From Nocardioides zhouii (GTDB lineage Bacteria > Actinomycetota > Actinomycetes > Propionibacteriales > Nocardioidaceae): a stretch of DNA of 64,000 bases. Shown here piece after piece: positions 1-64,000 of the stretch (positions are counted from its first letter, which is position 1; each line of letters starts with the position of its first letter). The notes below the pieces were generated by a model. The model saw only the letters and a program-made list of their open reading frames with translations, was not told the origin of the DNA and made no database searches. A program made the translations under genes and the position numbers. The stretch is from the NCBI RefSeq assembly GCF_004137345.1, contig NZ_SDWV01000003.1, positions 62,001 to 126,000 on the forward strand. Reading direction: 5' to 3'.

Positions 1-734
1 AAGCGTACGACGCGCTTGCCGGCGCGGGCGCGGGCGACGATCACCTCGTTGATGGCGTCCTGCGACGCCGAGCGACCGCGCGGCAGCTTGGCCACGTCGA
101 TGAGCTCGACGTGCGGGCCCAGCTCGTCGAGGAGCTCGCGCGGGGCGAGCCGGTCGGCGACGACGACGTCGGCCGAGGCGAGCGCGTGGCGGGCGGCGAC
201 GGTGACGAAGTCGGGCTCGCCGGGTCCACCGCCGACCAGGACGACCCCCGGGCTCCGGTCGTGGGCGTCGGTGGCGGTCAGGTGGCCGTCGCGCAGGGCC
301 GTGACGATGTCGTCGCGCAGCGCCGCCGACTTGCGGGGCTCTCGGTTGCCCAGCACGCCGATGGTGACGCTCCCGTGGTGCCCGACGGCGGGCGTCCACG
401 CGGATCCGCCGAGGGCATCGTCGGCGCGTACGCAGAAGGTGTGCCGGCTCTCGGCGGCGGCGGCGACCCGGGCGTTGACGGCCGGGTCGTCGGTGACGGC
501 CACGACGTACCAGGCACCGTCGAGGTCGGTCTCGGTGAAGTCGCGCAGGTGCAGCGTCAGCTCGCCGGCAAGTCCCTCGAGCGCCGGGGTGACCTCGGGG
601 CTGACCAGCGTGACCTCGGCGCCCGCGGCCAGGAAGGTCGGCACCCGCCGCTGGGCGACGTGTCCCCCGCCGACCACGACGACCTTCCGTCCGGCCAGGA
701 CGAGTCCGGCGAGGTAGGGATGCGGGTCGGTCAT
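1..734 (-). CDS. cobA: Uroporphyrinogen-III C-methyltransferase / siroheme synthase (partial)
   Basis: Enzyme at the siroheme/corrin branch: it methylates uroporphyrinogen III with SAM and, in the fused CysG form, oxidises precorrin-2. The 244 visible codons start at ATG (734) and run off the left edge, so the C-terminus is missing. Residues about 10-110 form a Rossmann domain with VVVVGGGHVAQRR, typical of the CysG N-terminal dehydrogenase part. From residue 163 the methyltransferase begins with VVLVGGGPGEPDFVTV, followed by ADVVVADRLAP, which is the SUMT N-terminal signature. The two-domain order implies a fused protein. It is divergent from the gene at 784, with about 50 bp between them. 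Confidence 0.88.
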   Translation of the reverse strand, partial: MTDPHPYLAGLVLAGRKVVVVGGGHVAQRRVPTFLAAGAEVTLVSPEVTPALEGLAGELTLHLRDFTETDLDGAWYVVAVTDDPAVNARVAAAAESRHTFCVRADDALGGSAWTPAVGHHGSVTIGVLGNREPRKSAALRDDIVTALRDGHLTATDAHDRSPGVVLVGGGPGEPDFVTVAARHALASADVVVADRLAPRELLDELGPHVELIDVAKLPRGRSASQDAINEVIVARARAGKRVVR

Positions 735-771
735 GGTCCATTGTCTCCGGGCCGGTCATGGAGGGCGTGGC

Positions 772-777
772 TAGGTT
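772..777 (+). promoter_or_regulatory. -10 box of a leaderless promoter (PEBP gene)
   Basis: TAGGTT ends 6 nt before the ATG at 784. There is no Shine-Dalgarno sequence in the gap, so the transcript probably starts at the ATG. Confidence 0.5.
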
Positions 778-783
778 CGAGGG

Positions 784-1311
784 ATGAGCACTGGCATCGA
801 ACGACCCGTGGCCCCCAACCCCTACGAGTACCTGCCGCAGACCGCGTCCTTCACCGTCACCAGCGACGACGTGACCGACGGCGCCGCGCTGAAGGACGAT
901 CAGGTGGCGGCCCTCGGCAACACCTCGCCCCAGCTGAGCTGGTCCGGGGCGCCCGAGGGGACGCAGTCCTACGTGGTGACCTGCTTCGACCCCGACGCTC
1001 CGACCCCCAGCGGCTTCTGGCACTGGGTCCTCGTCGACGTCCCGGCCGACGTGACGTCCCTCGACACCGGCGCCGCGTCCGGCACCCTCCCGGGCGAGGC
1101 GTTCCACGTCCGCAACGACGGCGGCGAGTCGGGCTTCATGGGCGCGGCCCCGCCGGAGGGCGACCACCCGCACCGCTACTTCTTCGTGGTGCACGCCGTC
1201 GGGGCGCCGAGCCTCGGTGTCGACGCGGACGCCTCCCCGGCAGTCGTCTCCTTCAACCTGGCGTTCAAGACGCTCGGCCGCGCGATCGTGCACGGCACCT
1301 ACCAGCACTGA
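784..1311 (+). CDS. YbhB/YbcL-type phosphatidylethanolamine-binding (Raf kinase inhibitor-like) protein
   Basis: 175-aa soluble protein of the bacterial PEBP family, thought to bind small anionic ligands; no reaction is established for most members. The family core is visible: [20 protein letters not shown] near residue 42, [20 protein letters not shown] around 70-90, and [17 protein letters not shown] around 122-138 (the DPDxP and GxHRY ligand-pocket motifs). Length matches the family. There is no signal peptide, so it should be cytoplasmic. A TAGGTT box 6 nt before the ATG suggests leaderless expression. A hairpin with a T run follows it. Confidence 0.9.
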
Positions 1312-1341
1312 CCCACCCAGCACGCAGCACCAGGCCCGTAC

Positions 1342-1391
1342 GGGGCCCGATGGTCGAGACCTTCATGGTCCAGACCACCGGGCCCCTTTTT
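1342..1391 (+). terminator. Rho-independent terminator after the PEBP gene
   Basis: The arm 1342-1355 pairs with 1373-1386 over 14 bp with one mismatch, and five T residues follow (1387-1391). It lies 30 bp after the PEBP stop codon. Confidence 0.75.
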
Positions 1392-1468
1392 CGTGTTCCG
1401 CCTCTCGAGCGCAGCACGCGCGCTTTGATCTGCACCGAGACGTTTCTCGCCCGTTCGTAGCCCGAAAC

Positions 1469-1497
1469 TTGACGTAGCACCCCTTGTTACAAGATTC
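1469..1497 (+). promoter_or_regulatory. Possible promoter of the CAP-domain gene
   Basis: TTGACG at 1469-1474 is a good -35 match. A weak -10 (GATTCT or overlapping hexamers) lies 16-18 nt downstream. The short palindrome TTGTTACAAG lies between them. The -10 assignment is uncertain. Confidence 0.3.
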
Positions 1498-1547
1498 TCT
1501 CAAGATCCACTCCCCCGCTCTCGTGGATCCGCCCCGGAGGAATGACC

Positions 1548-2123
1548 GTGCCCCACTCCCGCTCCCTTGCCCGGCTCGCGACGATCGCCGTCGCTGCAGC
1601 CGCGGTGTGCAGTGTCCCGGCGGCCGCCGACGCGAAGGACTGGTCCGGCCCGCGGAGCACGGCGAACTGGTCCGGCCCGCGGACCGCAGCGCACGTGGTC
1701 ACCAGCGCCGGTGGCGACCTCGACGACACCTCCGACGCCGTCGCGACCGACGCCCTCGAGGACGCACTGATGGCGGAGATCAACGAGGCGCGTGCGGCCA
1801 ACGGCCTGCGCAAGATCTGGAACTTCGACGCGTGCACCGACCAGCTCGCCGAGGAGTGGGGCCAGCAGATCGCCCGCACCGGGCTCTTCGAGCACCGGGA
1901 CCAGAACGAGGTCATCCGCAGGTGCAACAACTCGTGGGCCGGCGAGACGCTGGTGCGCGGTGTGGGTCTCACCCCTGACGTCATGGTCGACCTCTGGCTC
2001 GACTCCCCCGGCCACCGCGAGATCCTCCTCAACCCCCGCGCGCGCCGCGCCGGCGTGTCCATCGACCAGGACAGCCAGGGCCGCGTGATCGGCGTGGTCA
2101 ACCTCGTGCGGCACACCAGCTGA
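1548..2123 (+). CDS. Secreted CAP-domain (SCP/PR1-like) protein
   Basis: Exported 191-aa CAP-superfamily protein of unknown substrate. A signal peptide is obvious (RSLARLATIAVAAAAVCSVPAAADA, cleavage near AADA). A short linker carries a near-duplicated WSGPRSTANWSGPR segment. The CAP fold follows: LMAEINEARAANGL, the helix with LAEEWGQQIA, EHRDQNEVI, SWAGETLVRG, and the CAP2-like tail MVDLWLDSPGHREILLNPRARRAGVSI. GTG at 1548 is preferred because GGAGG (1536-1540) lies 7 nt before it. An ATG at 1542 would sit almost on top of that site and would add two residues. It is flanked by terminators on both sides, so it is probably monocistronic. Confidence 0.87.
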   Translation: MPHSRSLARLATIAVAAAAVCSVPAAADAKDWSGPRSTANWSGPRTAAHVVTSAGGDLDDTSDAVATDALEDALMAEINEARAANGLRKIWNFDACTDQLAEEWGQQIARTGLFEHRDQNEVIRRCNNSWAGETLVRGVGLTPDVMVDLWLDSPGHREILLNPRARRAGVSIDQDSQGRVIGVVNLVRHTS

Positions 2124-2175
2124 CGGCCGATCCCGGCCAGCACGCGTACGAGGTGCGCGTGTCACCACACATGTG

Positions 2176-2219
2176 AGACGATCCCCGACCCCCTCGTGGG
2201 TGGGCCGGGGATCGTCTTT
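2176..2219 (+). terminator. Rho-independent terminator after the CAP gene
   Basis: The 12-bp perfect stem AGACGATCCCCG (2176-2187) pairs with 2206-2217, with an 18-nt loop and TTT after it. It lies about 50 bp after the CAP stop and just before the ABC exporter genes. Confidence 0.7.
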
Positions 2220-2236
2220 CATGAAGGGGTCGCGTT

Positions 2237-3049
2237 GTGAGGGGTGGGGGGATGTTGCACGTCGCCGTCGCGACCCGCACCTTCCGCCGCTACTCGACCT
2301 ATCGGGCGGCTACCCTCGCCGGCATCTTCACCAATTCCGTCTTCGGCGTCATCTACTCCTACGCCTACCTCGCGCTGTGGAACGAGAACCCGACGGCGGG
2401 TGGCTACGACGCGCAGGACGCGGTGACGTACGTCTGGCTCGGGCAGGCGCTGCTGATGACCATCGCCCTCTGGGGCGGCGGCACCACCGACGACCTCGCC
2501 GAGCGGGTCCGCACCGGCGACATCGCGATCGACCTCTACCGCCCCGTCGGCCTGGTCGGGTGGTACCTCGCGAGCGACCTCGGCCGGGCGGCGTACCACC
2601 TGCTCACGCGCGGCTTCGGGCCGACGCTGATCGGCATCGTCGTCTTCGACATCGCGCTGCCCGCGTCGCCGCTCCACGCCGTCGCGTTCGCCGTGTCGCT
2701 GGTGCTCGCCGTCATCGTGAGCTTCGCGATCCGGTTCCTCGTGGCCAGCACCGCGTTCTGGCTGCTCGACCAGTCGGGCGTGAAGGTGATGAGCGGCGCG
2801 TTCGCGATCTTCTTCAGCGGGATGATGCTGCCGCTGGTGCTCTTCCCCGGCTGGCTCGGCACCCTCTCCAACGCGTTGCCGTGGGCGTCGTACGTCCAGG
2901 TGCCGGCCGACATCTGGCTCGGCAAGCACGTCGGCACGGGGCTGCTGGCCGCGCTCGGCTTCCAGGTCTTCTGGGCCGTGGTGCTGCTGGCCGCCTGCCA
3001 GGGCGTCCTGCGGCTCGCGACCCGCAAGGTGGTGGTGCAGGGTGGTTGA
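2237..3049 (+). CDS. ABC-2 type exporter permease subunit 1
   Basis: First of two membrane subunits of an ABC exporter of unknown substrate, of the paired DUF990-like/COG4587-COG3694 type. About 270 aa with six hydrophobic segments, among them residues about 25-48 (TLAGIFTNSVFGVIYSYAYLAL), 128-148, 156-176 and 245-265. The polar loop GGGTTDDLAERVRTGDIAIDLYRPV is characteristic: in this family the first permease carries a GDIxxDLxRP motif before helix 3. The start is GTG 2237 or ATG 2252; the latter has a G-rich Shine-Dalgarno directly upstream. It overlaps the next gene by 8 bp, so the two are translationally coupled. Confidence 0.85.
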   Translation: MRGGGMLHVAVATRTFRRYSTYRAATLAGIFTNSVFGVIYSYAYLALWNENPTAGGYDAQDAVTYVWLGQALLMTIALWGGGTTDDLAERVRTGDIAIDLYRPVGLVGWYLASDLGRAAYHLLTRGFGPTLIGIVVFDIALPASPLHAVAFAVSLVLAVIVSFAIRFLVASTAFWLLDQSGVKVMSGAFAIFFSGMMLPLVLFPGWLGTLSNALPWASYVQVPADIWLGKHVGTGLLAALGFQVFWAVVLLAACQGVLRLATRKVVVQGG

Positions 3050-3845
3050 CCTGACCCACCTGCGCACCTACGGCCAGATCGCCTGGCTCTGGATCCGCGC
3101 CGCCTGGCAGTACCCCACGTCGTTCGTGCTCCTCGCGGTCGGCAACGGGATGATCACCGGGCTGGACTTCGTCGGCCTCTGGATCATGTTCGCCCACCTC
3201 AACGACCTCGAGGGGTTCACGCTGCACGAGGTGGCGCTACTCTACGGCAGCGCCTCGCTGGCCCTCGCGTTCGCCGACACTGCGATCGGCAGCGTCGAGC
3301 GGATCGGCACGTACATCCGCACCGGTCGCCTTGACCAGATGATGACCAAGCCGGTGCCGCTGCTGGTGCAGGTCTGCGCCGACCAGTTCACCCTCCGCCG
3401 GCTCGGCCGGCTGACCCAGGCGAGCGTGGTGTTCGGGTGGGCGTGCACGTACGTCGACTGGACGCCGCTGAGGGTCGTGGTGGCCGTGTCGATGCTCGTC
3501 AGCGGCGCGCTCGTGTTCTTCGGCCTCTTCGTCGGCTTCTCCTGCATCCAGTTCTGGACGACGGACGCCACCGAGTTCGCCAACGCCTTCACCTACGGCG
3601 GTGCGACTGTCACCCAGTACCCCCTCAACATCTTCCCGCGCGAGGTGATGGTCGGGCTGACGTTCGTGATTCCCGTCGCCTTCGTGAACTGGTATCCCTG
3701 TCTCTACCTCCTCGGTCGCCCCGACCCCTTCGGCAACCCGGAGGTCCTGCAGTTCGCGTCACCGCTCGCCGGCGTGCTGACGATGGCGGCCGCCCTGCTC
3801 GTGTGGCGCTCCGGCGTCCGCCACTACACCTCCACCGGGAGCTGA
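3042..3845 (+). CDS. ABC-2 type exporter permease subunit 2
   Basis: Second membrane subunit of the same exporter, 267 aa. Six hydrophobic stretches are visible, with the paralogous motif GTYIRTGRLDQMMTKPVPLLVQV around residues 89-110 replacing GDIAIDLYRPV of the first subunit. The C-terminal region has the typical FPREVMVGLTFVIPVAFVNWYP segment. It starts at GTG 3042 inside the end of the upstream permease gene and ends 1 bp before the ATPase gene, so all three form one operon. Substrate unknown. Confidence 0.85.
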   Translation: MVDLTHLRTYGQIAWLWIRAAWQYPTSFVLLAVGNGMITGLDFVGLWIMFAHLNDLEGFTLHEVALLYGSASLALAFADTAIGSVERIGTYIRTGRLDQMMTKPVPLLVQVCADQFTLRRLGRLTQASVVFGWACTYVDWTPLRVVVAVSMLVSGALVFFGLFVGFSCIQFWTTDATEFANAFTYGGATVTQYPLNIFPREVMVGLTFVIPVAFVNWYPCLYLLGRPDPFGNPEVLQFASPLAGVLTMAAALLVWRSGVRHYTSTGS

Positions 3846-3846
3846 C

Positions 3847-4818
3847 ATGTCGTCCGACCCAGGACCGCTGATCGACGTACGCGACCTCGCGCGCACCTTC
3901 GACGTACGCCGTCGGGTCGAGGGAAAGCGCCGCCGGGTGCGTGACGAGGTGCACGCCGTCCACGACCTCACCTTCTCCGTCGCGGCCGGCGAGATGGTCG
4001 GCTACATCGGGCCCAACGGGGCCGGCAAGTCGACGACCATCAAGATGCTGACCGGCATCCTCGTGCCCACCGGCGGACAGGTCCGCGTGGGCGGGCTCGA
4101 CCCCAGTCGCGAGCGCGTCCAGCTCGCCCGCCGGATCGGGGTGGTCTTCGGCCAGCGCTCGACGCTCTGGTGGGACCTGCCGTTGCGCGACTCGTTCGAC
4201 CTGCTCCAGAAGATGTACCGCATCCCACCGGCGCGCTACCGCGAGAACCTGGCCCGATTCGTCGAGCTCCTCGACCTCGGCGCCCAGCTCGACACCCCGG
4301 TGCGCCAGCTCAGCCTCGGCCAGCGGATGCGCGGCGACATCACTGCGGCACTGCTCCACGACCCCGAGGTGATCTACCTCGACGAGCCCACGATCGGCCT
4401 CGACGTGGTGAGCAAGGGCCGGCTGCGCGAGTTCCTCCGCGCGCTCAACCAGGAGCGCGGCACGACGCTCCTGCTGACCACCCACGACCTGCAGGACATC
4501 GAGGCCCTCTGCGACCGCGTGATCGTGATCGACCACGGCACGAGCGTGTACGACGGCTCGCTGGCCGGGCTGCACGCCCAGGGCGGCTCCTCCCGCACTC
4601 TGGTCGTCGACCTGGTCGACGAGGCCGCGCCCATCGACGTACCCGGGGCCCAGGTCCGCAACGTCGAGGGACCGCGGCAGTGGCTGTCCTTCCCCAGCGA
4701 CGCTAGCGCCGCGCCGATCGTCGCGGCGGTGGCGTCGGCGTACGACGTCGCGGACCTCTCCATCCAGGAGCCCGACATCGAGGACGTCATCCGCGAGCTC
4801 TACTCCCGGGGCGCCTGA
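3847..4818 (+). CDS. ABC exporter ATP-binding subunit
   Basis: 323-aa nucleotide-binding subunit that powers the two permeases upstream. Walker [10 protein letters not shown] is at residues 55-63, the signature LSLGQ at 155-159, Walker B VIYLDEPT at 175-182, and the H-loop in LLTTHDLQD. The signature is LSLGQ rather than LSGGQ, which is common in this COG4586-type group. The C-terminal 80 residues form a small accessory domain. ATG 3847 follows the previous stop after 1 bp. It converges on the phosphatase gene with only 4 bp between stops. Confidence 0.9.
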   Translation: MSSDPGPLIDVRDLARTFDVRRRVEGKRRRVRDEVHAVHDLTFSVAAGEMVGYIGPNGAGKSTTIKMLTGILVPTGGQVRVGGLDPSRERVQLARRIGVVFGQRSTLWWDLPLRDSFDLLQKMYRIPPARYRENLARFVELLDLGAQLDTPVRQLSLGQRMRGDITAALLHDPEVIYLDEPTIGLDVVSKGRLREFLRALNQERGTTLLLTTHDLQDIEALCDRVIVIDHGTSVYDGSLAGLHAQGGSSRTLVVDLVDEAAPIDVPGAQVRNVEGPRQWLSFPSDASAAPIVAAVASAYDVADLSIQEPDIEDVIRELYSRGA

Positions 4819-4822
4819 GGCG

Positions 4823-5971
4823 TCAGCCCAGGCCGCGGTGCCGCTCGGAGTCGCGCTCGGGCGAGGTCAGCGGCTGGCGCTCGAGGACGAGCATGGCCCG
4901 GTCGTCGTCGCCGCGGGGCACCTTCTTGAGCACCCGTCGGGGCATGCCGGTGAAGCCGCGGGCGTCGACGGCCTGCAGTGCCACGTCGCGCAGCCAGTCG
5001 ATGCCGTCGTCGAGGTCACGGTCGGCGGTCTCGATGACGCCGTCGGTGTAGAACATGAGCGCCTCACCCGGACGGAGCCGCCCGCGGCTCGGGGTGAAGT
5101 CGGCCTCGGGGATGACGCCCAGCGCCATCCCCCGGGCGTTGTCGACCGTCCAGCCACGCTGCCCCAGGTGCCAGTGGAGCGCCGGCGGGTGGCCGGCGCT
5201 GGTGATCGTGTAGTCGCCGGTGACGAGGTCGACCTTGATGTGGACCGCGGTGGCGAGGGACTCGTCGGACTCCTGGCGGAGCAGGAACTGGTTGGCCGCC
5301 GACATCAGCTCGGCGGGCGGGAGCGCGCCGATGAGCCCGCCCAGGGCACCGGCGAACTGCAGCGCCTGCGGCCCCACCGAGGTGCCCTTGCCGCACACGT
5401 CGACCAGCGCCATCTCCAGCCAGCGCCCCTCGCGCAGGTCGGCGACGAGGAAGTCGCCGGCATAGCTGGGGCCGTTGGCGGTGATGGTGGCCGACTGCGT
5501 ACGCCAGCCGTCGGGCAGCGGCGGCACGACGCCCTGGCGCTGGAGCCGGTCTCGCAACTGGCTCAGCACTGCCTCGCTGAGCGCCATCGGCAGGCCGGAG
5601 CGCTGCTTGCTCGCCTGGTAGAGCGCGAGCAGGAGGCCGACGGCGAGGATGACGAGCCCCGTGGACCTGTGGGCCGTCGCGAAGCTGCTCTCGACCGAGG
5701 TCCACCACGCGACGACGCCCAGGACGAGACCCAGCACCAGCAGCGGGACGAACCGCAGCAGCATCGTGCCGAGCATGAGGAAAAGGAACCAGAGCGAGAC
5801 CGGCACGACCACCCGGGTCAGCGCGCCGATGGTCACCGCCACGACGATGAGCGTGACGAGGATCAGAAGGAGGAACGCCTGGCTCGCCCGCGACCCCGTA
5901 CGCCAGCCGTCGACCCGCTGACGGACATAGGTGGAGGACCCGCGCACCAGGGACTCCCACGCGTTCGACAC
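4823..5971 (-). CDS. Membrane-anchored SpoIIE-type PP2C serine phosphatase
   Basis: 382-aa protein phosphatase likely acting on anti-anti-sigma or other phospho-Ser proteins. Residues about 30-115 contain three to four membrane helices (QAFLLLILVTLIVVAVTIGAL, PVSLWFLFLMLGTMLLRFV, LVILAVGLLLAL). The cytoplasmic SpoIIE domain follows, with YAGDFLVADLREGRWLEMALVDVCGKG around 165-195 (the GGD-equivalent is AGD, then DVCGKG), AGHPPALHW, and LMFYTDGVIETADRD (metal-binding D/G-V-x-E). No PAS, GAF or HAMP sensor is present. No sigma or anti-sigma partner lies beside it. Confidence 0.88.
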   Translation of the reverse strand: MSNAWESLVRGSSTYVRQRVDGWRTGSRASQAFLLLILVTLIVVAVTIGALTRVVVPVSLWFLFLMLGTMLLRFVPLLVLGLVLGVVAWWTSVESSFATAHRSTGLVILAVGLLLALYQASKQRSGLPMALSEAVLSQLRDRLQRQGVVPPLPDGWRTQSATITANGPSYAGDFLVADLREGRWLEMALVDVCGKGTSVGPQALQFAGALGGLIGALPPAELMSAANQFLLRQESDESLATAVHIKVDLVTGDYTITSAGHPPALHWHLGQRGWTVDNARGMALGVIPEADFTPSRGRLRPGEALMFYTDGVIETADRDLDDGIDWLRDVALQAVDARGFTGMPRRVLKKVPRGDDDRAMLVLERQPLTSPERDSERHRGLG

Positions 5972-6058
5972 GGCTGCAGGGTAGAGCCCGGCTCACGGCC
6001 CTCGCGGTCGAACCACGAAAACCGCGGGAGCCTCGCGAGCGGCCCGTACACGCGCCAC

Positions 6059-6064
6059 TAGGGT
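6059..6064 (+). promoter_or_regulatory. -10 box of a leaderless promoter (hydrolase gene)
   Basis: TAGGGT lies 6 nt before ATG 6071 with no Shine-Dalgarno sequence, indicating leaderless translation. Confidence 0.5.
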
Positions 6065-6070
6065 TGCCCC

Positions 6071-7069
6071 ATGCCTCCGGAGCCCCTGCAGGCCGACGTC
6101 CTCGGTCCTGACTACCGGGTAGAGACGATCTCGCTCCCGCCGGACAGCGAGGGGTCCGTGGTCGCCACGCTGGTGACGCTCGAGCCGGACCGGCCCAACG
6201 GACGGGCCGTGCTGCACGTGCACGGCTTCGCCGACTACTTCTTCCACACCGAGTACGCCCGGTGGTGGGCCGACCGCGGCTACACCTTCTACGCCGTCGA
6301 CCTCCGCAAGTACGGCCGGTCACTGCGCGAGCACCAGACCCCCAACTACGTCTCGGACCTGCACGAGTACTTCGCCGAGATCGACCTCGCCTGGTGGCGC
6401 ATCACCCAGCGCGACGGGCACCGCGAGGTGATCGTGTCGGGACACTCGACGGGCGGCCTGACGGTGCCCCTCTGGGCGCACGAGCGCCGACCGGCGGAGC
6501 TGACGGCGATGGTGCTGAACTCGCCGTGGTTCGACATGCAGGGAGCCGCCTGGCTGCGCAGCCCGGCCGCGCGCGTGGCCATCGAGCGGCTCGGCACCTC
6601 CCGGCCCATGCGGGAGATCCCGCGCAAGGTCAGCCCGGTCTACGGCCACTCGCTCCACGTCGAGCACGGCGGCGAGTGGGACTACGACCTGGCGTGGAAG
6701 CCGCTCGAGTCCCGCCCCGTGTACGTCGGCTGGCTCCGAGCAGTGCGCCGCGGCCACGCGCAACTGCACGCCGGGCTGGACGTGACCTGCCCGATCCTGG
6801 TGCTGTCGTCGGCGCGCTCCTGGTTCGGCGAGCAGACCGACGAGACCGTGACGACCCACGACATCGTCCTCGACGTCGAGCAGATCCGGCGGTGGGCCTC
6901 GTCCGTCGGCCGGCACGTCACCTCGATCGGGATCGACGGCGCCATGCACGACGTGGTGCTGTCTCGGCCCGAGATCCGCGCACAGGCGTACGACGCACTC
7001 GAGAGGTGGCTGGGTGCCTGGGTGGAGCGCTCGTCAGTCAGCCCGGACGCCGGCGACGCGCACTCCTAG
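6071..7069 (+). CDS. Alpha/beta hydrolase (serine aminopeptidase S33 / lysophospholipase type)
   Basis: 332-aa cytoplasmic esterase or lipase-like hydrolase of unknown substrate. The oxyanion segment LHVHGFADYFFHTEYARWWADRGY is near residue 47. The nucleophile elbow GHSTGG has Ser126. An acid candidate lies in CPILVLSSARSWFGEQTDE, and the catalytic His is probably the one in DGAMHDVVLSRP near residue 296. The lid region has WLRSPAARVAIERLG. A TAGGGT box 6 nt upstream supports ATG 6071 as both transcription and translation start. Monocistronic. Confidence 0.88.
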   Translation: MPPEPLQADVLGPDYRVETISLPPDSEGSVVATLVTLEPDRPNGRAVLHVHGFADYFFHTEYARWWADRGYTFYAVDLRKYGRSLREHQTPNYVSDLHEYFAEIDLAWWRITQRDGHREVIVSGHSTGGLTVPLWAHERRPAELTAMVLNSPWFDMQGAAWLRSPAARVAIERLGTSRPMREIPRKVSPVYGHSLHVEHGGEWDYDLAWKPLESRPVYVGWLRAVRRGHAQLHAGLDVTCPILVLSSARSWFGEQTDETVTTHDIVLDVEQIRRWASSVGRHVTSIGIDGAMHDVVLSRPEIRAQAYDALERWLGAWVERSSVSPDAGDAHS

Positions 7070-7256
7070 CCCCTTTCCTGACGGTCTGTCCCGGAAGTCA
7101 GGATCTGTTCGTGACCTGTCTGGTCCAGCCGTACACCCTTGGTAACACAGCGGTAACAATCAGCCACTGAATGGTGACAACGCCAGCGGGAGATCCCTCC
7201 CGATCTCACTGTGGGCAGCGCGTCGCGCCGCGATGTCTCTATGTGGGGAGAAGAAC

Positions 7257-8375
7257 ATGCACGTGTACAGCAAGCTGGGGGGAGCCGCTCTCGCGGTCGC
7301 CGTCGGCATCAGTTCGACCATGCTCGTCGCAGGGCCGGCCGAGGCCGCCAAGCCGACCCGGATCAAGGGGTCCGTCACCTCGGAGGACGGCACCCCGCTT
7401 CCCGGCATCGTGGTGACCACGCTCGCCGACCCCGCCGGCACCGGCCAGTGGGTCGCGGTGGACGACGCGGTCACCGGCCTCGGCGGCGGATACAACGTCG
7501 GCAAGCTCGACGACGGCATCTACCGCGTGCGGTTCGACGACCCGACGGGCGCGTACGCCACGGAGTTCTACAACGACGCCCCCCGCATCGAGTCCGCCGC
7601 CCCGGTGGACCTCACGAACGGCGGCTTCCCGACGCTCGCGACCGCGAAGCTCGCCGGTGCAGCCCACCTGGTCGGCACCGTCACCGGGAGCGACACCAAC
7701 GGCGTTGCCGGGGCAGAGGTGACGGCGTACGTCCGCCAGGGCGCCTCCGCATGGACGTCCTTCCGGACGGTCGTGGCCGGCTCCGACGGCACCTACGACA
7801 TCGGCGGCCTGTCCGCCGGCGAGTACACGCTCGGCTTCCGCGACCCCGCCTCCAACGTCACCGAGTACTGGAACGACCGCGCCGCGATCGCCGACGCCGA
7901 CCCCGTGACGGTCCCGAGCGCCGGACGTTACGACGTGTCCCTGGCGACGCCCACGCCGCCGACGCCGACGCCCACCCCGACGCCGACGCCGACGCCGACT
8001 CCGACGCCGACTCCGACGCCGACGCCGACTCCCACGGTGACCCCGACCCCGACCCCGACACCCGTGGCACCGGTCGTGGTGACGACGACCCCGACGGCTG
8101 CTGCGGTCACGGTCATCAAGCGGCCGCGCATCAAGGGCCTCGCCGAGGTGGGCGAGCGGCTGCGGGTGACCAAGGGGACCTGGAACCCCACGTCGGTCAC
8201 GCGCACGGTGCAGTGGCTCGCCAACGGCAAGAGGATCAAGAACGCGACGAAGAACCGCCTGCGCCTGACCAGCAAGCTGGTCGGCAAGAGGATCTCGGTG
8301 CGGGTCGTCGCCACGGCCGCGGGCCGCACGCCGGTCACCGTGACGACGCGCAGGACCAAGCGCATCGCCGACTGA
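7257..8375 (+). CDS. Secreted protein with CnaB-like repeats and a Thr-Pro stalk
   Basis: Exported 372-aa surface or secreted protein, function unknown. ATG 7257 is chosen because GGGGAGAAG (7245-7253) sits just upstream and the product starts directly with a signal peptide ending near PAEAA. Two carboxypeptidase-regulatory/CnaB-like beta domains follow (KGSVTSEDGTPLPGIVVTT; VGTVTGSDTNGVAGAEVTAY). Then comes a stalk of about 40 residues of alternating Thr-Pro, and a C-terminal Ig-like module (GERLRVTKGTWNPTSVTRTV, QWLANGKRIK). The order suggests cell-surface display, but no LPxTG motif or membrane tail is seen. An in-frame ATG at 7233 lacks a ribosome-binding site. Confidence 0.78.
   Translation: MHVYSKLGGAALAVAVGISSTMLVAGPAEAAKPTRIKGSVTSEDGTPLPGIVVTTLADPAGTGQWVAVDDAVTGLGGGYNVGKLDDGIYRVRFDDPTGAYATEFYNDAPRIESAAPVDLTNGGFPTLATAKLAGAAHLVGTVTGSDTNGVAGAEVTAYVRQGASAWTSFRTVVAGSDGTYDIGGLSAGEYTLGFRDPASNVTEYWNDRAAIADADPVTVPSAGRYDVSLATPTPPTPTPTPTPTPTPTPTPTPTPTPTPTVTPTPTPTPVAPVVVTTTPTAAAVTVIKRPRIKGLAEVGERLRVTKGTWNPTSVTRTVQWLANGKRIKNATKNRLRLTSKLVGKRISVRVVATAAGRTPVTVTTRRTKRIAD
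7943..8064. repeat. Simple repeat encoding (Thr-Pro)n
   Basis: About 120 bp of ACG/ACC/ACT plus CCG/CCC codons encode the Thr-Pro stalk of the secreted protein. The 6-bp period is nearly uninterrupted and is expected to vary in length by slippage. Confidence 0.85.
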
Positions 8376-8381
8376 ACGGGT

Positions 8382-8416
8382 CCTGCCGCCCCTCCACCTC
8401 AGGCAGGGGCGGCAGG
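8382..8416. terminator. Bidirectional terminator hairpin between converging genes
   Basis: Perfect 12-bp stem CCTGCCGCCCCT (8382-8393) paired with 8405-8416, loop 11 nt. It lies between the stops of two converging genes. There is no T tract on the + side, so termination is likely but not certain. Confidence 0.55.
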
Positions 8417-8435
8417 CACCATCGAGCGACGACTG

Positions 8436-9197
8436 TCAGACGAGCAGGACCACCAGCGCGGTCACGCCGACGACGGCGATCACGGCCCGCAGCAGGCCGG
8501 GCGGCAGTCGGCGGCCGACCGTCGCCCCGAGCTGGCCTCCGACGACCGAGCCCAGGGCGATGAGGCCCGCGACCAGCCAGTCGATGTCCGCGGCGGCGAT
8601 GAAGACGGTCGCCGCGACGGCGTTGACGAGCAGGGCGAGGACGTTCTTGGTCGCCGTGTGCCGCTGCATCGAGTCGACCACCCCGATGCCCAGGACCGCC
8701 ATCAGCAGGACGCCCTGCGCGGCACCGAAGTAGCCGCCGTACACCCCCGTCGCAGCCACGGCCGGCCACACCCACCAGACGCCGTGGTCGGGGATGCCGC
8801 CGCGCGACTCGGCACGCGCGGCCACGGCGCGCTGGATCCGCGGCCCGAAGACGACGAGCAGCACGCCGAGCAGGATCAGCACCGGCACGATGGCGTCGAA
8901 CGCCGCCGACGGCAGCACGAGCAGCAGCACCGCGCCGACGATCCCGCCGATGAGGGACGCCGATCCCAGCCGCAGCACGCGCGAGCGCTGTCCCACCAGC
9001 TCGCGCCGGTAGCCGACGACGCCGGACAGGCTGCCGGGCACGAGCCCGACGGTGTTGCTGACGTTGGCGGTCACCGGAGGTACGCCGAACGCCAGCAGGG
9101 TCGGGAACGTGATCAACGTTCCCGACCCCACCACTGCGTTGATGGTGCCGGCCGCCACTCCTGCGAGCGTGACCAGCACGGCCTCGAGCGGACTCAC
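8436..9197 (-). CDS. TauE/SafE family sulfite/anion exporter-like membrane protein
   Basis: 253-aa integral membrane protein of the TauE/SafE family (COG0730), whose members move sulfite, sulfoacetate or related anions. About eight hydrophobic helices are visible. The first family motif is AAGTINAVVGSGTLITFPTLLAFGVPPVTANVSNTVGLVPG (residues about 16-57), and the half-repeat motif GVYGGYFGAAQGVLLMAVLG is around 155-174. It overlaps the upstream SPFH gene by 4 bp (ATGA), so it is cotranslated with it; why these two are coupled is unclear. Substrate not determinable from sequence. Confidence 0.88.
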   Translation of the reverse strand: MSPLEAVLVTLAGVAAGTINAVVGSGTLITFPTLLAFGVPPVTANVSNTVGLVPGSLSGVVGYRRELVGQRSRVLRLGSASLIGGIVGAVLLLVLPSAAFDAIVPVLILLGVLLVVFGPRIQRAVAARAESRGGIPDHGVWWVWPAVAATGVYGGYFGAAQGVLLMAVLGIGVVDSMQRHTATKNVLALLVNAVAATVFIAAADIDWLVAGLIALGSVVGGQLGATVGRRLPPGLLRAVIAVVGVTALVVLLV

Positions 9198-10312
9198 GCC
9201 GTGGGAGGCTCCCCCGCCGTGCCCTCACTCGGCGCCGGGTCGACCGGGGTCGCGCGGGTCTGGCTGGCCGACTCGGCGGCCGCGATGGCGTCCTGCACGG
9301 CCTTGCTGGTGGCGCTGAGCTCGTTGTCACCGGACGAGCGCGGCAGCTGGGGCTCCGTGGGTCCCATGTCGACGCGCGTACGCGGCGTGGCGTCCTTCGG
9401 GATACCGGCGATCTCGTGGATCGAGGAGCCGAGGCCCTCGAGGGCCTTGGTGATCTCGGACGGGATGACCCACACCTTGTTGGCGCTGCCCTCGGCGATC
9501 TTCGGCATCATCTGGAGGTACTGGTAGGCCAGCAGCGACTGGTCGGGCTGACCGTCGTGGATCGCCTGGAAGACGGTCTGGATGGCCTGGCCCTCACCCT
9601 GCGCACGCAGGATCGAGGCCTCGCGGTCGGCTTGCGCGCGCAGGATCTGCGACTCGCGGTCACCCTCGGCGTTGAGGATCTGCGACTGCTTCGAGCCCTC
9701 GGCCGTGAGGATCGCGGCCTGTCGCTGGCCCTCGGCGGTGAGGATGACGGCGCGCTTCTCGCGGTCGGCGCGCATCTGCTTCTCCATCGAGTCCTTGATG
9801 GAGGGCGGCGGGTCGATGCCCTTGAGCTCCACGCGGTTCACGCGGATGCCCCACTTGCCGGTGGCCTCGTCGAGGACGCCGCGCAGGCCGGAGTTGATGG
9901 AGTCGCGGCTGGTCAGCGTCTCCTCGAGGTCCATGCCACCGACGATGTTGCGCAGGGTGGTCATGGTGAGCTGCTCGATGGCCTGGATGTAGTTGGCGAT
10001 CTCGTAGGTCGCGGCCACCGGGTCGGTGACCTGGAAGTAGATGACGGTGTCGATAGAGACGACGAGGTTGTCCTCGGTGATCACCGGCTGCGGCGGGAAG
10101 CTCACGACCTGCTCGCGCAGGTCGATGAGGTAGCGCAGCTTGTCCATGAAGGGCACGAGGATGTTGAGGCCCGCAGGCAGCGTGGCCTTGTACTTGCCGA
10201 AGCGCTCGACGACGGCGGCGCGTGCCTGGGGCACGATCTTGACCGTCTTCGAGAGCATGACGACGACGAATACGACGACGAGCAGGAACAGGACCAACAG
10301 GGCTGTGGGCAT
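9194..10312 (-). CDS. SPFH/Band 7 (stomatin-like) membrane protein
   Basis: 372-aa flotillin/stomatin-type scaffold at the membrane, associated with lipid microdomains and membrane-protein quality control. One N-terminal helix (ALLVLFLLVVVFVVVMLSKTV) precedes the SPFH domain (PQARAAVVERFGKYKATLPAGLNILVPFMDKL to about residue 190). A long coiled coil follows, with repeated ILxAEG/ILRAQ units from about 185 to 240. The C-terminal 80 residues are low-complexity and polar. The downstream partner of an NfeD gene 48 bp upstream, which is the classic NfeD-stomatin operon. Confidence 0.93.
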   Translation of the reverse strand: MPTALLVLFLLVVVFVVVMLSKTVKIVPQARAAVVERFGKYKATLPAGLNILVPFMDKLRYLIDLREQVVSFPPQPVITEDNLVVSIDTVIYFQVTDPVAATYEIANYIQAIEQLTMTTLRNIVGGMDLEETLTSRDSINSGLRGVLDEATGKWGIRVNRVELKGIDPPPSIKDSMEKQMRADREKRAVILTAEGQRQAAILTAEGSKQSQILNAEGDRESQILRAQADREASILRAQGEGQAIQTVFQAIHDGQPDQSLLAYQYLQMMPKIAEGSANKVWVIPSEITKALEGLGSSIHEIAGIPKDATPRTRVDMGPTEPQLPRSSGDNELSATSKAVQDAIAAAESASQTRATPVDPAPSEGTAGEPPTA

Positions 10313-10360
10313 TCGGTTCTCCCCCGGGTGTGGTGTAGCGGTGGTGTGGCGGTGCCGTGC

Positions 10361-10822
10361 TCAGGACTCGAGCGTGGCCACGGGGTGGACGTAGGCCGTC
10401 GCACCCTTGATCTGCAGGATCTCGACCGTCTCACCGGGCGCGATCCTCAGGTTCTCGTCGTACGGCAGGGCGGTCCACGTCTCGCCGCCGGCCTTGATGC
10501 GACCCGCGTTGAGACCGGTGATCTCCTCGGTGACCATGCACCGGGTGCCGACCAGTTTGCCGTGGCCGAGGGACAGCTCCGGCCCGGCGTGGAGGCGCTT
10601 GATGAAGGCCGGACGTACGAGCGAGAGGGCCGCGACGGACGCGGCGAGCGCCAGCAGGATCTGCGCAACGACCGGGAGTCCGATGAGGGCGGCCACCATG
10701 CCGATCACGGCGCCGGCCGCGAGCATGGCGAGGATCAGGTCCAGGCTGAACATCTCGGCGACCCCGAGCGCGATCGACAGCGCCAGCCAGGTCTCCCAGA
10801 GGTGGTCGCGGATCCAGTCCAT
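10361..10822 (-). CDS. NfeD-like membrane protein
   Basis: 153-aa short NfeD partner of the SPFH protein. Residues about 14-82 hold three to four hydrophobic helices (WLALSIALGVAEMFSLDLILAMLAAGAVIGMVAALIG, VVAQILLALAASVAALSLV). The C-terminal OB-fold NfeD domain follows (VGTRCMVTEEITGLNAGRIKAGGETWTALPYDE, PGETVEILQIKGATAYVHP). It lacks the ClpP-like protease domain of long NfeD proteins. It is the first gene of the NfeD-SPFH-TauE operon. Confidence 0.9.
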   Translation of the reverse strand: MDWIRDHLWETWLALSIALGVAEMFSLDLILAMLAAGAVIGMVAALIGLPVVAQILLALAASVAALSLVRPAFIKRLHAGPELSLGHGKLVGTRCMVTEEITGLNAGRIKAGGETWTALPYDENLRIAPGETVEILQIKGATAYVHPVATLES

Positions 10823-10871
10823 GACCAGACCCTATCCAGTCGTGCGCAGCGCGGGCCGGACCTCGGCCCTG

Positions 10872-11678
10872 CTAATCCTGGCGGATCCGCTGCGCCGGTC
10901 GGCGGCGTGCGGCGTACCGGTCGTCGGCACGGGTCAGCAGCAGCGGCATGCCGAACGTCTCCGACAGCGTCTCGGCGGTCACGACGTCCTCGACCGGGCC
11001 GGCGTCGACCACCCGTCCCTCGCGCAGCAGCAGGGCGTGGGTGAAGCCGGGCGGGATCTCCTCGACGTGGTGCGACACCAGGACGGTGGCGGGCGAGTCG
11101 GGGTCGAGGGCGAGCTCGGACAGCGTCGCGACGAGGTCCTCGCGACCGCCGAGGTCGAGCCCGGCGGCGGGCTCGTCGAGGAGGAGCAGCTCGGGGTCGG
11201 TCATCAGCGCCCGCGCGATCTGCACCCGCTTGCGCTCGCCCTCGCTCAGCGTGCCGAAGGTGCGCTCGGCCAGGTGGCTCGCGCCCACCTCGGTGAGGAG
11301 CTGGGCGGCGCGGTCGTGGTCGAGGTCGGCGTAGTGCTCACGCCACCGACCGACCACGCCGTAGGACGCGGAGACGACCACGTCGCGGACCAGCTCGGAC
11401 CGGGGGATCCGGTCGGCCAGCGCGGCGCTCGTCAGCCCGATGCGCGGGCGGAGGTCGAAGACGTCGGTGGTGCCGAGCACCTCGTCGAGGATGCCGGCCA
11501 CGCCGGCGGTCGGGTGAAGCTGTGCAGCGGCCACCTGGAGCAGCGTCGTCTTGCCGGCGCCGTTGGGCCCGAGGACCACCCAGCGCTCGTCCTCCTCGAC
11601 CTCCCAGCTGACGTCATCGAGCAGGAGGGACCGGCCACGGCGCACGGTGACCCCTGCGAACTCGATGACCGCGACCAT
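10872..11678 (-). CDS. ABC transporter ATP-binding protein
   Basis: 268-aa stand-alone ATPase. Walker A GPNGAGKTT is near residue 36, the signature LSEGERKRVQIARAL replaces LSGGQ, Walker B is LLLLDEPAAGLDLGG, and the H-loop is VLVSHHVEEIP. The LSEGE signature and the absence of a neighbouring permease place it in the YlmA/MutS2-like COG1119 group, for which no transport substrate is established. The start is ATG 11678; longer upstream open sequence on this strand is only the complement of the gene at 11769. Confidence 0.88.
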   Translation of the reverse strand: MVAVIEFAGVTVRRGRSLLLDDVSWEVEEDERWVVLGPNGAGKTTLLQVAAAQLHPTAGVAGILDEVLGTTDVFDLRPRIGLTSAALADRIPRSELVRDVVVSASYGVVGRWREHYADLDHDRAAQLLTEVGASHLAERTFGTLSEGERKRVQIARALMTDPELLLLDEPAAGLDLGGREDLVATLSELALDPDSPATVLVSHHVEEIPPGFTHALLLREGRVVDAGPVEDVVTAETLSETFGMPLLLTRADDRYAARRRPAQRIRQD

Positions 11679-11754
11679 GGGCGTCACCCTATCCAGCGCG
11701 CGGGCCGCGCCCCGGCCTGACACGACGGCCGGACGGCGGCGGGATGACGGCGGG

Positions 11755-11760
11755 TAGCCT
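11755..11760 (+). promoter_or_regulatory. -10 box of a leaderless promoter (gene at 11769)
   Basis: TAGCCT ends 8 nt before ATG 11769. No ribosome-binding site is present. Confidence 0.42.
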
Positions 11761-11768
11761 CGCCCGCG

Positions 11769-12479
11769 ATGTCGACGTCCCCGCTCGCGCTCCCCCACTC
11801 CGCGGTCCTGGCCTGGTGGCTGACCGCGTGGCTGCGCGGGCACGAGCAGACCGACCACGTGCTCGACGTCCTCGCCGGTGACACGCACCTCCTCGAGGGC
11901 GGCTCGGCGCTCGACCTGCTGGCGCTCGCGCGGTCCCGCGGGGCGGCGTACGCCGGGCTCGCGCTGCCGGTCGAGGGCGATCCGCTCGGCCTCGGTGGGC
12001 CGCGCGACTTCAACGCCGCCGCGATGGACGCGGGCCAGGCGGTCGTGGCGGGCAGCCTCGGGCTGGTGCCCGAGGAGCAGGGCGAGACCGTGCAGTGGCG
12101 GGCCTTCGAGGCCGACCGACGCCAGCTGCCCGACGTGGGCGAGGCCGACCGTACGCTGCGCGAGGCGCTGCTCGGGGCGGCCGACAGCCTGGCCGGCCTC
12201 GACGTCGCACGCTGGCGCCCCGAGGCCGCCGACGCCCTGATGAACCTGCACCACCGACCGACCGTCGAGGCACCGCTCGGCACCCCGACCCGATGCGTCA
12301 ACCTGGCCGCCCGGGGGCTGCAGGCCTGGGCCATCGTCGACCTGGCGCTCGTCGACGACGGCGGCGCGCTGTCGTCGTACGAGGTCGACCAGCGCCGCGG
12401 CGTGCTGCAGCCGCTGGGTCGGGCGGCCCGTCGCGCGCTGGTCGCGGCCTGCTCGCCCGAGGTGTGGCCGGACCGCTGA
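11769..12479 (+). CDS. Conserved actinobacterial hypothetical protein
   Basis: 236-aa cytoplasmic protein I do not recognise functionally. It is Leu/Ala-rich with no membrane segment or signal. The N-terminus WWLTAWLRGHEQTDHVLDVLAG is followed by an acidic, helix-rich middle and LHHRPTVEAPLGTPTRCVNLAARGL near residue 160. Third codon positions are almost all G or C and the frame is uninterrupted, which supports real coding. A TAGCCT box lies 8 nt before the ATG. It stands between a divergent ABC ATPase and serB. Confidence 0.75.
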   Translation: MSTSPLALPHSAVLAWWLTAWLRGHEQTDHVLDVLAGDTHLLEGGSALDLLALARSRGAAYAGLALPVEGDPLGLGGPRDFNAAAMDAGQAVVAGSLGLVPEEQGETVQWRAFEADRRQLPDVGEADRTLREALLGAADSLAGLDVARWRPEAADALMNLHHRPTVEAPLGTPTRCVNLAARGLQAWAIVDLALVDDGGALSSYEVDQRRGVLQPLGRAARRALVAACSPEVWPDR

Positions 12480-12553
12480 TGTAGCACCGACGCGCCCGGT
12501 GGGCGGACGTCCCGCGGGTCCGTGGTGCGGGCAGGACTAGCCTTCCCCACACC

Positions 12554-13777
12554 ATGGAAGACCAGCCGAAGACTCTCCTGGTCACCCTCACGGGCAAGGA
12601 CCGGCCCGGCGTCACCTCCGCGATCTTCGCGGCGCTCGCGGCGGCGGGGGTCGAGGTCATCGACATCGAGCAGATCGTGCTGCGGCGCAGGCTCGTGCTC
12701 GGCATCCTGGTCACCGCACCGCGGGACTGGAAGAAGCTCCGCGACGTCATCGAGCGCACCGCGACCGATCTGGACATGAACGTCGAGGTCGACCGCGGCG
12801 CCGGCGACAACCGGAGCCGCTCCGGCGACCGCTCCCACATCACGATCATCGGCAAGCCGCTGAAGGCCTCGGCGATGGCCGCGATCGCCGGCCGGATCGC
12901 CGACTCGGGCGCCAACATCGACAAGATCGAGCGGATGGCGCGCTACCCCGTGACCGCGATCGAGCTGCACGTGTCGGGCGCACCTGCCGACCGGCTCCGC
13001 CCGCTGCTGGCCGCCGAGGCGGTCCGGCAGGGCATCGACCTCGCCGTGCAGCGCGACTCCCTGCACCGCCGCGGCATCCGGCTGATCGTGATGGACGTCG
13101 ACTCGACCCTCATCCAGGGTGAGGTGATCGAGATGATCGCCGCCCATGCCGGTCAGGAGGCCGAGGTCGCGCGGGTGACCGAGGCGGCGATGCGCGGCGA
13201 GCTCGACTTCGAGACGTCGCTGCGCGAACGAGTGGCGCTGCTGGCCGGTGTGCCCGCGACCGCCCTCGACGAGGTCTACGACGCGATCGAGCTCGCCCCG
13301 GGTGCCCGGACCATGGTCCGTACGCTCCGGCGGCTGGGCTACCGCTTCGCGATCGTGTCGGGCGGCTTCACGCAGATCACGGACCGCCTCGCCGCGGACC
13401 TCGGCATCCACTTCGCCCGCGCCAACGAGCTCGAGATCGTCGACGGTGTTCTCACCGGCCGCATCCTCGGCGAGGTCGTCGACCGCGCCGGGAAGGCCGT
13501 CGCGCTGCGGGAGTTCGCGACGGAGGTCGGCGTGCCGCTCGACGCCGTGATCGCGATCGGCGACGGCGCCAACGACCTCGACATGCTCAACGCGGCCGGG
13601 CTCGGCATCGCGTACAACGCCAAGCCGGTCGTACGCGACGCGGCGGACACGTCGGTCAACGTCCCCTACCTCGACGCGATCCTCTACCTGCTCGGCATCT
13701 CCCGCGAGCAGATCGAGGACGCCGACGCGGCGGTCGGGATCGTCACGCCTGCTCCCCCACTGGGCCTCGACGACTGA
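12554..13777 (+). CDS. serB: Phosphoserine phosphatase with ACT domains
   Basis: Last step of L-serine synthesis: hydrolyses O-phospho-L-serine. 407 aa. Two ACT-type regulatory regions lie at about 8-85 (LLVTLTGKDRPGVTSAIFAAL) and 95-165 (HITIIGKPLKASAMAAIAGRIADSG). The HAD catalytic domain begins with DVDSTL (Asp181 nucleophile, Asp183). Motif II is SGGF, the motif III Lys lies in RAGKAVALREFA, and motif IV is IGDGANDLDML. Domain order and length fit the mycobacterial SerB2 type, in which the ACT domains give serine feedback. Its 3' end overlaps the converging methyltransferase gene by 35 bp. Confidence 0.94.
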   Translation: MEDQPKTLLVTLTGKDRPGVTSAIFAALAAAGVEVIDIEQIVLRRRLVLGILVTAPRDWKKLRDVIERTATDLDMNVEVDRGAGDNRSRSGDRSHITIIGKPLKASAMAAIAGRIADSGANIDKIERMARYPVTAIELHVSGAPADRLRPLLAAEAVRQGIDLAVQRDSLHRRGIRLIVMDVDSTLIQGEVIEMIAAHAGQEAEVARVTEAAMRGELDFETSLRERVALLAGVPATALDEVYDAIELAPGARTMVRTLRRLGYRFAIVSGGFTQITDRLAADLGIHFARANELEIVDGVLTGRILGEVVDRAGKAVALREFATEVGVPLDAVIAIGDGANDLDMLNAAGLGIAYNAKPVVRDAADTSVNVPYLDAILYLLGISREQIEDADAAVGIVTPAPPLGLDD

Positions 13778-14540
13778 GGATCCCCACCGCAACACAGCCG
13801 CCAATGTCGTCGTCCAGCTCGACGTCGGCCTCGAGGCCCCCGGCCTGCATGGCGGCGGTCGTCAGCGCCGCCTGGGACGGACTGGTCTCGACGAGCAGCA
13901 CGCCGCCGGGCGCCAGCCAGTCGGCCGCACCGGCAGCCAGTCGACGGTGCAGGTCGACTCCGTCCGCGCCACCGTCGAGGGCGGCCCTCGGCTCGTGGTC
14001 GCGGGCCTCGGGCGGCATGTCGGCGATCCGGTCGGTCGGCACGTAGGGCGCGTTGGCCACCAGTACGTCGACCCGGCCGCGCAGGGCGGTCGGCAGCGCG
14101 GCGTACAGGTCGCCGAGGTGCGCAGCGGACGTCGGTGCGTTGAGCCGGGCGCAGTCCAGCGCGACCTCGCTCAGATCCGCCACGTGCAGCTCGACCGGGA
14201 GGTCCGCCAACGCGGCGGCCACCGGCGCGACCCCGCAGCACATCTCGACGACCACCGGCGGAGCGACCGTCCGCGGTGCCGCGACCAACATGCGCGTCAG
14301 CCGCGCGAGCAGCTCGGTGCGGCGCCGCGGGACGAAGACGCCAGGCGCGACCACGAGTCGGCGGCCCAGGAACTCGACCCAGCCGAGCACCGTCTCCAGC
14401 GGCTCACCGGCGACCCGGCGCGCGACGAGCGCCTCCAGCTCCTCAGGACCGGCCGCGGCGGCCTCCAGCAGGGCCGCCTCGTCCTCGGCCCACACGCACC
14501 CGGCGGCCCGCAGTCGGGCGACGACGTCGGGACCGCTCAC
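13743..14540 (-). CDS. Putative protein N5-glutamine methyltransferase (PrmC/HemK-like)
   Basis: 265-aa SAM-dependent methyltransferase related to PrmC, which methylates the Gln of the release-factor GGQ loop. The PrmC-type N-terminal helical domain ends in RVAGEPLETVLGWVEFLGRRLVVAPGVFVPRRRTELLA. The SAM-binding motif is degenerate (VVEMCCGVAPVAAAL). The key substrate motif NPPY of true PrmC is here NAPY (LVANAPYVPTDRI). NAPY and VEMCCG are hallmarks of an actinobacterial paralogue rather than the housekeeping enzyme, so the substrate is uncertain. GTG 14540 overlaps the upstream SixA-like gene by 4 bp (GTGA). Confidence 0.82.
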   Translation of the reverse strand: MSGPDVVARLRAAGCVWAEDEAALLEAAAAGPEELEALVARRVAGEPLETVLGWVEFLGRRLVVAPGVFVPRRRTELLARLTRMLVAAPRTVAPPVVVEMCCGVAPVAAALADLPVELHVADLSEVALDCARLNAPTSAAHLGDLYAALPTALRGRVDVLVANAPYVPTDRIADMPPEARDHEPRAALDGGADGVDLHRRLAAGAADWLAPGGVLLVETSPSQAALTTAAMQAGGLEADVELDDDIGGCVAVGILSRRGPVGEQA

Positions 14541-15082
14541 GCATCCCCTGCGTGGAAGGCCTCGAGCCGCCCCGTCCCGGGGCCGAGATCGGCCCACGGG
14601 CCCTCGACGGTGAACACGACCAGGGCCGAGGTCGGGAAGCCGCGGGTGACCATGCCGGTGGTGGCGTCCGGGTCACCCTCGCCGTCGTCGATCAGTTCCG
14701 CGACGTACGCCATGGTGGGGTTGTGGCCGATCACAATGAGCGACGTCACGGCCGGGTCGGTCTCGCGCAGCAGGTCGAAGGCGGAGTCCGATCCCGCGGC
14801 GTAGAGGCCCGCCGAGAAGTCGACGGTGGACTCGTCCCAGCCGGCCCCGCCGGAGACCTGCTCCCAGGTCTGGCGCGTGCGTACGGCGTCGGAGACGAGC
14901 GCCAGGTCAGGCGCGATCCCCTGCCCGCGCAACCAGCGCCCGGCAGCCTCCGCGTCGGCCCTCCCGCGGGATGCCAGCGGACGTTCGTGGTCCGAGGGCG
15001 CGGTCGCCTCGGCCTTGGCGTGACGCATGATGACGAGCCGTCGCGAGGCTCCGCTCCCGAGGTCCAAGCCTGACTCCTGCAT
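14537..15082 (-). CDS. SixA-type histidine phosphatase
   Basis: 181-aa histidine (phosphoglycerate mutase-like) phosphatase. The catalytic RHAKAE is at residues 20-25 (His21), followed by DHERPLASRGRADAEAAGRWL, DLALVSDAVRTRQTW (second Arg), and the C-terminal VIGHNPTMAYVAELI with the second catalytic His. This is the short SixA/phosphohistidine-phosphatase form; its substrate is not evident. ATG 15082 has AAGG about 10 nt upstream. It is divergent from cphB with about 33 bp between starts and is translationally coupled to the methyltransferase downstream. Confidence 0.88.
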   Translation of the reverse strand: MQESGLDLGSGASRRLVIMRHAKAEATAPSDHERPLASRGRADAEAAGRWLRGQGIAPDLALVSDAVRTRQTWEQVSGGAGWDESTVDFSAGLYAAGSDSAFDLLRETDPAVTSLIVIGHNPTMAYVAELIDDGEGDPDATTGMVTRGFPTSALVVFTVEGPWADLGPGTGRLEAFHAGDA

Positions 15083-15102
15083 CGGCCCACCCTTGCAGCC
15101 GC

Positions 15103-15108
15103 TAGCCT
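15103..15108 (+). promoter_or_regulatory. -10 box of a leaderless promoter (cphB-cphA operon)
   Basis: TAGCCT ends 7 nt before ATG 15116. It is probably the promoter for the whole cyanophycin operon. Confidence 0.48.
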
Positions 15109-15115
15109 GCCTGTC

Positions 15116-16096
15116 ATGCCCAGCGGACCACTCATGATCATCGGTGGTGCCGAGGACAAGGTGCGCAAGCCGACGATCCTCAAGCACTTCGTCGCCCTGA
15201 GCGGTGGTCCGGACGCCCGGATCGCCGTCATCCCGACAGCGTCTTCCCTGGGGCGGGAGGTGGTCGATGTCTACGACGCGCTCTTCTCCAAGTTCGGCGC
15301 GGCGCGCGTCGACGCCGTACGTCCGGAGTCGCGCGAGCAGGCCCACGACCCCGCACTGGTCAAGGCGCTGGACGAGGCGACCGGCATCTTCATGACGGGC
15401 GGCAACCAGCTCAAGCTGTCGTCGATCATCTGCGGCACGCCGGTCGGAGACGCGATCCTGCGGGCCCACGACCGCGGCGCAGTGGTGGCCGGCACGTCGG
15501 CGGGGGCGAGCATCCAGTCCTCCCACATGGTGGCCTTCGGCGTCGGCGGTGCGACCCCCAAGCAGCGGATGACGCAAGTCGCCGCCGGGCTCGGACTGGT
15601 GGACTCGACCGTGATCGACCAGCACTTCGACCAGCGCAACCGCTACGGCCGGCTGCTGATGATCGTGTCCCAGAGCCCTCAGCTGCTCGGGATCGGCGTC
15701 GACGAGGACACCTGCGGACTCGTCGAGGACGTCGACGGCGACATGGTCATGCGGGTGCTCGGCAAGGGCGCCGTGACGATCTTCGACGGCGCGCGGATGA
15801 CCTCCAACGCCTACGAGGCCAAGCGGTCCTCGCCCCTCCTCGCCAGCGGCGTGATCTTCCACGTCCTCCCCGAGGGCGCCGTGTTCAACCTCTCGACCCG
15901 CACCCTGGTGCCGCAGGAGCCGGTGGTTGCCGGCGAGGACGCCGAGGAGCTCGCCGAGGCCACCCGCGACCTGCGCCAGCTCGTCCGCGACATCGCTGCG
16001 GCCGACGCCGCCCCCGCCGCGATCCGGCGGCGCCTCGCGCTGAGACGGACCCGCTCCACGCCCCCGACCACGCCCGACCAGGGAGACCCCTCATGA
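15116..16096 (+). CDS. cphB: Cyanophycinase
   Basis: Serine exopeptidase (S51 family) that degrades cyanophycin (multi-L-arginyl-poly-L-aspartate) to beta-Asp-Arg dipeptides in the cytoplasm. 326 aa. The nucleophile elbow GTSAGAS has Ser128, preceded by GIFMTGGNQLKLSSII (substrate loop). VDSTVIDQHFDQRNRYGRL carries the conserved Gln-His-Phe segment, and GIGVDEDTCGLVED follows. A C-terminal helical tail of about 45 residues is extra. The gene overlaps cphA by 4 bp (ATGA), so breakdown and synthesis enzymes are made from one message. Confidence 0.94.
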   Translation: MPSGPLMIIGGAEDKVRKPTILKHFVALSGGPDARIAVIPTASSLGREVVDVYDALFSKFGAARVDAVRPESREQAHDPALVKALDEATGIFMTGGNQLKLSSIICGTPVGDAILRAHDRGAVVAGTSAGASIQSSHMVAFGVGGATPKQRMTQVAAGLGLVDSTVIDQHFDQRNRYGRLLMIVSQSPQLLGIGVDEDTCGLVEDVDGDMVMRVLGKGAVTIFDGARMTSNAYEAKRSSPLLASGVIFHVLPEGAVFNLSTRTLVPQEPVVAGEDAEELAEATRDLRQLVRDIAAADAAPAAIRRRLALRRTRSTPPTTPDQGDPS

Positions 16097-18870
16097 GTGA
16101 GCGACCCACTCCGGACCTCGAGATCATCGAGACGCGCGTCTACCGCGGCGCCAATGTCTGGTCCTACGACAAGTCGATCCACCTGGTGGTCGATCTCGGG
16201 TCGCTCGAGCAGTTCCCCACCAACACCATCCCCGGGTTCAGCGAGGACCTGGTCTCGATGCTGCCGGGCCTGCGCGAGCACTCGTGCTCGCGCGGACGCC
16301 GCGGCGGCTTCCTCGAGCGGCTCAACGAGGGCACGTGGCTCGGCCACGTCGCCGAGCACGTGGCGCTGGCCCTGCAGCAGCTGGTCGGGCACGACATCCG
16401 GCGGGGCAAGACGCGCGCCGTCAAGGGCCAGCCCGGCCACTACAACATCATCTACGGCTACGTCGACGAGAACGTCGGCCTGACCGCAGGACGCCTCGCC
16501 GTACGCCTGGTCAACCACCTCGTCGAGGGCGACCCCGACTTCGAGTGGGAGACCGAGCGCGACGAGTTCATCCGCCGCGCGGAGCGCACCGCGTTCGGCC
16601 CGTCGACGCAGGCGATCGTCGACGAGGCGGTGTCGCGCGACATCCCCTGGATCCGGCTCAACCAGTACTCCCTCGTCCAGCTCGGCCAGGGCGTCCACGC
16701 CAAGCGCATCCGCGCGACGATGACGTCCGAGACCTCGTCGATCGCCGTCGACATCGCCTCCGACAAGGACCTCACCACCAAGCTCCTCGGCGCGGCCGGC
16801 CTGCCGGTGCCCAAGCAGGAGTCGGTGCGCTCGGAGGACCAGGCCGTCGCGGCCGCCCGCCGGATCGGCTTCCCCGTCGTCCTCAAGCCGCTCGACGGCA
16901 ACCACGGTCGCGGCGTCTGCCTCGACCTGCAGGACGACGACGACGTACGCGCCGCCTTCCCGATCGCCGAGGGCCAGTCGCGTCGCGGCACCGTCATCGT
17001 CGAGTCGTTCGTGACCGGCAAGGACTACCGCTGCCTGATCATCGACGGCCGGATGGTCGCCATCGCCGAGCGCGTGCCCGCCTCGGTGACGGGCGACGGC
17101 ACGTCGACCGTACGGTCGCTCGTCGACCTCACCAACGCCGACCCGCGGCGCGGTGTCGGCCACGAGAAGGTGCTCACCCGGATCAAGGTCGACGACGCCG
17201 CCATCGAGGTGCTCGCCGACCAGGGCCACACGCTCGACTCGGTGCCCGCCGAGGGCGAGATGGTGAAGCTGGCGCTGACCGGCAACATGTCGACCGGCGG
17301 CATCTCGATCGACCGCACCTTCGAGGCGCACCCGGAGAACGTCGAGATCGCCGAGGAGGCCGCCCGCATGGTCGGCCTCGACATCGCCGGCATCGACTTC
17401 ATCTGCCCCGACATCACCGAGCCCGTACGCGAGGCGGGCGGCGCGATCTGCGAGGTCAACGCGGCGCCGGGCTTCCGGATGCACACGCACCCGACGATCG
17501 GTGAGCCGCAGTTCATCGCCAAGCCGGTCGTCGACATGCTCTTCCCGCCGGGCGCGACCTCGCGGATCCCGATCGTCGCCGTCACCGGCACCAACGGCAA
17601 GACCACCACGAGCCGGATGATCGCCCACATCTTCAAGGGCCTCGGCCGCAAGGTGGGCATGACCTCCACCGACGGTGTCGTCATCGACGAGCGCCTGGTG
17701 ATCCGGGCCGACGCGTCCGGTCCGCGCTCGGCGCGGATGGTGCTGCAGAACCCCCGCGTCGACTTTGCGGTCTTCGAGGTCGCCCGCGGCGGCATCCTGC
17801 GCGAGGGCCTCGGCTACGAGCGCAACGACGTCGCGGTCGTGCTCAACGTCCAGCCCGACCACCTCGGCCTCCGCGGCATCGACACCGTGGAGCAGCTCGC
17901 GGATGTCAAGGCGGTCATCGTCGAGGCGGTGCCGCGCGACGGCCACGCCGTGCTCAACGCCGACGACCCGCTGGTGCGCGAGATGCGTCGCAAGTGCTCG
18001 GGCCAGGTCGTCTGGTTCTCGATGGAGGAGCCGGGCAGCGAGGTGCGCGACATGATCGACGCGCACTGCCGTCGCGGCGGGAAGGCCATCGTGCTCAACC
18101 CGACCGAGCGCGGCGAGATGATGGTCGTCCAGCACGGCCGCCGCGAGATGCAGCTGGCGTGGACCCACCTGCTGCCGGCGACGTTCAACGGGCGCGCCCG
18201 GATGAACGTGCAGAACTCGCTGGCCGCTGCGGCCGCGGCGTTCGCCGCCGGTGCCCCGCTGCACGACATCCGCCAGGGGCTGCGCACCTTCTCGACGAAC
18301 TACTACCTCTCCCCCGGCCGCCTCAACGAGGTGGACGTCAACGGCGTGAACGTGATCGTCGACTACTGCCACAACGCGCCCGGCATGAAGATGCTCGGCG
18401 ACTTCGTGGACCGCGTCGGCGACTCGCTCGAGTCCTCGCACGACCTGGCCCGCCCCTCGCGTATCGGCATCATCGCCACCGCGGGCGACCGGCGCGACCA
18501 GGACATGGTCGAGCTCGGCACGATCGCCGCCCAGCACTTCGACGTGTGCATCATCCGCGAGGACGTCGCGCTCCGCGGCCGCGAGCGCGGTGCGACCGCG
18601 CAGCTGGTGCTGGACGGCGTACGGGCTGCGATGGACGACGGGGCGCGCTGCAAGCAGGCCGAGATGGTGCTCGACGAGATCGAGGCCGTCCGCCACGCGA
18701 TGAGCCGTGCGAACGCCGGCGACCTCGTCGTCGTCTGCGTCGACAAGCACGCCGAGGTCATGTCGGAGCTGGAGAACTGGTCCGACGTCGCCCAGGCCGG
18801 CTCCGGCGGCAACCCCGACGCGCCCTCGGCCGACCCGGACTACACACCGCCCACCACCACCGAGTCCTGA
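16093..18870 (+). CDS. cphA: Cyanophycin synthetase
   Basis: Polymerises Asp and Arg into the nitrogen and carbon reserve cyanophycin using ATP. 925 aa with three expected parts. The N-terminal domain spans about 1-160 (RVYRGANVWSYDKSIHLVVDL). The ATP-grasp domain (about 210-480) adds Asp, with FPVVLKPLDGNHGRGV and ICEVNAAPGFRMHTHP. The Mur-ligase-like domain, from about 490, adds Arg, with P-loop GTNGKTTTSR (Lys503) and QPDHLGLRGIDT. The C-terminal region has VDYCHNAPGMKML and DKHAEVMSELENW. All motifs expected of an active CphA1 are present. Coupled to cphB upstream and followed at once by a cupin gene. Confidence 0.95.
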   Translation: MSERPTPDLEIIETRVYRGANVWSYDKSIHLVVDLGSLEQFPTNTIPGFSEDLVSMLPGLREHSCSRGRRGGFLERLNEGTWLGHVAEHVALALQQLVGHDIRRGKTRAVKGQPGHYNIIYGYVDENVGLTAGRLAVRLVNHLVEGDPDFEWETERDEFIRRAERTAFGPSTQAIVDEAVSRDIPWIRLNQYSLVQLGQGVHAKRIRATMTSETSSIAVDIASDKDLTTKLLGAAGLPVPKQESVRSEDQAVAAARRIGFPVVLKPLDGNHGRGVCLDLQDDDDVRAAFPIAEGQSRRGTVIVESFVTGKDYRCLIIDGRMVAIAERVPASVTGDGTSTVRSLVDLTNADPRRGVGHEKVLTRIKVDDAAIEVLADQGHTLDSVPAEGEMVKLALTGNMSTGGISIDRTFEAHPENVEIAEEAARMVGLDIAGIDFICPDITEPVREAGGAICEVNAAPGFRMHTHPTIGEPQFIAKPVVDMLFPPGATSRIPIVAVTGTNGKTTTSRMIAHIFKGLGRKVGMTSTDGVVIDERLVIRADASGPRSARMVLQNPRVDFAVFEVARGGILREGLGYERNDVAVVLNVQPDHLGLRGIDTVEQLADVKAVIVEAVPRDGHAVLNADDPLVREMRRKCSGQVVWFSMEEPGSEVRDMIDAHCRRGGKAIVLNPTERGEMMVVQHGRREMQLAWTHLLPATFNGRARMNVQNSLAAAAAAFAAGAPLHDIRQGLRTFSTNYYLSPGRLNEVDVNGVNVIVDYCHNAPGMKMLGDFVDRVGDSLESSHDLARPSRIGIIATAGDRRDQDMVELGTIAAQHFDVCIIREDVALRGRERGATAQLVLDGVRAAMDDGARCKQAEMVLDEIEAVRHAMSRANAGDLVVVCVDKHAEVMSELENWSDVAQAGSGGNPDAPSADPDYTPPTTTES

Positions 18871-19236
18871 GTGCGGCTCCTCGACCTCTCCGACCTCCCC
18901 CACCGCCCCATCGAGGCGCACGGGAGTCACGGGTTCTCGGTCGGTGCGTTCGGGATCAGCGCCGACGCCCACCTGATCGCCGTCGCCCTCGTCCCCGGCG
19001 GCACGATCGGTCGCCACCCCGCGGCCGGACGGCAGCTGCTGGTCGTGCTCACCGGCGAGGCCGAGGTCAGCGGTGCGGAGCTGACCGTACGCCGCATCGG
19101 CCCCGGCCAGGCCGCAGTCTGGGAGCCAGGCGAGGTCCACGAGACCCGCTCGCCCCGCGGGATGACGGGGATGATCGTCGAGGGCGACCTCGACATCGGC
19201 GCCCCCGGCGAACAGGTCGACCCCGGCGACGTCTGA
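18871..19236 (+). CDS. Small cupin-domain protein
   Basis: 121-aa single-domain cupin (beta-barrel) protein. The pattern GGTIGRHPAAGRQLLVVLTGEAEVSG and GQAAVWEPGEVHETRSPRG gives the two cupin motifs with His ligands. GTG 18871 directly follows the cphA stop with no gap, so it belongs to the cyanophycin operon. It may be a small sensor or metal-binding accessory for that pathway, but the role is unknown. A palindrome array begins 24 bp after its stop codon. Confidence 0.8.
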   Translation: MRLLDLSDLPHRPIEAHGSHGFSVGAFGISADAHLIAVALVPGGTIGRHPAAGRQLLVVLTGEAEVSGAELTVRRIGPGQAAVWEPGEVHETRSPRGMTGMIVEGDLDIGAPGEQVDPGDV

Positions 19237-19260
19237 CCCTTGCTTGTCGCCTCTCTGGGA

Positions 19261-19763
19261 GCGGTGCGTGAGACATGTTCTCGGCGTTCTGAAGGTGTCT
19301 CACCACCGCTCCGCGCCCCGCCTGCCGAGCGGTGGCCCAGCCACCTTCGTGCGCCAGGAAGTGTCGCTCCACCACCGCTCGGGCACGTGTCGGCGTACGA
19401 CGCGCGCGGCAGCGGTGGTCCAGCCACAGTCGACGCCCGGAGAGTGTGGCTCAGCCACCGCTCGCCTCGCTGGGAGCGGTGAGTGAGGGGCATTCCGACA
19501 CGTCGGCGTACGCCTCACGCACCGCCCATGGGCGTGTCGGCGTACGACGCGCCCGGCAGCGGTCAGTGAGGCGCCTTCCAGCGGATCGCAACCCGCCTCA
19601 CTCACCGCCCACGGTCGCCGCGCCTCGCGAGCGGTGGCCCATCCACCTTCGTACGCCACGAAATGTCGCTCCACCACCGCTTGGGTGCGTGTCGGCGTAC
19701 GACGCGCCCGGCAGCGGTGGTCCACCCACAGTCGAGGCCCGGAGAGTGTGGGTCAGCCACCGC
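19261..19763. repeat. Array of seven ~50-nt palindromes (GCGGTG...CACCGC)
   Basis: Fills the junction between the converging cupin and MFS genes. Modules: 19261-19309 (49 nt), 19329-19378, 19412-19461, 19476-19525, 19559-19608, 19631-19680 and 19714-19763 (50 nt each). Every module starts GCGG(T) and ends CACCGC, and the interior arms are largely complementary. The linkers after modules 2, 4 and 6 are all exactly 33 nt and share GTGTCGGCGTACGACGCG; the other linkers are 14-22 nt. The array is therefore built from 133-nt two-module units (50+33+50). Inner arms come in two sequence types, GCCAC/GTGGC and GTGAG/CTCAC. Short open frames across it are not believable genes. Confidence 0.85.
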
Positions 19764-21180
19764 TCGTCGGGGCATCAGTCGGGGCATCAGCCGGGGCATC
19801 GGCCGGGGCATCGGCCGGCACCGCGACCTCGGCGGGCACCACCCGCTCACCGAGGAGCGCCACACCTAGGGCCCCCACAAGAGACACCAGCGCGGTCACG
19901 ATCACGGCGCGGTGCCAGCCGTCGACCAGCGCCTGGGCGGTGACCGCACCGACGGGCGCAGCGACGACCGAGACGACGGTGACGCCGAGGGCGGAGCCGA
20001 GGTAGCGCGCGGTGTTGTTGGCGCCGCTGCCGAGACCGGCCTGGCCCGGCGGGACGCTGGCCACGCTCTCGCGACCCATCGCCGCGTTGAGCACGCCGGT
20101 GGCGATGCCGGCGAGCAGGAGGCCGGGGACGAAGGCCGCGGGGCCGCTGGTCGTGCCCACGCCCAGCACCAGCAGCTGGCCGACGCCGATCACGAGCAGC
20201 GCGCCGGCCATCTGGTTGCGGCCGCTCCAGCTCGCGGGGAGCCGACGCGCGCCGATCGCCGTCACCACGCTGGGTGCCGACCAGGCCAGCATCAGCCAGG
20301 CGGCGGTCGTGGCGGAGATGCCGAGACCCGCGCCGACGAACCCGGCGACGTACGACATCAGCGCGATGATGCCGGCCCCGGTGGCCAGGCCGGCGATGTT
20401 CACCGCGCGGAAGGCGGGTCGGTGGAGGAGGCCGAGGTCGAGCATCGGGTGGGTCGAGCGTCGCTCGACGAGCACGAAGCCCGCCAGCAGCGCCAGGCCC
20501 GCGGCGAGCAGCAGCACCGGAACCGCACCCCACCCACCGCGGCCCTCGGTGAGCCCGGCGAGCACGGCAGCGGTCCCGGACGCCATCAGCACGACGCCGG
20601 CGACGTCGAGCGGCGCCCGGTGCGCGCTGCGCGATTCCGGGCAACCCCGGCCGGCCACCGCCAGCGCCAGCCCCGCGACGCCCAGGACGACGTACACGTC
20701 GCGCCACGAGTGGAGCAGGCCCAGGTAGTTGCCCAGGAGCGGACCGATGGCGATGCCGGCGCCGATGCTCGCGCCCCAGATGCCCGTCGCCCTCCCCCGC
20801 TCGACCGGGTCGGGGTGCGCCTCGGCGATCATCCCCAGGCCGGCCGCGACGACGGCTGCGCCACCCGCGCCGGCGAACACGCGCGACACGACGAACGTGG
20901 TGACATCGCCTGCGACAGCGCCGAGGAGCGAGGACACGCCGAGCACCAGCGCGCCGATGACGAACCAGCGCCGCCGGCCGTAGTCGTCGGCCAGCCGGCC
21001 CGCGGTCAGCAGGAACGCGCCGAGGCCGATGCTCATCGAGCTCAGCACCCAGGTGCCGCCGGCATGTCCGGCGCCCAGCCCGGCGACGGTCTGGTTGAAG
21101 TTGGCCAGCGGGGCGGTGAAGGCGACCAGCACCGCGACCGTCCCGAGCGAGGCGGTGATCAGCGTGCGTCGGGCCGTCAC
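19753..21180 (-). CDS. MFS transporter (DHA2-like drug efflux type)
   Basis: 475-aa proton-coupled efflux pump in the inner membrane. About 14 hydrophobic segments. Motif A GRLADDYGRRRWFVIG is between helices 2 and 3 (residues about 62-77), with GIWGASIGAGIAIGPLLGNYLG (motif C) around helix 5. GTG 21180 is chosen for the AAAGGA element just upstream. The C-terminus is a low-complexity PADAPADAPADAPTDAPTSGG tail, and the last codons and stop are encoded by the right arm of palindrome module 7. Divergent from an HxlR regulator that probably controls it; the exported compound is unknown. Confidence 0.9.
   Translation of the reverse strand: MTARRTLITASLGTVAVLVAFTAPLANFNQTVAGLGAGHAGGTWVLSSMSIGLGAFLLTAGRLADDYGRRRWFVIGALVLGVSSLLGAVAGDVTTFVVSRVFAGAGGAAVVAAGLGMIAEAHPDPVERGRATGIWGASIGAGIAIGPLLGNYLGLLHSWRDVYVVLGVAGLALAVAGRGCPESRSAHRAPLDVAGVVLMASGTAAVLAGLTEGRGGWGAVPVLLLAAGLALLAGFVLVERRSTHPMLDLGLLHRPAFRAVNIAGLATGAGIIALMSYVAGFVGAGLGISATTAAWLMLAWSAPSVVTAIGARRLPASWSGRNQMAGALLVIGVGQLLVLGVGTTSGPAAFVPGLLLAGIATGVLNAAMGRESVASVPPGQAGLGSGANNTARYLGSALGVTVVSVVAAPVGAVTAQALVDGWHRAVIVTALVSLVGALGVALLGERVVPAEVAVPADAPADAPADAPTDAPTSGG
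19767..19814. repeat. Four 12-bp tandem repeats in the MFS gene
   Basis: Units of (T/C)CGGGGCATC(A/G)G encode the repeated Ala-Asp-Ala-Pro/Thr-Asp-Ala-Pro tail of the transporter. They directly abut palindrome module 7. Confidence 0.75.
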
Positions 21181-21193
21181 GACACGTCCTTTA

Positions 21194-21204
21194 GTTCGAT
21201 GAAC
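21194..21204. promoter_or_regulatory. Candidate HxlR operator
   Basis: The perfect inverted repeat GTTCGATGAAC (4-bp arms, 3-nt spacer) lies in the 50-bp gap between the divergent MFS and HxlR starts. Its position fits an operator serving both promoters. The arms are short, so chance is possible. Confidence 0.35.
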
Positions 21205-21218
21205 AGACCAAACCACGA

Positions 21219-21224
21219 TAGCAT
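21219..21224 (+). promoter_or_regulatory. -10 box of a leaderless promoter (HxlR gene)
   Basis: TAGCAT ends 6 nt before ATG 21231. No Shine-Dalgarno sequence. Confidence 0.45.
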
Positions 21225-21230
21225 CGCTCC

Positions 21231-21740
21231 ATGGCCCTTGGCACCGACTACCCGCGGCAGGACTGCGGCATCGCCCGCTCGCTCGAGCTGATCGGCGAGC
21301 GCTGGACGCTGCTGATCCTGCGCGACTGCTTCCTGGGCGTACGCCGCTTCACCGACTTCCAGACGCACCTCGACGTGTCCCGGGGCGTGCTGGCCTCCCG
21401 CCTCGACGCCCTCGTCGCCGAGGGGCTCCTCGAGCGGGTCGGCGACGGCCACCCGTCGTACGAGCTCACCGAGGACGCGATCGGTCTCTGGCCGGCCCTG
21501 CTCCTCCTCGCCCAGTGGGGCGACGAGCGCACCAGCCCCGGCCGCCCGCGGCGGACGTTCCACCACGTCGGGTGCGGGACCCTCGGTCGCGACGGACGGT
21601 GCACGACCTGCGACACCGCGCCGCATCCCCGTGACGTCGAGACCCGCCGGGGCCCAGGGGCCGACCCGACGCTCCGCGACGACGCCGTCTCCCGGGCACT
21701 CCGGGTGCCCCACCGGTTGCTGGAGCCCCTGCAGACCTGA
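21231..21740 (+). CDS. HxlR-family winged-helix transcriptional regulator
   Basis: 169-aa DNA-binding regulator. The HxlR fold is clear: DCGIARSLELIGERWTLLILRDCFLGVRRFTDFQ, then VSRGVLASRLDALVAEGLLERV (recognition helix and wing start), residues about 8-75. The C-terminal 60 residues are an extra segment with His and four Cys (HHVGCGTLGRDGRCTTCDTAPH), which could bind a metal or be redox-active. Leaderless start: a TAGCAT box is 6 nt upstream. Divergent from the MFS efflux gene and presumably its local regulator. Confidence 0.88.
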   Translation: MALGTDYPRQDCGIARSLELIGERWTLLILRDCFLGVRRFTDFQTHLDVSRGVLASRLDALVAEGLLERVGDGHPSYELTEDAIGLWPALLLLAQWGDERTSPGRPRRTFHHVGCGTLGRDGRCTTCDTAPHPRDVETRRGPGADPTLRDDAVSRALRVPHRLLEPLQT

Positions 21741-21750
21741 GACGCGACGC

Positions 21751-21969
21751 TCAGCCGGCGTCGCCCGTGGTCGTGGCCTCCCGGAAGAGGTGGAGGATCG
21801 GCACCATGTCCTCGACGGCCATGCCGTCCACCCGGACCGTGAGTTGCCCCAGGGTCCCGCTGCCCACCCAACCGCACACGATGGCGCCCTCCAGCTCGGG
21901 CGGCACGTCGTCCACGCAGGCAGCGCCGCCGCCCTGCGGTCCCGGATCGACCACGTCTGCCGACTTCAC
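21751..21969 (-). CDS. Small hypothetical protein (72 aa)
   Basis: Not recognised. The 72-codon frame has G or C at nearly every third codon position, as its neighbours do, which argues that it is coding. It contains two Cys (AACVDDVPPEL, IVCGWVGSG) about 14 residues apart and ends LRVDGMAVEDMVPILHLFREA-like. It has no signal peptide. The GTG at 21969 has AGGA too close to serve as a normal ribosome-binding site, so the start is uncertain and the gene could be a shortened remnant. It lies 37 bp downstream of the Mur-ligase gene on the same strand. Confidence 0.45.
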   Translation of the reverse strand: MKSADVVDPGPQGGGAACVDDVPPELEGAIVCGWVGSGTLGQLTVRVDGMAVEDMVPILHLFREATTTGDAG

Positions 21970-22006
21970 TCCTGCCGCGCCGCTGACGTAGTCGGCGGGC
22001 GGGCGC

Positions 22007-23698
22007 TCACGTGCTCGCGGCGCGCACCTTCTGGGAGAGCGTCTCGGGCGAGTCGGGCGTGCCGCCGTGGGCGGCGATCCAGTCGTACGCCTCCTGCCGC
22101 TCGGCGTGGCACATCAGCCCGACGACGTCGCCGGCCTCGGCGCGGTCCACGAGCGCGGCCAGGCACTCGACCTCGGTGGTGTAGGTGTCGATGTCGGTGA
22201 CGCCGACGCGCTCCGCCCCGGCCCGCAGCAGCTGGTCGATCTCGTCCATGGTGCGACCGCGGAGGTACCACTCCTTGTGGCCGATCGCGACCACGTCGCT
22301 GCCCTTGGCGCCGATCTCGCCCAGGGCGTCGATCAGTTCGTCGGTGCGGTCGCCCACGGCACCGAGGCCGAGCATGATGCGCGCACCGGGACGGCGTACG
22401 CCCGACATGATCTCGAGCAGCGCCTCGAGGCCGGCCTCGTTGTGGGCGAGGTCCATCACGACCGAGATGTCGCCGGGCAGCGAGAAGAAGTTCATCCGGC
22501 CCGGGTTGTGCTCGGCGTCGGGGCGGAACGACGTCAGGCCGGCGACGACGTCGGCACGCGGCAGCCCGATCGCGAGCGAGGCGGACGCGGCGGCGAGGGC
22601 GTTCTCGATGTTGAAGCGCGACAGCCCGGCCAGCGTCATCGGCACGTCGGCCAGCTCGACCAGCGGGTCGGGGTCGGCGCCGGGTGCGAGCACCGTGATC
22701 CACCCGTCGATGACCGTGGTCGCGCGGCCGCCGCCGTGGCTCAGCACCTCGCGTACGGCCGGCGAGTCGGGGTCGCGGCTGAAGATCCACGGCTGGGCCT
22801 GGATCACCGACTGCATGGCGAGCACGCGCGGGTCGTCGCCGTTGAGCACCGCCCAGCCGTCCTTGCGGGTGATCCGCGGGACGACCGACTTCACCTCGGC
22901 GAGCTGGTCGACGGTGTCGATGCCCTGCAGGCCGAGGTGGTCGGCGGTCACGTTGGTCACGACCGAGACGTCGTTGCGGGTGATGCCGATGCCCTTGAGC
23001 AGGATGCCGCCGCGGGCGGTCTCGGTCACGGCGAACTCGACGCCCTCCAGGCCGAGCGCCCGACCGGCGCCGGACGGGCCGGAGTAGTCGCCGGCCTCGA
23101 CCAGCACGCCGTCGCGGTAGATGCCGTCGGTGTTCGACCACCCCACGACGAGCCCGCTGGTGCGGGCGATGTGGGCGATCATCCGGCTGGTGGTGGTCTT
23201 GCCGTTGGTGCCGGTGACGGCGACGACGGGGATCTTCGGGGTGATGGTCGTCGGACGGGCGCCCCTCTCGGCCGCGCGGACCTCCTCGGCAGCCGTGCTC
23301 ACGGCCGACTCGACGTCGGGCGTCGGCAGCGCGTCGAGCGCGTGCGCGACGGCCTCCCCCAGCGCCTGGGCGCGCCCCCGGTTGCGCCACGGGAAGGCCA
23401 CGACGACGACGTCGGGGTCGGAGGTCAGTCGGACGCGTACGGCGAGGCGGCGGGTGCCGGCCTCGTTGGCGATCGCGCGCACCAGCCGCTCGACCGCGCG
23501 CAGGGCGAACCGCTGGCGGAACCCGGACCCGGCCGCGCCGGGACGCGTCGTACGCAGCCCAATGCGTCGCGCGAACCGCAGCACCGTCTCGTCGCTCGCC
23601 TCGGTGATCGTCGAGACGTCGAGCGTCAGCTTCACCGCGGCTCGCGGGAAGTAGAGGTTGGGGCCTTCGAGGATGCGCAGCTCGACGAGTGAGGTCAC
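22007..23698 (-). CDS. CphA-like Mur ligase lacking the ATP-grasp domain
   Basis: 563-aa paralogue of cyanophycin synthetase. Residues 1-130 resemble the CphA N-terminal domain (VELRILEGPNLYFPRAAVKLTLDV against RVYRGANVWSYDKSIHLVVDL). They join directly to a Mur ligase domain: P-loop GTNGKTTTSR (163-172, Lys168), TADHLGLQGIDTVDQLAEVKS, NPGRMNFFSLPGD, MDLAHNEAGLEALLEIM. The roughly 250-residue ATP-grasp module present in the neighbouring CphA is absent. It should therefore carry out one ATP-dependent amide ligation only; the substrate is unknown but is plausibly linked to cyanophycin or its dipeptides. A conserved Cys-His (MCHAERQEAYDWI) lies near the C-terminus. Confidence 0.85.
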   Translation of the reverse strand: MTSLVELRILEGPNLYFPRAAVKLTLDVSTITEASDETVLRFARRIGLRTTRPGAAGSGFRQRFALRAVERLVRAIANEAGTRRLAVRVRLTSDPDVVVVAFPWRNRGRAQALGEAVAHALDALPTPDVESAVSTAAEEVRAAERGARPTTITPKIPVVAVTGTNGKTTTSRMIAHIARTSGLVVGWSNTDGIYRDGVLVEAGDYSGPSGAGRALGLEGVEFAVTETARGGILLKGIGITRNDVSVVTNVTADHLGLQGIDTVDQLAEVKSVVPRITRKDGWAVLNGDDPRVLAMQSVIQAQPWIFSRDPDSPAVREVLSHGGGRATTVIDGWITVLAPGADPDPLVELADVPMTLAGLSRFNIENALAAASASLAIGLPRADVVAGLTSFRPDAEHNPGRMNFFSLPGDISVVMDLAHNEAGLEALLEIMSGVRRPGARIMLGLGAVGDRTDELIDALGEIGAKGSDVVAIGHKEWYLRGRTMDEIDQLLRAGAERVGVTDIDTYTTEVECLAALVDRAEAGDVVGLMCHAERQEAYDWIAAHGGTPDSPETLSQKVRAAST

Positions 23699-23726
23699 GC
23701 GTGGAAACTATCGAACCGCTTCGTCG

Positions 23727-23900
23727 GGGCTGAGCCTGGTCTACCGATCGACGCCGTCGCGAGCGTCATCAGGCGGGTGTGATGGCAAGGCGGAGGGCCG
23801 AAGGCGGGCCGCCAGGCCCGTCGAGTGCTCGACAACGCAGCCAGCGCGCCCGCATGGTGGCGCGCAGCAGGCGAGAGATCGGTGGACCAGGCTAGAGCCC
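23727..23900. repeat. 174-bp intergenic element with 23-nt inverted ends
   Basis: The ends 23727-23749 and 23877-23900 are inverted copies that match at nearly every base (one indel, two substitutions). Inside are the perfect 14-nt palindrome GTCGAGTGCTCGAC (23820-23833) and further GC-rich pairing. The right end contains the fabI stop codon. The left end lies 29 bp upstream of the Mur-ligase start. The layout is like a MITE or another non-coding mobile repeat. Confidence 0.55.
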
Positions 23901-24662
23901 CATGGCGTGGAAGCCACCGTCGACGTGCACGATCTCGCCGGTCGTCGCCGGGAAGAAGTCGCTCAGCAGCGCGCACACGGCCTGCGCAGTGGGCGTGTGG
24001 TCGGTCTCGTCCCAGCCCAGCGGGGCGCGGTCCTTCCACGCCGACTCGAGGTCCCCGAAGCCCGGGATCGCCTTAGCGGCCAGGGTCTTGAGCGGCCCGG
24101 CCGAGACCAGGTTGCAGCGGATGCCCTCGGGACCGAGGTCACGAGCGACGTACCTACTGGTGTTTTCCAGGGCCGCCTTCGCGACGCCCATCCAGTCGTA
24201 CGCCGGCCACGCGGTGGTCGCGTCGAAGGTAAGCCCGACGATGGAGCCGCCGCGCTGCATCAGCGGACGGGTCGCCACGGCGAGCGACTTGAGGGAGAAG
24301 GCCGAGACATGCACGGCCTGGGCGACGTCCTCCCACGGTCCGGTCATGAACTTGCCGCCGAGCAGCGTCTCCGGGTTGCCGTACGCGATGGAGTGGACGA
24401 CGCCGTCGAGGCCGTCGACGTGCTCACGGACCTGGTCGGCGAGGCCGGCGAGGTGGTCGTCGTCGGTGACGTCGAGCTCGAGCACCGGCGCCTCCTGCGG
24501 CAGCCGCTTGGCGATCCGCTTGGTGATGTTGAGGGCGCGGCCGAAGTTGGAGATCAGCACCGTGGCGCCCTGCTCCTGCGCGACGCGTGCGGTGGCGAAG
24601 CCGATGGAGCTGTCCATCGTGACGCCGGCGACGAGGATGCGCTTGCCGTCGAGGATTCCCAT
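23892..24662 (-). CDS. fabI: Enoyl-[acyl-carrier-protein] reductase (NADH), InhA/FabI type
   Basis: Final reduction of the fatty-acid elongation cycle (trans-2-enoyl-ACP to acyl-ACP) with NADH. 256 aa. N-terminal nucleotide-binding segment ILVAGVTMDSSIGFATARVA; catalytic Tyr155 and Lys162 in YDWMGVAK (Y-x6-K spacing of FabI/InhA); VSAGPLKTLAAKAIPGF covers the substrate loop; the tail is EIVHVDGGFHAMGL. It is the second gene of a fabG-fabI pair separated by about 55 bp, the same order as mabA-inhA in mycobacteria. Confidence 0.93.
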   Translation of the reverse strand: MGILDGKRILVAGVTMDSSIGFATARVAQEQGATVLISNFGRALNITKRIAKRLPQEAPVLELDVTDDDHLAGLADQVREHVDGLDGVVHSIAYGNPETLLGGKFMTGPWEDVAQAVHVSAFSLKSLAVATRPLMQRGGSIVGLTFDATTAWPAYDWMGVAKAALENTSRYVARDLGPEGIRCNLVSAGPLKTLAAKAIPGFGDLESAWKDRAPLGWDETDHTPTAQAVCALLSDFFPATTGEIVHVDGGFHAMGL

Positions 24663-24716
24663 GTGTGTGTGCCTTCTCTCTGGGTCAGGGGCGAAGCGGA
24701 CGAAGCAGGGGTGGCG

Positions 24717-25442
24717 TCAGTGGCCCATGCCGAGGCCGCCGTCGACCGGGATGACGGCCCCGGTGACGTACGCGGCGCCGTCAGAGGCCAGCCAGGTGAC
24801 GGCCGAGGCGACCTCGGCCGGCGAGGCGTAGCGACCGAGCGGCACCTGCGTCTTGATGAGGGCCTTCTGGTCGTCGGTCAGCACGTCGGTCATGTCGGTC
24901 TCGACGAAGCCGGGGGCAACCACGTTGGTGGTGATTGAGCGGCTGCCGAGCTCGCGCGCCAGCGAGCGCGCCATCCCGACGAGCCCGGCCTTGGACGCGG
25001 CGTAGTTGACCTGGCCGGCGGAGCCGAGCAGGCCCACGACCGACGAGATGAAGATGATCCGGCCGCGGCGCAGCCGGAGCATGCCCTTGGCGGCGCGCTT
25101 GGCGAGGCGGAAGGTCCCGGTGAGGTTGGTGTCGATGACCGAGGACCAGTCGCCCTCGCTCATCCGGAGGATCAGCGTGTCCTTAGTGATCCCGGCGTTG
25201 GCAACGAGCACCTCGACCGGACCGTGCGCCTCCTCGACCTGCTTGAACGCCGCCTCGACGGCGTCCGGGTCGGTGATGTCGCACCGCACGTCGAGGGCGC
25301 CCTCGGGGGCACCGCCGTTGCGCGTGGTGACGGCGACCTTGTCGCCCTGGGCGATGAACGCCTCGGCGATCGCGCGGCCGATGCCGCGGTTGCCGCCGGT
25401 GACCAGGACGGAACGGGGCTCAGTGCTGGGAATCTCGCTCAC
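24717..25442 (-). CDS. fabG: 3-oxoacyl-[acyl-carrier-protein] reductase
   Basis: NADPH-dependent reduction of 3-oxoacyl-ACP in fatty-acid synthesis. 241-aa SDR. Cofactor motif VLVTGGNRGIGRAIA (13-27), NAG at 82-84, the catalytic Ser in FISSVVG, and Tyr147/Lys151 in NYAASKAGL; C-terminus PVDGGLGMGH. GTG 25442 is preceded by TAGCGT 8 nt upstream, consistent with a leaderless start. It heads the fabG-fabI operon. Confidence 0.92.
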   Translation of the reverse strand: MSEIPSTEPRSVLVTGGNRGIGRAIAEAFIAQGDKVAVTTRNGGAPEGALDVRCDITDPDAVEAAFKQVEEAHGPVEVLVANAGITKDTLILRMSEGDWSSVIDTNLTGTFRLAKRAAKGMLRLRRGRIIFISSVVGLLGSAGQVNYAASKAGLVGMARSLARELGSRSITTNVVAPGFVETDMTDVLTDDQKALIKTQVPLGRYASPAEVASAVTWLASDGAAYVTGAVIPVDGGLGMGH

Positions 25443-25450
25443 GCTCCACG

Positions 25451-25456
25451 ACGCTA
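25451..25456 (-). promoter_or_regulatory. -10 box of a leaderless promoter (fabG-fabI)
   Basis: TAGCGT on the minus strand, 8 nt before the GTG start of fabG. Confidence 0.42.
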
Positions 25457-25512
25457 GTGATTACCGAGGGGTACGACGAACTCGGCCGGGCCTCGACGTG
25501 GGCTGGGCTCGC

Positions 25513-25725
25513 TTACTCGTCCTCGAGCCGGAAGCCGACCTTCATGCCGACCTGGAAGTGCTCGACCACGCCGTCCTTGGCCTGGCCGCGCATCTGGGTG
25601 ACCTCGAACCAGTCGATGTGGCGCAGCGTCTGACCGGCACGCTCGATGCCGTTGCGGATCGCCTGGTCGATGCCGTCGGGCGACGTGCCGACGATCTCGG
25701 TGACGCGGTAGGTGCGGTTGGACAT
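25513..25725 (-). CDS. Dodecin (flavin-binding protein)
   Basis: 70-aa dodecin, a small protein forming dodecameric shells that store or sequester flavin (or CoA). The family sequence is almost complete: YRVTEIVGTSPDGIDQAIRNGIERAGQTLRHIDWFEVTQMRG, then VEHFQVGMKVGFRLED. Trp39 in HIDWFEV is the residue that stacks on flavin in characterised dodecins. Length is typical. ATG 25725 has GGAGGAGTAC just upstream. Divergent from the DUF3099 gene. Confidence 0.93.
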   Translation of the reverse strand: MSNRTYRVTEIVGTSPDGIDQAIRNGIERAGQTLRHIDWFEVTQMRGQAKDGVVEHFQVGMKVGFRLEDE

Positions 25726-25810
25726 GGCGTACTCCTCCTGCTGGGACGACCCGCTGGTGGCGGCTGCTCAAGGGCCGTCGCCGGCCCGTGTCTCGGCGAG
25801 CCTAGCGACG

Positions 25811-25816
25811 TACAGT
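25811..25816 (+). promoter_or_regulatory. -10 box of a leaderless promoter (DUF3099 gene)
   Basis: TACAGT ends 7 nt before ATG 25824. The GGAGGTC in the gap looks like a ribosome-binding site but sits too close to the ATG. Confidence 0.48.
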
Positions 25817-25823
25817 GGAGGTC

Positions 25824-26114
25824 ATGGCCAAGGCTGAGGCAGTACGCATCACCACTGCTCGCAGCAGTGCCGCCGACGACATGCGATCGCGCCAGGTGCG
25901 CTACGCCGTCTCGATGAGCATCCGCATGGTGTGCTTCTTCGCGGCCGTAATCGTCGGACCGGGTGTCTTCCGATGGATCCTGGTCGCGGCCGCCGTCTTC
26001 CTGCCGTTCTTCGCGGTGGTGATTGCCAACGCCGGAGACCAGCGCGACGACGGATTCCGTCTGCCGGACAGCCCCGGCGCCCATGAACTGACGGCCGGCG
26101 AGCCACAGGATTGA
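25824..26114 (+). CDS. DUF3099 family small membrane protein
   Basis: 96-aa actinobacterial membrane protein of unknown function. A basic N-terminus (AKAEAVRITTARSSAADDMRSRQVRYAVSMSIRMV) is followed by two adjacent helices (CFFAAVIVGPGVFRWILVAAAVFLPFFAVVIANA) and a short acidic tail. The sequence matches the DUF3099 pattern, in which the N-terminal ITTA and the double helix are conserved. ATG 25824 is preferred over GTG 25815 because the -10 box TACAGT places transcription start at that ATG. A 6C-type RNA lies directly downstream. Confidence 0.85.
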   Translation: MAKAEAVRITTARSSAADDMRSRQVRYAVSMSIRMVCFFAAVIVGPGVFRWILVAAAVFLPFFAVVIANAGDQRDDGFRLPDSPGAHELTAGEPQD

Positions 26115-26141
26115 CGAAAATTTGCCGAAAGCCCGTCCTCC

Positions 26142-26266
26142 TAAAGTTTGGTTTTCACCAACCGCCGTGGAATGATCTGGCTCGCGAGCGCAGCATCCCC
26201 CGTCTGTGCTCGCTTCTGAGGTGCCGGACAGCTTCCCCCCGTGGCTGTCCGGCACCTCTACTTATT
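26142..26266 (+). ncRNA. 6C RNA (actinobacterial small RNA with two C-loop hairpins)
   Basis: Two successive hairpins define it. The first pairs 26184-26192 with 26205-26213 and has five C in its loop. The second pairs 26218-26232 with 26244-26258 in a perfect 15-bp stem and has six C in its loop (26235-26240). The second stem is followed by a pyrimidine/T-rich run (TACTTATTT) and so acts as the terminator. Two hairpins with C-rich loops are the definition of the Rfam 6C motif; the M. tuberculosis homologue is B11, which pairs its C-loops with target mRNAs. The 5' end is approximate. It is about 70-145 bp downstream of the DUF3099 gene. Confidence 0.75.
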
Positions 26267-26308
26267 TGCTCTGTGCCCGACCCTCGAATCCTGCCTCCGG
26301 GAGGCCCC

Positions 26309-26527
26309 GTGACGGACACCTCGATGGGCCCGGAGCGAGCCGTCTGCTCGGCGAAGGGCTGCCAGGCGGACGCCGCGTGGGACCTGCAGTGGAACAACCC
26401 CAAGATCCACACCCCCGACCGCCGCAAGTCCTGGCTCGCGTGCGACGAGCACCGCACCTCGCTCTCTGACTTCCTCGGGGCGCGGGGGTTCCTCAAGGAC
26501 GTCGTGGGGTACTCCCCCGGGGCTTAG
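26309..26527 (+). CDS. Small zinc-ribbon-like conserved actinobacterial protein
   Basis: 72-aa soluble protein. Cys13 and Cys18 (CSAKGC) plus the CDEHR motif near residue 52 form a likely CxxxxC/CxxH metal site, with the conserved core ADAAWDLQWNNPKIHTPDRRKSWLACDEH. It is a recurring actinobacterial hypothetical protein of unknown function. GTG 26309 has GGGAGG 4-5 nt upstream, which decides the start. It lies about 45 bp after the 6C RNA terminator. Confidence 0.75.
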   Translation: MTDTSMGPERAVCSAKGCQADAAWDLQWNNPKIHTPDRRKSWLACDEHRTSLSDFLGARGFLKDVVGYSPGA

Positions 26528-26999
26528 GTCGCTCGCCCGCTTCTACACGACGAACAGGTACGCCAGCACGACGTACGTGGCGATCGGTGCGGCTATCGCC
26601 AGCACTCCCAGCACCAGCCCCGGGCGACACGTGCCGCGGTTGGAGGCCGTGCCGGTCCGGACCTGGGACGGGGCCGATGGAGCTGCAGGCGGTGGCTGTG
26701 ACGCCGGGCATGGGGTGATGGAGCGGGCAGTGTGCGCTTCGCCGTTGACAAGAAGTTCCGCCTTGGCATAGCACTACGGGTGGCGACGTCTGGAACCTCG
26801 TTAACTACATCGAGCCGACCCTGGATGCTCCGGAGGGCTTGTTGGTCTACTCCTTCGTCAGGGGCATCCTCAGCCCGCCGATGGTCCGGTGGACGAAAGT
26901 CGAGGCTCAAGCTGGGCCGCCGCGGGTCGACAATCAATCATGTACTTCGCCGCTGACATGCTGCCTCGTCAGTGTCAATAGACCTTCCGCATCGCATCC
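26528..26999. other. Gene-poor stretch with two start-less frames at the island's left edge
   Basis: No convincing intact gene. On the minus strand, 26543-26773 is an open frame of 76 codons with no ATG, GTG or TTG before its last quarter. It reads as a Pro-rich segment (SQPPPAAPSAPSQVRTG) followed by one membrane helix (PGLVLGVLAIAAPIATYVVLAYLFVV) and a stop, so it looks like the 3' remnant of a membrane-anchored protein gene. On the plus strand, near 26790-26900, a frame without a start encodes NLVNYIEPTLDAPEGLLVYS. Base composition drops from about 26740 onward. Confidence 0.4.
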
Positions 27000-27551
27000 T
27001 TACTTTTCCTGTCCATTCGATTCAGGTCGGCCCCGTTGCGCTAGAAATATCAGTCCGTAGAGCGCCGGTGCGAGCAATGTCAGGGCGACGCATACCCACT
27101 CCAGAGCAAGGCTGGTACCACTGAGGTCAGGTCCGAGGATGATCGCCGCTACCCCTGCGCCGAATAGCAGTACCGGAAGCGTGCCGTCCAAGAGGACGGC
27201 ACCCGCGCTCCTCGACAGCCACGACCGCTTGCCATGCTGCTCTTCCCACGAGTGCGCGTAGTCGCTTAGGGCCATCACCTCTGGCCAGACCGTTGTGCGC
27301 AAGTAGCTGCCGATTCGGTCGATTTGGAAGGACTCGCTCAACTGAAGAATGCACAGCACCAGGCCAAGCGGCGGCACTACCGTAAGCAGCCGTGCGTCGC
27401 CATCGCCGCCCAAGGCGAAGGAAAAGAGACCTGCGTAAGCGGCCAACGCAATACTGACGATGTTCTTCTGAGTTTGGCGCAGGTTAAGGATCTCGGCTCG
27501 GAGTGCGTCAAACTCGGCCAGTGCCGCACTGAACCGTCGCTCCATGGACAC
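27000..27551 (-). CDS. Four-helix membrane protein of unknown function
   Basis: 183 aa. An N-terminal amphipathic coil (FSAALAEFDALRAEILNLRQTQKN) is followed by helix pairs at about 30-47 and 55-70 (VVPPLGLVLCILQLSE). A soluble segment follows with IDRIGSYLRTTVWPEVMALSDYAHSWEEQ, then two more helices (LLDGTLPVLLFGAGVAAIIL; WVCVALTLLAPALYGLIFLA). The PP-x-x-x-VL...IxxIGxYLR...WE pattern recalls a family of small membrane proteins that I associate with accessory regions; no function is known to me. GTG 27551 has GGGGGA 5 nt upstream. It lies 15 bp downstream of the 502-aa gene on the same strand, so the two are surely cotranscribed. Confidence 0.7.
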   Translation of the reverse strand: MSMERRFSAALAEFDALRAEILNLRQTQKNIVSIALAAYAGLFSFALGGDGDARLLTVVPPLGLVLCILQLSESFQIDRIGSYLRTTVWPEVMALSDYAHSWEEQHGKRSWLSRSAGAVLLDGTLPVLLFGAGVAAIILGPDLSGTSLALEWVCVALTLLAPALYGLIFLAQRGRPESNGQEK

Positions 27552-27566
27552 GTGGGTCCCCCTGGA

Positions 27567-29075
27567 CTACATCTCGCCGCTTGGCAGGGTCTCTTGATCG
27601 ACTATTCGGATGTGGATCAGCTGTTGCGTCGCGCTACTTACAATCAACTCTGCCTGCAACTGCCGGACTTCCAGTTCCGCGCGGTCGACGTCGGCTCGCA
27701 ACGCACTAAGTGGATCGGGAACCCCTGGCGTCTTCAGGTCATCGATCTTCTTTTGCATCTCGAGCATGTCAAGTTCGGACTTTTTGCGGGCCAGCGCGGC
27801 GGCTCCGTCCGACGGCGGTAGAAGGGCCTTTGCCGTCTCCATCCCGCTTTTGAGTTCGGCTGGGATGGACGCAAGGGCCGCAGCGCGCTCGCCGCTGGCG
27901 TCCGTCCGCTCGACCTTGACGTTCTTCAAGAACCCTTCGTCATCGAACGCAACCGTAGTCTTGGAGTCGCCGTCAGGCTTCTCGCCACCGAAAATCCCCT
28001 GTCGACTTGGCCGCAGTGGAACTGTCGACTCAGTTCCGCGAACAAGGACGGCCTTCTGCACGCGACTCATCTGCGTCAACTTGAATGTCCCTTTAAGCTC
28101 CCCCGGTTCGGCCGCCCATGTGGTGAGCAGGGCCAGCCGGGACCGGCGATAAACGAGGTGCTCCTTGTTGAAGTCATCAGGAATCCCTATCGTCTCGTCG
28201 TTTGCATCTTTCGCGGGATCCGTGTCGAGGAAGTCGCAACTCACGATGACCCGAAGTTGGTCGAGCACCTTCCACCATCCGGGCTGATTCTGACCTGGAG
28301 CCACCGCCACGACGCTCAACAGGCCCGCTTCTGTGGGCAGTTGGCTGAGGCGCAACCGCCGATAGACCGTGGCGAGTGTGTGCGCGGTGGCGGGCCCGTT
28401 CAGCCATCGCAGGTATTTGGTCTCCGTCTCAGCCAACCTCGAGCGGACGATCCCGAGTGAACGCTCAAGCGCACGAAGCGCATCGGCTGACGGCACCGGC
28501 TCATGCACAACAGCTAGAGCTCGATCGGCGATCGCACGCTGCAGCAGCGCTTCGCCCCATCGAAGATCGGCGAGCAGCCGCGCATCGGTTGGGTGGCCTT
28601 TGACATAGTCAGCGTGCACTCCCAACTCTTCTGGCGTCGGCGAATGCCCGATCGCTGGCGCAGTGCGTGTGATCCCGAGTCGACCGCTGACCGCCAACGC
28701 CGCGAGCGCCGCTGCGGGCGCTGCAGCCGGGGCGACTAGCCCTAAGGCAACTGGTCCCAGGGTGTATGCCGCGAACGCGCCAATGCGGATTAGGGATTGG
28801 AGCTTGTCAGCGGTCTGGTCGTCGACTGCGGAATCTGCGGTCACCAGGCGACCGTCTGCATGCAATGTAACGTCAGCCGTCGTCTTCGCGCCGTCAGGCT
28901 TTGGAATTGTCAATGACCATGTTCGTGCCGGATCGGCAGTCACCTCGATTGCCACGGAAGCTGACCTGGAAATGACCGGCTCAAGCGAGATCAGTTTGTT
29001 GGTTACGGCCGTGACCGTCCCTGCGATCGTGACTTGAGTGAGAGGTAGCCGGTAGACAAGCTCCGTGTCGCCCAT
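27567..29075 (-). CDS. 502-aa protein of unknown function, island partner gene
   Basis: Not recognised. ATG 29075 is preferred because TTGGAG lies 5 nt upstream; the 34 codons of open frame before it look non-coding. The N-terminus has a beta-rich pattern (YRLPLTQVTIAGTVTAVTN, ASVAIEVTADPARTWSLTIP, TLHADGRLVTADSAVDDQTADKLQ). A hydrophobic Ala-rich stretch (AAYTLGPVALGLVAPAAAPAAALAALAV) follows at about 105-130, then a helical middle. A second beta region lies near 355-420, and a coiled coil (ELDMLEMQKKIDDLK; DRAELEVRQLQAELIV) at 430-490. No nuclease, ATPase or protease motif is visible. The hydrophobic stretch might insert in a membrane. Cotranscribed with the four-helix protein. Confidence 0.7.
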   Translation of the reverse strand: MGDTELVYRLPLTQVTIAGTVTAVTNKLISLEPVISRSASVAIEVTADPARTWSLTIPKPDGAKTTADVTLHADGRLVTADSAVDDQTADKLQSLIRIGAFAAYTLGPVALGLVAPAAAPAAALAALAVSGRLGITRTAPAIGHSPTPEELGVHADYVKGHPTDARLLADLRWGEALLQRAIADRALAVVHEPVPSADALRALERSLGIVRSRLAETETKYLRWLNGPATAHTLATVYRRLRLSQLPTEAGLLSVVAVAPGQNQPGWWKVLDQLRVIVSCDFLDTDPAKDANDETIGIPDDFNKEHLVYRRSRLALLTTWAAEPGELKGTFKLTQMSRVQKAVLVRGTESTVPLRPSRQGIFGGEKPDGDSKTTVAFDDEGFLKNVKVERTDASGERAAALASIPAELKSGMETAKALLPPSDGAAALARKKSELDMLEMQKKIDDLKTPGVPDPLSALRADVDRAELEVRQLQAELIVSSATQQLIHIRIVDQETLPSGEM

Positions 29076-29324
29076 TGAGTCTCCAAGCTTCTTAGGGCTT
29101 CGAACGGTGGCACCGTAATGACGTCTTGACAACCGTACGAATGGAACGGCTTGAACATGTCTAGACCGTGAGCGCAATTTCAGAACTTGTCGCTAAGCCT
29201 GCCCGCTTGCCGCAAATGATGGCTCGTCGGCAGAGTTGCACCAAATTCCATGAGCTAACAGCCGAGCAAGGCACCCGCAGTCCTCATGCGAAACCGAGAC
29301 TCCCTGCCGCCAGGCAGCCCGGCC
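29076..29324. other. Intergenic region between the island cassette and the glycerophosphotransferase gene
   Basis: Must contain the promoter of the 502-aa gene (minus strand); no clear -10/-35 pair is recognisable. Two small hairpins at its right end (29304-29317 and 29321-29332, the second covering the neighbouring stop codon) may end transcription of the gene at 29325. A short plus-strand frame from GTG 29168 runs to TAA 29335 and may be coding, but nothing else supports it. Confidence 0.35.
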
Positions 29325-30482
29325 TCAGGCCGTAATAGCGCTCGAGTCGCCGGCGAGCAGCTGATCCCGCAGCGCGGCCAACTCGGAGACCGCAGCCAGG
29401 AAGCGGACCGTGCTGTCGCCGACGTGGAGGTCGTCGAAGTAGTGGTGGCGCATGGCCAGCCGGTCGAGGTGATGCGTGTCGTGGTCGAGGCGGGAGCCGA
29501 GGAGCTCCGACAGCGACTCCAGGCTGGGCTCGTCGATGACGTCCGCGCAGCGGCTGATCGGGGCCAGCTGACGGAGCCAGTCGGGCTCGCCATGGGGATC
29601 GGTGATGAAGATCGGCTTGTCCGTGTGGAGGTAGAGCCAGTCGAGGCCCACCGAGGACACGTCGGTGATGAACGCGTCGCTGCCGGGCATCACCGCGAGG
29701 ATGTCGCCGGTCAGGACCTGCGTGTGGCCGGCGTCTGGTTCGAGACGCGCGGCCTCGTCGATCATCCGGAGGATGGCGCGGTGCGCGTCGGCGACGGCAG
29801 GGGTGAGGCTGGTCGTGACCTTGGGGTGGGGCTTGTAGACCAGTCGTACGTCGGGCACCTCGAGGATCGCCTGGACGATCGACTCCCCCAGCGTGTCGAC
29901 CGAGGTGTAGTCGTTGAAGTCGGCGTCGCCCTCCCACGTGGGGGCGTACATCACGGTTCGCCGCGGACTCGGCGCCAGGAGCGGCGTACGCGGCAGGTCG
30001 AGCTGCGGGCGGCCGATCCGCACCAGCCGTGTGGCGTCGAAGTCGATCAGGCCGGAGAGGTAGCGCTGGACCGCGGCGTCTCCCGCGACAAACACCCGGT
30101 CGTAGGCCTTGGCGTTGTTGCTCGCCATCGACTGCTTGTCGCTCTCGCCGTGGTTGATGTGGACGTGGAGCATGCGGGTGTCGACGAGGGACTCGAAGTT
30201 GAGCGCCTGGTTGTTGCAGTAGAGGACGACCTTCGCGTGGAGCTCGGCGTAGAGCTCGCTGAGGTCGGAGAACGTGGCAGCGGTGAACAACGGGAGGTCC
30301 GTACGCGCCGCGATCAGCGCCGCGGACTCGGGGTCGCGCACCACCAGGCCGACCGACTGGACGTCGTCCAGCACCTCGAGGACCTCCAGCCACTGGGTCA
30401 GCTGGTAGGTCAGGGAGGGGTCGCCTGCGAAGTAGGCGATCACGGACACGTCGTTCACGAACAGATTGTAGTCCGCGTGCAC
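29325..30482 (-). CDS. CDP-glycerol glycerophosphotransferase-like protein
   Basis: 385-aa enzyme of the TagB/TagF type (GT-B fold), which transfers polyol-phosphate units to cell-wall polymers or glycolipids at the cytoplasmic membrane face. Family motifs: HINHGESDKQS near residue 108 (the HG motif), VMYAPTWEGDADFNDYTS around 176-193, VYKPHPKVTT near 215, and the donor-binding segment SDAFITDVSSVGLDWLYLHTDKPIF near 268-292. It lacks the membrane tether and tandem domains of large TagF proteins. GTG 30482 begins one base after the moaA stop, so it is coupled to moaA although the pathways are unrelated. Confidence 0.85.
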   Translation of the reverse strand: MHADYNLFVNDVSVIAYFAGDPSLTYQLTQWLEVLEVLDDVQSVGLVVRDPESAALIAARTDLPLFTAATFSDLSELYAELHAKVVLYCNNQALNFESLVDTRMLHVHINHGESDKQSMASNNAKAYDRVFVAGDAAVQRYLSGLIDFDATRLVRIGRPQLDLPRTPLLAPSPRRTVMYAPTWEGDADFNDYTSVDTLGESIVQAILEVPDVRLVYKPHPKVTTSLTPAVADAHRAILRMIDEAARLEPDAGHTQVLTGDILAVMPGSDAFITDVSSVGLDWLYLHTDKPIFITDPHGEPDWLRQLAPISRCADVIDEPSLESLSELLGSRLDHDTHHLDRLAMRHHYFDDLHVGDSTVRFLAAVSELAALRDQLLAGDSSAITA

Positions 30483-30483
30483 C

Positions 30484-31473
30484 TCAGCCGCCGATTGCGG
30501 ACATCGGGCGATCAGGCTGGAGGAACGTCACGTCGTCGATGCCGTGGCCGGCACGCTTACCGAGCATCGCGACGACCCACCGATCGGCGATCTCCACGTC
30601 GGTCGCACCGGTCCGCAGCGCCGTACGCAGGTCGGACTCCTCGCGCGCGAAAAGGCAGTTGCGGATCTGGCCGTCGGCGGTGAGGCGTACGCGGTCGCAG
30701 TCGCCGCAGAACGGGCGGGTGACCGAGGCGATGATGCCCACGGTCGACGGTCCGCCGTCGACGTCGAACAGCTCGGCGGGCGCACTCCCCCGCGGCTCGC
30801 CGTGGGGCGTCAAGGTGAACTCGGCGGTCAGCTGCTCGAAGATCTCGTCGGCCGTCACCATCGCGGCGCGGCTCCAGTCGTGCTGGGCGTCGAGCGGCAT
30901 CTGCTCGATGAAGCGCAGCTCGTAGCCGTGGTCGACCGCCCAGTGCAGCAGCTCGGCCGCCTGGTCGGCGTTGGTGCCGCGCAGCAGCACCGCGTTCAGC
31001 TTGATCGGGCCGAGCCCGGCAGCCTTCGCCGCCTCGAGTCCCTCGACGACGTCCTTGAGCCGGTCGCGCCGGGTGATCGTGTGGAAGGTCTCCGGGCGGA
31101 CCGTGTCGATGCTGGCGTTGATCCGATCGAGGCCGGCGTCCTTGAGGGCCTGCGCGGTGCGGGTCAGGCCCAGGGCGTTCGTGGTCAGCGACGTCTCGAC
31201 GCCGAGCGCGTGCGTACGGGCGACGATGTCGACCAGCCCACGGCGCAGGAGCGGCTCTCCCCCGGTGAAACGCACCTCGGCGACCCCGAGGTGCTGCACA
31301 CCGATGGTGATCAGCCGGACGACCTCGTCGTCGGTCAGCGTCTGGTCGGTCGGCAGCCAGTCGAGGCCCTCGGCCGGCATGCAGTAGTTGCACCGCAGGT
31401 TGCACCGGTCGGTCAGCGAGACGCGCAGGTCCGTCGCCACGCGGCCGAAGCGGTCTGCCAGAGGTGTCGTCAC
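30484..31473 (-). CDS. moaA: GTP 3',8-cyclase (molybdenum cofactor synthesis)
   Basis: Radical-SAM enzyme for the first step of molybdopterin synthesis, acting with MoaC. 329 aa. The N-terminal Fe4S4-SAM cluster motif is C24-x3-C28-x2-C31 (TDRCNLRCNYCMP), with FTGGEPLLRRGL around 69-80. The C-terminal second-cluster Cys set is in PFCGDCDRVRLTADGQIRNCLF. The protein ends in the Gly-Gly needed for catalysis (MSAIGG). TAGGCT lies 7 nt before GTG 31473, indicating a leaderless start. No other moa gene is in this window. Confidence 0.95.
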   Translation of the reverse strand: MTTPLADRFGRVATDLRVSLTDRCNLRCNYCMPAEGLDWLPTDQTLTDDEVVRLITIGVQHLGVAEVRFTGGEPLLRRGLVDIVARTHALGVETSLTTNALGLTRTAQALKDAGLDRINASIDTVRPETFHTITRRDRLKDVVEGLEAAKAAGLGPIKLNAVLLRGTNADQAAELLHWAVDHGYELRFIEQMPLDAQHDWSRAAMVTADEIFEQLTAEFTLTPHGEPRGSAPAELFDVDGGPSTVGIIASVTRPFCGDCDRVRLTADGQIRNCLFAREESDLRTALRTGATDVEIADRWVVAMLGKRAGHGIDDVTFLQPDRPMSAIGG

Positions 31474-31480
31474 ACACCCC

Positions 31481-31486
31481 AGCCTA
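31481..31486 (-). promoter_or_regulatory. -10 box of a leaderless promoter (moaA)
   Basis: TAGGCT on the minus strand ends 7 nt before the GTG of moaA. Confidence 0.45.
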
Positions 31487-31521
31487 TCGGGGCGGCCCTC
31501 AGCGGCTCAGGTCGCGCCGGA

Positions 31522-31527
31522 TAACCT
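31522..31527 (+). promoter_or_regulatory. -10 box of a leaderless promoter (SURF1 gene)
   Basis: TAACCT lies 6 nt before GTG 31534 and 3 nt before GTG 31531. Spacing in this genome favours 31534. Confidence 0.45.
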
Positions 31528-31533
31528 CGGGTG

Positions 31534-32415
31534 GTGCACCAGCTGCGGTTCCTCGTCTCGCGACGCTGGATCGCCTTCTTGCTCGTCGTCGTGTTCCTCG
31601 CGTGGGTCGCCTGGCGGCTCGGCGAGTGGCAGTTCCACCGCCTCGACGACCGCCGCGAGCGCAACGCGATCATCGAGCGCAACGAGAAGGCCGGACCGCA
31701 GCCGATCGCCGAGGTGCTGGCACCCGGTGAGCCCGTCACCGCGCAGTCCGAGTGGCGGATCGTCGAGGCGACCGGCACGTACGCCGTCGACGACACCGTG
31801 ATCGTGCGCTACCGCACCCGTGACGGCGAGGCCGGCGTGGACGTCGTGGTGCCGCTGGAGCTGGCCGACGGCACGAGCGTGCTGGTGGACCGCGGGTGGT
31901 ACGCCACCGACAACCGCGGTGCCACCACGGAGGACGTACCCGCTCCGCCCGACGGTGAGGTCACCGTGACGGGATGGGTGCGCCGCGACGCCGAGGGCGA
32001 CAGCACCGAGGTCAGCAGCCAGTCGACCCGCGCCGTGAACAGCGTCGAGATCGGGGACGCGCTCGGTCGCGAGGTGCTCAGCGGCTGGGTCGACCTGCGC
32101 ACCGAGTCCCCCGAGCCGGCCGAGGCGCTGCTGCCGGTCGAGCTGCCCGAGCTCAACAACGGGCCGCACTTCTTCTACGGCCTGCAGTGGTGGTTCTTCG
32201 GGGCGCTGGCGGTCTTCGGGTTCGTCTTCCTCGTGTACGACGAACTGCGCGGCGGTCGCGGTCCGGTGAAGCCCGCTGCGTCGAGACCGGCCAAGCCCCC
32301 GGCCCCGCGACGGAAGACCTGGCGCGAACGACTGGACTCCGCGAGCGAGGACGATGATTCAGAGGGCCCGCAGCAGCCCGCCGTCGACGGGAAGCATCAC
32401 GCCCGTCAGGAATGA
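31534..32415 (+). CDS. SURF1-family cytochrome oxidase assembly protein
   Basis: 293-aa membrane protein that helps insert heme A into cytochrome c oxidase. It has the expected two helices at the ends: RRWIAFLLVVVFLAWVAWRLGEWQFHRLDDR near residue 10, and PHFFYGLQWWFFGALAVFGFVFLVYDELR near 210. The periplasmic domain between them has VLVDRGWYATD and VTVTGWVRR (the GWV motif). A basic cytoplasmic tail of about 50 residues ends the protein. The last 57 bp overlap the converging SDR gene. Functionally it belongs with ctaA and ctaB at the right end of the window. Confidence 0.88.
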   Translation: MHQLRFLVSRRWIAFLLVVVFLAWVAWRLGEWQFHRLDDRRERNAIIERNEKAGPQPIAEVLAPGEPVTAQSEWRIVEATGTYAVDDTVIVRYRTRDGEAGVDVVVPLELADGTSVLVDRGWYATDNRGATTEDVPAPPDGEVTVTGWVRRDAEGDSTEVSSQSTRAVNSVEIGDALGREVLSGWVDLRTESPEPAEALLPVELPELNNGPHFFYGLQWWFFGALAVFGFVFLVYDELRGGRGPVKPAASRPAKPPAPRRKTWRERLDSASEDDDSEGPQQPAVDGKHHARQE

Positions 32416-33135
32416 GGCGGAGGGCGACAGCAGGAACGCCGCCACGGTGCCGAACTCCGCCGGCTCGCCGTAGCGCCCCAGCGGGATGGTCGCCTCCGCT
32501 GCCCGGCGGGCGGCCTCGGCGTCACCGGTCGAGGCGTCGAGCTCCGCGACCCGGTCCGTGGCGATGCGACCCGGCAGCAGGCAGTTGATGCGTACGCCGC
32601 GCGGGCCGAGCTCGTCGGCGAGCGTCTTCGCCACCATCGCGAGGCCGGGGCGCAACCCGTTGGAGATCGCCATCCCCGGCAGCGGCACCCGCACGCTCGA
32701 GGACAGGACCAGGCCGAGCGACCCGCCCGACGGGAGCGCGGCGCCGACCTCGCGAGCGAGGCGTACGGCTCCGAGGAACACGGACTCGAAGGCGGCGCTC
32801 CACTGCTCGTCGGTGATGGCGCCCACCGGCCCCTTGGGCGGTCCGCCGACGCTGATGAGGGCACCGTCGACACGGCCCCACGCATCCTCGGCGGCCGCGA
32901 GCAGGCGGGCCGGTGTCTCCCGATCGGCGTTGTCGGCGACCACGCCGACGGCCGCGTCACGGCAGGCGGACTCGTTCAGCGTCGCGACCGCCTCGTCGAG
33001 CGACTCCTGCGAGCGGCCCGAGATCACCACGCGCGCACCCTCGGCGACCAGCGCATCGGCACTGGCCCTGCCGAGGCCGCGGGCTCCTCCGGTGACGAGG
33101 AAGACGCGGTCGGTCAGCTGGAGGTCCATCCCCAC
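32359..33135 (-). CDS. SDR-family oxidoreductase lacking the usual catalytic Tyr/Lys
   Basis: 258-aa short-chain dehydrogenase fold. The cofactor motif VFLVTGGARGLGRASADAL (11-29) is intact, and the C-terminal GRYGEPAEFGTVAAFLLSPSASFLTGVMLPVDGG is typical. The active-site stretch reads LVLSSSVRVPLPGMAISNGLRPGLAMVAK: the Ser is present, but the Tyr-x3-Lys pair is replaced (SNGLR). A subgroup of SDRs shares this SSSV...SN pattern. Reductase activity by the standard mechanism is therefore doubtful. The start is GTG 33135 or ATG 33129. The 3' end overlaps SURF1 by 57 bp. Confidence 0.85.
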   Translation of the reverse strand: MGMDLQLTDRVFLVTGGARGLGRASADALVAEGARVVISGRSQESLDEAVATLNESACRDAAVGVVADNADRETPARLLAAAEDAWGRVDGALISVGGPPKGPVGAITDEQWSAAFESVFLGAVRLAREVGAALPSGGSLGLVLSSSVRVPLPGMAISNGLRPGLAMVAKTLADELGPRGVRINCLLPGRIATDRVAELDASTGDAEAARRAAEATIPLGRYGEPAEFGTVAAFLLSPSASFLTGVMLPVDGGLLRAL

Positions 33136-33149
33136 AAACTAGCCAAGGC

Positions 33150-35030
33150 CTAGAGAGCGGGAGCGGTCGTCTCCTCGCGGAACTGGGTCGCGTGGAGGGT
33201 GGCGTAGAGCCCGCCCGCGGCGAGGAGCTCGGCGTGCGTGCCCTGCTGGACCACGCGGCCGTCGTCGAGCACCAGGATCAGGTCGGCGTTGCGGACGGTG
33301 GAGAGCCGGTGGGCGATCACGAGCGACGTACGCCCCTCGAGGGCCGCGTCGAGCGCTTGCTGGACCGCGGCCTCGGACTCGCTGTCGAGGTGGGCGGTCG
33401 CCTCGTCGAGGACGACGATCGCGGGCGCCTTGAGCAGCAGCCGGGCGATCGCGAGGCGCTGCCGCTCGCCGCCGCTGAGCCGGTAGCCCCGGTCGCCGAC
33501 GACCGTGTCGAGGCCGTCGGGCAGCGACCGGACGAGCGAGGCGATCTGCGCGGCCTCCAGGGCGGCCCAGACATCCGCCTCGGCCGCGCCGGGGCGGGCG
33601 TAGAGCAGGTTGGCCCGGATCGTGTCGTGGAACATGTGCGCGTCCTGGGTGACGTAGCCGACGACGTCCTCCAGCGACTGGAGGGTCACGTCGCGTACGT
33701 CGTGGCCGCCGACCCGTACGGCCCCCGACTCGACGTCGTAGAGCCGGGCGACGAGGTGGGTGACGGTCGTCTTGCCGGCGCCGGACGGACCGACCAGCGC
33801 GACCATCCGGCCGGGCTCGGCGACGAACGAGACGTCGTGGAGGACCTGACCGCTGTCGCGCGACTCGGTGCGCGCCACGGTCTCGAGGGAGGCCAGCGAG
33901 ATCTGGTCGGCGCGGGGGTAGGTAAAGGCGACGTGGTCGAACTCGAGCCGCGACGCACTGGCCGGCAGCGCGACCGCGCCGGGCTTCTCCTGGATCAGCG
34001 ACGGCAGGTCGAGCACCTCGAAGACCCGGTCGAAGCTGACGAAGGCCGTCATCACGTCGATGCGCACGTTGGAGAGCCCCTGCAGCGGGCCGAGCAGCCG
34101 GGTCAGCAGCACGCCGAGGGCGACGATGGTGCCGACGGACAGGTCGCCGCGGATGGCCAGCCAGCCGCCGATGCCGTAGACCATCGCGGTCGCGAGCGAC
34201 GGCACGAGCGTCATCGCCGCGAAGAAGATCCGCGTCAGCAGCGAGATCCGGATGCCGAGGTCGCGCACGACCGCGGCCTTCTGGGCGTACGACACGTCCT
34301 CCGCCTCGCGGCGACCGAAGAGCTTCAGCAGCATCGCGCCGCCGACGTTGAAGCGCTCCGTCATCGCGTTGCCGAGGTCGGCGTTGCCGTCCATCTGCGC
34401 GCGGGACAGGTCGGCGAGCCTCGTGCCGACCAGCCGCGAGGCGAGCAGGAGGATCGGGAACAGCGCCAGGCACAGCACCGTCACCGGCCAGCTGAGGAAC
34501 AGCATCGTCACGCCGACGACGATCGCCGCGATGATGTTGGAGACGGTGCCCTGCAGCGTCGAGGTGAACGCCCGCTGGGCGCCGATGACGTCGTTGTTGA
34601 GCCGGCTCACCAGCGCGCCGGTCTGGGTGCGGGTGAAGAACGCGAGCGACTGGCGTTGCACGTGGGCGAAGACCTGGGTGCGGAGGTCGTAGATCAGGCC
34701 CTCACCGATGCGGCTCGACAGCCACCCGGTGATCAGGCCGAAGCCGGCGTCGACGACTGCCACGACCGCCACCAGGGCGGCGAGCCAGACGACCAGCGAC
34801 GTGTCGCCGGAGCTGACGCCGTCGTCGATGATCGCCTTGAGCAGCAGCGGCGGGACCACCACGAGCGCGGCGTCGACGACGGTCACTCCCAGGAACGCGC
34901 CGATCAGCCTGCGGTGCGGACCGGCGAAGGCCAGCACGCGGCGTACGGTCTTGCGCTCGAGCTTGGACTCGGTGGCGCTGCGGTCGCTGCGCAGGTGTCG
35001 CCAGGGCGGCCCGCCCATTCCCATCGACAT
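33150..35030 (-). CDS. ABC transporter, fused permease and ATP-binding (multidrug/lipid exporter type)
   Basis: 626-aa half-transporter acting as a homodimer. Residues about 30-320 form a type-1 exporter membrane domain (LIGAFLGVTVVDAALVVVPPLLLKAIIDDGV; QRQSLAFFTRTQTGALVSRLNNDV). Residues 365-610 are the ATPase with Walker A GPSGAGKTT, Q-loop YVTQDAHMFHDTIRANLL, signature LSGGERQRLAIARLLLKAP and Walker B IVVLDEATAHLD. Architecture and length match MsbA/LmrA-like exporters. It lies 14 bp upstream of the SDR gene on the same strand and may be cotranscribed with it. Substrate unknown. Confidence 0.92.
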   Translation of the reverse strand: MSMGMGGPPWRHLRSDRSATESKLERKTVRRVLAFAGPHRRLIGAFLGVTVVDAALVVVPPLLLKAIIDDGVSSGDTSLVVWLAALVAVVAVVDAGFGLITGWLSSRIGEGLIYDLRTQVFAHVQRQSLAFFTRTQTGALVSRLNNDVIGAQRAFTSTLQGTVSNIIAAIVVGVTMLFLSWPVTVLCLALFPILLLASRLVGTRLADLSRAQMDGNADLGNAMTERFNVGGAMLLKLFGRREAEDVSYAQKAAVVRDLGIRISLLTRIFFAAMTLVPSLATAMVYGIGGWLAIRGDLSVGTIVALGVLLTRLLGPLQGLSNVRIDVMTAFVSFDRVFEVLDLPSLIQEKPGAVALPASASRLEFDHVAFTYPRADQISLASLETVARTESRDSGQVLHDVSFVAEPGRMVALVGPSGAGKTTVTHLVARLYDVESGAVRVGGHDVRDVTLQSLEDVVGYVTQDAHMFHDTIRANLLYARPGAAEADVWAALEAAQIASLVRSLPDGLDTVVGDRGYRLSGGERQRLAIARLLLKAPAIVVLDEATAHLDSESEAAVQQALDAALEGRTSLVIAHRLSTVRNADLILVLDDGRVVQQGTHAELLAAGGLYATLHATQFREETTAPAL

Positions 35031-35182
35031 TCCTGCTCCTCTGTTGTTCTCTCCATCGAACCACCCGGATCCGACAGTTGTTCCTTCCGCTGGTGCGTCA
35101 CGCGCCGGGGGACGAAACTGGTGTGGCCGGCGAGTGGAAGTCCGCGCCGCCTCGGGACTGTGTCAGGTCGGGAGGTGGTGTC

Positions 35183-35686
35183 ATGAGGCGGGACGGGAGC
35201 GACGTCGACTTCGACGCGTTCTTCCTCCACGAGTTCCCCAGGGTCGCGCGCACCGTCCACCACATCGTCGGCGACCGGGCGCGGGCCGAGGAGCTCACCC
35301 AGGACGCCTTCATCGAGCTGTTGCGCCACTGGCGGACCGTCGCCGAGTACGACCGCCCGGACCTGTGGTTGCGGCGCGTGGCGATCCGCAAGGCCCAGCG
35401 CGAGCGGCACCGGGGGTGGCGGCGCCGCGAGCTCGAGGTGCTCACCGCTCCCACCGAGACTGTCGACGGCCCGCCCACCCCGGCGCCTGAGGTGCTGGCG
35501 GCCGTACGACGTCTCGCCCCGGGCCAGCGCACCGTCGTCGTCCTCTTCTACTTCGAGGACCGCCCGATGTCGGAGATCGCCGAGATCCTCGGTATCAAGG
35601 AGTCCACCGGATGGAGCCAGCTCCACACCGCGCGCCGGCACCTGGCCGACACGCTGGAGGAAGAGGTGTCCGATGTCATCCGTTGA
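35183..35686 (+). CDS. ECF RNA polymerase sigma factor (SigE-like family)
   Basis: 167-aa extracytoplasmic-function sigma factor. Region 2: DFDAFFLHEFPRVARTVHHIVGDRARAEELTQDAFIELLRHW (residues about 8-50). Region 4: LAPGQRTVVVLFYFEDRPMSEIAEILGIKESTGWSQLHTARRHLADTL (110-158). ATG 35183 follows GGAGG (35171-35175) by 7 nt, so longer upstream frames are rejected. It overlaps the next gene by 14 bp; that gene encodes a membrane protein positioned like an anti-sigma factor. Confidence 0.92.
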   Translation: MRRDGSDVDFDAFFLHEFPRVARTVHHIVGDRARAEELTQDAFIELLRHWRTVAEYDRPDLWLRRVAIRKAQRERHRGWRRRELEVLTAPTETVDGPPTPAPEVLAAVRRLAPGQRTVVVLFYFEDRPMSEIAEILGIKESTGWSQLHTARRHLADTLEEEVSDVIR

Positions 35687-36338
35687 CGACCGGCTGCGGG
35701 AGGCCTTCGGGACCGCCGACGACGAGTGGGTGCGACGGGCCCCTGCCGCCCAGGGCGAGCTGCGCGCGCGGCACCGGCACGGGCAGCGCATACGTCGTGG
35801 CCTCGCCGCAGGTGCCGTGGCGGCAGTGGCCTCGGCGGCGACGGTGGTGGCGCTGACCGCCGGAGACGGCCGGGGCCCCCGGGGTGTCGAGCCGGCCGAG
35901 CCGACGACACCGGCTGTCACTCCCGCGGTGACGTCCTCGCTCGAGGGCAAGTGGACATCCGGCCCGTTGAGAGCCTCCGACGTCCGAGCGGCCGCCCGTG
36001 CCGCGGGAGCTCCCGAGGCAGCCGCCGCCATGCTGACCGACCTCCCACGGGCGCCGTTCCGGGTGGTGGTCGCGGTGCGAGGCGCCAGCCTCTCGACGTA
36101 CGTGCAGGGAGCTGGTGGTCGGCGGGTGGACCTCGACCAGGAGTCCATCGCCGTCGAGGGCGGACTCATGACCGTACGGCCCTTCACCATCTCGGCGGAG
36201 ACGGTGCACGCGTGGGAGATCAGCGGTGACACGCTGACGTTGGACTTCCGCTCGACCACCGAGCCGGACAACGACGCCGGCGTGCCGGGTGAGGCCTGGC
36301 AGCGCCTGCTCTACGACACGGTCAGCCTCACCCGTTGA
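35673..36338 (+). CDS. Single-pass membrane protein, probable anti-sigma partner
   Basis: 221 aa. The cytoplasmic N-terminus (MSSVDDRLREAFGTADDEWVRRAP) resembles the start of membrane-bound anti-sigma partners of SigE-like factors. A membrane helix lies at about 43-63 (GLAAGAVAAVASAATVVALTA), followed by a Thr/Pro linker (TTPAVTPAVTS) and an extracytoplasmic domain of about 140 residues (LEGKWTSGPLRASDVRAAA, WEISGDTLTLDF). No zinc-binding HxxxCxxC motif is present. The 14-bp overlap with the sigma gene implies a stoichiometric partner; the anti-sigma role is inferred from context. Confidence 0.75.
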   Translation: MSSVDDRLREAFGTADDEWVRRAPAAQGELRARHRHGQRIRRGLAAGAVAAVASAATVVALTAGDGRGPRGVEPAEPTTPAVTPAVTSSLEGKWTSGPLRASDVRAAARAAGAPEAAAAMLTDLPRAPFRVVVAVRGASLSTYVQGAGGRRVDLDQESIAVEGGLMTVRPFTISAETVHAWEISGDTLTLDFRSTTEPDNDAGVPGEAWQRLLYDTVSLTR

Positions 36339-36350
36339 CGTCGTCTCGCA

Positions 36351-37367
36351 CTAGACGCCGGGCTCGACCCGCGGGTGGCGACCGATGATGGTGGCACCAC
36401 CCAGGAGCTGCGGTGCGGAGGACCCGTCCGCCGGGACCGTCAGCAGCACCCCGCCCTGGAAGGAGTCGGGCAGCTTCCCGCTGAAGACGAGGTGGGCGCT
36501 GTCTGCCCGCCAGGTCGGTTCATCGGCGTACCCGCCTGAGCCCGAGAGGTGCGTCACCTGGCGGGGCTCGCCGCCGATGGCCGGGATGACGAAGAGGTCC
36601 GCGGTCTCTGCGTCCGGTCGCTCGAGGCCGGAGAAGACGATCGTCGCGCCGTCGGGGCTCCAGTCGGGCGTCACCGCGAAGATGTCCGGCGCGGTCAGCG
36701 GAGGTCCGGCCTTCCTCGAGTCGAGAACAATGACACGCAGGGAGACACCATCGACCTCCGCCTCCAGTCCGGTGCTCACCTTGTGGACGTCCTCGAACAC
36801 GATCTGCGAACCGTCCGGCGACCAGCGCGCGCCCGATGTGAACGTGCGTGCCCGCGGCGGCAGGATCACCGACACCTCGCCGGTGTCCACGTCCACCACC
36901 TCGAGTGAGCTGAGGCCGTTGCGGCCCCGGGCGACGGTGCGGCTGTATACGACGCTCGACCCGTCGGGCGACCAGTCCGGGTCGTCGAGCCAGGCGCACG
37001 CTCGCCTGCAGGGCAGGAGCTCGCGCGCGTTGCCACCATCCGCGTCGGCGACCCAGAGCGACTCACGGCTCCCGTCGTCGAGGGCGAAGACGACCTGGCT
37101 GCCGTCCGGCGACCAGTCCGGGTTGGTCTGGTTGCCGCCGGGCAGGTCGTCCAGCGGGTACGTCACGTGCGACCCGTCGAGGAAGGCCAGCGCGACCAGG
37201 GTGTGCTCGCCCTGCGCCTGGAACAGCACCCGCGGCTCGGGCGGCTCCGCGCTGGCGGCTTCAGCGCCGCCGGCGCCCTGTGACGAGCAGCCGGCCAGGG
37301 TGAGGACCGCGGCGGCGGTCGTGAGTGCGTACGTGCGGCGGGTCGCCGATCCGGGTGAGGAGGTCAT
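36351..37367 (-). CDS. Lipoprotein with TolB-like (PD40/WD40-like) beta-propeller
   Basis: 338-aa exported protein. A Cys27 lipobox (LTLAGC) shows lipid anchoring on the outer face of the membrane. At least five WSPDGS/T repeats (DWSPDGSQVVFALDD, DWSPDGSSVVYSR, RWSPDGSQIVFED, DWSPDGATIVFSG, TWRADSAHLVFSG) build a TolB/DPP-type propeller. There is no peptidase domain. Role unknown; it may be a binding or sensing scaffold. It converges on the anti-sigma-like gene with 12 bp between stops. Confidence 0.85.
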   Translation of the reverse strand: MTSSPGSATRRTYALTTAAAVLTLAGCSSQGAGGAEAASAEPPEPRVLFQAQGEHTLVALAFLDGSHVTYPLDDLPGGNQTNPDWSPDGSQVVFALDDGSRESLWVADADGGNARELLPCRRACAWLDDPDWSPDGSSVVYSRTVARGRNGLSSLEVVDVDTGEVSVILPPRARTFTSGARWSPDGSQIVFEDVHKVSTGLEAEVDGVSLRVIVLDSRKAGPPLTAPDIFAVTPDWSPDGATIVFSGLERPDAETADLFVIPAIGGEPRQVTHLSGSGGYADEPTWRADSAHLVFSGKLPDSFQGGVLLTVPADGSSAPQLLGGATIIGRHPRVEPGV

Positions 37368-37427
37368 ACCCCTTCACAGTCGCCGGACCCGCGTTCCTGC
37401 CACGCCCGGCCGACCGGTCCAGACGGG

Positions 37428-38210
37428 TCAGACGAAAGCAGCCGCGACGGCGCGGAAGCGGCGCACCTGCGCCTCGCGCTCGAGGCGGCGCTGCTCGTCG
37501 AGGTCGCGGTCGGCCGCGCCCTGGAGCATGGCCTTGGTCTCGGGCACGACTCCCGGCATGGGTGCCACAAGGGCCGCGACGAGGTCGGTGACAGCGGAGT
37601 CGAGGTCGGCGGCCGGGACCGCCGCAGTGGCCAGGCCGATGCGCAGTGCCTCGTCGGCGGGCACGACCCGGGCGGTCGCGCAGATCTCCAGCGCGCGGGC
37701 GTAGCCGACGTGCTCGACGAGCGGCTTGGTGCCGGTCAGGTCGGGGACGAGGCCGAGCGCGGACTCCTTCATCGAGAACTTCGCGTCGTCCGCCACCACG
37801 CGCAGGTCGCACGACAGGGCGAGCTGGAAGCCGGCGCCGATCGCGTAGCCGCGCACCTTGGCGATGGAGACGAACCGAGGGTCGCGCAGCCACGTGAAGC
37901 CGCGCTGGAACTCCTCGATGCGGGCGGCCATCTCCTCGTCGCTGAGCGACAGGAGCCCGATGACGCTCTCCTCCCCCGACGTCGACGGGTCGAGCATCGC
38001 CCGGTCGAGTCCGGCGGAGAAGGTCTCGCCCTCCCCCGTCACCACGACCACGCGTACGTCGTCGGGCAGGGTGCGGCCGATCTCGCCGAGCGCCAGCCAC
38101 ATGGCCGGCGTCTGGGCGTTACGGACATCGGGACGGTCCAGCGTCACCGTGGCGACCGGGCCCTCGATCTCGAGACGGAGACCGACGGCGGCAAGGTCCT
38201 CGGGAGTCAT
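37428..38210 (-). CDS. Enoyl-CoA hydratase/isomerase family protein
   Basis: 260-aa crotonase-fold enzyme, most likely acting in fatty-acid or branched-acid oxidation by hydrating 2-enoyl-CoA. Oxyanion-hole segments: EGETFSAGLDRAML near residue 56-69 and VRGYAIGAGFQLALSCDLRVVADDAKFSMKESALGLVPD at about 118-156. A Glu in the catalytic region (MKESALGL) matches the first hydratase Glu only loosely, so the exact reaction is open. ATG 38210 has TAACCT 6 nt upstream and a palindromic operator overlapping the promoter, pointing to control by a TetR-like repressor. Confidence 0.88.
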   Translation of the reverse strand: MTPEDLAAVGLRLEIEGPVATVTLDRPDVRNAQTPAMWLALGEIGRTLPDDVRVVVVTGEGETFSAGLDRAMLDPSTSGEESVIGLLSLSDEEMAARIEEFQRGFTWLRDPRFVSIAKVRGYAIGAGFQLALSCDLRVVADDAKFSMKESALGLVPDLTGTKPLVEHVGYARALEICATARVVPADEALRIGLATAAVPAADLDSAVTDLVAALVAPMPGVVPETKAMLQGAADRDLDEQRRLEREAQVRRFRAVAAAFV

Positions 38211-38216
38211 GCCCCG

Positions 38217-38237
38217 AGGTTACTACTCGTGAGTAAC
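38217..38237 (-). promoter_or_regulatory. Leaderless promoter with overlapping palindromic operator (enoyl-CoA hydratase gene)
   Basis: The minus-strand -10 TAACCT (38217-38222) ends 6 nt before ATG 38210. Directly upstream is the perfect 12-nt palindrome TACTCACGAGTA (38224-38235), nested within GTTACT/AGTAAC arms (38219-38224 and 38232-38237). Palindromes of this TTACT...AGTAA form are used by TetR-family regulators of fatty-acid genes in actinobacteria; assignment to one regulator is not possible here. Confidence 0.55.
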
Positions 38238-38238
38238 G

Positions 38239-39837
<1,599 letters not shown>

Positions 39838-39956
39838 CTTGGCTGCATCCTACGAAGGGGTGGCTCCGGGAGCCCCATCCGCGGCTCAGGCACTACTGTG
39901 CGATCAGGCACACCGCCTGCTCAGAGCACCGCGTGCACACGTCGAAAGGCACTCCC

Positions 39957-40880
39957 ATGCGCTTCAACCCGAAGGCCCGACTCGACACCTCGCGCGTCGG
40001 CGACGGTGGCGGTGGCGGCGGCGGTGGCGGCGGGATGCGCATCCCGATGCCGGGCGGCACCCGGGCCGGCGGCGGCATCGGCGCGGTGATCATCGTCATC
40101 CTCTTCCTGGTCCTCCAGCAGTGCGCCGGCGGCGGCCTGCCGAGCCCCGGCGGCGGCACCGACACGACCTCGTCGGGCACCGACGCCAGCCGGATGGACG
40201 ACTCCGAGCGCTACGCCAACTGCAAGACCGGCGCCGACGCCAACACCGACGAGGACTGCGCGCGCGTGGGCGTCGAGAACTCCCTCGTCGCCTACTGGGA
40301 GAAGACGCTGCCCGAGCAGTCGGACGTGGCGTTCGAGCCCGCGACGATGCGGACCTTCAGCGGCGCCGTCGGGACCGGCTGCGGTGAGGCGTCGTCGGAC
40401 GTCGGCCCGTTCTACTGCCCGCCCGACAAGCGGATCTACCTCGACACGACCTTCTTCCGCGACGTGCTGGAGGGTCAGCTCGGCGGCCAGGGCGGCGACT
40501 TCGTCGAGCCCTACGTGATCGGCCACGAGTACGGGCACCACATCCAGAACCTGATGGGCACGATGGGCCAGGTCCGCACCCAGCAGGGCGCCGACTCCGA
40601 CGCCGTACGCCTCGAGCTGCAGGCCGACTGCTACGCCGGCATGTGGACCAAGTACGCCGAGGACAGCGAGTTCATCACCCTCGACGACACGGACGTCCCG
40701 GAGGCGCTCGACTCGGCCAAGGCCGTCGGCGACGACCGGATCCAGCAGAAGTCGGGCCAGGGCGTCGACCCCGAGGGCTGGACCCACGGCTCGGCCGAGC
40801 AGCGGATGGCGTGGTTCACGACCGGCTACGAGCAGGGCACGCTCGAGGCCTGCGACACGTTCGCCGCCGACCAGCTCTGA
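39957..40880 (+). CDS. Neutral zinc metallopeptidase (YpfJ/KPN_02809 family), membrane-anchored
   Basis: 307-aa membrane-tethered protease-like protein. A Gly-rich cytoplasmic N-terminus (ten consecutive Gly near residue 18) is followed by one helix (GGIGAVIIVILFLVLQQCAGGG). The extracytoplasmic domain carries the zinc motif HEYGHHIQN (His190, Glu191, His194), and the downstream LELQADCYAGMW supplies the third ligand region. Four or more Cys suggest disulfides. ATG 39957 has GAAAGG 7 nt upstream. Substrate unknown. Confidence 0.9.
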   Translation: MRFNPKARLDTSRVGDGGGGGGGGGGMRIPMPGGTRAGGGIGAVIIVILFLVLQQCAGGGLPSPGGGTDTTSSGTDASRMDDSERYANCKTGADANTDEDCARVGVENSLVAYWEKTLPEQSDVAFEPATMRTFSGAVGTGCGEASSDVGPFYCPPDKRIYLDTTFFRDVLEGQLGGQGGDFVEPYVIGHEYGHHIQNLMGTMGQVRTQQGADSDAVRLELQADCYAGMWTKYAEDSEFITLDDTDVPEALDSAKAVGDDRIQQKSGQGVDPEGWTHGSAEQRMAWFTTGYEQGTLEACDTFAADQL

Positions 40881-40899
40881 GGGCCCTGACACCGCAAGG

Positions 40900-41808
40900 T
40901 CAGGCGAGCAGCGCCTCGATCTGGTCGACCTGGCGCTGCATCGCGCGGATGTACGGCGCGACGCTGGGGTGCCGGAACTTGCCGGCGAGGGCTCCCTCGC
41001 CGTCCGCGACGCGTGCCAGCGCCCAGTCCAGCCGCGTGAGCGCGGTGTAGACGGCCATCACGCGGGCGCCCGTACGGACGTCGTCGGTGGTGGCTAGGCC
41101 CGCGGGCAGCCGGGCGACGTACGCCTCGACGAGCGGGTCGACCTCCTCGCGCGTGGCCAGCGACAGGTAGCCGAGGTCGGCGCCGACCGGGCCCCGGCCC
41201 AGGTGCGCCCAGTCGATGGCGATCGCGCCGTCGTCGTGTGCGGCACGTCCCGGGATGTTCGCGGCGGACGGGTCCCCGTGCTGGGCGACCTGCGGCAACG
41301 CGTCGCACACGTCGAGCCACTGGGTGCGGTGGGACCACAGGTGGTCGGCGATGTCGGCCATCGGCGTACGCGCGAGGGTCCGCCAGCCGCCACGGTGCGC
41401 GACGAGCGCGAGCCGGCTGCGCAGCTGGTCGCGGGCCAGCCAGGAGTGGTCGCCCAGGTCGGTCGCCGCGAACCTGCCGAGGCAGGCCGCGAGCCAGAGC
41501 CCGGGCGCCACCACGTGCCCCACGCGGGCGTGGACGAGCGTGATGCCCTCGTCGTCCTCCTCGACGCGCACGACCGGCGCCTCGCGCAGCCCGGGTGCGC
41601 CAGCGACCACGCCGCTGAGGGCGACGTCGGCGGCTCGGCGCCAGTAGTTCACGTCGGACGGGACCAGGGCACCGTGCGCGTCGACCGGGTCGGGGCAGCG
41701 CAGGCGCTTGACGACGACGTCGCGGCCACCGACGGTGGCCGACCAGACGCCGGCCGTCGCCGGCCCCGCACCCGGGAGCGGCTGCCATCCCGGCTCGGGT
41801 TGCCACAT
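40900..41808 (-). CDS. Aminoglycoside phosphotransferase-fold kinase
   Basis: 302-aa APH/choline-kinase-like protein of unknown substrate. The N-lobe VWSATVGGRDVVVKRLRCPD has the ATP-binding Lys. The catalytic loop is QHGDPSAANIPGR (HGD-x4-N) and the metal-binding Asp is in AIDWAHLGRGPVGADLGYLS. The substrate pocket is not diagnostic, so resistance should not be assumed. TAGCGT lies 7 nt before ATG 41808, so the message is leaderless. Confidence 0.85.
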   Translation of the reverse strand: MWQPEPGWQPLPGAGPATAGVWSATVGGRDVVVKRLRCPDPVDAHGALVPSDVNYWRRAADVALSGVVAGAPGLREAPVVRVEEDDEGITLVHARVGHVVAPGLWLAACLGRFAATDLGDHSWLARDQLRSRLALVAHRGGWRTLARTPMADIADHLWSHRTQWLDVCDALPQVAQHGDPSAANIPGRAAHDDGAIAIDWAHLGRGPVGADLGYLSLATREEVDPLVEAYVARLPAGLATTDDVRTGARVMAVYTALTRLDWALARVADGEGALAGKFRHPSVAPYIRAMQRQVDQIEALLA

Positions 41809-41815
41809 GTGCGTG

Positions 41816-41821
41816 ACGCTA
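41816..41821 (-). promoter_or_regulatory. -10 box of a leaderless promoter (kinase gene)
   Basis: TAGCGT on the minus strand, 7 nt before ATG 41808. It overlaps the stop codon of the upstream permease gene. Confidence 0.45.
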
Positions 41822-43389
41822 GCCGATGTCGCGGCTCCGGTAGCGCGTCCACGCCACGCCGAGCACGAGCGCGGTCAGCGCCGTCATGAGCAGCTCGGGC
41901 GTCCAGGCGAACGCCTCGGCGGGGTACTTCGGCACGTGGTGGAACGGCGAGAGCCCGAGCACCCAGTCGGGCAGCTCGAGCCCTGCGCCCACCTGGCCGA
42001 GGGTGACGCAGGCCGCCAGCACGGCCCAGCCGGCAACCGCCCAGCGGCTGCGGACGGACAGCAGGAGCAGCGCGACCGCGAGGACGACCCAGACCGCCGG
42101 AGCCTGGACCAGCGCCGCACCGACGGCGCCCACGCCGTCGCCGCGGCCGACCGCGGTCGCCGCACCGGAGACCAGCAGCAGCCACGTGCTGCCGAGCAGG
42201 GCGGCGCTGGCGACGGCCACAAGCACGGCGGCGCGCGACGTGGCGGTCGCCAGGACGGTCTCCGTACGCCCGTCGTGCTCGTCGCCGGCCGCGCGCGTCA
42301 CGGCGCCGATGCCGAAGCAGGTGATGACGACGGCGACCACCGACGCGAGCGCGAAGACGAGCGAGTCCTGGAGGCCACCGACGCCGCCCATCGCCTCGAT
42401 GATCGGACGGGTGCGGTCGGTGTCGAGCAGGTCTCCGATGCCGGGCACGATCGAGCCCATCGCGATGCCGATCGCGCCGATGCCCACCGTCCAGCCGGCC
42501 AGGCCGGTGCGTTGCTGCCGCCACACGAGCGCCAGGGCATCACCCAGCCGCGGGGCTCCTCGAGCCGGGCCGGGGCGGTCCGGCAGCACGCCCGCGCCGA
42601 GGTCGCGGCGGCGGCGCAGCGCGAGACCGGCGGCGGTGAGGACGAGGGCGAGCACGGGATAGCCGACGAGCAGCCACGCTCGCGGCTCGGACCAGGCGCT
42701 CAGCTGCGTGCCCCAGCCGAAGGGCGTGAGCCACGACAGCCAGGAGGCCGACGTGTCGCCGATCGCGCGCAGCACGTAGAGCACGCCGACCACCGCCGAC
42801 GCGATGAAGCCGACGGTGCGAGCGCTGCTCGAGAGCTGGGCCGACAGGACCGCGATGCCCGCCCCCACGTGGCCGATGCCAGCCCAGGAGGCGCCGAACA
42901 GCACGGACCCCATGGCTGGGAGGCCGCAGGCGATGTTGCCGACGGCGGCGAGGGTACCGACCAGCAGCGAGGCCAGTGCCGCCTCCAGCAGGGCGGCCGC
43001 GACCGGGGCGTCCGCACCGACGGCGGTGGCGCCCACCAGCTCCGCCCGTCCGGTCTCCTCCTCGACGCGCGTGTGGCGGCGTACGACGACCACGGACATG
43101 AACGCGACGAACACGGCGTAGAGCACGGTCATCTTCGTCATCGACAGCTCTCCGAGGCTGGTGGTGTCGAGGATCGGGCCGTAGAGCGCGACGATCGCCG
43201 GGCTCGCGTTCAGCGCTTCCGCGGCCGCCACCCGCTCCCCCGCAGTCGCGTAGAGCGGACCGGTGGCCGCGGCACTCGCGACCACGGTCGCGGTGAGGAG
43301 CAGCACCCAGACCGGCACCAGCACGCGGTCGCGGCGCAGCGCGAACCGCAGGAGCAGCCCGGTGCCCCGTAGCCGGTCGGTCACTCCCC

Positions 43390-43393
<4 letters not shown>
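41819..43393 (-). CDS. ABC exporter permease (TetB3-like, COG3559)
   Basis: About 524-aa membrane subunit with roughly 12 helices in two homologous halves ([26 protein letters not shown] near the start; [24 protein letters not shown] in the second half). This is the large permease type annotated as exporter of polyketide antibiotics; real substrates are mostly unknown. GTG 43393 overlaps the ATPase stop by 4 bp (GTGA), and GTG 43384 is an alternative start. It works with the ATPase immediately upstream. Confidence 0.86.
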
Positions 43394-44283
<890 letters not shown>

Positions 44284-44290
44284 GACCTCC

Positions 44291-44296
44291 ACCGTA
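44291..44296 (-). promoter_or_regulatory. -10 box of a leaderless promoter (ABC exporter operon)
   Basis: TACGGT on the minus strand with the gap GGAGGTC before GTG 44283. The arrangement is almost identical to that at 25811. Confidence 0.45.
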
Positions 44297-44302
44297 CGAC
44301 TC

Positions 44303-44908
44303 CTAAGCGTTGGCGACGTCGACCAGGATCGCCTGCGCGTCGAGGATCGCCCGGTCCAGCACCGCGCGGCGCGGGTCGGGCACCGCGAGCCACGGCCCGA
44401 CGACGGCCAGGGTCGCGAGTCGCGCGTCGGCGAGCACCGCCTCGACCGCGGTGTGGTCGCCGCCGGTCACCACGGTGCGAACGCCGCCGACGATGCGCGC
44501 GGCGTGGTCGGCAGCGGCCTCGTACGCCTGTCGCGCCTGGTTGTCGCGGCGGCGGGCGAAGCGCTGCTGGCTCTGGCCGCCCGCCTTGGTGCGACCCTGC
44601 ACGTGGCGCTGGCCGATCTTGTGCTCGACCATCGCGACACCTGCCATCCGCGCGACGGCGAAGCCGCCCTTGCGGACGAGCAGCACGCCCCACTGGGCCG
44701 GGGTTTCCGCGGCCGCGCCGAACGCTCCTGCCTCCGCCGGTCCGGCGTACGCCGTGTCGAACGGCAGGCGAGCCGAGAAGTGCGAACCGTCCTCGGCCTG
44801 CCCGCGCAACGCGTCCTCCATCACGACGAGCGGAGTCGGACCATGGCTCGCGACGAAGTTGTCGACCCACCTCTCCCAGCGGACGGTCGGGACGAGGACT
44901 GTGGCCAT
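44303..44908 (-). CDS. acVLRF1: actinobacterial Vms1/ANKZF1-like peptidyl-tRNA release factor
   Basis: 201-aa release-factor-fold protein. Members of the VLRF1 family (eukaryotic Vms1/ANKZF1, actinobacterial acVLRF1) cleave peptidyl-tRNA on stalled ribosomal 60S/50S subunits. The active-site loop is [28 protein letters not shown] at about residues 101-128, with GGQSQQRF as the counterpart of the eRF1 GGQ/Vms1 GSQ loop. The preceding beta strands include [21 protein letters not shown] 44908 lies 5 bp after the stop of an NYN-domain nuclease gene, so both are made together, suggesting joint action in ribosome rescue. Confidence 0.85.
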
Positions 44909-44913
44909 CGAGG

Positions 44914-45459
44914 TCAGAGGAAGTCGAGCGGGTCGAACTCGTCGATCGGGATGATCCGGACTCGCGGCAGCGGCGTGTTGAAGGCGCCGAGGTCGTACTC
45001 GAGGTCGAAGATCCGCAGGCCCGGGAGGTTGCGGAACTGCGCGTTGACGAACTCCGTGAAGCCGATGACACCGACCTGGCGGCTGCCGTCACACAGCGCC
45101 GAGACCTGATCGACGAAGTCCCCGTCGTGGCTGACCAGCACTACGTCAGCCTCACGGTCGACGAGGGCCTCGGCGGTGCGCTGGATGGCGATGTCGACGA
45201 CCTTGCCGTCACCCGTCAGCGGGATCGGCTTGAACCCGATCGCCAGCAGGGCCTGGACGAAGCTCATCGGCATCTCGGTGCTCGCGGCGAGGAAGAACAG
45301 GCCGGTGACGTCCTGGTCGAAGGCCCGCTCGGCCCACTCCAGCAGCCGGTCCCACCGGGGCCGCTCCTCCGGCCGCGGACGGCGGCCGAGGATGGAGGTG
45401 CCCAGGGTGGCGTCGATGTTCTCCCCGTCGACGAGGAGGTAGGTCATCCGCTCGGCCAT
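44914..45459 (-). CDS. NYN-domain (LabA/PIN-like) putative ribonuclease
   Basis: 181-aa nuclease-fold protein. The NYN/PIN acidic residues are visible: LLVDGENIDATLG near the N-terminus (Asp, Glu, Asn), GKVVDIAIQRTAEALVDREADVVLVSHDGDFVDQV around 90-125 (Asp, SHDGD). RNA cleavage is inferred from the family. ATG 45459 with GGGAG 9-10 nt upstream is preferred over an in-frame GTG 18 nt earlier. First gene of a two-gene operon with acVLRF1. Confidence 0.86.
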   Translation of the reverse strand: MAERMTYLLVDGENIDATLGTSILGRRPRPEERPRWDRLLEWAERAFDQDVTGLFFLAASTEMPMSFVQALLAIGFKPIPLTGDGKVVDIAIQRTAEALVDREADVVLVSHDGDFVDQVSALCDGSRQVGVIGFTEFVNAQFRNLPGLRIFDLEYDLGAFNTPLPRVRIIPIDEFDPLDFL

Positions 45460-45488
45460 GCGAGGACTCTCCCACACGGCTGATCGAC

Positions 45489-45875
45489 TCAGGGCTGGTA
45501 GACGACCTTGAAGCTCTCGACGACCTCGTCGCCCGACACCGTCACGTCCGACACCTCGACGAGCGCCCGCGGCACGCCGGAGCCGTCGCAGAGGATCGAG
45601 AGTGTCCCGGTCTCCGGGTACTCATCGGCGTAGTCCTCGCCCGGTGCGGTGGTGCTGCCCTCGTCGTCGGCGAGCACCTGCGCGACGAACGCGTCTGACT
45701 CCTCCGCCGAGTCGCCGTACGCCCACGCCGGGGGCGGCACGGACTCGAGGGTGGTCGGCCCGAAGTACGTCGGCGCCGCGTTGAGCTTGGCGTGGTAGCG
45801 CGCGAGCTCCCAGAAGACGCGCAGCTCCTCGTGGTCGAACTCAACTTCGGACAGGTCGACCTCGGGCTCATCCAT
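45489..45875 (-). CDS. ASCH-domain-like small protein
   Basis: 128-aa protein. The N-terminal half WELARYHAKLNAAPTYFGPTTLESVPPPAWAYGDS and the following GTLSILCDGSGVPRALVEVSDVTV resemble ASCH-domain proteins, an RNA-binding/modified-base-related fold. The usual C-terminal segment with an aromatic-rich helix is missing: the chain stops after VVESFKVVYQP, so it is either divergent or shortened. ATG 45875 has TACCCT 6 nt upstream (leaderless). It lies upstream of the NYN-acVLRF1 pair on the same strand with about 30 bp between. Confidence 0.6.
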   Translation of the reverse strand: MDEPEVDLSEVEFDHEELRVFWELARYHAKLNAAPTYFGPTTLESVPPPAWAYGDSAEESDAFVAQVLADDEGSTTAPGEDYADEYPETGTLSILCDGSGVPRALVEVSDVTVSGDEVVESFKVVYQP

Positions 45876-45881
45876 GCCCGA

Positions 45882-45887
45882 AGGGTA
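45882..45887 (-). promoter_or_regulatory. -10 box of a leaderless promoter (ASCH-like gene)
   Basis: TACCCT on the minus strand, 6 nt before ATG 45875. Confidence 0.42.
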
Positions 45888-45892
45888 GCGAG

Positions 45893-46711
45893 TCAAGCCA
45901 CGGCCGCGACCCAGGCCGCGAACGCCCGGGCCTCGTCCATCGCCTCGGACGTCGGCGCGTCGGCGGGGTCGAAACCACGGTCGCGGTCGGCCTGCACCTG
46001 CTGGAGCAGCGGTCGCCAGCGCGGGTCGCCGTGCATCATCGACCAGCGCAGGGCGTCGCGCTTGCTGGCGACCTGCGCCGTACGGACGGTGTAGAGGCTC
46101 CGGCACGCCTGGACGACCAGGTAGCGCTGGCACCACGCGATGCTCGGCGGGCACCACCCCAGGACGTCGTCGGTGAGCGTGGCCAGCCCGGCTCGGGCCC
46201 GGTCGCGCAGCACGTCGTCGGGGACCGGGTCGACCAGGTCGACCGGGCAGGGTCCGACGAGGGTGATGCCGTGCTCGCGCATGATCCATTGAGCCCAGGG
46301 CTGGTTGCAGTGGTCGGACCAGATCAGCTCGTCGGAGCCGTGGTCGGCGTACAGCCACTCGCGACCCAGGCCGTCGACCGTGCGCAGGTCGTCGGCGACG
46401 GCGTACGACCCCTCGAGGTGGCGGTTCCAGTGGCCGTCGCGGTGCGGGAGGTCGTGGTGCAGCTCCCGGAGAGCGGCCTCCTGCTCGGCATCCGGCCGCT
46501 CGCGCACCACGACGAGGAAGTCGCAGTCGCTGTGCAGGTCACCCGCCCCGAGCGCGAAGGACCCCTGGAGGTACGCACCGACGAACGACCCACCGAGCGC
46601 CTCCTGGGCGCCGGTGACGAGGTCGTGCAGCACGCCGTTGAGCTCGGCGTAGCGCGTGGGGTGAGGGTTGAGCACGCGAAGAGTGTGCGCCTCCGCCGGG
46701 CGCGGTGCCAC
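45893..46711 (-). CDS. Nucleotidyltransferase with aminoglycoside adenylyltransferase-like C-terminal domain
   Basis: 272-aa AadA/ANT(9)-like protein. The nucleotidyltransferase motif GSFALGAGDLHSDCDFLVVV (GS-x9-DxD) is at about 50-70. The helical DUF4111-type domain follows (ADHGSDELIWSDHCNQPWAQWIMREHGITLVGP; YLVVQACRSLYTVRTAQVASKRDAL). It could modify an aminoglycoside, but this fold is common in actinobacteria without proven resistance. The start is GTG 46711; a second GTG at 46675 is possible. Divergent from the beta-propeller gene at 46792. Confidence 0.8.
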   Translation of the reverse strand: MAPRPAEAHTLRVLNPHPTRYAELNGVLHDLVTGAQEALGGSFVGAYLQGSFALGAGDLHSDCDFLVVVRERPDAEQEAALRELHHDLPHRDGHWNRHLEGSYAVADDLRTVDGLGREWLYADHGSDELIWSDHCNQPWAQWIMREHGITLVGPCPVDLVDPVPDDVLRDRARAGLATLTDDVLGWCPPSIAWCQRYLVVQACRSLYTVRTAQVASKRDALRWSMMHGDPRWRPLLQQVQADRDRGFDPADAPTSEAMDEARAFAAWVAAVA

Positions 46712-46791
46712 GGATTATCGACTGCCGACACCCTGGCCCGTGTTGCCGCGCGTGGCTACCGTCGATGGTCCACACCTGCTCGGAGGTCTCC

Positions 46792-47754
46792 ATGTCCCGT
46801 CTGCTCGCATCCGGCGCCGTTGCCGTCCTCAGCCTCACCCTCGTCTCCGGCGTGCAGCCGGCGAACGCCGTCCGGGCCACGCCCGACGGCTCCTTCCCCG
46901 CGCGGCTCGAGCTGCCCGACGGCTTCCAGCCCGAGGGCATCGCGACCGGCGCGGGCCCGACCGCGTGGCTGGGCTCACGCGCCGACGGCGACATCTATGA
47001 GCTGTCGCTGCGCACCGGCGAGGGCAGGACCATCAGCGAGGGACCGGGCACGCCGTCGCTCGGGTTGAAGCACGACCGCGACGGCCGCCTGTACGTCGCC
47101 GGCGGCACCTCCGGCACGGCTCGCGTCATCGACACCGAGACCGGGGCCGTGCTCCGGGACATCCCCCTCGCCACGGCCCCCAGCTTCGTCAACGACGTCG
47201 TGCTGACCAAGGGCGCCGCGTGGTTCACCGACTCCAACCGCGCGCAGCTCTACCGCGTGGACCGCTCCCCCGACGGCGAACCGGCAACGATCGCGACCAC
47301 GGTGCCGCTCACGGGCGAGTGGGTGCAGGGCGCCGGGCTCGGCGGCAACGGCATCAGCACGACACCCACCGGTCACGCCCTCCTGGTGGTGAACTCCACC
47401 AGCGGCCTGCTCTACCGGGTCGAGCCCGCCACCGGCGTGGCCACCGAGGTGGACCTCGGCGGCGCGTCGCTGACCATGGGCGACGGCCTGCTGCGCCACG
47501 GCCGCACGCTGTACGTCGTACGCAACCGGGCCAACGAGATCGCCGTCATCCGGCTCTCGAAGTCGGGCCTGACCGGCCGACTGGTCCGTACGATCGATGC
47601 GGACGACCTCGCCGGGACGACGAGCTTCGATGTGCCGACGACCGTGGGCCGCTTCGGCTCGCGCCTCTACCTCCCCAACGCGCGCTTCACCACGCCCCCC
47701 ACCCCGACGACGGACTACTGGGTGACCGAGGTGCCGGCGCGCGCGGGCGACTGA
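46792..47754 (+). CDS. Secreted beta-propeller protein (SMP-30/gluconolactonase-like)
   Basis: 320-aa exported protein. Signal peptide MSRLLASGAVAVLSLTLVSGVQPANA, cleavage near residue 26. The rest is a six-bladed propeller-like sequence (LPDGFQPEGIATGAGPTAWLGSRADGDIYELS; LGLKHDRDGRLYVAGGT; FVNDVVLTKGAAWFTDSNRAQLYRV; GGNGISTTPTGHALLVV; YLPNARF). No lactonase catalytic set is certain. ATG 46792 has GGAGG 5 nt upstream. Its 3' side holds a pair of 50-nt palindromes of the same family as the array at 19.3 kb. Confidence 0.82.
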   Translation: MSRLLASGAVAVLSLTLVSGVQPANAVRATPDGSFPARLELPDGFQPEGIATGAGPTAWLGSRADGDIYELSLRTGEGRTISEGPGTPSLGLKHDRDGRLYVAGGTSGTARVIDTETGAVLRDIPLATAPSFVNDVVLTKGAAWFTDSNRAQLYRVDRSPDGEPATIATTVPLTGEWVQGAGLGGNGISTTPTGHALLVVNSTSGLLYRVEPATGVATEVDLGGASLTMGDGLLRHGRTLYVVRNRANEIAVIRLSKSGLTGRLVRTIDADDLAGTTSFDVPTTVGRFGSRLYLPNARFTTPPTPTTDYWVTEVPARAGD

Positions 47755-47766
47755 CTGAGCTCTCGG

Positions 47767-47899
47767 GCGGTGGCCGAGCCACCTTTGCGGCGCCGCAAAG
47801 GTGGCTGGATCACCGCACACCGGTCAGTCGTCGACCGCCCCGCATCTCGGCGGTGGCCGAGCCACACTCCAAGCGCTGCGAAGGTGGCTGGATCACCGC
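47767..47899. repeat. Pair of 50-nt palindromes with 33-nt linker (second locus)
   Basis: Modules 47767-47816 and 47850-47899 both start GCGGTGGCCGAGCCAC and end GGTGGCTGGATCACCGC. They are 50 nt each with a 33-nt linker, the same 83-nt pitch as the 19.3-kb array. The first is nearly perfect: its 25-nt halves are complementary at 22 positions. The second keeps the outer pairing but has a diverged centre. Again they lie between two converging stop codons (47754 and 47916). Confidence 0.85.
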
Positions 47900-47915
47900 T
47901 CGGCGGCGACCGACC

Positions 47916-48296
47916 TCAGACGTTGAAGCCGAGCGCCCGCAGCTGCTCGCGGCCGTCGTCGGTGATCTTGTCCGGGCCCCACGGGGGCATCCAGACCCAG
48001 TTGATCGCGACGTCGTTGACGAGGCCCTCGAGGGCGGCGTTGGTCTGGTCCATGATCACGTCGGTCAGCGGGCAGGCCGCCGAGGTCAGGGTCATGTCGA
48101 GGACGGCGTTGCTGCCCTCGTCGATGTGTACGCCGTAGACCAGGCCGAGGTCGACGACGTTGATGCCGAGCTCGGGGTCGACGACGTCCTTCATCGCCTC
48201 GGTGACGTCGTCGACGGTGACGGTCGACGTGCCACCGCCGGTCGCCTCGGGGACCTCGGGCAGGTCGGAGTGGTCGGGCAGCTGGGACTCGCTCAT
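47916..48296 (-). CDS. sufT: SUF-associated metal-sulfur cluster assembly factor (DUF59/PaaD-like)
   Basis: 126-aa maturation factor for Fe-S proteins. After a polar N-terminal extension of about 25 residues, the DUF59 (MIP18) domain runs VDDVTEAMKDVVDPELGINVVDLGLVYGVHIDE, with the conserved DPELGINVVDLGLVY motif. The reactive Cys is in MTLTSAACPLTD, and the conserved tail WDP/PPW motif reads VWMPPWGPDKITDDGREQLRALGF. ATG 48296 overlaps the sufU stop by 4 bp. Last gene of the suf operon. Confidence 0.93.
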   Translation of the reverse strand: MSESQLPDHSDLPEVPEATGGGTSTVTVDDVTEAMKDVVDPELGINVVDLGLVYGVHIDEGSNAVLDMTLTSAACPLTDVIMDQTNAALEGLVNDVAINWVWMPPWGPDKITDDGREQLRALGFNV

Positions 48297-48754
48297 GCGG
48301 TCTCTCCTTCGTCTGTGGCCTGGGCCTGAGTGGTCGCGTCCTTCCACGCCATCCAGGAGAGCAGCGCGCACTTCACGCGTGCGGGGAACTTGGCGACACC
48401 GGCGAACGCGATGCCGTCCTCGAGGACGTCCTCGTCGGGTTCGACCTGCCCCTTGCCCTGCATGAGCTCGAGGAAGGTCTGGTGGATCGTCATCGCCTCG
48501 TCGACCGGCTTGCCGATCACGAGGTCGGTCAGCACGGAGGCCGAGGCCTGCGAGATGGAGCAGCCGACGCTGTCGTACGACACGTCCTCGACGACACCAT
48601 CGGACAGGTGCACCCGGAGGGTGACCTCGTCGCCACAGGTCGGGTTGACGTGGTGGACCTGCGCCTCGAACGGGTCGCGCAGGCCCTTGTGGTGCGGGTT
48701 CTTGTAGTGGTCCAGGATGATCTCCTGGTACAGGTTGTCGAGCTCGGCACTCAT
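48293..48754 (-). CDS. sufU: SufU Fe-S assembly protein (sulfur-transfer/zinc type)
   Basis: 153-aa IscU-like protein that accepts sulfur from SufS. The three ligand Cys are in VNPTCGDEVTLRV, YDSVGCSISQASAS and RVKCALLSWMAWKDA. The 18-21-residue insert between the first two Cys that is typical of SufU is present. Overlaps sufT by 4 bp; 4 bp separate it from sufS. Confidence 0.95.
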   Translation of the reverse strand: MSAELDNLYQEIILDHYKNPHHKGLRDPFEAQVHHVNPTCGDEVTLRVHLSDGVVEDVSYDSVGCSISQASASVLTDLVIGKPVDEAMTIHQTFLELMQGKGQVEPDEDVLEDGIAFAGVAKFPARVKCALLSWMAWKDATTQAQATDEGETA

Positions 48755-48758
48755 GGGA

Positions 48759-49994
48759 TCAGCCCACCTTGAAGTAGCTGCGGGTGTGGTGGAGCGCCTC
48801 GATGAGCGCGTCGATCTCGGCCGGGGTCGTGTAGAGGTACGACGACATCCGCGTCGTGCTCTGCACCCCGAAGCGCGCGTGCGCCGGCTTGGCGCAGTGG
48901 TGGCCGGCGCGCACGGCGACGCCGCGCGAGTCGAGCACCTGCGCGATGTCGTGCGGGTGCACGCCGTCGAGCTCGAAGGAGATCGCTCCGCCGCGCTGCG
49001 TGGCGTCGAGCGGACCGAGCACGGTCACGCCCGGCACGGACTGCAGCCCGTCGAGGGCGTACGCCGTGATCGTCTGCTCGTGGCGGTGGATCGCGTCGAG
49101 CCCGATGTGGCCGAGGTAGTCGACGGCGGCACCGAGGCCGACCGCCTCGACGATCGGCGGGGTGCCTGCCTCGAAGCGGTGGGGCGCCTTGGCGTACGTC
49201 GAGCGCGCCATCGTCACCGTCTCGATCATCTCGCCGCCGCCGTGGAAGGGCGGGAGCTCGTTGAGCAGCTCCTCGCGACCCCACAGCACGCCGATGCCCG
49301 TCGGGCCGCAGACCTTGTGGCCGGTGAAGACCAGGAAGTCGCAGTCCACGGCCTGTACGTCGACCGGGAGCTGGGGCGCGGCCTGCGAGGCGTCGATCAC
49401 CGAGAGGGCGCCGAACGCCCGGGCGCGAGCCACCAGGTCGACGACCGGGTTGATCGTGCCGAGCATGTTGGACACCCACGTGAAGGCGACGACCTTGGTG
49501 TGCTCGTCGACGAGCTGGTCGGCGTTGCTCAGGTCGAGCTCACCGCCGTCGGTCAGGCCGAACCAGCGCAGCTCCGCACCCGAGCGCTCGCACGCCAGCT
49601 GCCACGACACGATGTTGGAGTGGTGCTCCATCTCGGTGATGACGACGTTGTCGCCGGGGCCGAGGTCGATCGTGCGCGCAAGCAGGTTGAGCGCCTCGGT
49701 GGCGTTCTTGGTGAAGATCACCTCGTTGCGCGAGCGCGCATTGAGGAAGGTCGCCACCTTGTCGCGAGCGCCCTCGTACGCCTCGGTCGACTCCGCGCCG
49801 AGCTGGTGCATCGCGCGGGCGATGTTGGCGTTGTGCCGCTCGAGGTGGTCGACCATCGTGTCGATGACGACCTGCGGCTTCTGCGAGGTGTTGGCGCTGT
49901 CGAGGTAGACCAGCGGCTGCCCGCCCGCGAGCGTGCGCTCGAGGATGGGGAAGTCCTTGCGGATCACGTCGAGATCCGGAAGCAGTCCTTCCAT
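48759..49994 (-). CDS. sufS: Cysteine desulfurase SufS
   Basis: PLP-dependent group II cysteine desulfurase that mobilises sulfur for the SUF system. 411 aa. The PLP Lys is in FLVFTGHKVCGPTGIGVLWG, the catalytic Cys in VAVRAGHHCAKPAHARFGV, and the N-terminal YLDSANTSQKP is typical. ATG 49994 is chosen for GAGG 8 nt upstream; longer open sequence ahead of it is the gap after sufC. Part of the sufR-B-D-fdx-C-S-U-T operon. Confidence 0.95.
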   Translation of the reverse strand: MEGLLPDLDVIRKDFPILERTLAGGQPLVYLDSANTSQKPQVVIDTMVDHLERHNANIARAMHQLGAESTEAYEGARDKVATFLNARSRNEVIFTKNATEALNLLARTIDLGPGDNVVITEMEHHSNIVSWQLACERSGAELRWFGLTDGGELDLSNADQLVDEHTKVVAFTWVSNMLGTINPVVDLVARARAFGALSVIDASQAAPQLPVDVQAVDCDFLVFTGHKVCGPTGIGVLWGREELLNELPPFHGGGEMIETVTMARSTYAKAPHRFEAGTPPIVEAVGLGAAVDYLGHIGLDAIHRHEQTITAYALDGLQSVPGVTVLGPLDATQRGGAISFELDGVHPHDIAQVLDSRGVAVRAGHHCAKPAHARFGVQSTTRMSSYLYTTPAEIDALIEALHHTRSYFKVG

Positions 49995-50034
49995 CGTCAA
50001 TACCTCGTTTCGGCGGAGTGAGAAGTGGTGCTGG

Positions 50035-50796
50035 TCAGGCAGTGACGGCGTTGACGTACTTGTCGTAGCCATTGGCCTCGAGCTGGTCGGCGAGCTCCTT
50101 GCCGCCGGACTCGGCGACCTTGCCGTCGACGAAGACGTGGACGAAATCGGGCTCGATGTAGCGCAGGATGCGGGTGTAGTGCGTGATCAGCAGGACACCC
50201 TTGCCCTCGCGCGCACGGAAGCGGTTGACGCCCTCTGAGACGGTCTTGAGCGCGTCGATGTCGAGGCCGGAGTCGGTCTCGTCGAGGACGGCGACCTTCG
50301 GGTCGAGCAGCTCGAGCTGCGCGATCTCGTGGCGCTTCTTCTCCCCACCCGAGAAGCCCTCGTTGACGTTGCGGGTGCCGAACGACGGGTCGAGGTTGAG
50401 CTGCTCGAGCGCGGCGTTGACGTCCTTGACCCACGTACGGAGCTTGGGAGCCTCACCGTCGATGGCGGTCTTCGCGGTGCGCAGGAAGTTCGACACCGAG
50501 ACGCCGGGCACCTCGACGGGGTACTGCATGGCGAGGAACAGGCCGGCGCGGGCACGCTCGTCGACGGACAGCGAGAGGACGTCCTGGCCGTCGAGGGTCA
50601 CCGTGCCGCCGGTGATCGTGTACTTCGGGTGGCCGGCGATCGAGTACGCCAGCGTCGACTTGCCGGAGCCGTTGGGCCCCATGATCGCGTGGGTCTCGCC
50701 GTCGTTGATCGTCAGCGTGACGCCCTTGAGGATCTCCTTGGGGCCGTCCTCGGTGTCGACGGTGACGTGCAGGTCGTTGATCTCGAGCTTGCTCAT
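50035..50796 (-). CDS. sufC: SufC Fe-S assembly ATPase
   Basis: 253-aa ABC-type ATPase that drives the SufBCD scaffold; it is soluble, not a transporter. Walker A GPNGSGKSTLAYSIAGHP near 39; signature FSGGEKKRHEIAQLELLDPK; Walker B VAVLDETDSGLDIDALK (DETDSGLD is the SufC hallmark); H-loop LLITHYTRILRYI. ATG 50796 overlaps the stop of the Rieske-type gene by 4 bp. Confidence 0.96.
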   Translation of the reverse strand: MSKLEINDLHVTVDTEDGPKEILKGVTLTINDGETHAIMGPNGSGKSTLAYSIAGHPKYTITGGTVTLDGQDVLSLSVDERARAGLFLAMQYPVEVPGVSVSNFLRTAKTAIDGEAPKLRTWVKDVNAALEQLNLDPSFGTRNVNEGFSGGEKKRHEIAQLELLDPKVAVLDETDSGLDIDALKTVSEGVNRFRAREGKGVLLITHYTRILRYIEPDFVHVFVDGKVAESGGKELADQLEANGYDKYVNAVTA

Positions 50797-51128
50797 GCGG
50801 GGGTGACTCCGTTCAGGGTGGTCTCGGTGTCGACGAAGATCTCGGTGCCGCGTACGTCGACGGGGAAGGTGGCGACCGGTTCGGTCGCCGGGAAGTTGGT
50901 GGGCTTGCCGGTGCGCAGGTCGAACATCGACCCGTGCAGCCAGCACTCGATCTGGCAGTCGGCCACCTCGCCCTCGCTGAGGGCGACCTCGGCGTGGCTG
51001 CAGGTGTTCTCGATTGCGAAGACCTCGTCGCCGTTGCGGGCGATGGCGATGTCGTAGCGGCCGACGGTGACCGCCAGGGCCTGGTCGGCCTGGACCTCGT
51101 CCAGCGCGCAGGCGCGCTCGTACGTCAT
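50793..51128 (-). CDS. Rieske-type [2Fe-2S] ferredoxin of the suf operon
   Basis: 111-aa non-heme-oxygenase-type ferredoxin. The cluster ligands are in ENTCSHAEVALSEG (CxH) and IECWLHGSMFDLRTG (CxxH). In actinobacteria this gene is embedded between sufD and sufC and is presumed to supply electrons to Fe-S assembly. ATG 51128 overlaps sufD by 4 bp and its stop overlaps sufC by 4 bp. Confidence 0.93.
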   Translation of the reverse strand: MTYERACALDEVQADQALAVTVGRYDIAIARNGDEVFAIENTCSHAEVALSEGEVADCQIECWLHGSMFDLRTGKPTNFPATEPVATFPVDVRGTEIFVDTETTLNGVTPA

Positions 51129-52420
51129 CGCGGGGTCCCCGCGGCGTTGTCGGCGGAAGGAGCGGAGCGGGAGGAGCCGAGAACGTCGTGGGGTGCATTG
51201 TCGTCCTGCCCGAACGCGGCGAGGGACCCCAGGTCCTTGAGGACGTTCTTGGCGAGCTCGGCCTCGACGGTGGTGAGCAGCCGCTCCTCGATGGAGGGCA
51301 CGCCCACCTGGCGGATCAGGTCGTTGAAGAAGCCGTGCACGACGAGGCGCTGGGCCTCCTTCTCGGAGATGCCGCGCGATTGGAGGTAGAACAGCTGCGT
51401 GTCGTCGAAGCGCGCGGTGGCCGAGGCGTGCCCGGCACCCTCGATCTCACCGGTCTCGATCTCGAGGTTGGGGATCGAGTCGGCCCGGCAGCCGTCGGTG
51501 AGGACCAGGTTGCGGTTCTCCTCGTAGGTCTCGATGCCCTCGGCGACCTTGCGGATCAGCACGTTGCCGACCCACACGGTGTGCGCCTTCTCGCCCTGCA
51601 GCGCGCCCTTGTAGACGGCGTGCGACTTGGTGCGAGGGGCGGTGTGGTCGGCGAAGATTCGGTGCTCGATGTGCTGACCGGCGTCGGCGAAGTAGAGCCC
51701 GAGCAGCTCCGCGGAGCCGCCGGGACCGTCGTACGTCACGTTGGCGTCCATCCGCACGAGGTCACCGCCGAAGGAGATCGCGGCGTGCTTGTACGTCGCG
51801 TCGCGACCCACCCGCGCCTGGTGGTGCGAGAGGTGCACGGCGTCGTCGGCCCAGTCCTGGATCGACACGACCGTGACGTCGGCGCCGTCGCCCACGGCGA
51901 TCTCGACGACCGCGGCGACAGTGGACGAACCGGTGTGGTTGAGCACCACGATCGCCTTGCTGTGCCTGCCGAAGCGCATCGCGACATGGCCGGCCTCCGT
52001 GACGCCGGCGTCCGTGCCGTCGAGGTCGACGACGATCGGCTCGGCCACCTCGGTGTCGGCCGGCACGTCGATGAGCAGGGTCGAGGGGACCTCCGCGAGA
52101 ACTCGCGCAGCCCAACGGGTGTTGGGCACGAGGCCGGAGATGCCGCGCAGGCCGCGGGCCTCGTCGCCGGAGACACCCTCGACGCGGACACCCTCCTGGG
52201 TGTTCCACGTCGAGGTGGTCGCCGAGCGCATGAACTCCGCGTCGGCGTGCAGGCCCTTCAGCCGCTTGAGCGGCGTGAAGCGCCAGATCTCCTCGCGACC
52301 GGTGGGGACCTCGTGGTCGGCGACGTCGAACGAGCCCTCCGGGTGGAGGTGGCTGTCGACGTGGTCGTGCTCGGGAGCCAGCTCCAGGGCGGAGCGGACT
52401 GAGTCGGTGGTGACGGTCAA
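51125..52420 (-). CDS. sufD: SufD Fe-S scaffold subunit
   Basis: 431-aa beta-helix scaffold subunit pairing with SufB. N-terminal EIWRFTPLKRLKGLH is the family start. The core repeats include ISFGGDLVRMDANVTYDGPGGSAELLGLYFADAGQHIEHRIFADH. The C-terminal SufBD part has HASATARFDDTQLFYLQSRGISEKEAQRLVVHGFFNDLI, with the conserved H-A-S segment. It starts 45 bp after sufB ends. Confidence 0.95.
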   Translation of the reverse strand: MTVTTDSVRSALELAPEHDHVDSHLHPEGSFDVADHEVPTGREEIWRFTPLKRLKGLHADAEFMRSATTSTWNTQEGVRVEGVSGDEARGLRGISGLVPNTRWAARVLAEVPSTLLIDVPADTEVAEPIVVDLDGTDAGVTEAGHVAMRFGRHSKAIVVLNHTGSSTVAAVVEIAVGDGADVTVVSIQDWADDAVHLSHHQARVGRDATYKHAAISFGGDLVRMDANVTYDGPGGSAELLGLYFADAGQHIEHRIFADHTAPRTKSHAVYKGALQGEKAHTVWVGNVLIRKVAEGIETYEENRNLVLTDGCRADSIPNLEIETGEIEGAGHASATARFDDTQLFYLQSRGISEKEAQRLVVHGFFNDLIRQVGVPSIEERLLTTVEAELAKNVLKDLGSLAAFGQDDNAPHDVLGSSRSAPSADNAAGTPR

Positions 52421-52465
52421 AGCTCTACTTTCTACGTACGGGCGTGGGGACTGCGCGGCCGGCGA

Positions 52466-53884
52466 TCAGCCGACGGCGCCTTCCATCTGCAGCTCGATCA
52501 GGCGGTTGAGCTCGAGGGCGTACTCCATCGGGAGCTCCTTGGCGATCGGCTCGACGAAGCCGCGGACGATCATCGCCATCGCCTCGTCCTGCTCCATGCC
52601 ACGCGACATGAGGTAGAAGAGCTGGTCGTCGGAGACCTTGGAGACGCTCGCCTCGTGGCCCATGGACACGTCGTCCTCGCGGATGTCGACGTAGGGGTAG
52701 GTGTCGCTGCGGCTGATCTGGTCGACGAGCAGCGCGTCGCACAGCACGTTGGACTTCGAGCCATACGCGCCCTCGTTGATCTGGATCAGGCCGCGGTACG
52801 ACGTACGCCCGCCGCCGCGCGCCACCGACTTGCTCAGGATCGAGCTCGACGTGTGGGGAGCCGCGTGCACCATCTTGGCGCCGGCGTCCTGGTGCTGGCC
52901 CTCGCCGGCGAACGCGATGGACAGCGTCTCGCCCTTGGCGTGCTCGCCCATGAGGTAGATGGCGGGGTACTTCATCGTCACCTTGGAGCCGATGTTGCCG
53001 TCGACCCACTCCATCGTCGCGCCGGCGTCGCACGTGGCGCGCTTGGTGACGAGGTTGTAGACGTTGTTCGACCAGTTCTGGATGGTCGTGTAGCGGCAGC
53101 GACCACCCTTCTTGACGATGATCTCGACGACCGCGGAGTGCAGCGAGTCCGACGAGTAGATCGGCGCGGTGCAGCCCTCGACGTAGTGCACGTAGGCGTC
53201 CTCGTCGACGATGATCAGCGTGCGCTCGAACTGGCCCATGTTCTCGGTGTTGATCCGGAAGTAGGCCTGCAGCGGGATGTCGACGTGCACACCCTTCGGC
53301 ACGTAGATGAAGGAGCCGCCCGACCACACCGAGGTGTTGAGGGCCGAGAACTTGTTGTCGCCGACGGGGATGACGGTGCCGAAGTACTCCTTGAAGAGCT
53401 CCTCGTGCTCCTTCAGCGCGGTGTCGGTGTCGACGAAGATGACGCCCTGCTCCTCGAGGTCCTCGCGGATCGAGTGGTAGACGACCTCCGACTCGTACTG
53501 CGCGGCCACGCCGGAGACGAGGCGCTGCTTCTCGGCCTCCGGGATGCCGAGGCGGTCATAGGTGTTCTTGATGTCCTCGGGCAGGTCGTCCCAGGTGGCC
53601 GCCTGCTTCTCGCTGGACCGCACGAAGTACTTGATGTTGTCGAAGTCGATCGTGCTGAGGTCCGAGCCCCACGTGGGCATGGGCTTGCGGTGGAAGAGCT
53701 TGAGTCCCTTGAGCCGGAGGTCGAGCATCCACTGCGGCTCGTTCTTGAGGCCCGAGATGTTGCGGACGACGTCCTCGCTGAGGCCACGCTTGGCGATCGA
53801 GCCCGCCGCGTCGCTGTCGGACCAGCCGAACTCGTAGTTGCCGATGCCCTTGAGCGTCGGGTTGAGCTCTTCGATGGAGGTCAT
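52466..53884 (-). CDS. sufB: SufB Fe-S scaffold subunit
   Basis: 472-aa core scaffold on which the cluster is assembled. Typical sequence: [48 protein letters not shown] near the N-terminus, [21 protein letters not shown], and [53 protein letters not shown] (the conserved Cys in EGCTAP). The C-terminal [26 protein letters not shown] completes it. ATG 53884 overlaps the sufR stop by 4 bp; longer frames upstream belong to sufR's complement. Confidence 0.96.
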
Positions 53885-54564
53885 GCCTTCTCCTTCTTCG
53901 GGGTCTGGGGGATGCACGTGGTGCACACGCCGTCGCCGTGGGCGATGGTCGCCAACCGCTGGACGTGGGTGCCGAGCACCGCGGCGATGGCCTCGGTCTC
54001 GGCCTCGCAGAGCTGCGGGAACTCGTGGGCGACGTGGGAGACGGGGCAGTGCTGCTGGCACAGCTGCTCCCCCACGACCGGCATGTCGCGTACGGACGCC
54101 GCGTAGCCGTTCTGGGTGAAGACCCGGGCGAGCGCCTCGGCGGGCGTCAGCTCGGGGTCGAGCGCGGTGAGCGCGGCGTAGTCGCGCCCGACGAACGCGA
54201 CGCGGCGTCGGGCGAACTCGACGACCGCCTCCTCGCCCTGTGTCTCGGCGAGGAACCGCATCGCCTGGACGGCGAGGTCGTCGTACTGCTGGTCGAAGCT
54301 GTCGCGACCCACCTCGGTCAGCGCAAACACCTTGGCCGGGCGACCGCGCCCGCGTGCGCCGTAGACCTTCTGCTCGCGCGACTCGACGACGTCCTCGGCC
54401 ATCAGGTGGTCGAGGTGCCGGCGTACGGCGGCCGGAGTCAGGTCGAGCAGGAGGGCCAGGTCGGCGGCCGTCGATGGGCCGTTCTCGAGGATCGTGCGGG
54501 CCACGCGGTCGCGAGTGGGCGCATCGCCCTCACGCTGTGCCGTCGACGTCCTCACGAATTCCAC
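53881..54564 (-). CDS. sufR: SufR-type Fe-S-sensing repressor (ArsR/DeoR-like winged helix)
   Basis: 227-aa regulator of the suf operon. Winged helix: [48 protein letters not shown] (18-65). The C-terminal cluster-binding Cys set is [22 protein letters not shown], plus CTTC near the end. Members sense cluster supply and repress suf when holo. GTG 54564 abuts a perfect palindrome that overlaps the predicted promoter, so autoregulation is likely. Confidence 0.92.
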
Positions 54565-54581
54565 AACGACAGTGTGTCGTT
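54565..54581. promoter_or_regulatory. SufR operator at the suf promoter
   Basis: AACGACAGTGTGTCGTT is a perfect inverted repeat (7-bp arms, 3-nt centre) directly adjoining the sufR start codon. On the minus strand TTGCTT and TAACGA, 16 nt apart, could be the -35 and -10, which puts the palindrome on the -10 and start site. Binding there would block transcription of the entire operon. Confidence 0.65.
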
Positions 54582-54634
54582 AATGCTTCCCGGCATTCAA
54601 GCAAGGGTCACCTAAGTGCCTGGACCGGAGACGC

Positions 54635-54670
54635 CGGCGGGCGTGACCCCTGGAGGTGTCACGCCCGCCG
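54635..54670 (-). terminator. Hairpin downstream of the subtilase gene
   Basis: Perfect 13-bp stem (54635-54647 with 54658-54670), loop 10 nt, 26 bp past the subtilase stop on the minus strand. There is no T tract after it. Confidence 0.5.
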
Positions 54671-54696
54671 AACGGGTGTTGCTGCTGCTTCTCAGG

Positions 54697-57600
54697 TCAG
54701 GGCACGGTCACCGTGACGAAGGTCGGAGCGAGTGCCCCGTCGTACTCGAACGCGCCCAGGTAGCGGCCCGTGGTGAGCCCGGACCACGTCGCCTTGAACG
54801 TGGTCTTCTGACCCTGGACCACGTCGACCGGGTCCGGTGTGGCGGCGAACCCACCGAGCACCGTGGCCGGCGTGACCAGGTAGCGGTCGTAGCGGTAGGC
54901 GATACCGCTCTCACCCGTCGCCGCTGCGTAGCCGTCGACGTCGACCCGGTACTTGCCTGCCACCGGGTTGGTGAGGGTGACGCGCTCGTCCGCCGACCCG
55001 GTGGCCGACTGGCCGACCAGCTCGACCGGGACGCCCGCGTCGTTGAGGCGGTAGACGTAGAGGTCCAGGTCCGCCCCGTTGTTGGTCGCGTCCACGTCGA
55101 AGCGGGCGAACTTGGTGCCCGCCTCGATCGTGACCGCGTCGTTGGACACCGCGCCGACCGCCAGGGTGCCCGCGACGGTGGTCGCCCGGGCGAGTCCGCT
55201 CGGCTTGACGTCGAGCTTGCCGGTGAAGCCGGCCGTGATGGCGACGTCGGCGGTGCTGGTGGCACCCGCGCCCGTGACCTCGGCCGGGGCCGAGACCGAC
55301 ACCGGTCGCAGAGCGATCGGAAGCCGGACCGTCGTGGTCCCGGTGAGCGTCGCGAAACCGGTCGAGAACTGACCCAGCGTCGCCGTCGTCGTGGTGAAGG
55401 TGAAGGTCACCGTCTCCTTCGCCCCGGCAGCGAGCGTGAAGCTCGCGTCGCCGCTCGAGTCGGCAATCGCCACGTCGAAGCCCGGCACCGAGGCCGCGAC
55501 GTTCCACGTGCCCGCCTTGACCGCGGTGAACGTGCGCTTGATCACGACACTGGACGTCACCTGGCCCTTGGCCATCGACGGGATGTTGAGGTCCGTCGCA
55601 GCCACCGCCGGGATCGAGTCGAGGTCCGGGTCGTCGAAGAAGGCACCCTGACCCCTCAGGAAGCCGATCCACTCGGCCGCGCCCGAAGTGACGACGAGGC
55701 CCGGGTCGAAGAACTTCGTCGGGTCGACGTGACCGGCACCCTCGTTGAACGGGTTGGTGTCGGGCGAGCCGTTGGCGTTCTTGAGGTCGTACGCAGTCGT
55801 CATCATGGCCGACTTGACTGCCATCGGGGTCCAGGTCGGGTTCTTGCTCAGGATGAAGGCTGCGAGACCCGCGATGTGCGGGCTCGACATCGAGGTGCCC
55901 GAGTAGAGGTCGAAGTTGCGACCCCCACCGGACGCCGGCGCCACTGCGGCCAGCACGCTGACGCCGGGAGCCGAGATGTCCGGCTTGATGACGTCCGAGC
56001 TGTTGGCGATGGCGGGGCCGCGCGAGGAGAACCCGGCAACCTGCGGGAGCGGGGTCTCGACACCGGTCGTGTTGGTGAGCTCGAACGCCGCAGTGGCGCC
56101 CGCCGTCTTCGAGTAGGCCTGCACAGCGCCGTCGAGGTCGTTGATGTGCACCGTCGGCACCGAGTGGAAGTCGGCGTCGAGGCTGCCCGCCGTGGCGTTG
56201 GCCAGGATCATGGCCACACCACCGGCGCGCTTGACCTCAGCGCTCTTCGCCACACGGTCGAAGCCGCCGCGCACGCACAGCACGATCTTGCCGGCCGCCT
56301 TGGCCGGGTCGAGCGTGTTCGGACCGCAGAGGTTGAGGTTGGACGCGTTGGCGCCAGCGACCCCTGCAAGGGTGGAGCTCACCAGTGCGGTCTTCGCGAC
56401 CGGGGTGTCCGCGATCGACGCGCCCTTGTACTTCGCCTCGTTGCCGAGGACGACGGTGTTCTCGTAGTTGACGTGCGTGGAGGCCGCCACCGTGGTCAGC
56501 CACGGGCTGTTGTGGGCGACGGTCGAGGCGGTCGGTCCGCTGTTGCCGGCGGACGCGGCCACGAAGATCCCGGAGGCCGCGGCGCCCAGGAAGGCGAACT
56601 CCACTGCGTCGATGACCGTGTCGGTCGCGCCGGAGATCGAGTAGTTGATGACGTCCACGCCGTCGGCGATGGCGTCGTCGACCGCGGAGAGGGTCGAGGA
56701 GGTGTAGCAGCCACCCGTGTCGGGGTCGAGGTCGCTGAAGCAGACCTTGTACGCCGCGATCTTGGCCGCCGGCGCCATGCCGCTGACCTTGCCGAAGTAG
56801 CGACCCTCGACGCTCGCGTCGACCCCGTTGTTGCCGGCAGCAGTGCTGGCGGTGTGGGAACCGTGGCCGTCACCGTCGCGGGTCGAGATGAACTCGGCGC
56901 CGAAGCGCTCCTGCGGGGGCACGCTGTCGAGGAAGGCGTCGGGGTAGTAGCGCGCTCCGACGATCTTGCTGTTGCAGTCGTCGACGTTCCACTTCTGGCC
57001 CGGCTGGCACACGCCACGGAAGATGCCGCCGTCGGCCTTCTTCATGTAGATCGTGTTGCCCTTGCGGTACAGGTCGAACGGACCCGTCGGGTTCCGGTCG
57101 ATCTTTGAGCCCGCGAAGGAGGCGGACTCGGGCCAGATGCCGGAGTCGAGGATGCCGACGACGGTGCCCTTGCCTGCGGTGGCGACGCCACCTGTCTTGT
57201 CCCAGACGCCAGCCGTGCCGCCGGGGCCGACTAGGCCGAGGAACTCGGGGGACTTGTAGGTGTCGAGGCTGAAGGCCGTGTCCTTCACGACCATCAGGAC
57301 GTCGCGCGACTGGGACAGGTCGGTGGCCTGCTTGCCGGTGAGACGCGCGGTGAAGGAGCTGGCGGAGAGCGTCGATCGGCTCATCACCTCGGCGCCCACC
57401 GCGGCGGCCACACCGTTCTGACGCTTGGTCAGGTACGACTGGTAGTCGGCGACCTTGGCGGTCTGGGCGTCGAACGACCTGCCGTTGGGCGACGCGGTCG
57501 CCTGGAGGCCGTTGACCCCTCCGTCGTAGCGGGTGGCACCCGGGTCGTTGAGCAGCACGACGTAGCGACCCGCAGCGAGGGTCGAGGCCCTGGGTGCGAC

Positions 57601-57741
57601 CGCCGAGGTGATCGTCCGGTCATTCTTCTTGGTCGCGGCGGAAGCGCCCGGCACGCCCGCAGCAAGGCCGCACACCACTGCGGCCGTCGTCAGTACGGCG
57701 AGGCCGCGTCGCGCGGCCCGCCCGGTGAAGTGGATCGACAC
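54697..57741 (-). CDS. Secreted subtilisin-like (S8) serine protease
   Basis: 1014-aa exported protease. Signal peptide with LAVLTTAAVVCGLAAGVPGASA (cleavage near 35). An I9-like propeptide spans about 57-165. The S8 catalytic domain has Asp199 (GILDSGIWPE), His293 (DGDGHGSHTAS), the oxyanion Asn400 (ASAGNSGPT) and Ser617 (GTSMSSPHIAG). A PA domain is inserted at about 440-560 between Asn and Ser, as in plant-type subtilases. C-terminal Fn3-like and beta domains follow. GTG 57741 has GGAGGA 7 nt upstream. It probably digests external protein. It separates the suf operon from the ABC-ctaA operon. Confidence 0.92.
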   Translation of the reverse strand: MSIHFTGRAARRGLAVLTTAAVVCGLAAGVPGASAATKKNDRTITSAVAPRASTLAAGRYVVLLNDPGATRYDGGVNGLQATASPNGRSFDAQTAKVADYQSYLTKRQNGVAAAVGAEVMSRSTLSASSFTARLTGKQATDLSQSRDVLMVVKDTAFSLDTYKSPEFLGLVGPGGTAGVWDKTGGVATAGKGTVVGILDSGIWPESASFAGSKIDRNPTGPFDLYRKGNTIYMKKADGGIFRGVCQPGQKWNVDDCNSKIVGARYYPDAFLDSVPPQERFGAEFISTRDGDGHGSHTASTAAGNNGVDASVEGRYFGKVSGMAPAAKIAAYKVCFSDLDPDTGGCYTSSTLSAVDDAIADGVDVINYSISGATDTVIDAVEFAFLGAAASGIFVAASAGNSGPTASTVAHNSPWLTTVAASTHVNYENTVVLGNEAKYKGASIADTPVAKTALVSSTLAGVAGANASNLNLCGPNTLDPAKAAGKIVLCVRGGFDRVAKSAEVKRAGGVAMILANATAGSLDADFHSVPTVHINDLDGAVQAYSKTAGATAAFELTNTTGVETPLPQVAGFSSRGPAIANSSDVIKPDISAPGVSVLAAVAPASGGGRNFDLYSGTSMSSPHIAGLAAFILSKNPTWTPMAVKSAMMTTAYDLKNANGSPDTNPFNEGAGHVDPTKFFDPGLVVTSGAAEWIGFLRGQGAFFDDPDLDSIPAVAATDLNIPSMAKGQVTSSVVIKRTFTAVKAGTWNVAASVPGFDVAIADSSGDASFTLAAGAKETVTFTFTTTTATLGQFSTGFATLTGTTTVRLPIALRPVSVSAPAEVTGAGATSTADVAITAGFTGKLDVKPSGLARATTVAGTLAVGAVSNDAVTIEAGTKFARFDVDATNNGADLDLYVYRLNDAGVPVELVGQSATGSADERVTLTNPVAGKYRVDVDGYAAATGESGIAYRYDRYLVTPATVLGGFAATPDPVDVVQGQKTTFKATWSGLTTGRYLGAFEYDGALAPTFVTVTVP

Positions 57742-57985
57742 GAGAAATTCCTCCGAAGGCTCTCCGCTGGCGAACGGCTCGCCAGGTGGCCCACGCGCGT
57801 GCCGGATCGCGGCACGGTGCGAGCCTCCTCACACAAGGCCATGACGGTGGACCAGTCAAGGCTTCCCGGGTCAAAAGTGGTCGGATGGCTGCAAACTCCC
57901 TCCCTAGGGTGTAGGGCACGGCCGTGACGACTGTCTCGTCGACGCCGACGCGGGTGGATGGAGGACGGCTCCCTAGACTGACCGC
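57742..57985. other. Divergent promoter region (subtilase / ABC-ctaA operon)
   Basis: 244 bp between divergent starts. It contains the subtilase ribosome-binding site (minus strand) and, at the right end, the -10 box for the ABC operon. I see no other gene or clear operator. Confidence 0.5.
57974..57979 (+). promoter_or_regulatory. -10 box of a leaderless promoter (ABC-ctaA operon)
   Basis: TAGACT ends 6 nt before GTG 57986. No Shine-Dalgarno sequence. Confidence 0.5.
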
Positions 57986-58924
57986 GTGTCCACCGCTGCG
58001 CCCGCCGTCTCGGTCGACGGGCTCGTGATGCGCTACGGCGACAAGGTGGCCGTGGACGGCCTCTCGCTCGAGGTGGCCCGCGGGTCGATCACCGCGGTCC
58101 TCGGTCCCAACGGCGCCGGGAAGACCACGGTCCTCGAGACCTGTGAGGGCTACCGCGCCCCGCAGCAGGGCACGGTCCGCGTGCTCGGCCTCGATCCGCA
58201 GCGCGATCGCGCCCGGCTCCTTCCACGCATCGGCGTCATGCTCCAGGCGGGCGGTGCGTGGAGCGGCGTACGCGCCCACGAGATGCTGGCACACATGGCG
58301 TCGCTGCACGCCCACCCCCTCGACACCGCGATGCTCAGCGAGCGGCTCGGCCTGGCCGACTGTGGGAAGACGCCGTACCGGCGACTGTCCGGCGGGCAGC
58401 AGCAGCGGCTCGGCCTCGCGATCGCGCTGGTCGGCCGACCGGAGCTGGTCTTCGTCGACGAGCCCACCGCCGGGATGGACCCGCAGGCACGACGTACGAC
58501 GTGGGAGCTGCTCGAGGAGGTACGCGCCGATGGCGTCACCGTCGTGCTGACCACCCACCACATGGACGAGGCGGAGCACCTCGCCGACCTGATCCACATC
58601 CTCGACCGCGGCACGGTGATCGCGAGCGGCACGCCGGGCGAGCTGACCCGCGACGGCCGCACGGCCACCATCCGGCTTGTCGTCAACCGACCCTTCCCTG
58701 ACGGCGCGCCCGAGTCGTTGCGCGCCGAGCTCGGCCCCGGGACGGAGGTGCGCCAGCTCGACGACGTGAGCATGCTCATCCACGGACCTGCCGACTCGAT
58801 GACGCTCGGCCGGGTCTCGCGCTGGTGCGAGGAGCACGACGTGCTCCCCCAGACGCTCAACCTCGGCCAGCGCAACCTCGAGGACGTCTTCCTCGAGCTC
58901 ACCGGACGGGAGCTGGCGACGTGA
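57986..58924 (+). CDS. ABC exporter ATP-binding subunit (next to ctaA)
   Basis: 312-aa ATPase. Walker A GPNGAGKTTVLE near 39; signature LSGGQQQRLGLAIALVGRPE; Walker B LVFVDEPTAGMDPQARR; H-loop VLTTHHMDEAEHLADLIHIL. A roughly 80-residue C-terminal domain follows. It overlaps the permease gene by 4 bp. This exporter pair recurs upstream of ctaA in actinobacteria, which hints at a link to heme or oxidase assembly, but the substrate is unproven. Confidence 0.9.
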   Translation: MSTAAPAVSVDGLVMRYGDKVAVDGLSLEVARGSITAVLGPNGAGKTTVLETCEGYRAPQQGTVRVLGLDPQRDRARLLPRIGVMLQAGGAWSGVRAHEMLAHMASLHAHPLDTAMLSERLGLADCGKTPYRRLSGGQQQRLGLAIALVGRPELVFVDEPTAGMDPQARRTTWELLEEVRADGVTVVLTTHHMDEAEHLADLIHILDRGTVIASGTPGELTRDGRTATIRLVVNRPFPDGAPESLRAELGPGTEVRQLDDVSMLIHGPADSMTLGRVSRWCEEHDVLPQTLNLGQRNLEDVFLELTGRELAT

Positions 58925-59700
58925 ACACCTTCGCCCCCGCACCCGGCGGAGCCGCCCTGTCGCGGATGGTGCTGTCGCAGGCACGGATGGAGGCGCGGCT
59001 GATGCTGCGCAACGGCGAGCAGCTGCTCCTGGCCATTGTCATCCCGGTCATCGTCCTCGTCGGAGGCGTCGCCGCTGCCGGCCGCATCGGGCTCGACCTC
59101 GACGGGCACCGCGCCGTCGACATCCTCACCCCCGGCGTGCTGGCGCTCGCGGTGATGTCCACCGCCTTCACCTCCGTCGCGATCTCGACCGGCTTCGAGC
59201 GGCGCTACGGCGTGATCAAGCTGCTCGGCTCCTCGCCGCTGCCGCGGCACGGCCTGCTCCTGGGCAAGGTCGTCGCGCTCCTCAACGTCGTCGTGCTGCA
59301 GCTCGTCGTGCTCGTCGTCGTCGGCCTCGCGCTGGGCTGGGAGCCGACGCTGGCCCATCCCCCGCGATCCGTGCTCGCGCTGGTCCTGTCGGTGGCGTTC
59401 GGGACCGCGGCGTTCGCCGCGCTCGGGCTGTTCGTCGCGGGCGTGCTGCGGGCCGAGGCGACCCTGGCCCTCGCCAACCTCGTCTACCTCCTGCTGATGG
59501 CCGGCGGCGGCATCGTCCTGCCGGCGTCCACCTACGGATCGGCGTCGGGCGTGGTCCAGTGGCTGCCCTCCGGCGCGCTCGGCGAGGCGATGCGGGCGGC
59601 GCTCGTCGACGCCACCGTCGACGGGCGCTCCCTGATCGTCCTCGCGATCTGGGCCGCAGTCGGCACCGTGCTGACCGCCCGGACCTTCAGGTGGGAGTGA
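58921..59700 (+). CDS. ABC exporter permease subunit (next to ctaA)
   Basis: 259-aa ABC-2 membrane subunit with six helices (LLLAIVIPVIVLVGGVAAAG; LTPGVLALAVMSTAFTSVAISTGFERRYGVIKLLGSSPLPRHGLLLGKVVALLNVVVLQ; LVLSVAFGTAAFAALGLFVAGVLRAEATLALANLVYLLLMAGGGIVLP). The motif ERRYGVIKLLGSSPLPR between helices 2 and 3 is conserved in this group. GTG 58921 overlaps the ATPase stop by 4 bp. Its stop overlaps the ctaA ATG by one base (TGATG). Confidence 0.89.
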   Translation: MNTFAPAPGGAALSRMVLSQARMEARLMLRNGEQLLLAIVIPVIVLVGGVAAAGRIGLDLDGHRAVDILTPGVLALAVMSTAFTSVAISTGFERRYGVIKLLGSSPLPRHGLLLGKVVALLNVVVLQLVVLVVVGLALGWEPTLAHPPRSVLALVLSVAFGTAAFAALGLFVAGVLRAEATLALANLVYLLLMAGGGIVLPASTYGSASGVVQWLPSGALGEAMRAALVDATVDGRSLIVLAIWAAVGTVLTARTFRWE

Positions 59701-60626
59701 TGGACGCCCTTCTCTCTCGGCTCGCCCGGCACCTCTGGCCTCTCGCACTGGCCAACCTCGTCGCCAACATCGGCATCGTCGTCACCGGCGCCGCGGTCCG
59801 GCTGACCGGCTCGGGGCTCGGCTGCCCGACGTGGCCGCGCTGCTCCGACGCGTCGTACGTCGCCCACGGCGAGCTCGGCATCCACGGCGTCATCGAGTTC
59901 GGCAACCGGATGCTGACCTTCGCCCTGGCTGCGGTCGCCGTGCTGTGCTTCCTCGCCGCCCTCGGGGCCGCGCACCGCCGCGCGACGCGGCTGTCGCTCG
60001 TCGTCGGCCTCGGGATCCCCCTGCAGGCGGTGATCGGCGGCATCACCGTGCTCACCGACCTGAACCCGTGGATCGTCGCCGGTCACTTCCTGCTGTCGAT
60101 GGCGATGATCATGGTCTGCGTCGCGCTCGTCGACGAGCTGCGCAGCCCCGACCGCGGCGCGGCCCCTCCCCTGCCACGTGCCCTCGCCTGGTCGACGTTG
60201 GCCGTCGGATGGGTGGTGCTCTACCTCGGCACGGTCGTCACCGGCGCCGGTCCCCATGCCGGCGACACCGAGTCGCCGCGCAACGGGCTCGACCCTGCGG
60301 CGGTCGCGCACGTCCACTCGTACGCGGTGTACGTCCTCGTCGCCCTCACGGTCGCGCTGCTGGTCGTCGCCGTACGCGGTGGGCACCGCTGGCTGGCCAC
60401 CGTGACCTCGCTGGTGCTGCTGATCGAGGTGCTGCAGGGCGTGCTCGGGTGGGTGCAGTACTGGCTCGACCTGCCGGTCGGGCTGGTCGCGCTCCACATG
60501 CTCGGAGCTGCCCTCCTCGCGGCCGGGCTGGCCCGGATCGCGCTGGCCGTCCTGCCCCACCGCGCGAGCCACGAGGCCCGCGCCGACGGGCAGGAGCAGC
60601 CGCACGCAGCGACGCGGCTCCCCTAG
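59700..60626 (+). CDS. ctaA: Heme A synthase (COX15/CtaA)
   Basis: 308-aa membrane enzyme that oxidises the C8 methyl of heme O to a formyl, making heme A for cytochrome c oxidase. Eight helices. Heme-ligand His candidates lie in GIHGVIEFGNRML, IVAGHFLLSMAM, VAHVHSYAVYVLVAL and VALHMLGAALLAA. The extracytoplasmic loop has GLGCPTWPRC with paired Cys and TVVTGAGPHAGD. ATG 59700 is coupled to the ABC permease upstream. Works with ctaB product and SURF1. Confidence 0.93.
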   Translation: MDALLSRLARHLWPLALANLVANIGIVVTGAAVRLTGSGLGCPTWPRCSDASYVAHGELGIHGVIEFGNRMLTFALAAVAVLCFLAALGAAHRRATRLSLVVGLGIPLQAVIGGITVLTDLNPWIVAGHFLLSMAMIMVCVALVDELRSPDRGAAPPLPRALAWSTLAVGWVVLYLGTVVTGAGPHAGDTESPRNGLDPAAVAHVHSYAVYVLVALTVALLVVAVRGGHRWLATVTSLVLLIEVLQGVLGWVQYWLDLPVGLVALHMLGAALLAAGLARIALAVLPHRASHEARADGQEQPHAATRLP

Positions 60627-60644
60627 ACCGGGACCAGCCCGGGA

Positions 60645-61130
60645 CTACCGGCCGAGCTTGCGCGCGAACACCACGGTGCGCTTGGAGTAGTCGTCGGCCT
60701 TGCAGCCGACGAGGACGATCCTCGGCGGGCCCGACACGGAGTAGAGCGAGCCCATCCTCCGCTGTGCCGGCCAGAACTCCCGCCGGGTCACCTCGAACCA
60801 GCAGCCGGCGACCTTGATCCGGTCGCCCCGGCGCAGCTGCCCCCACCTGTCGGCGACCCCGTTGCCGGCGCGCCACGCGTGCCCGGCGTACAGGGTGCTG
60901 CCGCTGGGGTCGCAGGGCGGATCGCCCTTCGACCACGTGTAGACAGCGCCGTTGAGGCGCGAGCCCACGGCGAGCGTGCCGCCACGCGAGGCCACCCGGA
61001 CCACCACGGCGTCCGTGCCGGTCCGGGCGATCGTGAGCCGGTCAGGGGCGGCGGACTGCGCCGCACCCTGACCGGCAAGCACCGTCGCGCACAGCGTCAG
61101 CAGGGACCGAGCGAGCGCGTTGCGACGCAT
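60645..61130 (-). CDS. Sortase-like secreted enzyme
   Basis: 161-aa exported protein. Signal peptide MRRNALARSLLTLCATVLAGQGAAQS. The remainder looks like a class E/F-type sortase: the catalytic His is in LYAGHAWRAGN, the Cys in RIVLVGCKADDYSKRTVVFARK with a following Arg, and beta strands between (LRRGDRIKVAGCWFEVTRREF). Transpeptidase activity is inferred. An additional Cys pair (CDP, GCWF) could form a disulfide. ATG 61130 overlaps the stop of the repeat-protein gene by one base, so the two are coupled and may be enzyme and substrate. Confidence 0.68.
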   Translation of the reverse strand: MRRNALARSLLTLCATVLAGQGAAQSAAPDRLTIARTGTDAVVVRVASRGGTLAVGSRLNGAVYTWSKGDPPCDPSGSTLYAGHAWRAGNGVADRWGQLRRGDRIKVAGCWFEVTRREFWPAQRRMGSLYSVSGPPRIVLVGCKADDYSKRTVVFARKLGR

Positions 61131-62320
61131 CACGACCCGGTGTGGGGCGCGACCTGGGGAGCCTGGGCGCACGCCTTGCGGGTGAACGACAGCTTCCAGA
61201 CCGACTTGCCCTGCAGCTGGTACGTCGCGTCGGCCGCGCTCGCGCGGACGGTCACCGAGCGGGTGCGCGCCTTGAGCCAGACGCCCTGGCGGATCACCTT
61301 GCCGTTGACCTTGTAGACGACGCCGGCGTTCCTGGCGACCTTGAAGAGGTCGCTCTCGCGACCGCACTTGTCGATCCAGCGCGCGCCCGCCTTCACCACG
61401 AGCAGCTCAGCGGGGAGCACCTCGGGCAGCGCCACGACGGGCGGCGTCACCACCGGCGGCGTGACGACCGGCGGGGTCGTGGGCGGCGTCGGGCACGCGA
61501 CGTTGCTGTCGGTCGGGACCGGCAGGGTCACGCTCTGCTGACCGTTGGGGAACGCGAAGCCCGGGTTGGCGGTGATGGTGAGGCTGCCGTCGGGGTTGGT
61601 CTTCGAGGTCCACTGGCCGGTCGGCACCGTGCCGTAACGAGCGTTGCCCGGGCCGCAGTCATCGATGACCGGAACGGTGGGCACCGTCACCGGGCACGGC
61701 GTGTTGCTGTCCGTCGGCTTGGCATAGGTGACCGTCGTCTGGCCGTTGGTGAACCGGTAGCCCTGGTTGGCGGTGATGGTGAGGCTGCCGTCGGGGTTGG
61801 TCTTCGAGGTCCACGGACCGCTCGGGACGGTACCGAATCGGGCGTTGCCCGGACCGCAGTCGTCGATGACGGGCACCGTGGGTGCCTTGACCGTGGTGAT
61901 GATGCAGGCGTCGGAGAACTCGCTCACCTCGACCGCGTCGGAGTTGGTCGAGTAGATGTTGTTGCCGTCCCGGACCCACTTGCCCGTCAGCGTGAGGTTG
62001 AGGGCCGCGGTCGGCTTCGTGGTCACGGTCTCGGTGAAGGTGCGCGTCTGCGATCCGGTGAGTCCCGTACCGACGGGGACGACAGACGTCCGGTTGGACG
62101 CCGTGATCGTCTCCGCGATCGTCTCGCTGTTGACCACGGTCCAGCTGACGGTCCAGCCCCCGCCGTCCTTGCACGTGGTCGTGCCGGTGATCGTGTTGTG
62201 GTGCGCGCTCGCGGCTCCCGCGATGCCGACGACGGCGAACCCCACCGCCAGCACCAGCGTCACGATCCTCGACACCGCCCGGTGCCCCCTGTTCCCCTGC
62301 CCTGCTTGCACTGCAGTCAT
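61130..62320 (-). CDS. Secreted repeat-containing protein, partner of the sortase-like enzyme
   Basis: 396-aa exported protein. The signal peptide ends near GAASAHH. An N-terminal beta domain (residues about 35-140) is followed by two 67-aa tandem repeats, each VPVIDDCGPGNAR...WTSKTNPDGSLTITAN...PTDSN. Then comes a Pro/Val linker (TPPVVTPPVV) and a basic C-terminal module with two Cys. The protein ends APHTGS with no hydrophobic anchor, so a classical LPxTG signal is absent. ATG 62320 has GGGGAG 7 nt upstream. Function unknown; display or release by the coupled sortase is possible. Confidence 0.75.
   Translation of the reverse strand: MTAVQAGQGNRGHRAVSRIVTLVLAVGFAVVGIAGAASAHHNTITGTTTCKDGGGWTVSWTVVNSETIAETITASNRTSVVPVGTGLTGSQTRTFTETVTTKPTAALNLTLTGKWVRDGNNIYSTNSDAVEVSEFSDACIITTVKAPTVPVIDDCGPGNARFGTVPSGPWTSKTNPDGSLTITANQGYRFTNGQTTVTYAKPTDSNTPCPVTVPTVPVIDDCGPGNARYGTVPTGQWTSKTNPDGSLTITANPGFAFPNGQQSVTLPVPTDSNVACPTPPTTPPVVTPPVVTPPVVALPEVLPAELLVVKAGARWIDKCGRESDLFKVARNAGVVYKVNGKVIRQGVWLKARTRSVTVRASAADATYQLQGKSVWKLSFTRKACAQAPQVAPHTGS
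61478..61880. repeat. Two 201-bp tandem repeats within the repeat-protein gene
   Basis: Two copies offset by exactly 201 bp (67 codons). A central stretch of about 50 bp (61565 onward and 61766 onward) is identical in both, showing recent duplication or gene conversion. Confidence 0.8.
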
Positions 62321-62464
62321 GCCCGTACTCCCCTGATTGCCCGGGACAGGCCGAATGCCTCCCCGCTCCTCGATTGAACGAGACTTAGGGCGTCCTAACA
62401 CGGGGCAAGGGCTCAAGAAGATGTCTAGGGATCGTCAGTCCCCGTTGATCTCTCCCAGAGGGTG

Positions 62465-63433
62465 TCAGCGTCCGAGCAAGGGGTCCAGCGCCACCGCGAC
62501 GAACAGCAGCGACAGGTAGAGGTTCGAGGCGTGGAAGAGCCGCATCGGGTTGATGTCTCCGAGTGCGTCGGAGCCCTTCGCGCGTGACCACATCCGGTGC
62601 GCCTCGACGAGGAAGACGGCGCCGAGCACGGCCGCGGCGACCGGGTAGATCAGGCTCGTGCCGGCGACCGGCCAGAGCAGGAGCGACGTGGCCACCATGA
62701 CCCAGCTGTAGAGGACGACCTGTCGGCCGACCTCGGCGGCGGGCTTGACGACCGGCAGCATCGGGACGTCGACGTTGCGGTAGTCCTCGCGGTACCTCAG
62801 GGCCAGCGCCCAGGTGTGCGGCGGCGTCCAGAAGAAGACGACCAGGAACAGCACGACCGGGGTCCAGGCGAGCTCGCCCGTCACTGCGGTCCAGCCGATG
62901 AGGGCCGGGAAGCAGCCGGCGAGCCCGCCCCACACGATGTTCTGGGTGGTGCGGCGCTTGAGCAGCATCGTGTAGACGAAGACGTAGAACGCGTTGGCCA
63001 GCACTGACAGCCCCGCCGACAGCCAGTTGACCCACAGTCCGAGGACGACGGTCGACAGCACGGCCAGCACGGTCGCGAAGACCAGGGCCGACAGCGGCGA
63101 GACGATGTGGCGCGGCAGGGCCCGGCGACGGGTGCGGCGCATCTGCTCGTCGATGTCGCGGTCGTAGACGCAGTTGTACGCCGACGCGGAACCGGCCGAC
63201 AGGGTCCCGCCGACGACGGTCGCCGCCACCAGCGCGAGCGACGGGATGCCGCGCTCGGCGAAGAACATCACCGGCACGGTGGTGAGCAGCAGCAGCTCGA
63301 TGACCCGCGGCTTCGTCAGCCCGACGTACGCCGCGACGACGTCGCGCCACGACGGAGAGCCCTCGACCGGGTGCCCGTCGTCACCGGTCGACGGCCGGGC
63401 TGACGCATCGGCGTGCGGGCCGGCTTGGGACAC
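62465..63433 (-). CDS. ctaB: Protoheme IX farnesyltransferase (heme O synthase)
   Basis: 322-aa UbiA-type prenyltransferase that adds farnesyl to heme B, forming heme O for CtaA. The first Asp motif is NCVYDRDIDEQMRRTRRRALP; the second is YREDYRNVDVPMLPVV; about nine helices (VIELLLLTTVPVMFFAERG onward). GTG 63433 gives a normal length. An in-frame ATG at 63526 would add 31 unlikely residues. Divergent from transketolase, a standard actinobacterial arrangement. Confidence 0.94.
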   Translation of the reverse strand: MSQAGPHADASARPSTGDDGHPVEGSPSWRDVVAAYVGLTKPRVIELLLLTTVPVMFFAERGIPSLALVAATVVGGTLSAGSASAYNCVYDRDIDEQMRRTRRRALPRHIVSPLSALVFATVLAVLSTVVLGLWVNWLSAGLSVLANAFYVFVYTMLLKRRTTQNIVWGGLAGCFPALIGWTAVTGELAWTPVVLFLVVFFWTPPHTWALALRYREDYRNVDVPMLPVVKPAAEVGRQVVLYSWVMVATSLLLWPVAGTSLIYPVAAAVLGAVFLVEAHRMWSRAKGSDALGDINPMRLFHASNLYLSLLFVAVALDPLLGR

Positions 63434-63618
63434 GGTGGGAGACCTCGCGGGACGGGTGCGGATGGGACGGTGACATCGGGGAACCGAAGGGTTCGAACCG
63501 CCTGCGAATCCGGCGTTCTGGGCCACCCTCGGGTGGGGTCGAGTCTACTCGGCCACGGCGCTAGGCTCGCAGTCGAGGGGCCTGTGCTCCCTGCTGCACT
63601 CCACCGAGAGGAACTGCG

Positions 63619-64000
63619 TTGACCGAGAAGTCCGCCCTGCCCGCCACGCTCCAGTGGAACGAGCTCGACGACCGAGCGGTCGACACGTCCCGCGTGCTGG
63701 CGATGGATGCGGTGCAGAAGGTCGGCAACGGCCACCCCGGCACCGCGATGAGCCTGGCGCCCGTGGCGTACCTCCTCTTCCAGAAGGTGATGCGGCACGA
63801 CCCCGCCGATCCCGAGTGGATCGCGCGCGACCGCTTCGTGCTCTCGTGCGGCCACTCGAGCATCACCCTCTACACCCAGCTCTTCCTCGGCGGGTTCGGC
63901 CTCGACCTCGATGACCTCAAGGCGCTGCGCACGTGGGGCTCGAAGACGCCGGGCCACCCCGAGCTCGGCCACACCGCCGGTGTCGAGGTGACGACCGGTC
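63619..64000 (+). CDS. tkt: Transketolase (partial)
   Basis: Thiamine-diphosphate enzyme of the pentose phosphate pathway. Only 127 codons are in the window; the rest lies beyond the right edge. N-terminal family sequence is clear: LAMDAVQKVGNGHPGTAMSLAPVAYLLFQKVMRHDP, DRFVLSCGHSSITLYTQLFLGGFGL and TWGSKTPGHPELGHTAGVEVTTG (substrate and ThDP contacting His residues). The start is TTG 63619 with GAGAGGA 6 nt upstream. Confidence 0.95.
   Translation, partial: MTEKSALPATLQWNELDDRAVDTSRVLAMDAVQKVGNGHPGTAMSLAPVAYLLFQKVMRHDPADPEWIARDRFVLSCGHSSITLYTQLFLGGFGLDLDDLKALRTWGSKTPGHPELGHTAGVEVTTG

Follow-up and report, generated by a model that had tools for sequence, protein, structure and literature searches.

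Paired palindromes at gene ends in Nocardioides and a likely AbiEi/DUF559-like partner gene of a REPIN-like repeat family

The window, a 64,000-nucleotide stretch of a Nocardioides genome, contains an array of seven palindromes at 19261-19763 that we interpret, with a probability of roughly two in three, as a cluster of non-autonomous doublets of a REPIN-like family, for which an AbiEi/DUF559-like gene outside the window is the likely partner. The family has about 100 copies in this genome, mainly as doublets of one inner-stem type with a 50+33+50 architecture.

The array occupies the gap between two convergent genes: a plus-strand cupin-domain gene (18871..19236; PF07883, E=2.7e-6), with its stop 24 nt upstream of the array, and a minus-strand MFS transporter gene (19753..21216; PF07690, E=2.7e-36), with its 3' end at the array. 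The seven modules of the original prediction are real and its coordinates are correct; six are 50 nt long and one is 49 nt. Palindrome 1 (19261..19309), the 49-nt member, is type C-like (GTGAGACATGTTC) and has the weakest PSSM score, 3.2. Palindromes 2 (19329..19378) and 3 (19412..19461), both of type A, are the left and right members of doublet 1, separated by a 33-nt linker (19379..19411) with a central GTGTCG..CGACGC dyad. Doublet 2 consists of the type B palindromes 4 (19476..19525) and 5 (19559..19608), the latter beginning GCGGTC, on either side of a second 33-nt linker (19526..19558), and doublet 3 of the type A palindromes 6 (19631..19680) and 7 (19714..19763), with a 33-nt linker at 19681..19713. 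Palindrome 7 overlaps the 3' end of the MFS transporter gene by 11 nt. As had been noticed, all three 33-nt linkers are exact in length and share a sequence, GTGTCGGCGTACGACGCG. Doublets 1 and 3 lie within a 166-nt direct repeat of 87% identity. The gaps between modules are, in order, 18 (counting from 19311), 33, 14, 33, 22, and 33 nt. The seven modules of the array are not equal: the types run C, AA, BB, AA, the 33-nt linkers are confined to same-type doublets, and the remaining gaps (18, 14, 22) are irregular. The window also has a second doublet, missing from the earlier list, with type A palindromes at 47767..47816 and 47850..47899 and a 33-nt linker at 47817..47849. Adjoining the array, the stretch that codes for the C-terminus of the MFS protein contains a 12-nt tandem repeat (19768-19818; ..PADAPADAPADAPTDAPT..). 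An Rfam search of the window gave no match at gathering scores, which rules out a known RNA family, at that level, as the identity of the palindromes.

The genome-wide search proposed with the original prediction shows enrichment over chance: the pattern GCGGTG-N4-A-N28-T-N4-CACCGC has 82 matches in the genome, versus none for the same pattern read backwards, and the looser GCGGTG-N30-44-CACCGC has 175 versus 67. Scanning 606,627 bases of this genome with a PSSM yielded 39 copies, and the reversed sequence yielded none whichever threshold between 8 and 20 was applied; some of the scanned stretches had been picked for holding copies, and the PSSM was partly built from them. The commonest linkers between neighboring palindromes are 31-34 nt long, and 67 of the 71 neighbors with such a linker share their inner-stem type. 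This supports the two-hairpin block as an amplifying unit, but arrays also extend by single 83-nt (or 72-nt) periods. We make no claim of helical phasing among linkers (11-12, 22, 33 nt), because the secondary linker peaks are few and come partly from tandem arrays. A phage origin was rejected after a strict pattern gave no match in viral contigs.

Covariation was assessed on the 39 copies from this genome against 500 shuffles, with p-values that are only indicative because the copies are related. The outer six pairs are almost invariant. Pairs 13/38, 15/36, and 16/35 covary above all 500 shuffles, and pairs 7/44 and 8/43 covary weakly (p 0.03 and 0.008). Paired changes in the arms, as first reported, are thus found at some positions but not at others, since 9/42 and 10/41 are paired less often than in shuffles; these two inner positions prefer a mismatch. 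The compensated changes are consistent with a folded hairpin as the thing conserved, but a protein that binds the dyad on double-stranded DNA could also keep the arm symmetry. The linker as a third hairpin was dropped, the 33-nt linkers having a weak central dyad and no convincing covariation.

Placement was examined with gene calls from a custom codon-usage caller, applied to 606,627 bases of this genome, to a further 400,138 of six relatives, and to named GTDB loci totaling 232,962. The resulting set holds 192 copies, four of them counted twice (L048/L105 and L059/L093), and many of its loci were fetched for holding copies. None of the 192 lies inside a called gene; 185 fall in 94 gene junctions and the other seven at locus or contig ends. 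Those junctions comprise 61 convergent, 33 co-directional, and no divergent cases, while divergent stretches make up 177 of the 557 intergenic stretches of at least 50 nt (Fisher 7e-18 for the depletion). The median distance from the stop codon to the first hairpin is much the same in every arrangement: 23, 20, 21.5, and 19 nt (n = 59, 59, 10, and 22).

Such regularity is what would be expected if the palindromes were ordinary hairpins of transcript 3' ends, acting as terminators or exonuclease blocks and kept by selection on the host genes, that happen to flank a nuclease-like gene. Beyond the fixed stop-codon distance and the convergent bias, this explanation draws on the 40 convergent junctions with copies that were searched for additional hairpins, of which 10 have one outside the copies and 30 have none found. 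The U-tract of an intrinsic terminator is absent. After 150 stop-proximal hairpins the fraction of T is 0.51 at base 1, 0.02-0.15 at bases 2-9, 0.29 at base 10, and 0.39 at base 12. At least four T in eight bases follow strong hairpins at frequencies of 0.05 (n=20) and 0.04 (n=48), compared with 0.07 and 0.09 at other 3' ends and 0 in a divergent control. U-tract terminators were rejected on this basis, although few U residues follow the remaining 3'-end hairpins of these genomes either. Termination without a U-tract and blocking of exonucleases after Rho termination are equally possible 3'-end roles for such hairpins.

A member of the family downstream of crgA (G000:C47:126431-126470, L135; L122-L133) is single-copy and near-identical in 32 of 215 genomes, with 0-3 mismatches in 40 nt including the loop; 30 of those 32 are among the 36 repeat-rich genomes. 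Most outgroup genomes have, by eye, another hairpin with a T-rich tail at the crgA site, so that a family member seems to replace an ordinary terminator there, a further point in favor of ordinary 3'-end hairpins. The crgA hairpin of G155 has a compensated stem and the same TGGGGAAG loop. We rejected this ultra-conserved hairpin as the sole source of the family because G009, G028, and G168 have repeats together with a different crgA terminator. Two other elements were seen at the same site. By eye, most of 30 genomes, carriers and non-carriers, have a DnaA-box-like cluster (..GAATTACAC..GTGTAGTTATCCACA..) between crgA and its downstream neighbor (L122-L133 and L134-L163), and several species (L134, L147, L150, L124) have a different hairpin element (CTTGTCAGGC..CCGACATGTTCAGCGATCCCCGGTCAGCCGGGG).

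Taxonomic distribution and turnover speak against selection on host genes as the full explanation. At least five copies occur in 36 of 215 genomes of the genus (this one included), with a maximum of 150, and fewer than five in the other 179. In a tree of the crgA region from 30 genomes, with G090 and G148 left out, all 20 sampled carriers fall in one clade of 22 (support 100/99), within which the repeat-poor G115 and G144 nest. A stricter pattern matched 30 stretches in the GTDB collection of 84,980 genomes, all from Nocardioides, in a search that may omit records close to this genome. Among 391 genomes drawn evenly from the order, the 50-nt architecture recurs with other inner stems in a second genus of the family, at low copy numbers (5, 5, 4, 2, and 1); many single matches elsewhere in the order resemble coding sequence. 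In one genome of that second genus, G484, three of four copies lie in divergent regions, unlike in Nocardioides.

Copy number also differs between relatives. The cupin gene of the window junction is present in 25 of the 30 genomes searched (this one included), and copies follow its stop directly in eight of the 25 by PSSM (this one included), with a ninth, G148, found by eye. The intergenic stretch that holds the second doublet of the window is 161 nt long, versus about 3 nt in the relative G097, and G022 has four copies at a site where its near relative G199 has two; both comparisons are compatible with either direction of change. None of 40 sampled copies from this genome is at least 90% identical to a non-local copy, indicating no recent dispersal, while in G023 10 of 20 are, indicating recent dispersal.

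The original prediction likened the array to REP/BIME elements, a logic that is supported by our results, including the placement at 3' ends, and proposed looking for a REP-associated transposase. PF01797, the model for RAYT (HUH Y1 transposase), has no match in this genome and one among 215 genomes of the genus, where the assembly concerned is 86% complete and free of the repeats; the same search was positive in 5 of 14 known genomes used as a control. No GTAG or CGTC tag was seen by eye at the foot of the palindromes in the listed flanks, which are mostly GA/GG/CG/CA before and TC/CC/TG/CG after. The idea of classical REP/BIME elements moved by a RAYT, for all that the placement and doublet logic match those of published REPs and REPINs (PMC3733652, PMC3116915), is therefore close to untenable.

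Several published systems nonetheless invite comparison. REPINs (PMC3116915, PMC6006769) are built on a palindromic doublet whose members favor a certain distance (71 bp in the case of Pseudomonas GI), and are extragenic, form tandem clusters, and come in several types, each adjoining its own single-copy gene. The present family shares the doublet unit, preferred spacing, extragenic clusters, and types with their own gene. It differs in its partner, which is AbiEi/DUF559-like rather than an HUH Y1 enzyme; in its 50-nt palindromes, with a long, variable inner stem and no GTAG tag seen; and in the orientation of doublet members, which by eye look direct, not inverted, where asymmetry shows. The CGTC-tagged REPs (Di Nocera 2013, PMC3733652), apparently without a dedicated transposase, likewise adjoin the 3' ends of convergent and unidirectional genes, but their stems measure 8-9 bp and they bear an end tag; neither 'actinobacteri' nor 'nocardioid' occurs in the main text of that article. 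Tandem hairpin-cluster terminators (PMC8355165) place at least one hairpin soon after the stop, often without a U-tract and with clusters preferred in high-GC genomes, as our hairpins also follow stops without a U-tract; that study reports that neither the vicinity of the stop codon nor the surroundings of the hairpins are conserved in sequence, whereas sequence, length, and spacing are common to our dispersed family. Among the open-licence literature matches listed, nothing concerned such a family in Nocardioides or a combination of DUF559 with REP-like repeats.

A candidate partner emerges from the genes that the repeats frame. Copies lie within 450 nt on both sides of only four of 1244 called genes: two homologs of a single gene, an MFS transporter, and an AAA/luciferase-like fusion. 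In this genome the gene (G000:C46:27449-28387) encodes a protein of about 312-313 residues and is framed by doublets of the same kind as those in the window, and a third homolog, from the second genus (L227), also has palindromes on both sides. We searched 40 chosen genomes, 32 repeat-bearing and 8 repeat-poor, for orthologs at 48% identity or more. Orthologs were found in 28 of the 32 versus none of the 8 (Fisher 6e-6), a correlation drawn from one clade with few independent losses. The repeat-bearing genomes in which none was found are G090 (46 copies), G148 (9), G168 (8), and G009 (6); a 30% paralog is present in G009 and a 29% paralog in the repeat-poor G020. Six gene-less relatives have 1, 1, 6, 8, 9, and 46 copies, versus a median of 50.5 in relatives with the gene (Mann-Whitney 0.0012). 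G014 has a second homolog, at 48%. Three of the 28 gene copies look interrupted, by an in-frame TAG in G055 and by a two-frame split in G065 and G150; G150 is the genome with the most repeats, 150.

Palindromes occur on both flanks in 28 of 28 orthologs, as judged by a finder that admits degenerate copies (one mismatch in the outer 12 letters of a palindrome, 13 of its 21 pairs); in G015, where the reading frame runs on, the downstream pair was seen separately from the other 27. Neither this two-sided flanking nor the scarcity of copies in five of the six gene-less relatives is expected of ordinary 3'-end hairpins. The locus is the same in all 28 genomes, with a BrkB/YihY-like gene before and a convergent SdhB-like gene after. 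Such constant neighbors mark a fixed site, as expected under vertical inheritance, and a cognate gene that keeps its place and is framed by repeats is also the REPIN arrangement, though the gene here is not a RAYT. Shared control is suggested by TCCACA, a motif present within 110 nt upstream of the partner gene in 26 of 28 genomes (L232-L259) and at least twice in 16 of them.

The partner group scores below Pfam cut-offs: AbiEi_3_N matches 9 of 28 members at E<=1 (best 0.0028), and the best values for MTES_1575 and DUF559 are 0.073 and 0.18. Its profile, however, finds paralogs at E=1e-36 to 6e-21, and these do score. DUF559 is above its cut-off in the paralogs L260 and L047, REase_MTES_1575 reaches E=7.7e-8 in homologous paralogs (below its cut-off), L261 matches the PADLOC AbiEi model at E=1.3e-10, and a signature E..D..EYxGxxH is common to the partner group and the paralogs. 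The protein is therefore assigned, by homology, a putative nuclease role, with an AbiEi-like N-terminus and a DUF559/REase-like C-terminus of PD-(D/E)XK type. An AlphaFold model built from two sequences was unusable (pLDDT 44), and a PDB profile search returned nothing credible; the best match, a cytochrome bc1 subunit at E 0.058, was rejected.

The REase-like C-terminus and the PADLOC AbiEi matches of the paralogs could point to a self-recognition or selfish defense module, for which the dispersed palindromes would be protective or addictive sites for the nuclease. We regard this as highly unlikely. The immediate neighbors are BrkB/YihY-like and SdhB-like in 28 of 28, so that there is no adjoining toxin (AbiEii included) or methyltransferase, and genomes without the gene exist.

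Protein and palindromes are also linked through the palindrome types, which are our own definition. The classified copies around any given partner gene are all alike in type, which gives 15 genomes with A, 5 with B, and 8 with C. The spacing within doublets is 70-73 in C genomes (8/8) and 79-84 in A and B genomes (20/20). Residue 26 of the protein is R in 15/15 A, D in 5/5 B, and G or S in 8/8 C, and so predicts the type in all 28 cases. Six type changes are needed on a protein tree that leaves out the first 66 alignment columns, while the N-terminal part alone requires two, the minimum. Copies 3' of the partner stop codon match the gene's type as well. Dispersed copies with intact outer arms, which are not independent of one another, follow the same trend: A in 74 of 90 in five A-gene genomes; C in 21 and A in 9 of 36 in three C-gene genomes; and, in a small sample of ten from two B-gene genomes, 3 B and 5 B-like. 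Read most simply, these data mean that the inner stem is recognized by the N-terminal part, which the palindromes on both sides follow, and residue 26 may act as a recognition code, with Arg for the GCCACATT stem, Asp for GGGGGATT, and Gly or Ser for (A/G)CAGGTT. A match between lineage-specific inner stems and one protein residue is hard to reconcile with hairpins maintained for the host genes, an explanation that, on all the evidence above, we consider distinctly unlikely.

Known AbiEi proteins are the antitoxins in type IV toxin-antitoxin systems, and their own promoters contain inverted repeats to which they bind. An AbiEi-like transcription factor might repress itself through the flanking copies and run a regulon through the dispersed ones, all acting as operators, with no mobility involved. 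The AbiEi-like N-terminus, the copies upstream of the partner gene's own start, and the residue-26 correlation, which fits plain DNA recognition, all agree with this. Operators would not be expected to follow stop codons and to be missing from all divergent, promoter-rich junctions (0/94), nor to lie after the stop of the partner gene too, and a nuclease-like C-terminus in homologous paralogs does not suit a plain repressor. The system further differs from AbiEi antitoxins in having no adjoining toxin gene, an extra REase-like part, and palindromes that are two-sided and dispersed. A purely regulatory role thus seems unlikely.

Some distant paralogs have flanking repeats of their own, unrelated to the window family. 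L261 (G020) has palindromes on both sides (1361-1420/2419-2482); L260 (G009) is flanked by a 79-nt direct repeat, 71% identical (1314-1392/2410-2488), with an imperfect dyad by eye; and L047 has repeats or palindromes downstream, after 676. In about 487 kb of G020, no further palindromes of the L261 type were found at two mismatches per arm. At three mismatches the motif gave 86 matches there, whereas a scrambled version gave 35, as did the motif itself in sequence from the window's genome, and by eye no clear palindrome was among the extra matches. These paralogs hint at a general rule, and suggest a class wider than the window family.

From these patterns we infer binding, cleavage, and mobilization by the partner, and a 3'-end role for the palindromes. 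Under the doublet-and-partner reading, the N-terminal part of the protein would read the inner stem, with residue 26 as one determinant, and two protomers would bind the two palindromes of a doublet, setting the spacing at 83 or 72 nt. The nuclease part would help in copying, moving, or keeping doublets uniform. Copies would be tolerated in the least harmful place, immediately downstream of stop codons, and each hairpin there may form the 3' end of the upstream transcript, as a terminator-like structure or an exonuclease block. The broader proposal, a second, independently evolved class of REPINs in which an AbiEi-DUF559 protein keeps or moves doublets by means of a recognition code and a spacing that it sets itself, has in our judgment a slightly better than even chance of being correct. 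What was first observed in the window is confirmed, and its first interpretation is partly supported.

Palindromes that are dispersed but have no known transposase are a long-standing puzzle, of which the CGTC REPs are a published example (PMC3733652). Comparative genomics points here to a concrete candidate for such a partner outside the HUH enzymes, the AbiEi/DUF559-like gene, and the natural changes of specificity in this gene make recognition testable through a single-residue swap. The palindromes are also a case of repeats occupying the 3' ends of host genes. As a whole, the family looks like an unrelated counterpart of the REP/RAYT system.
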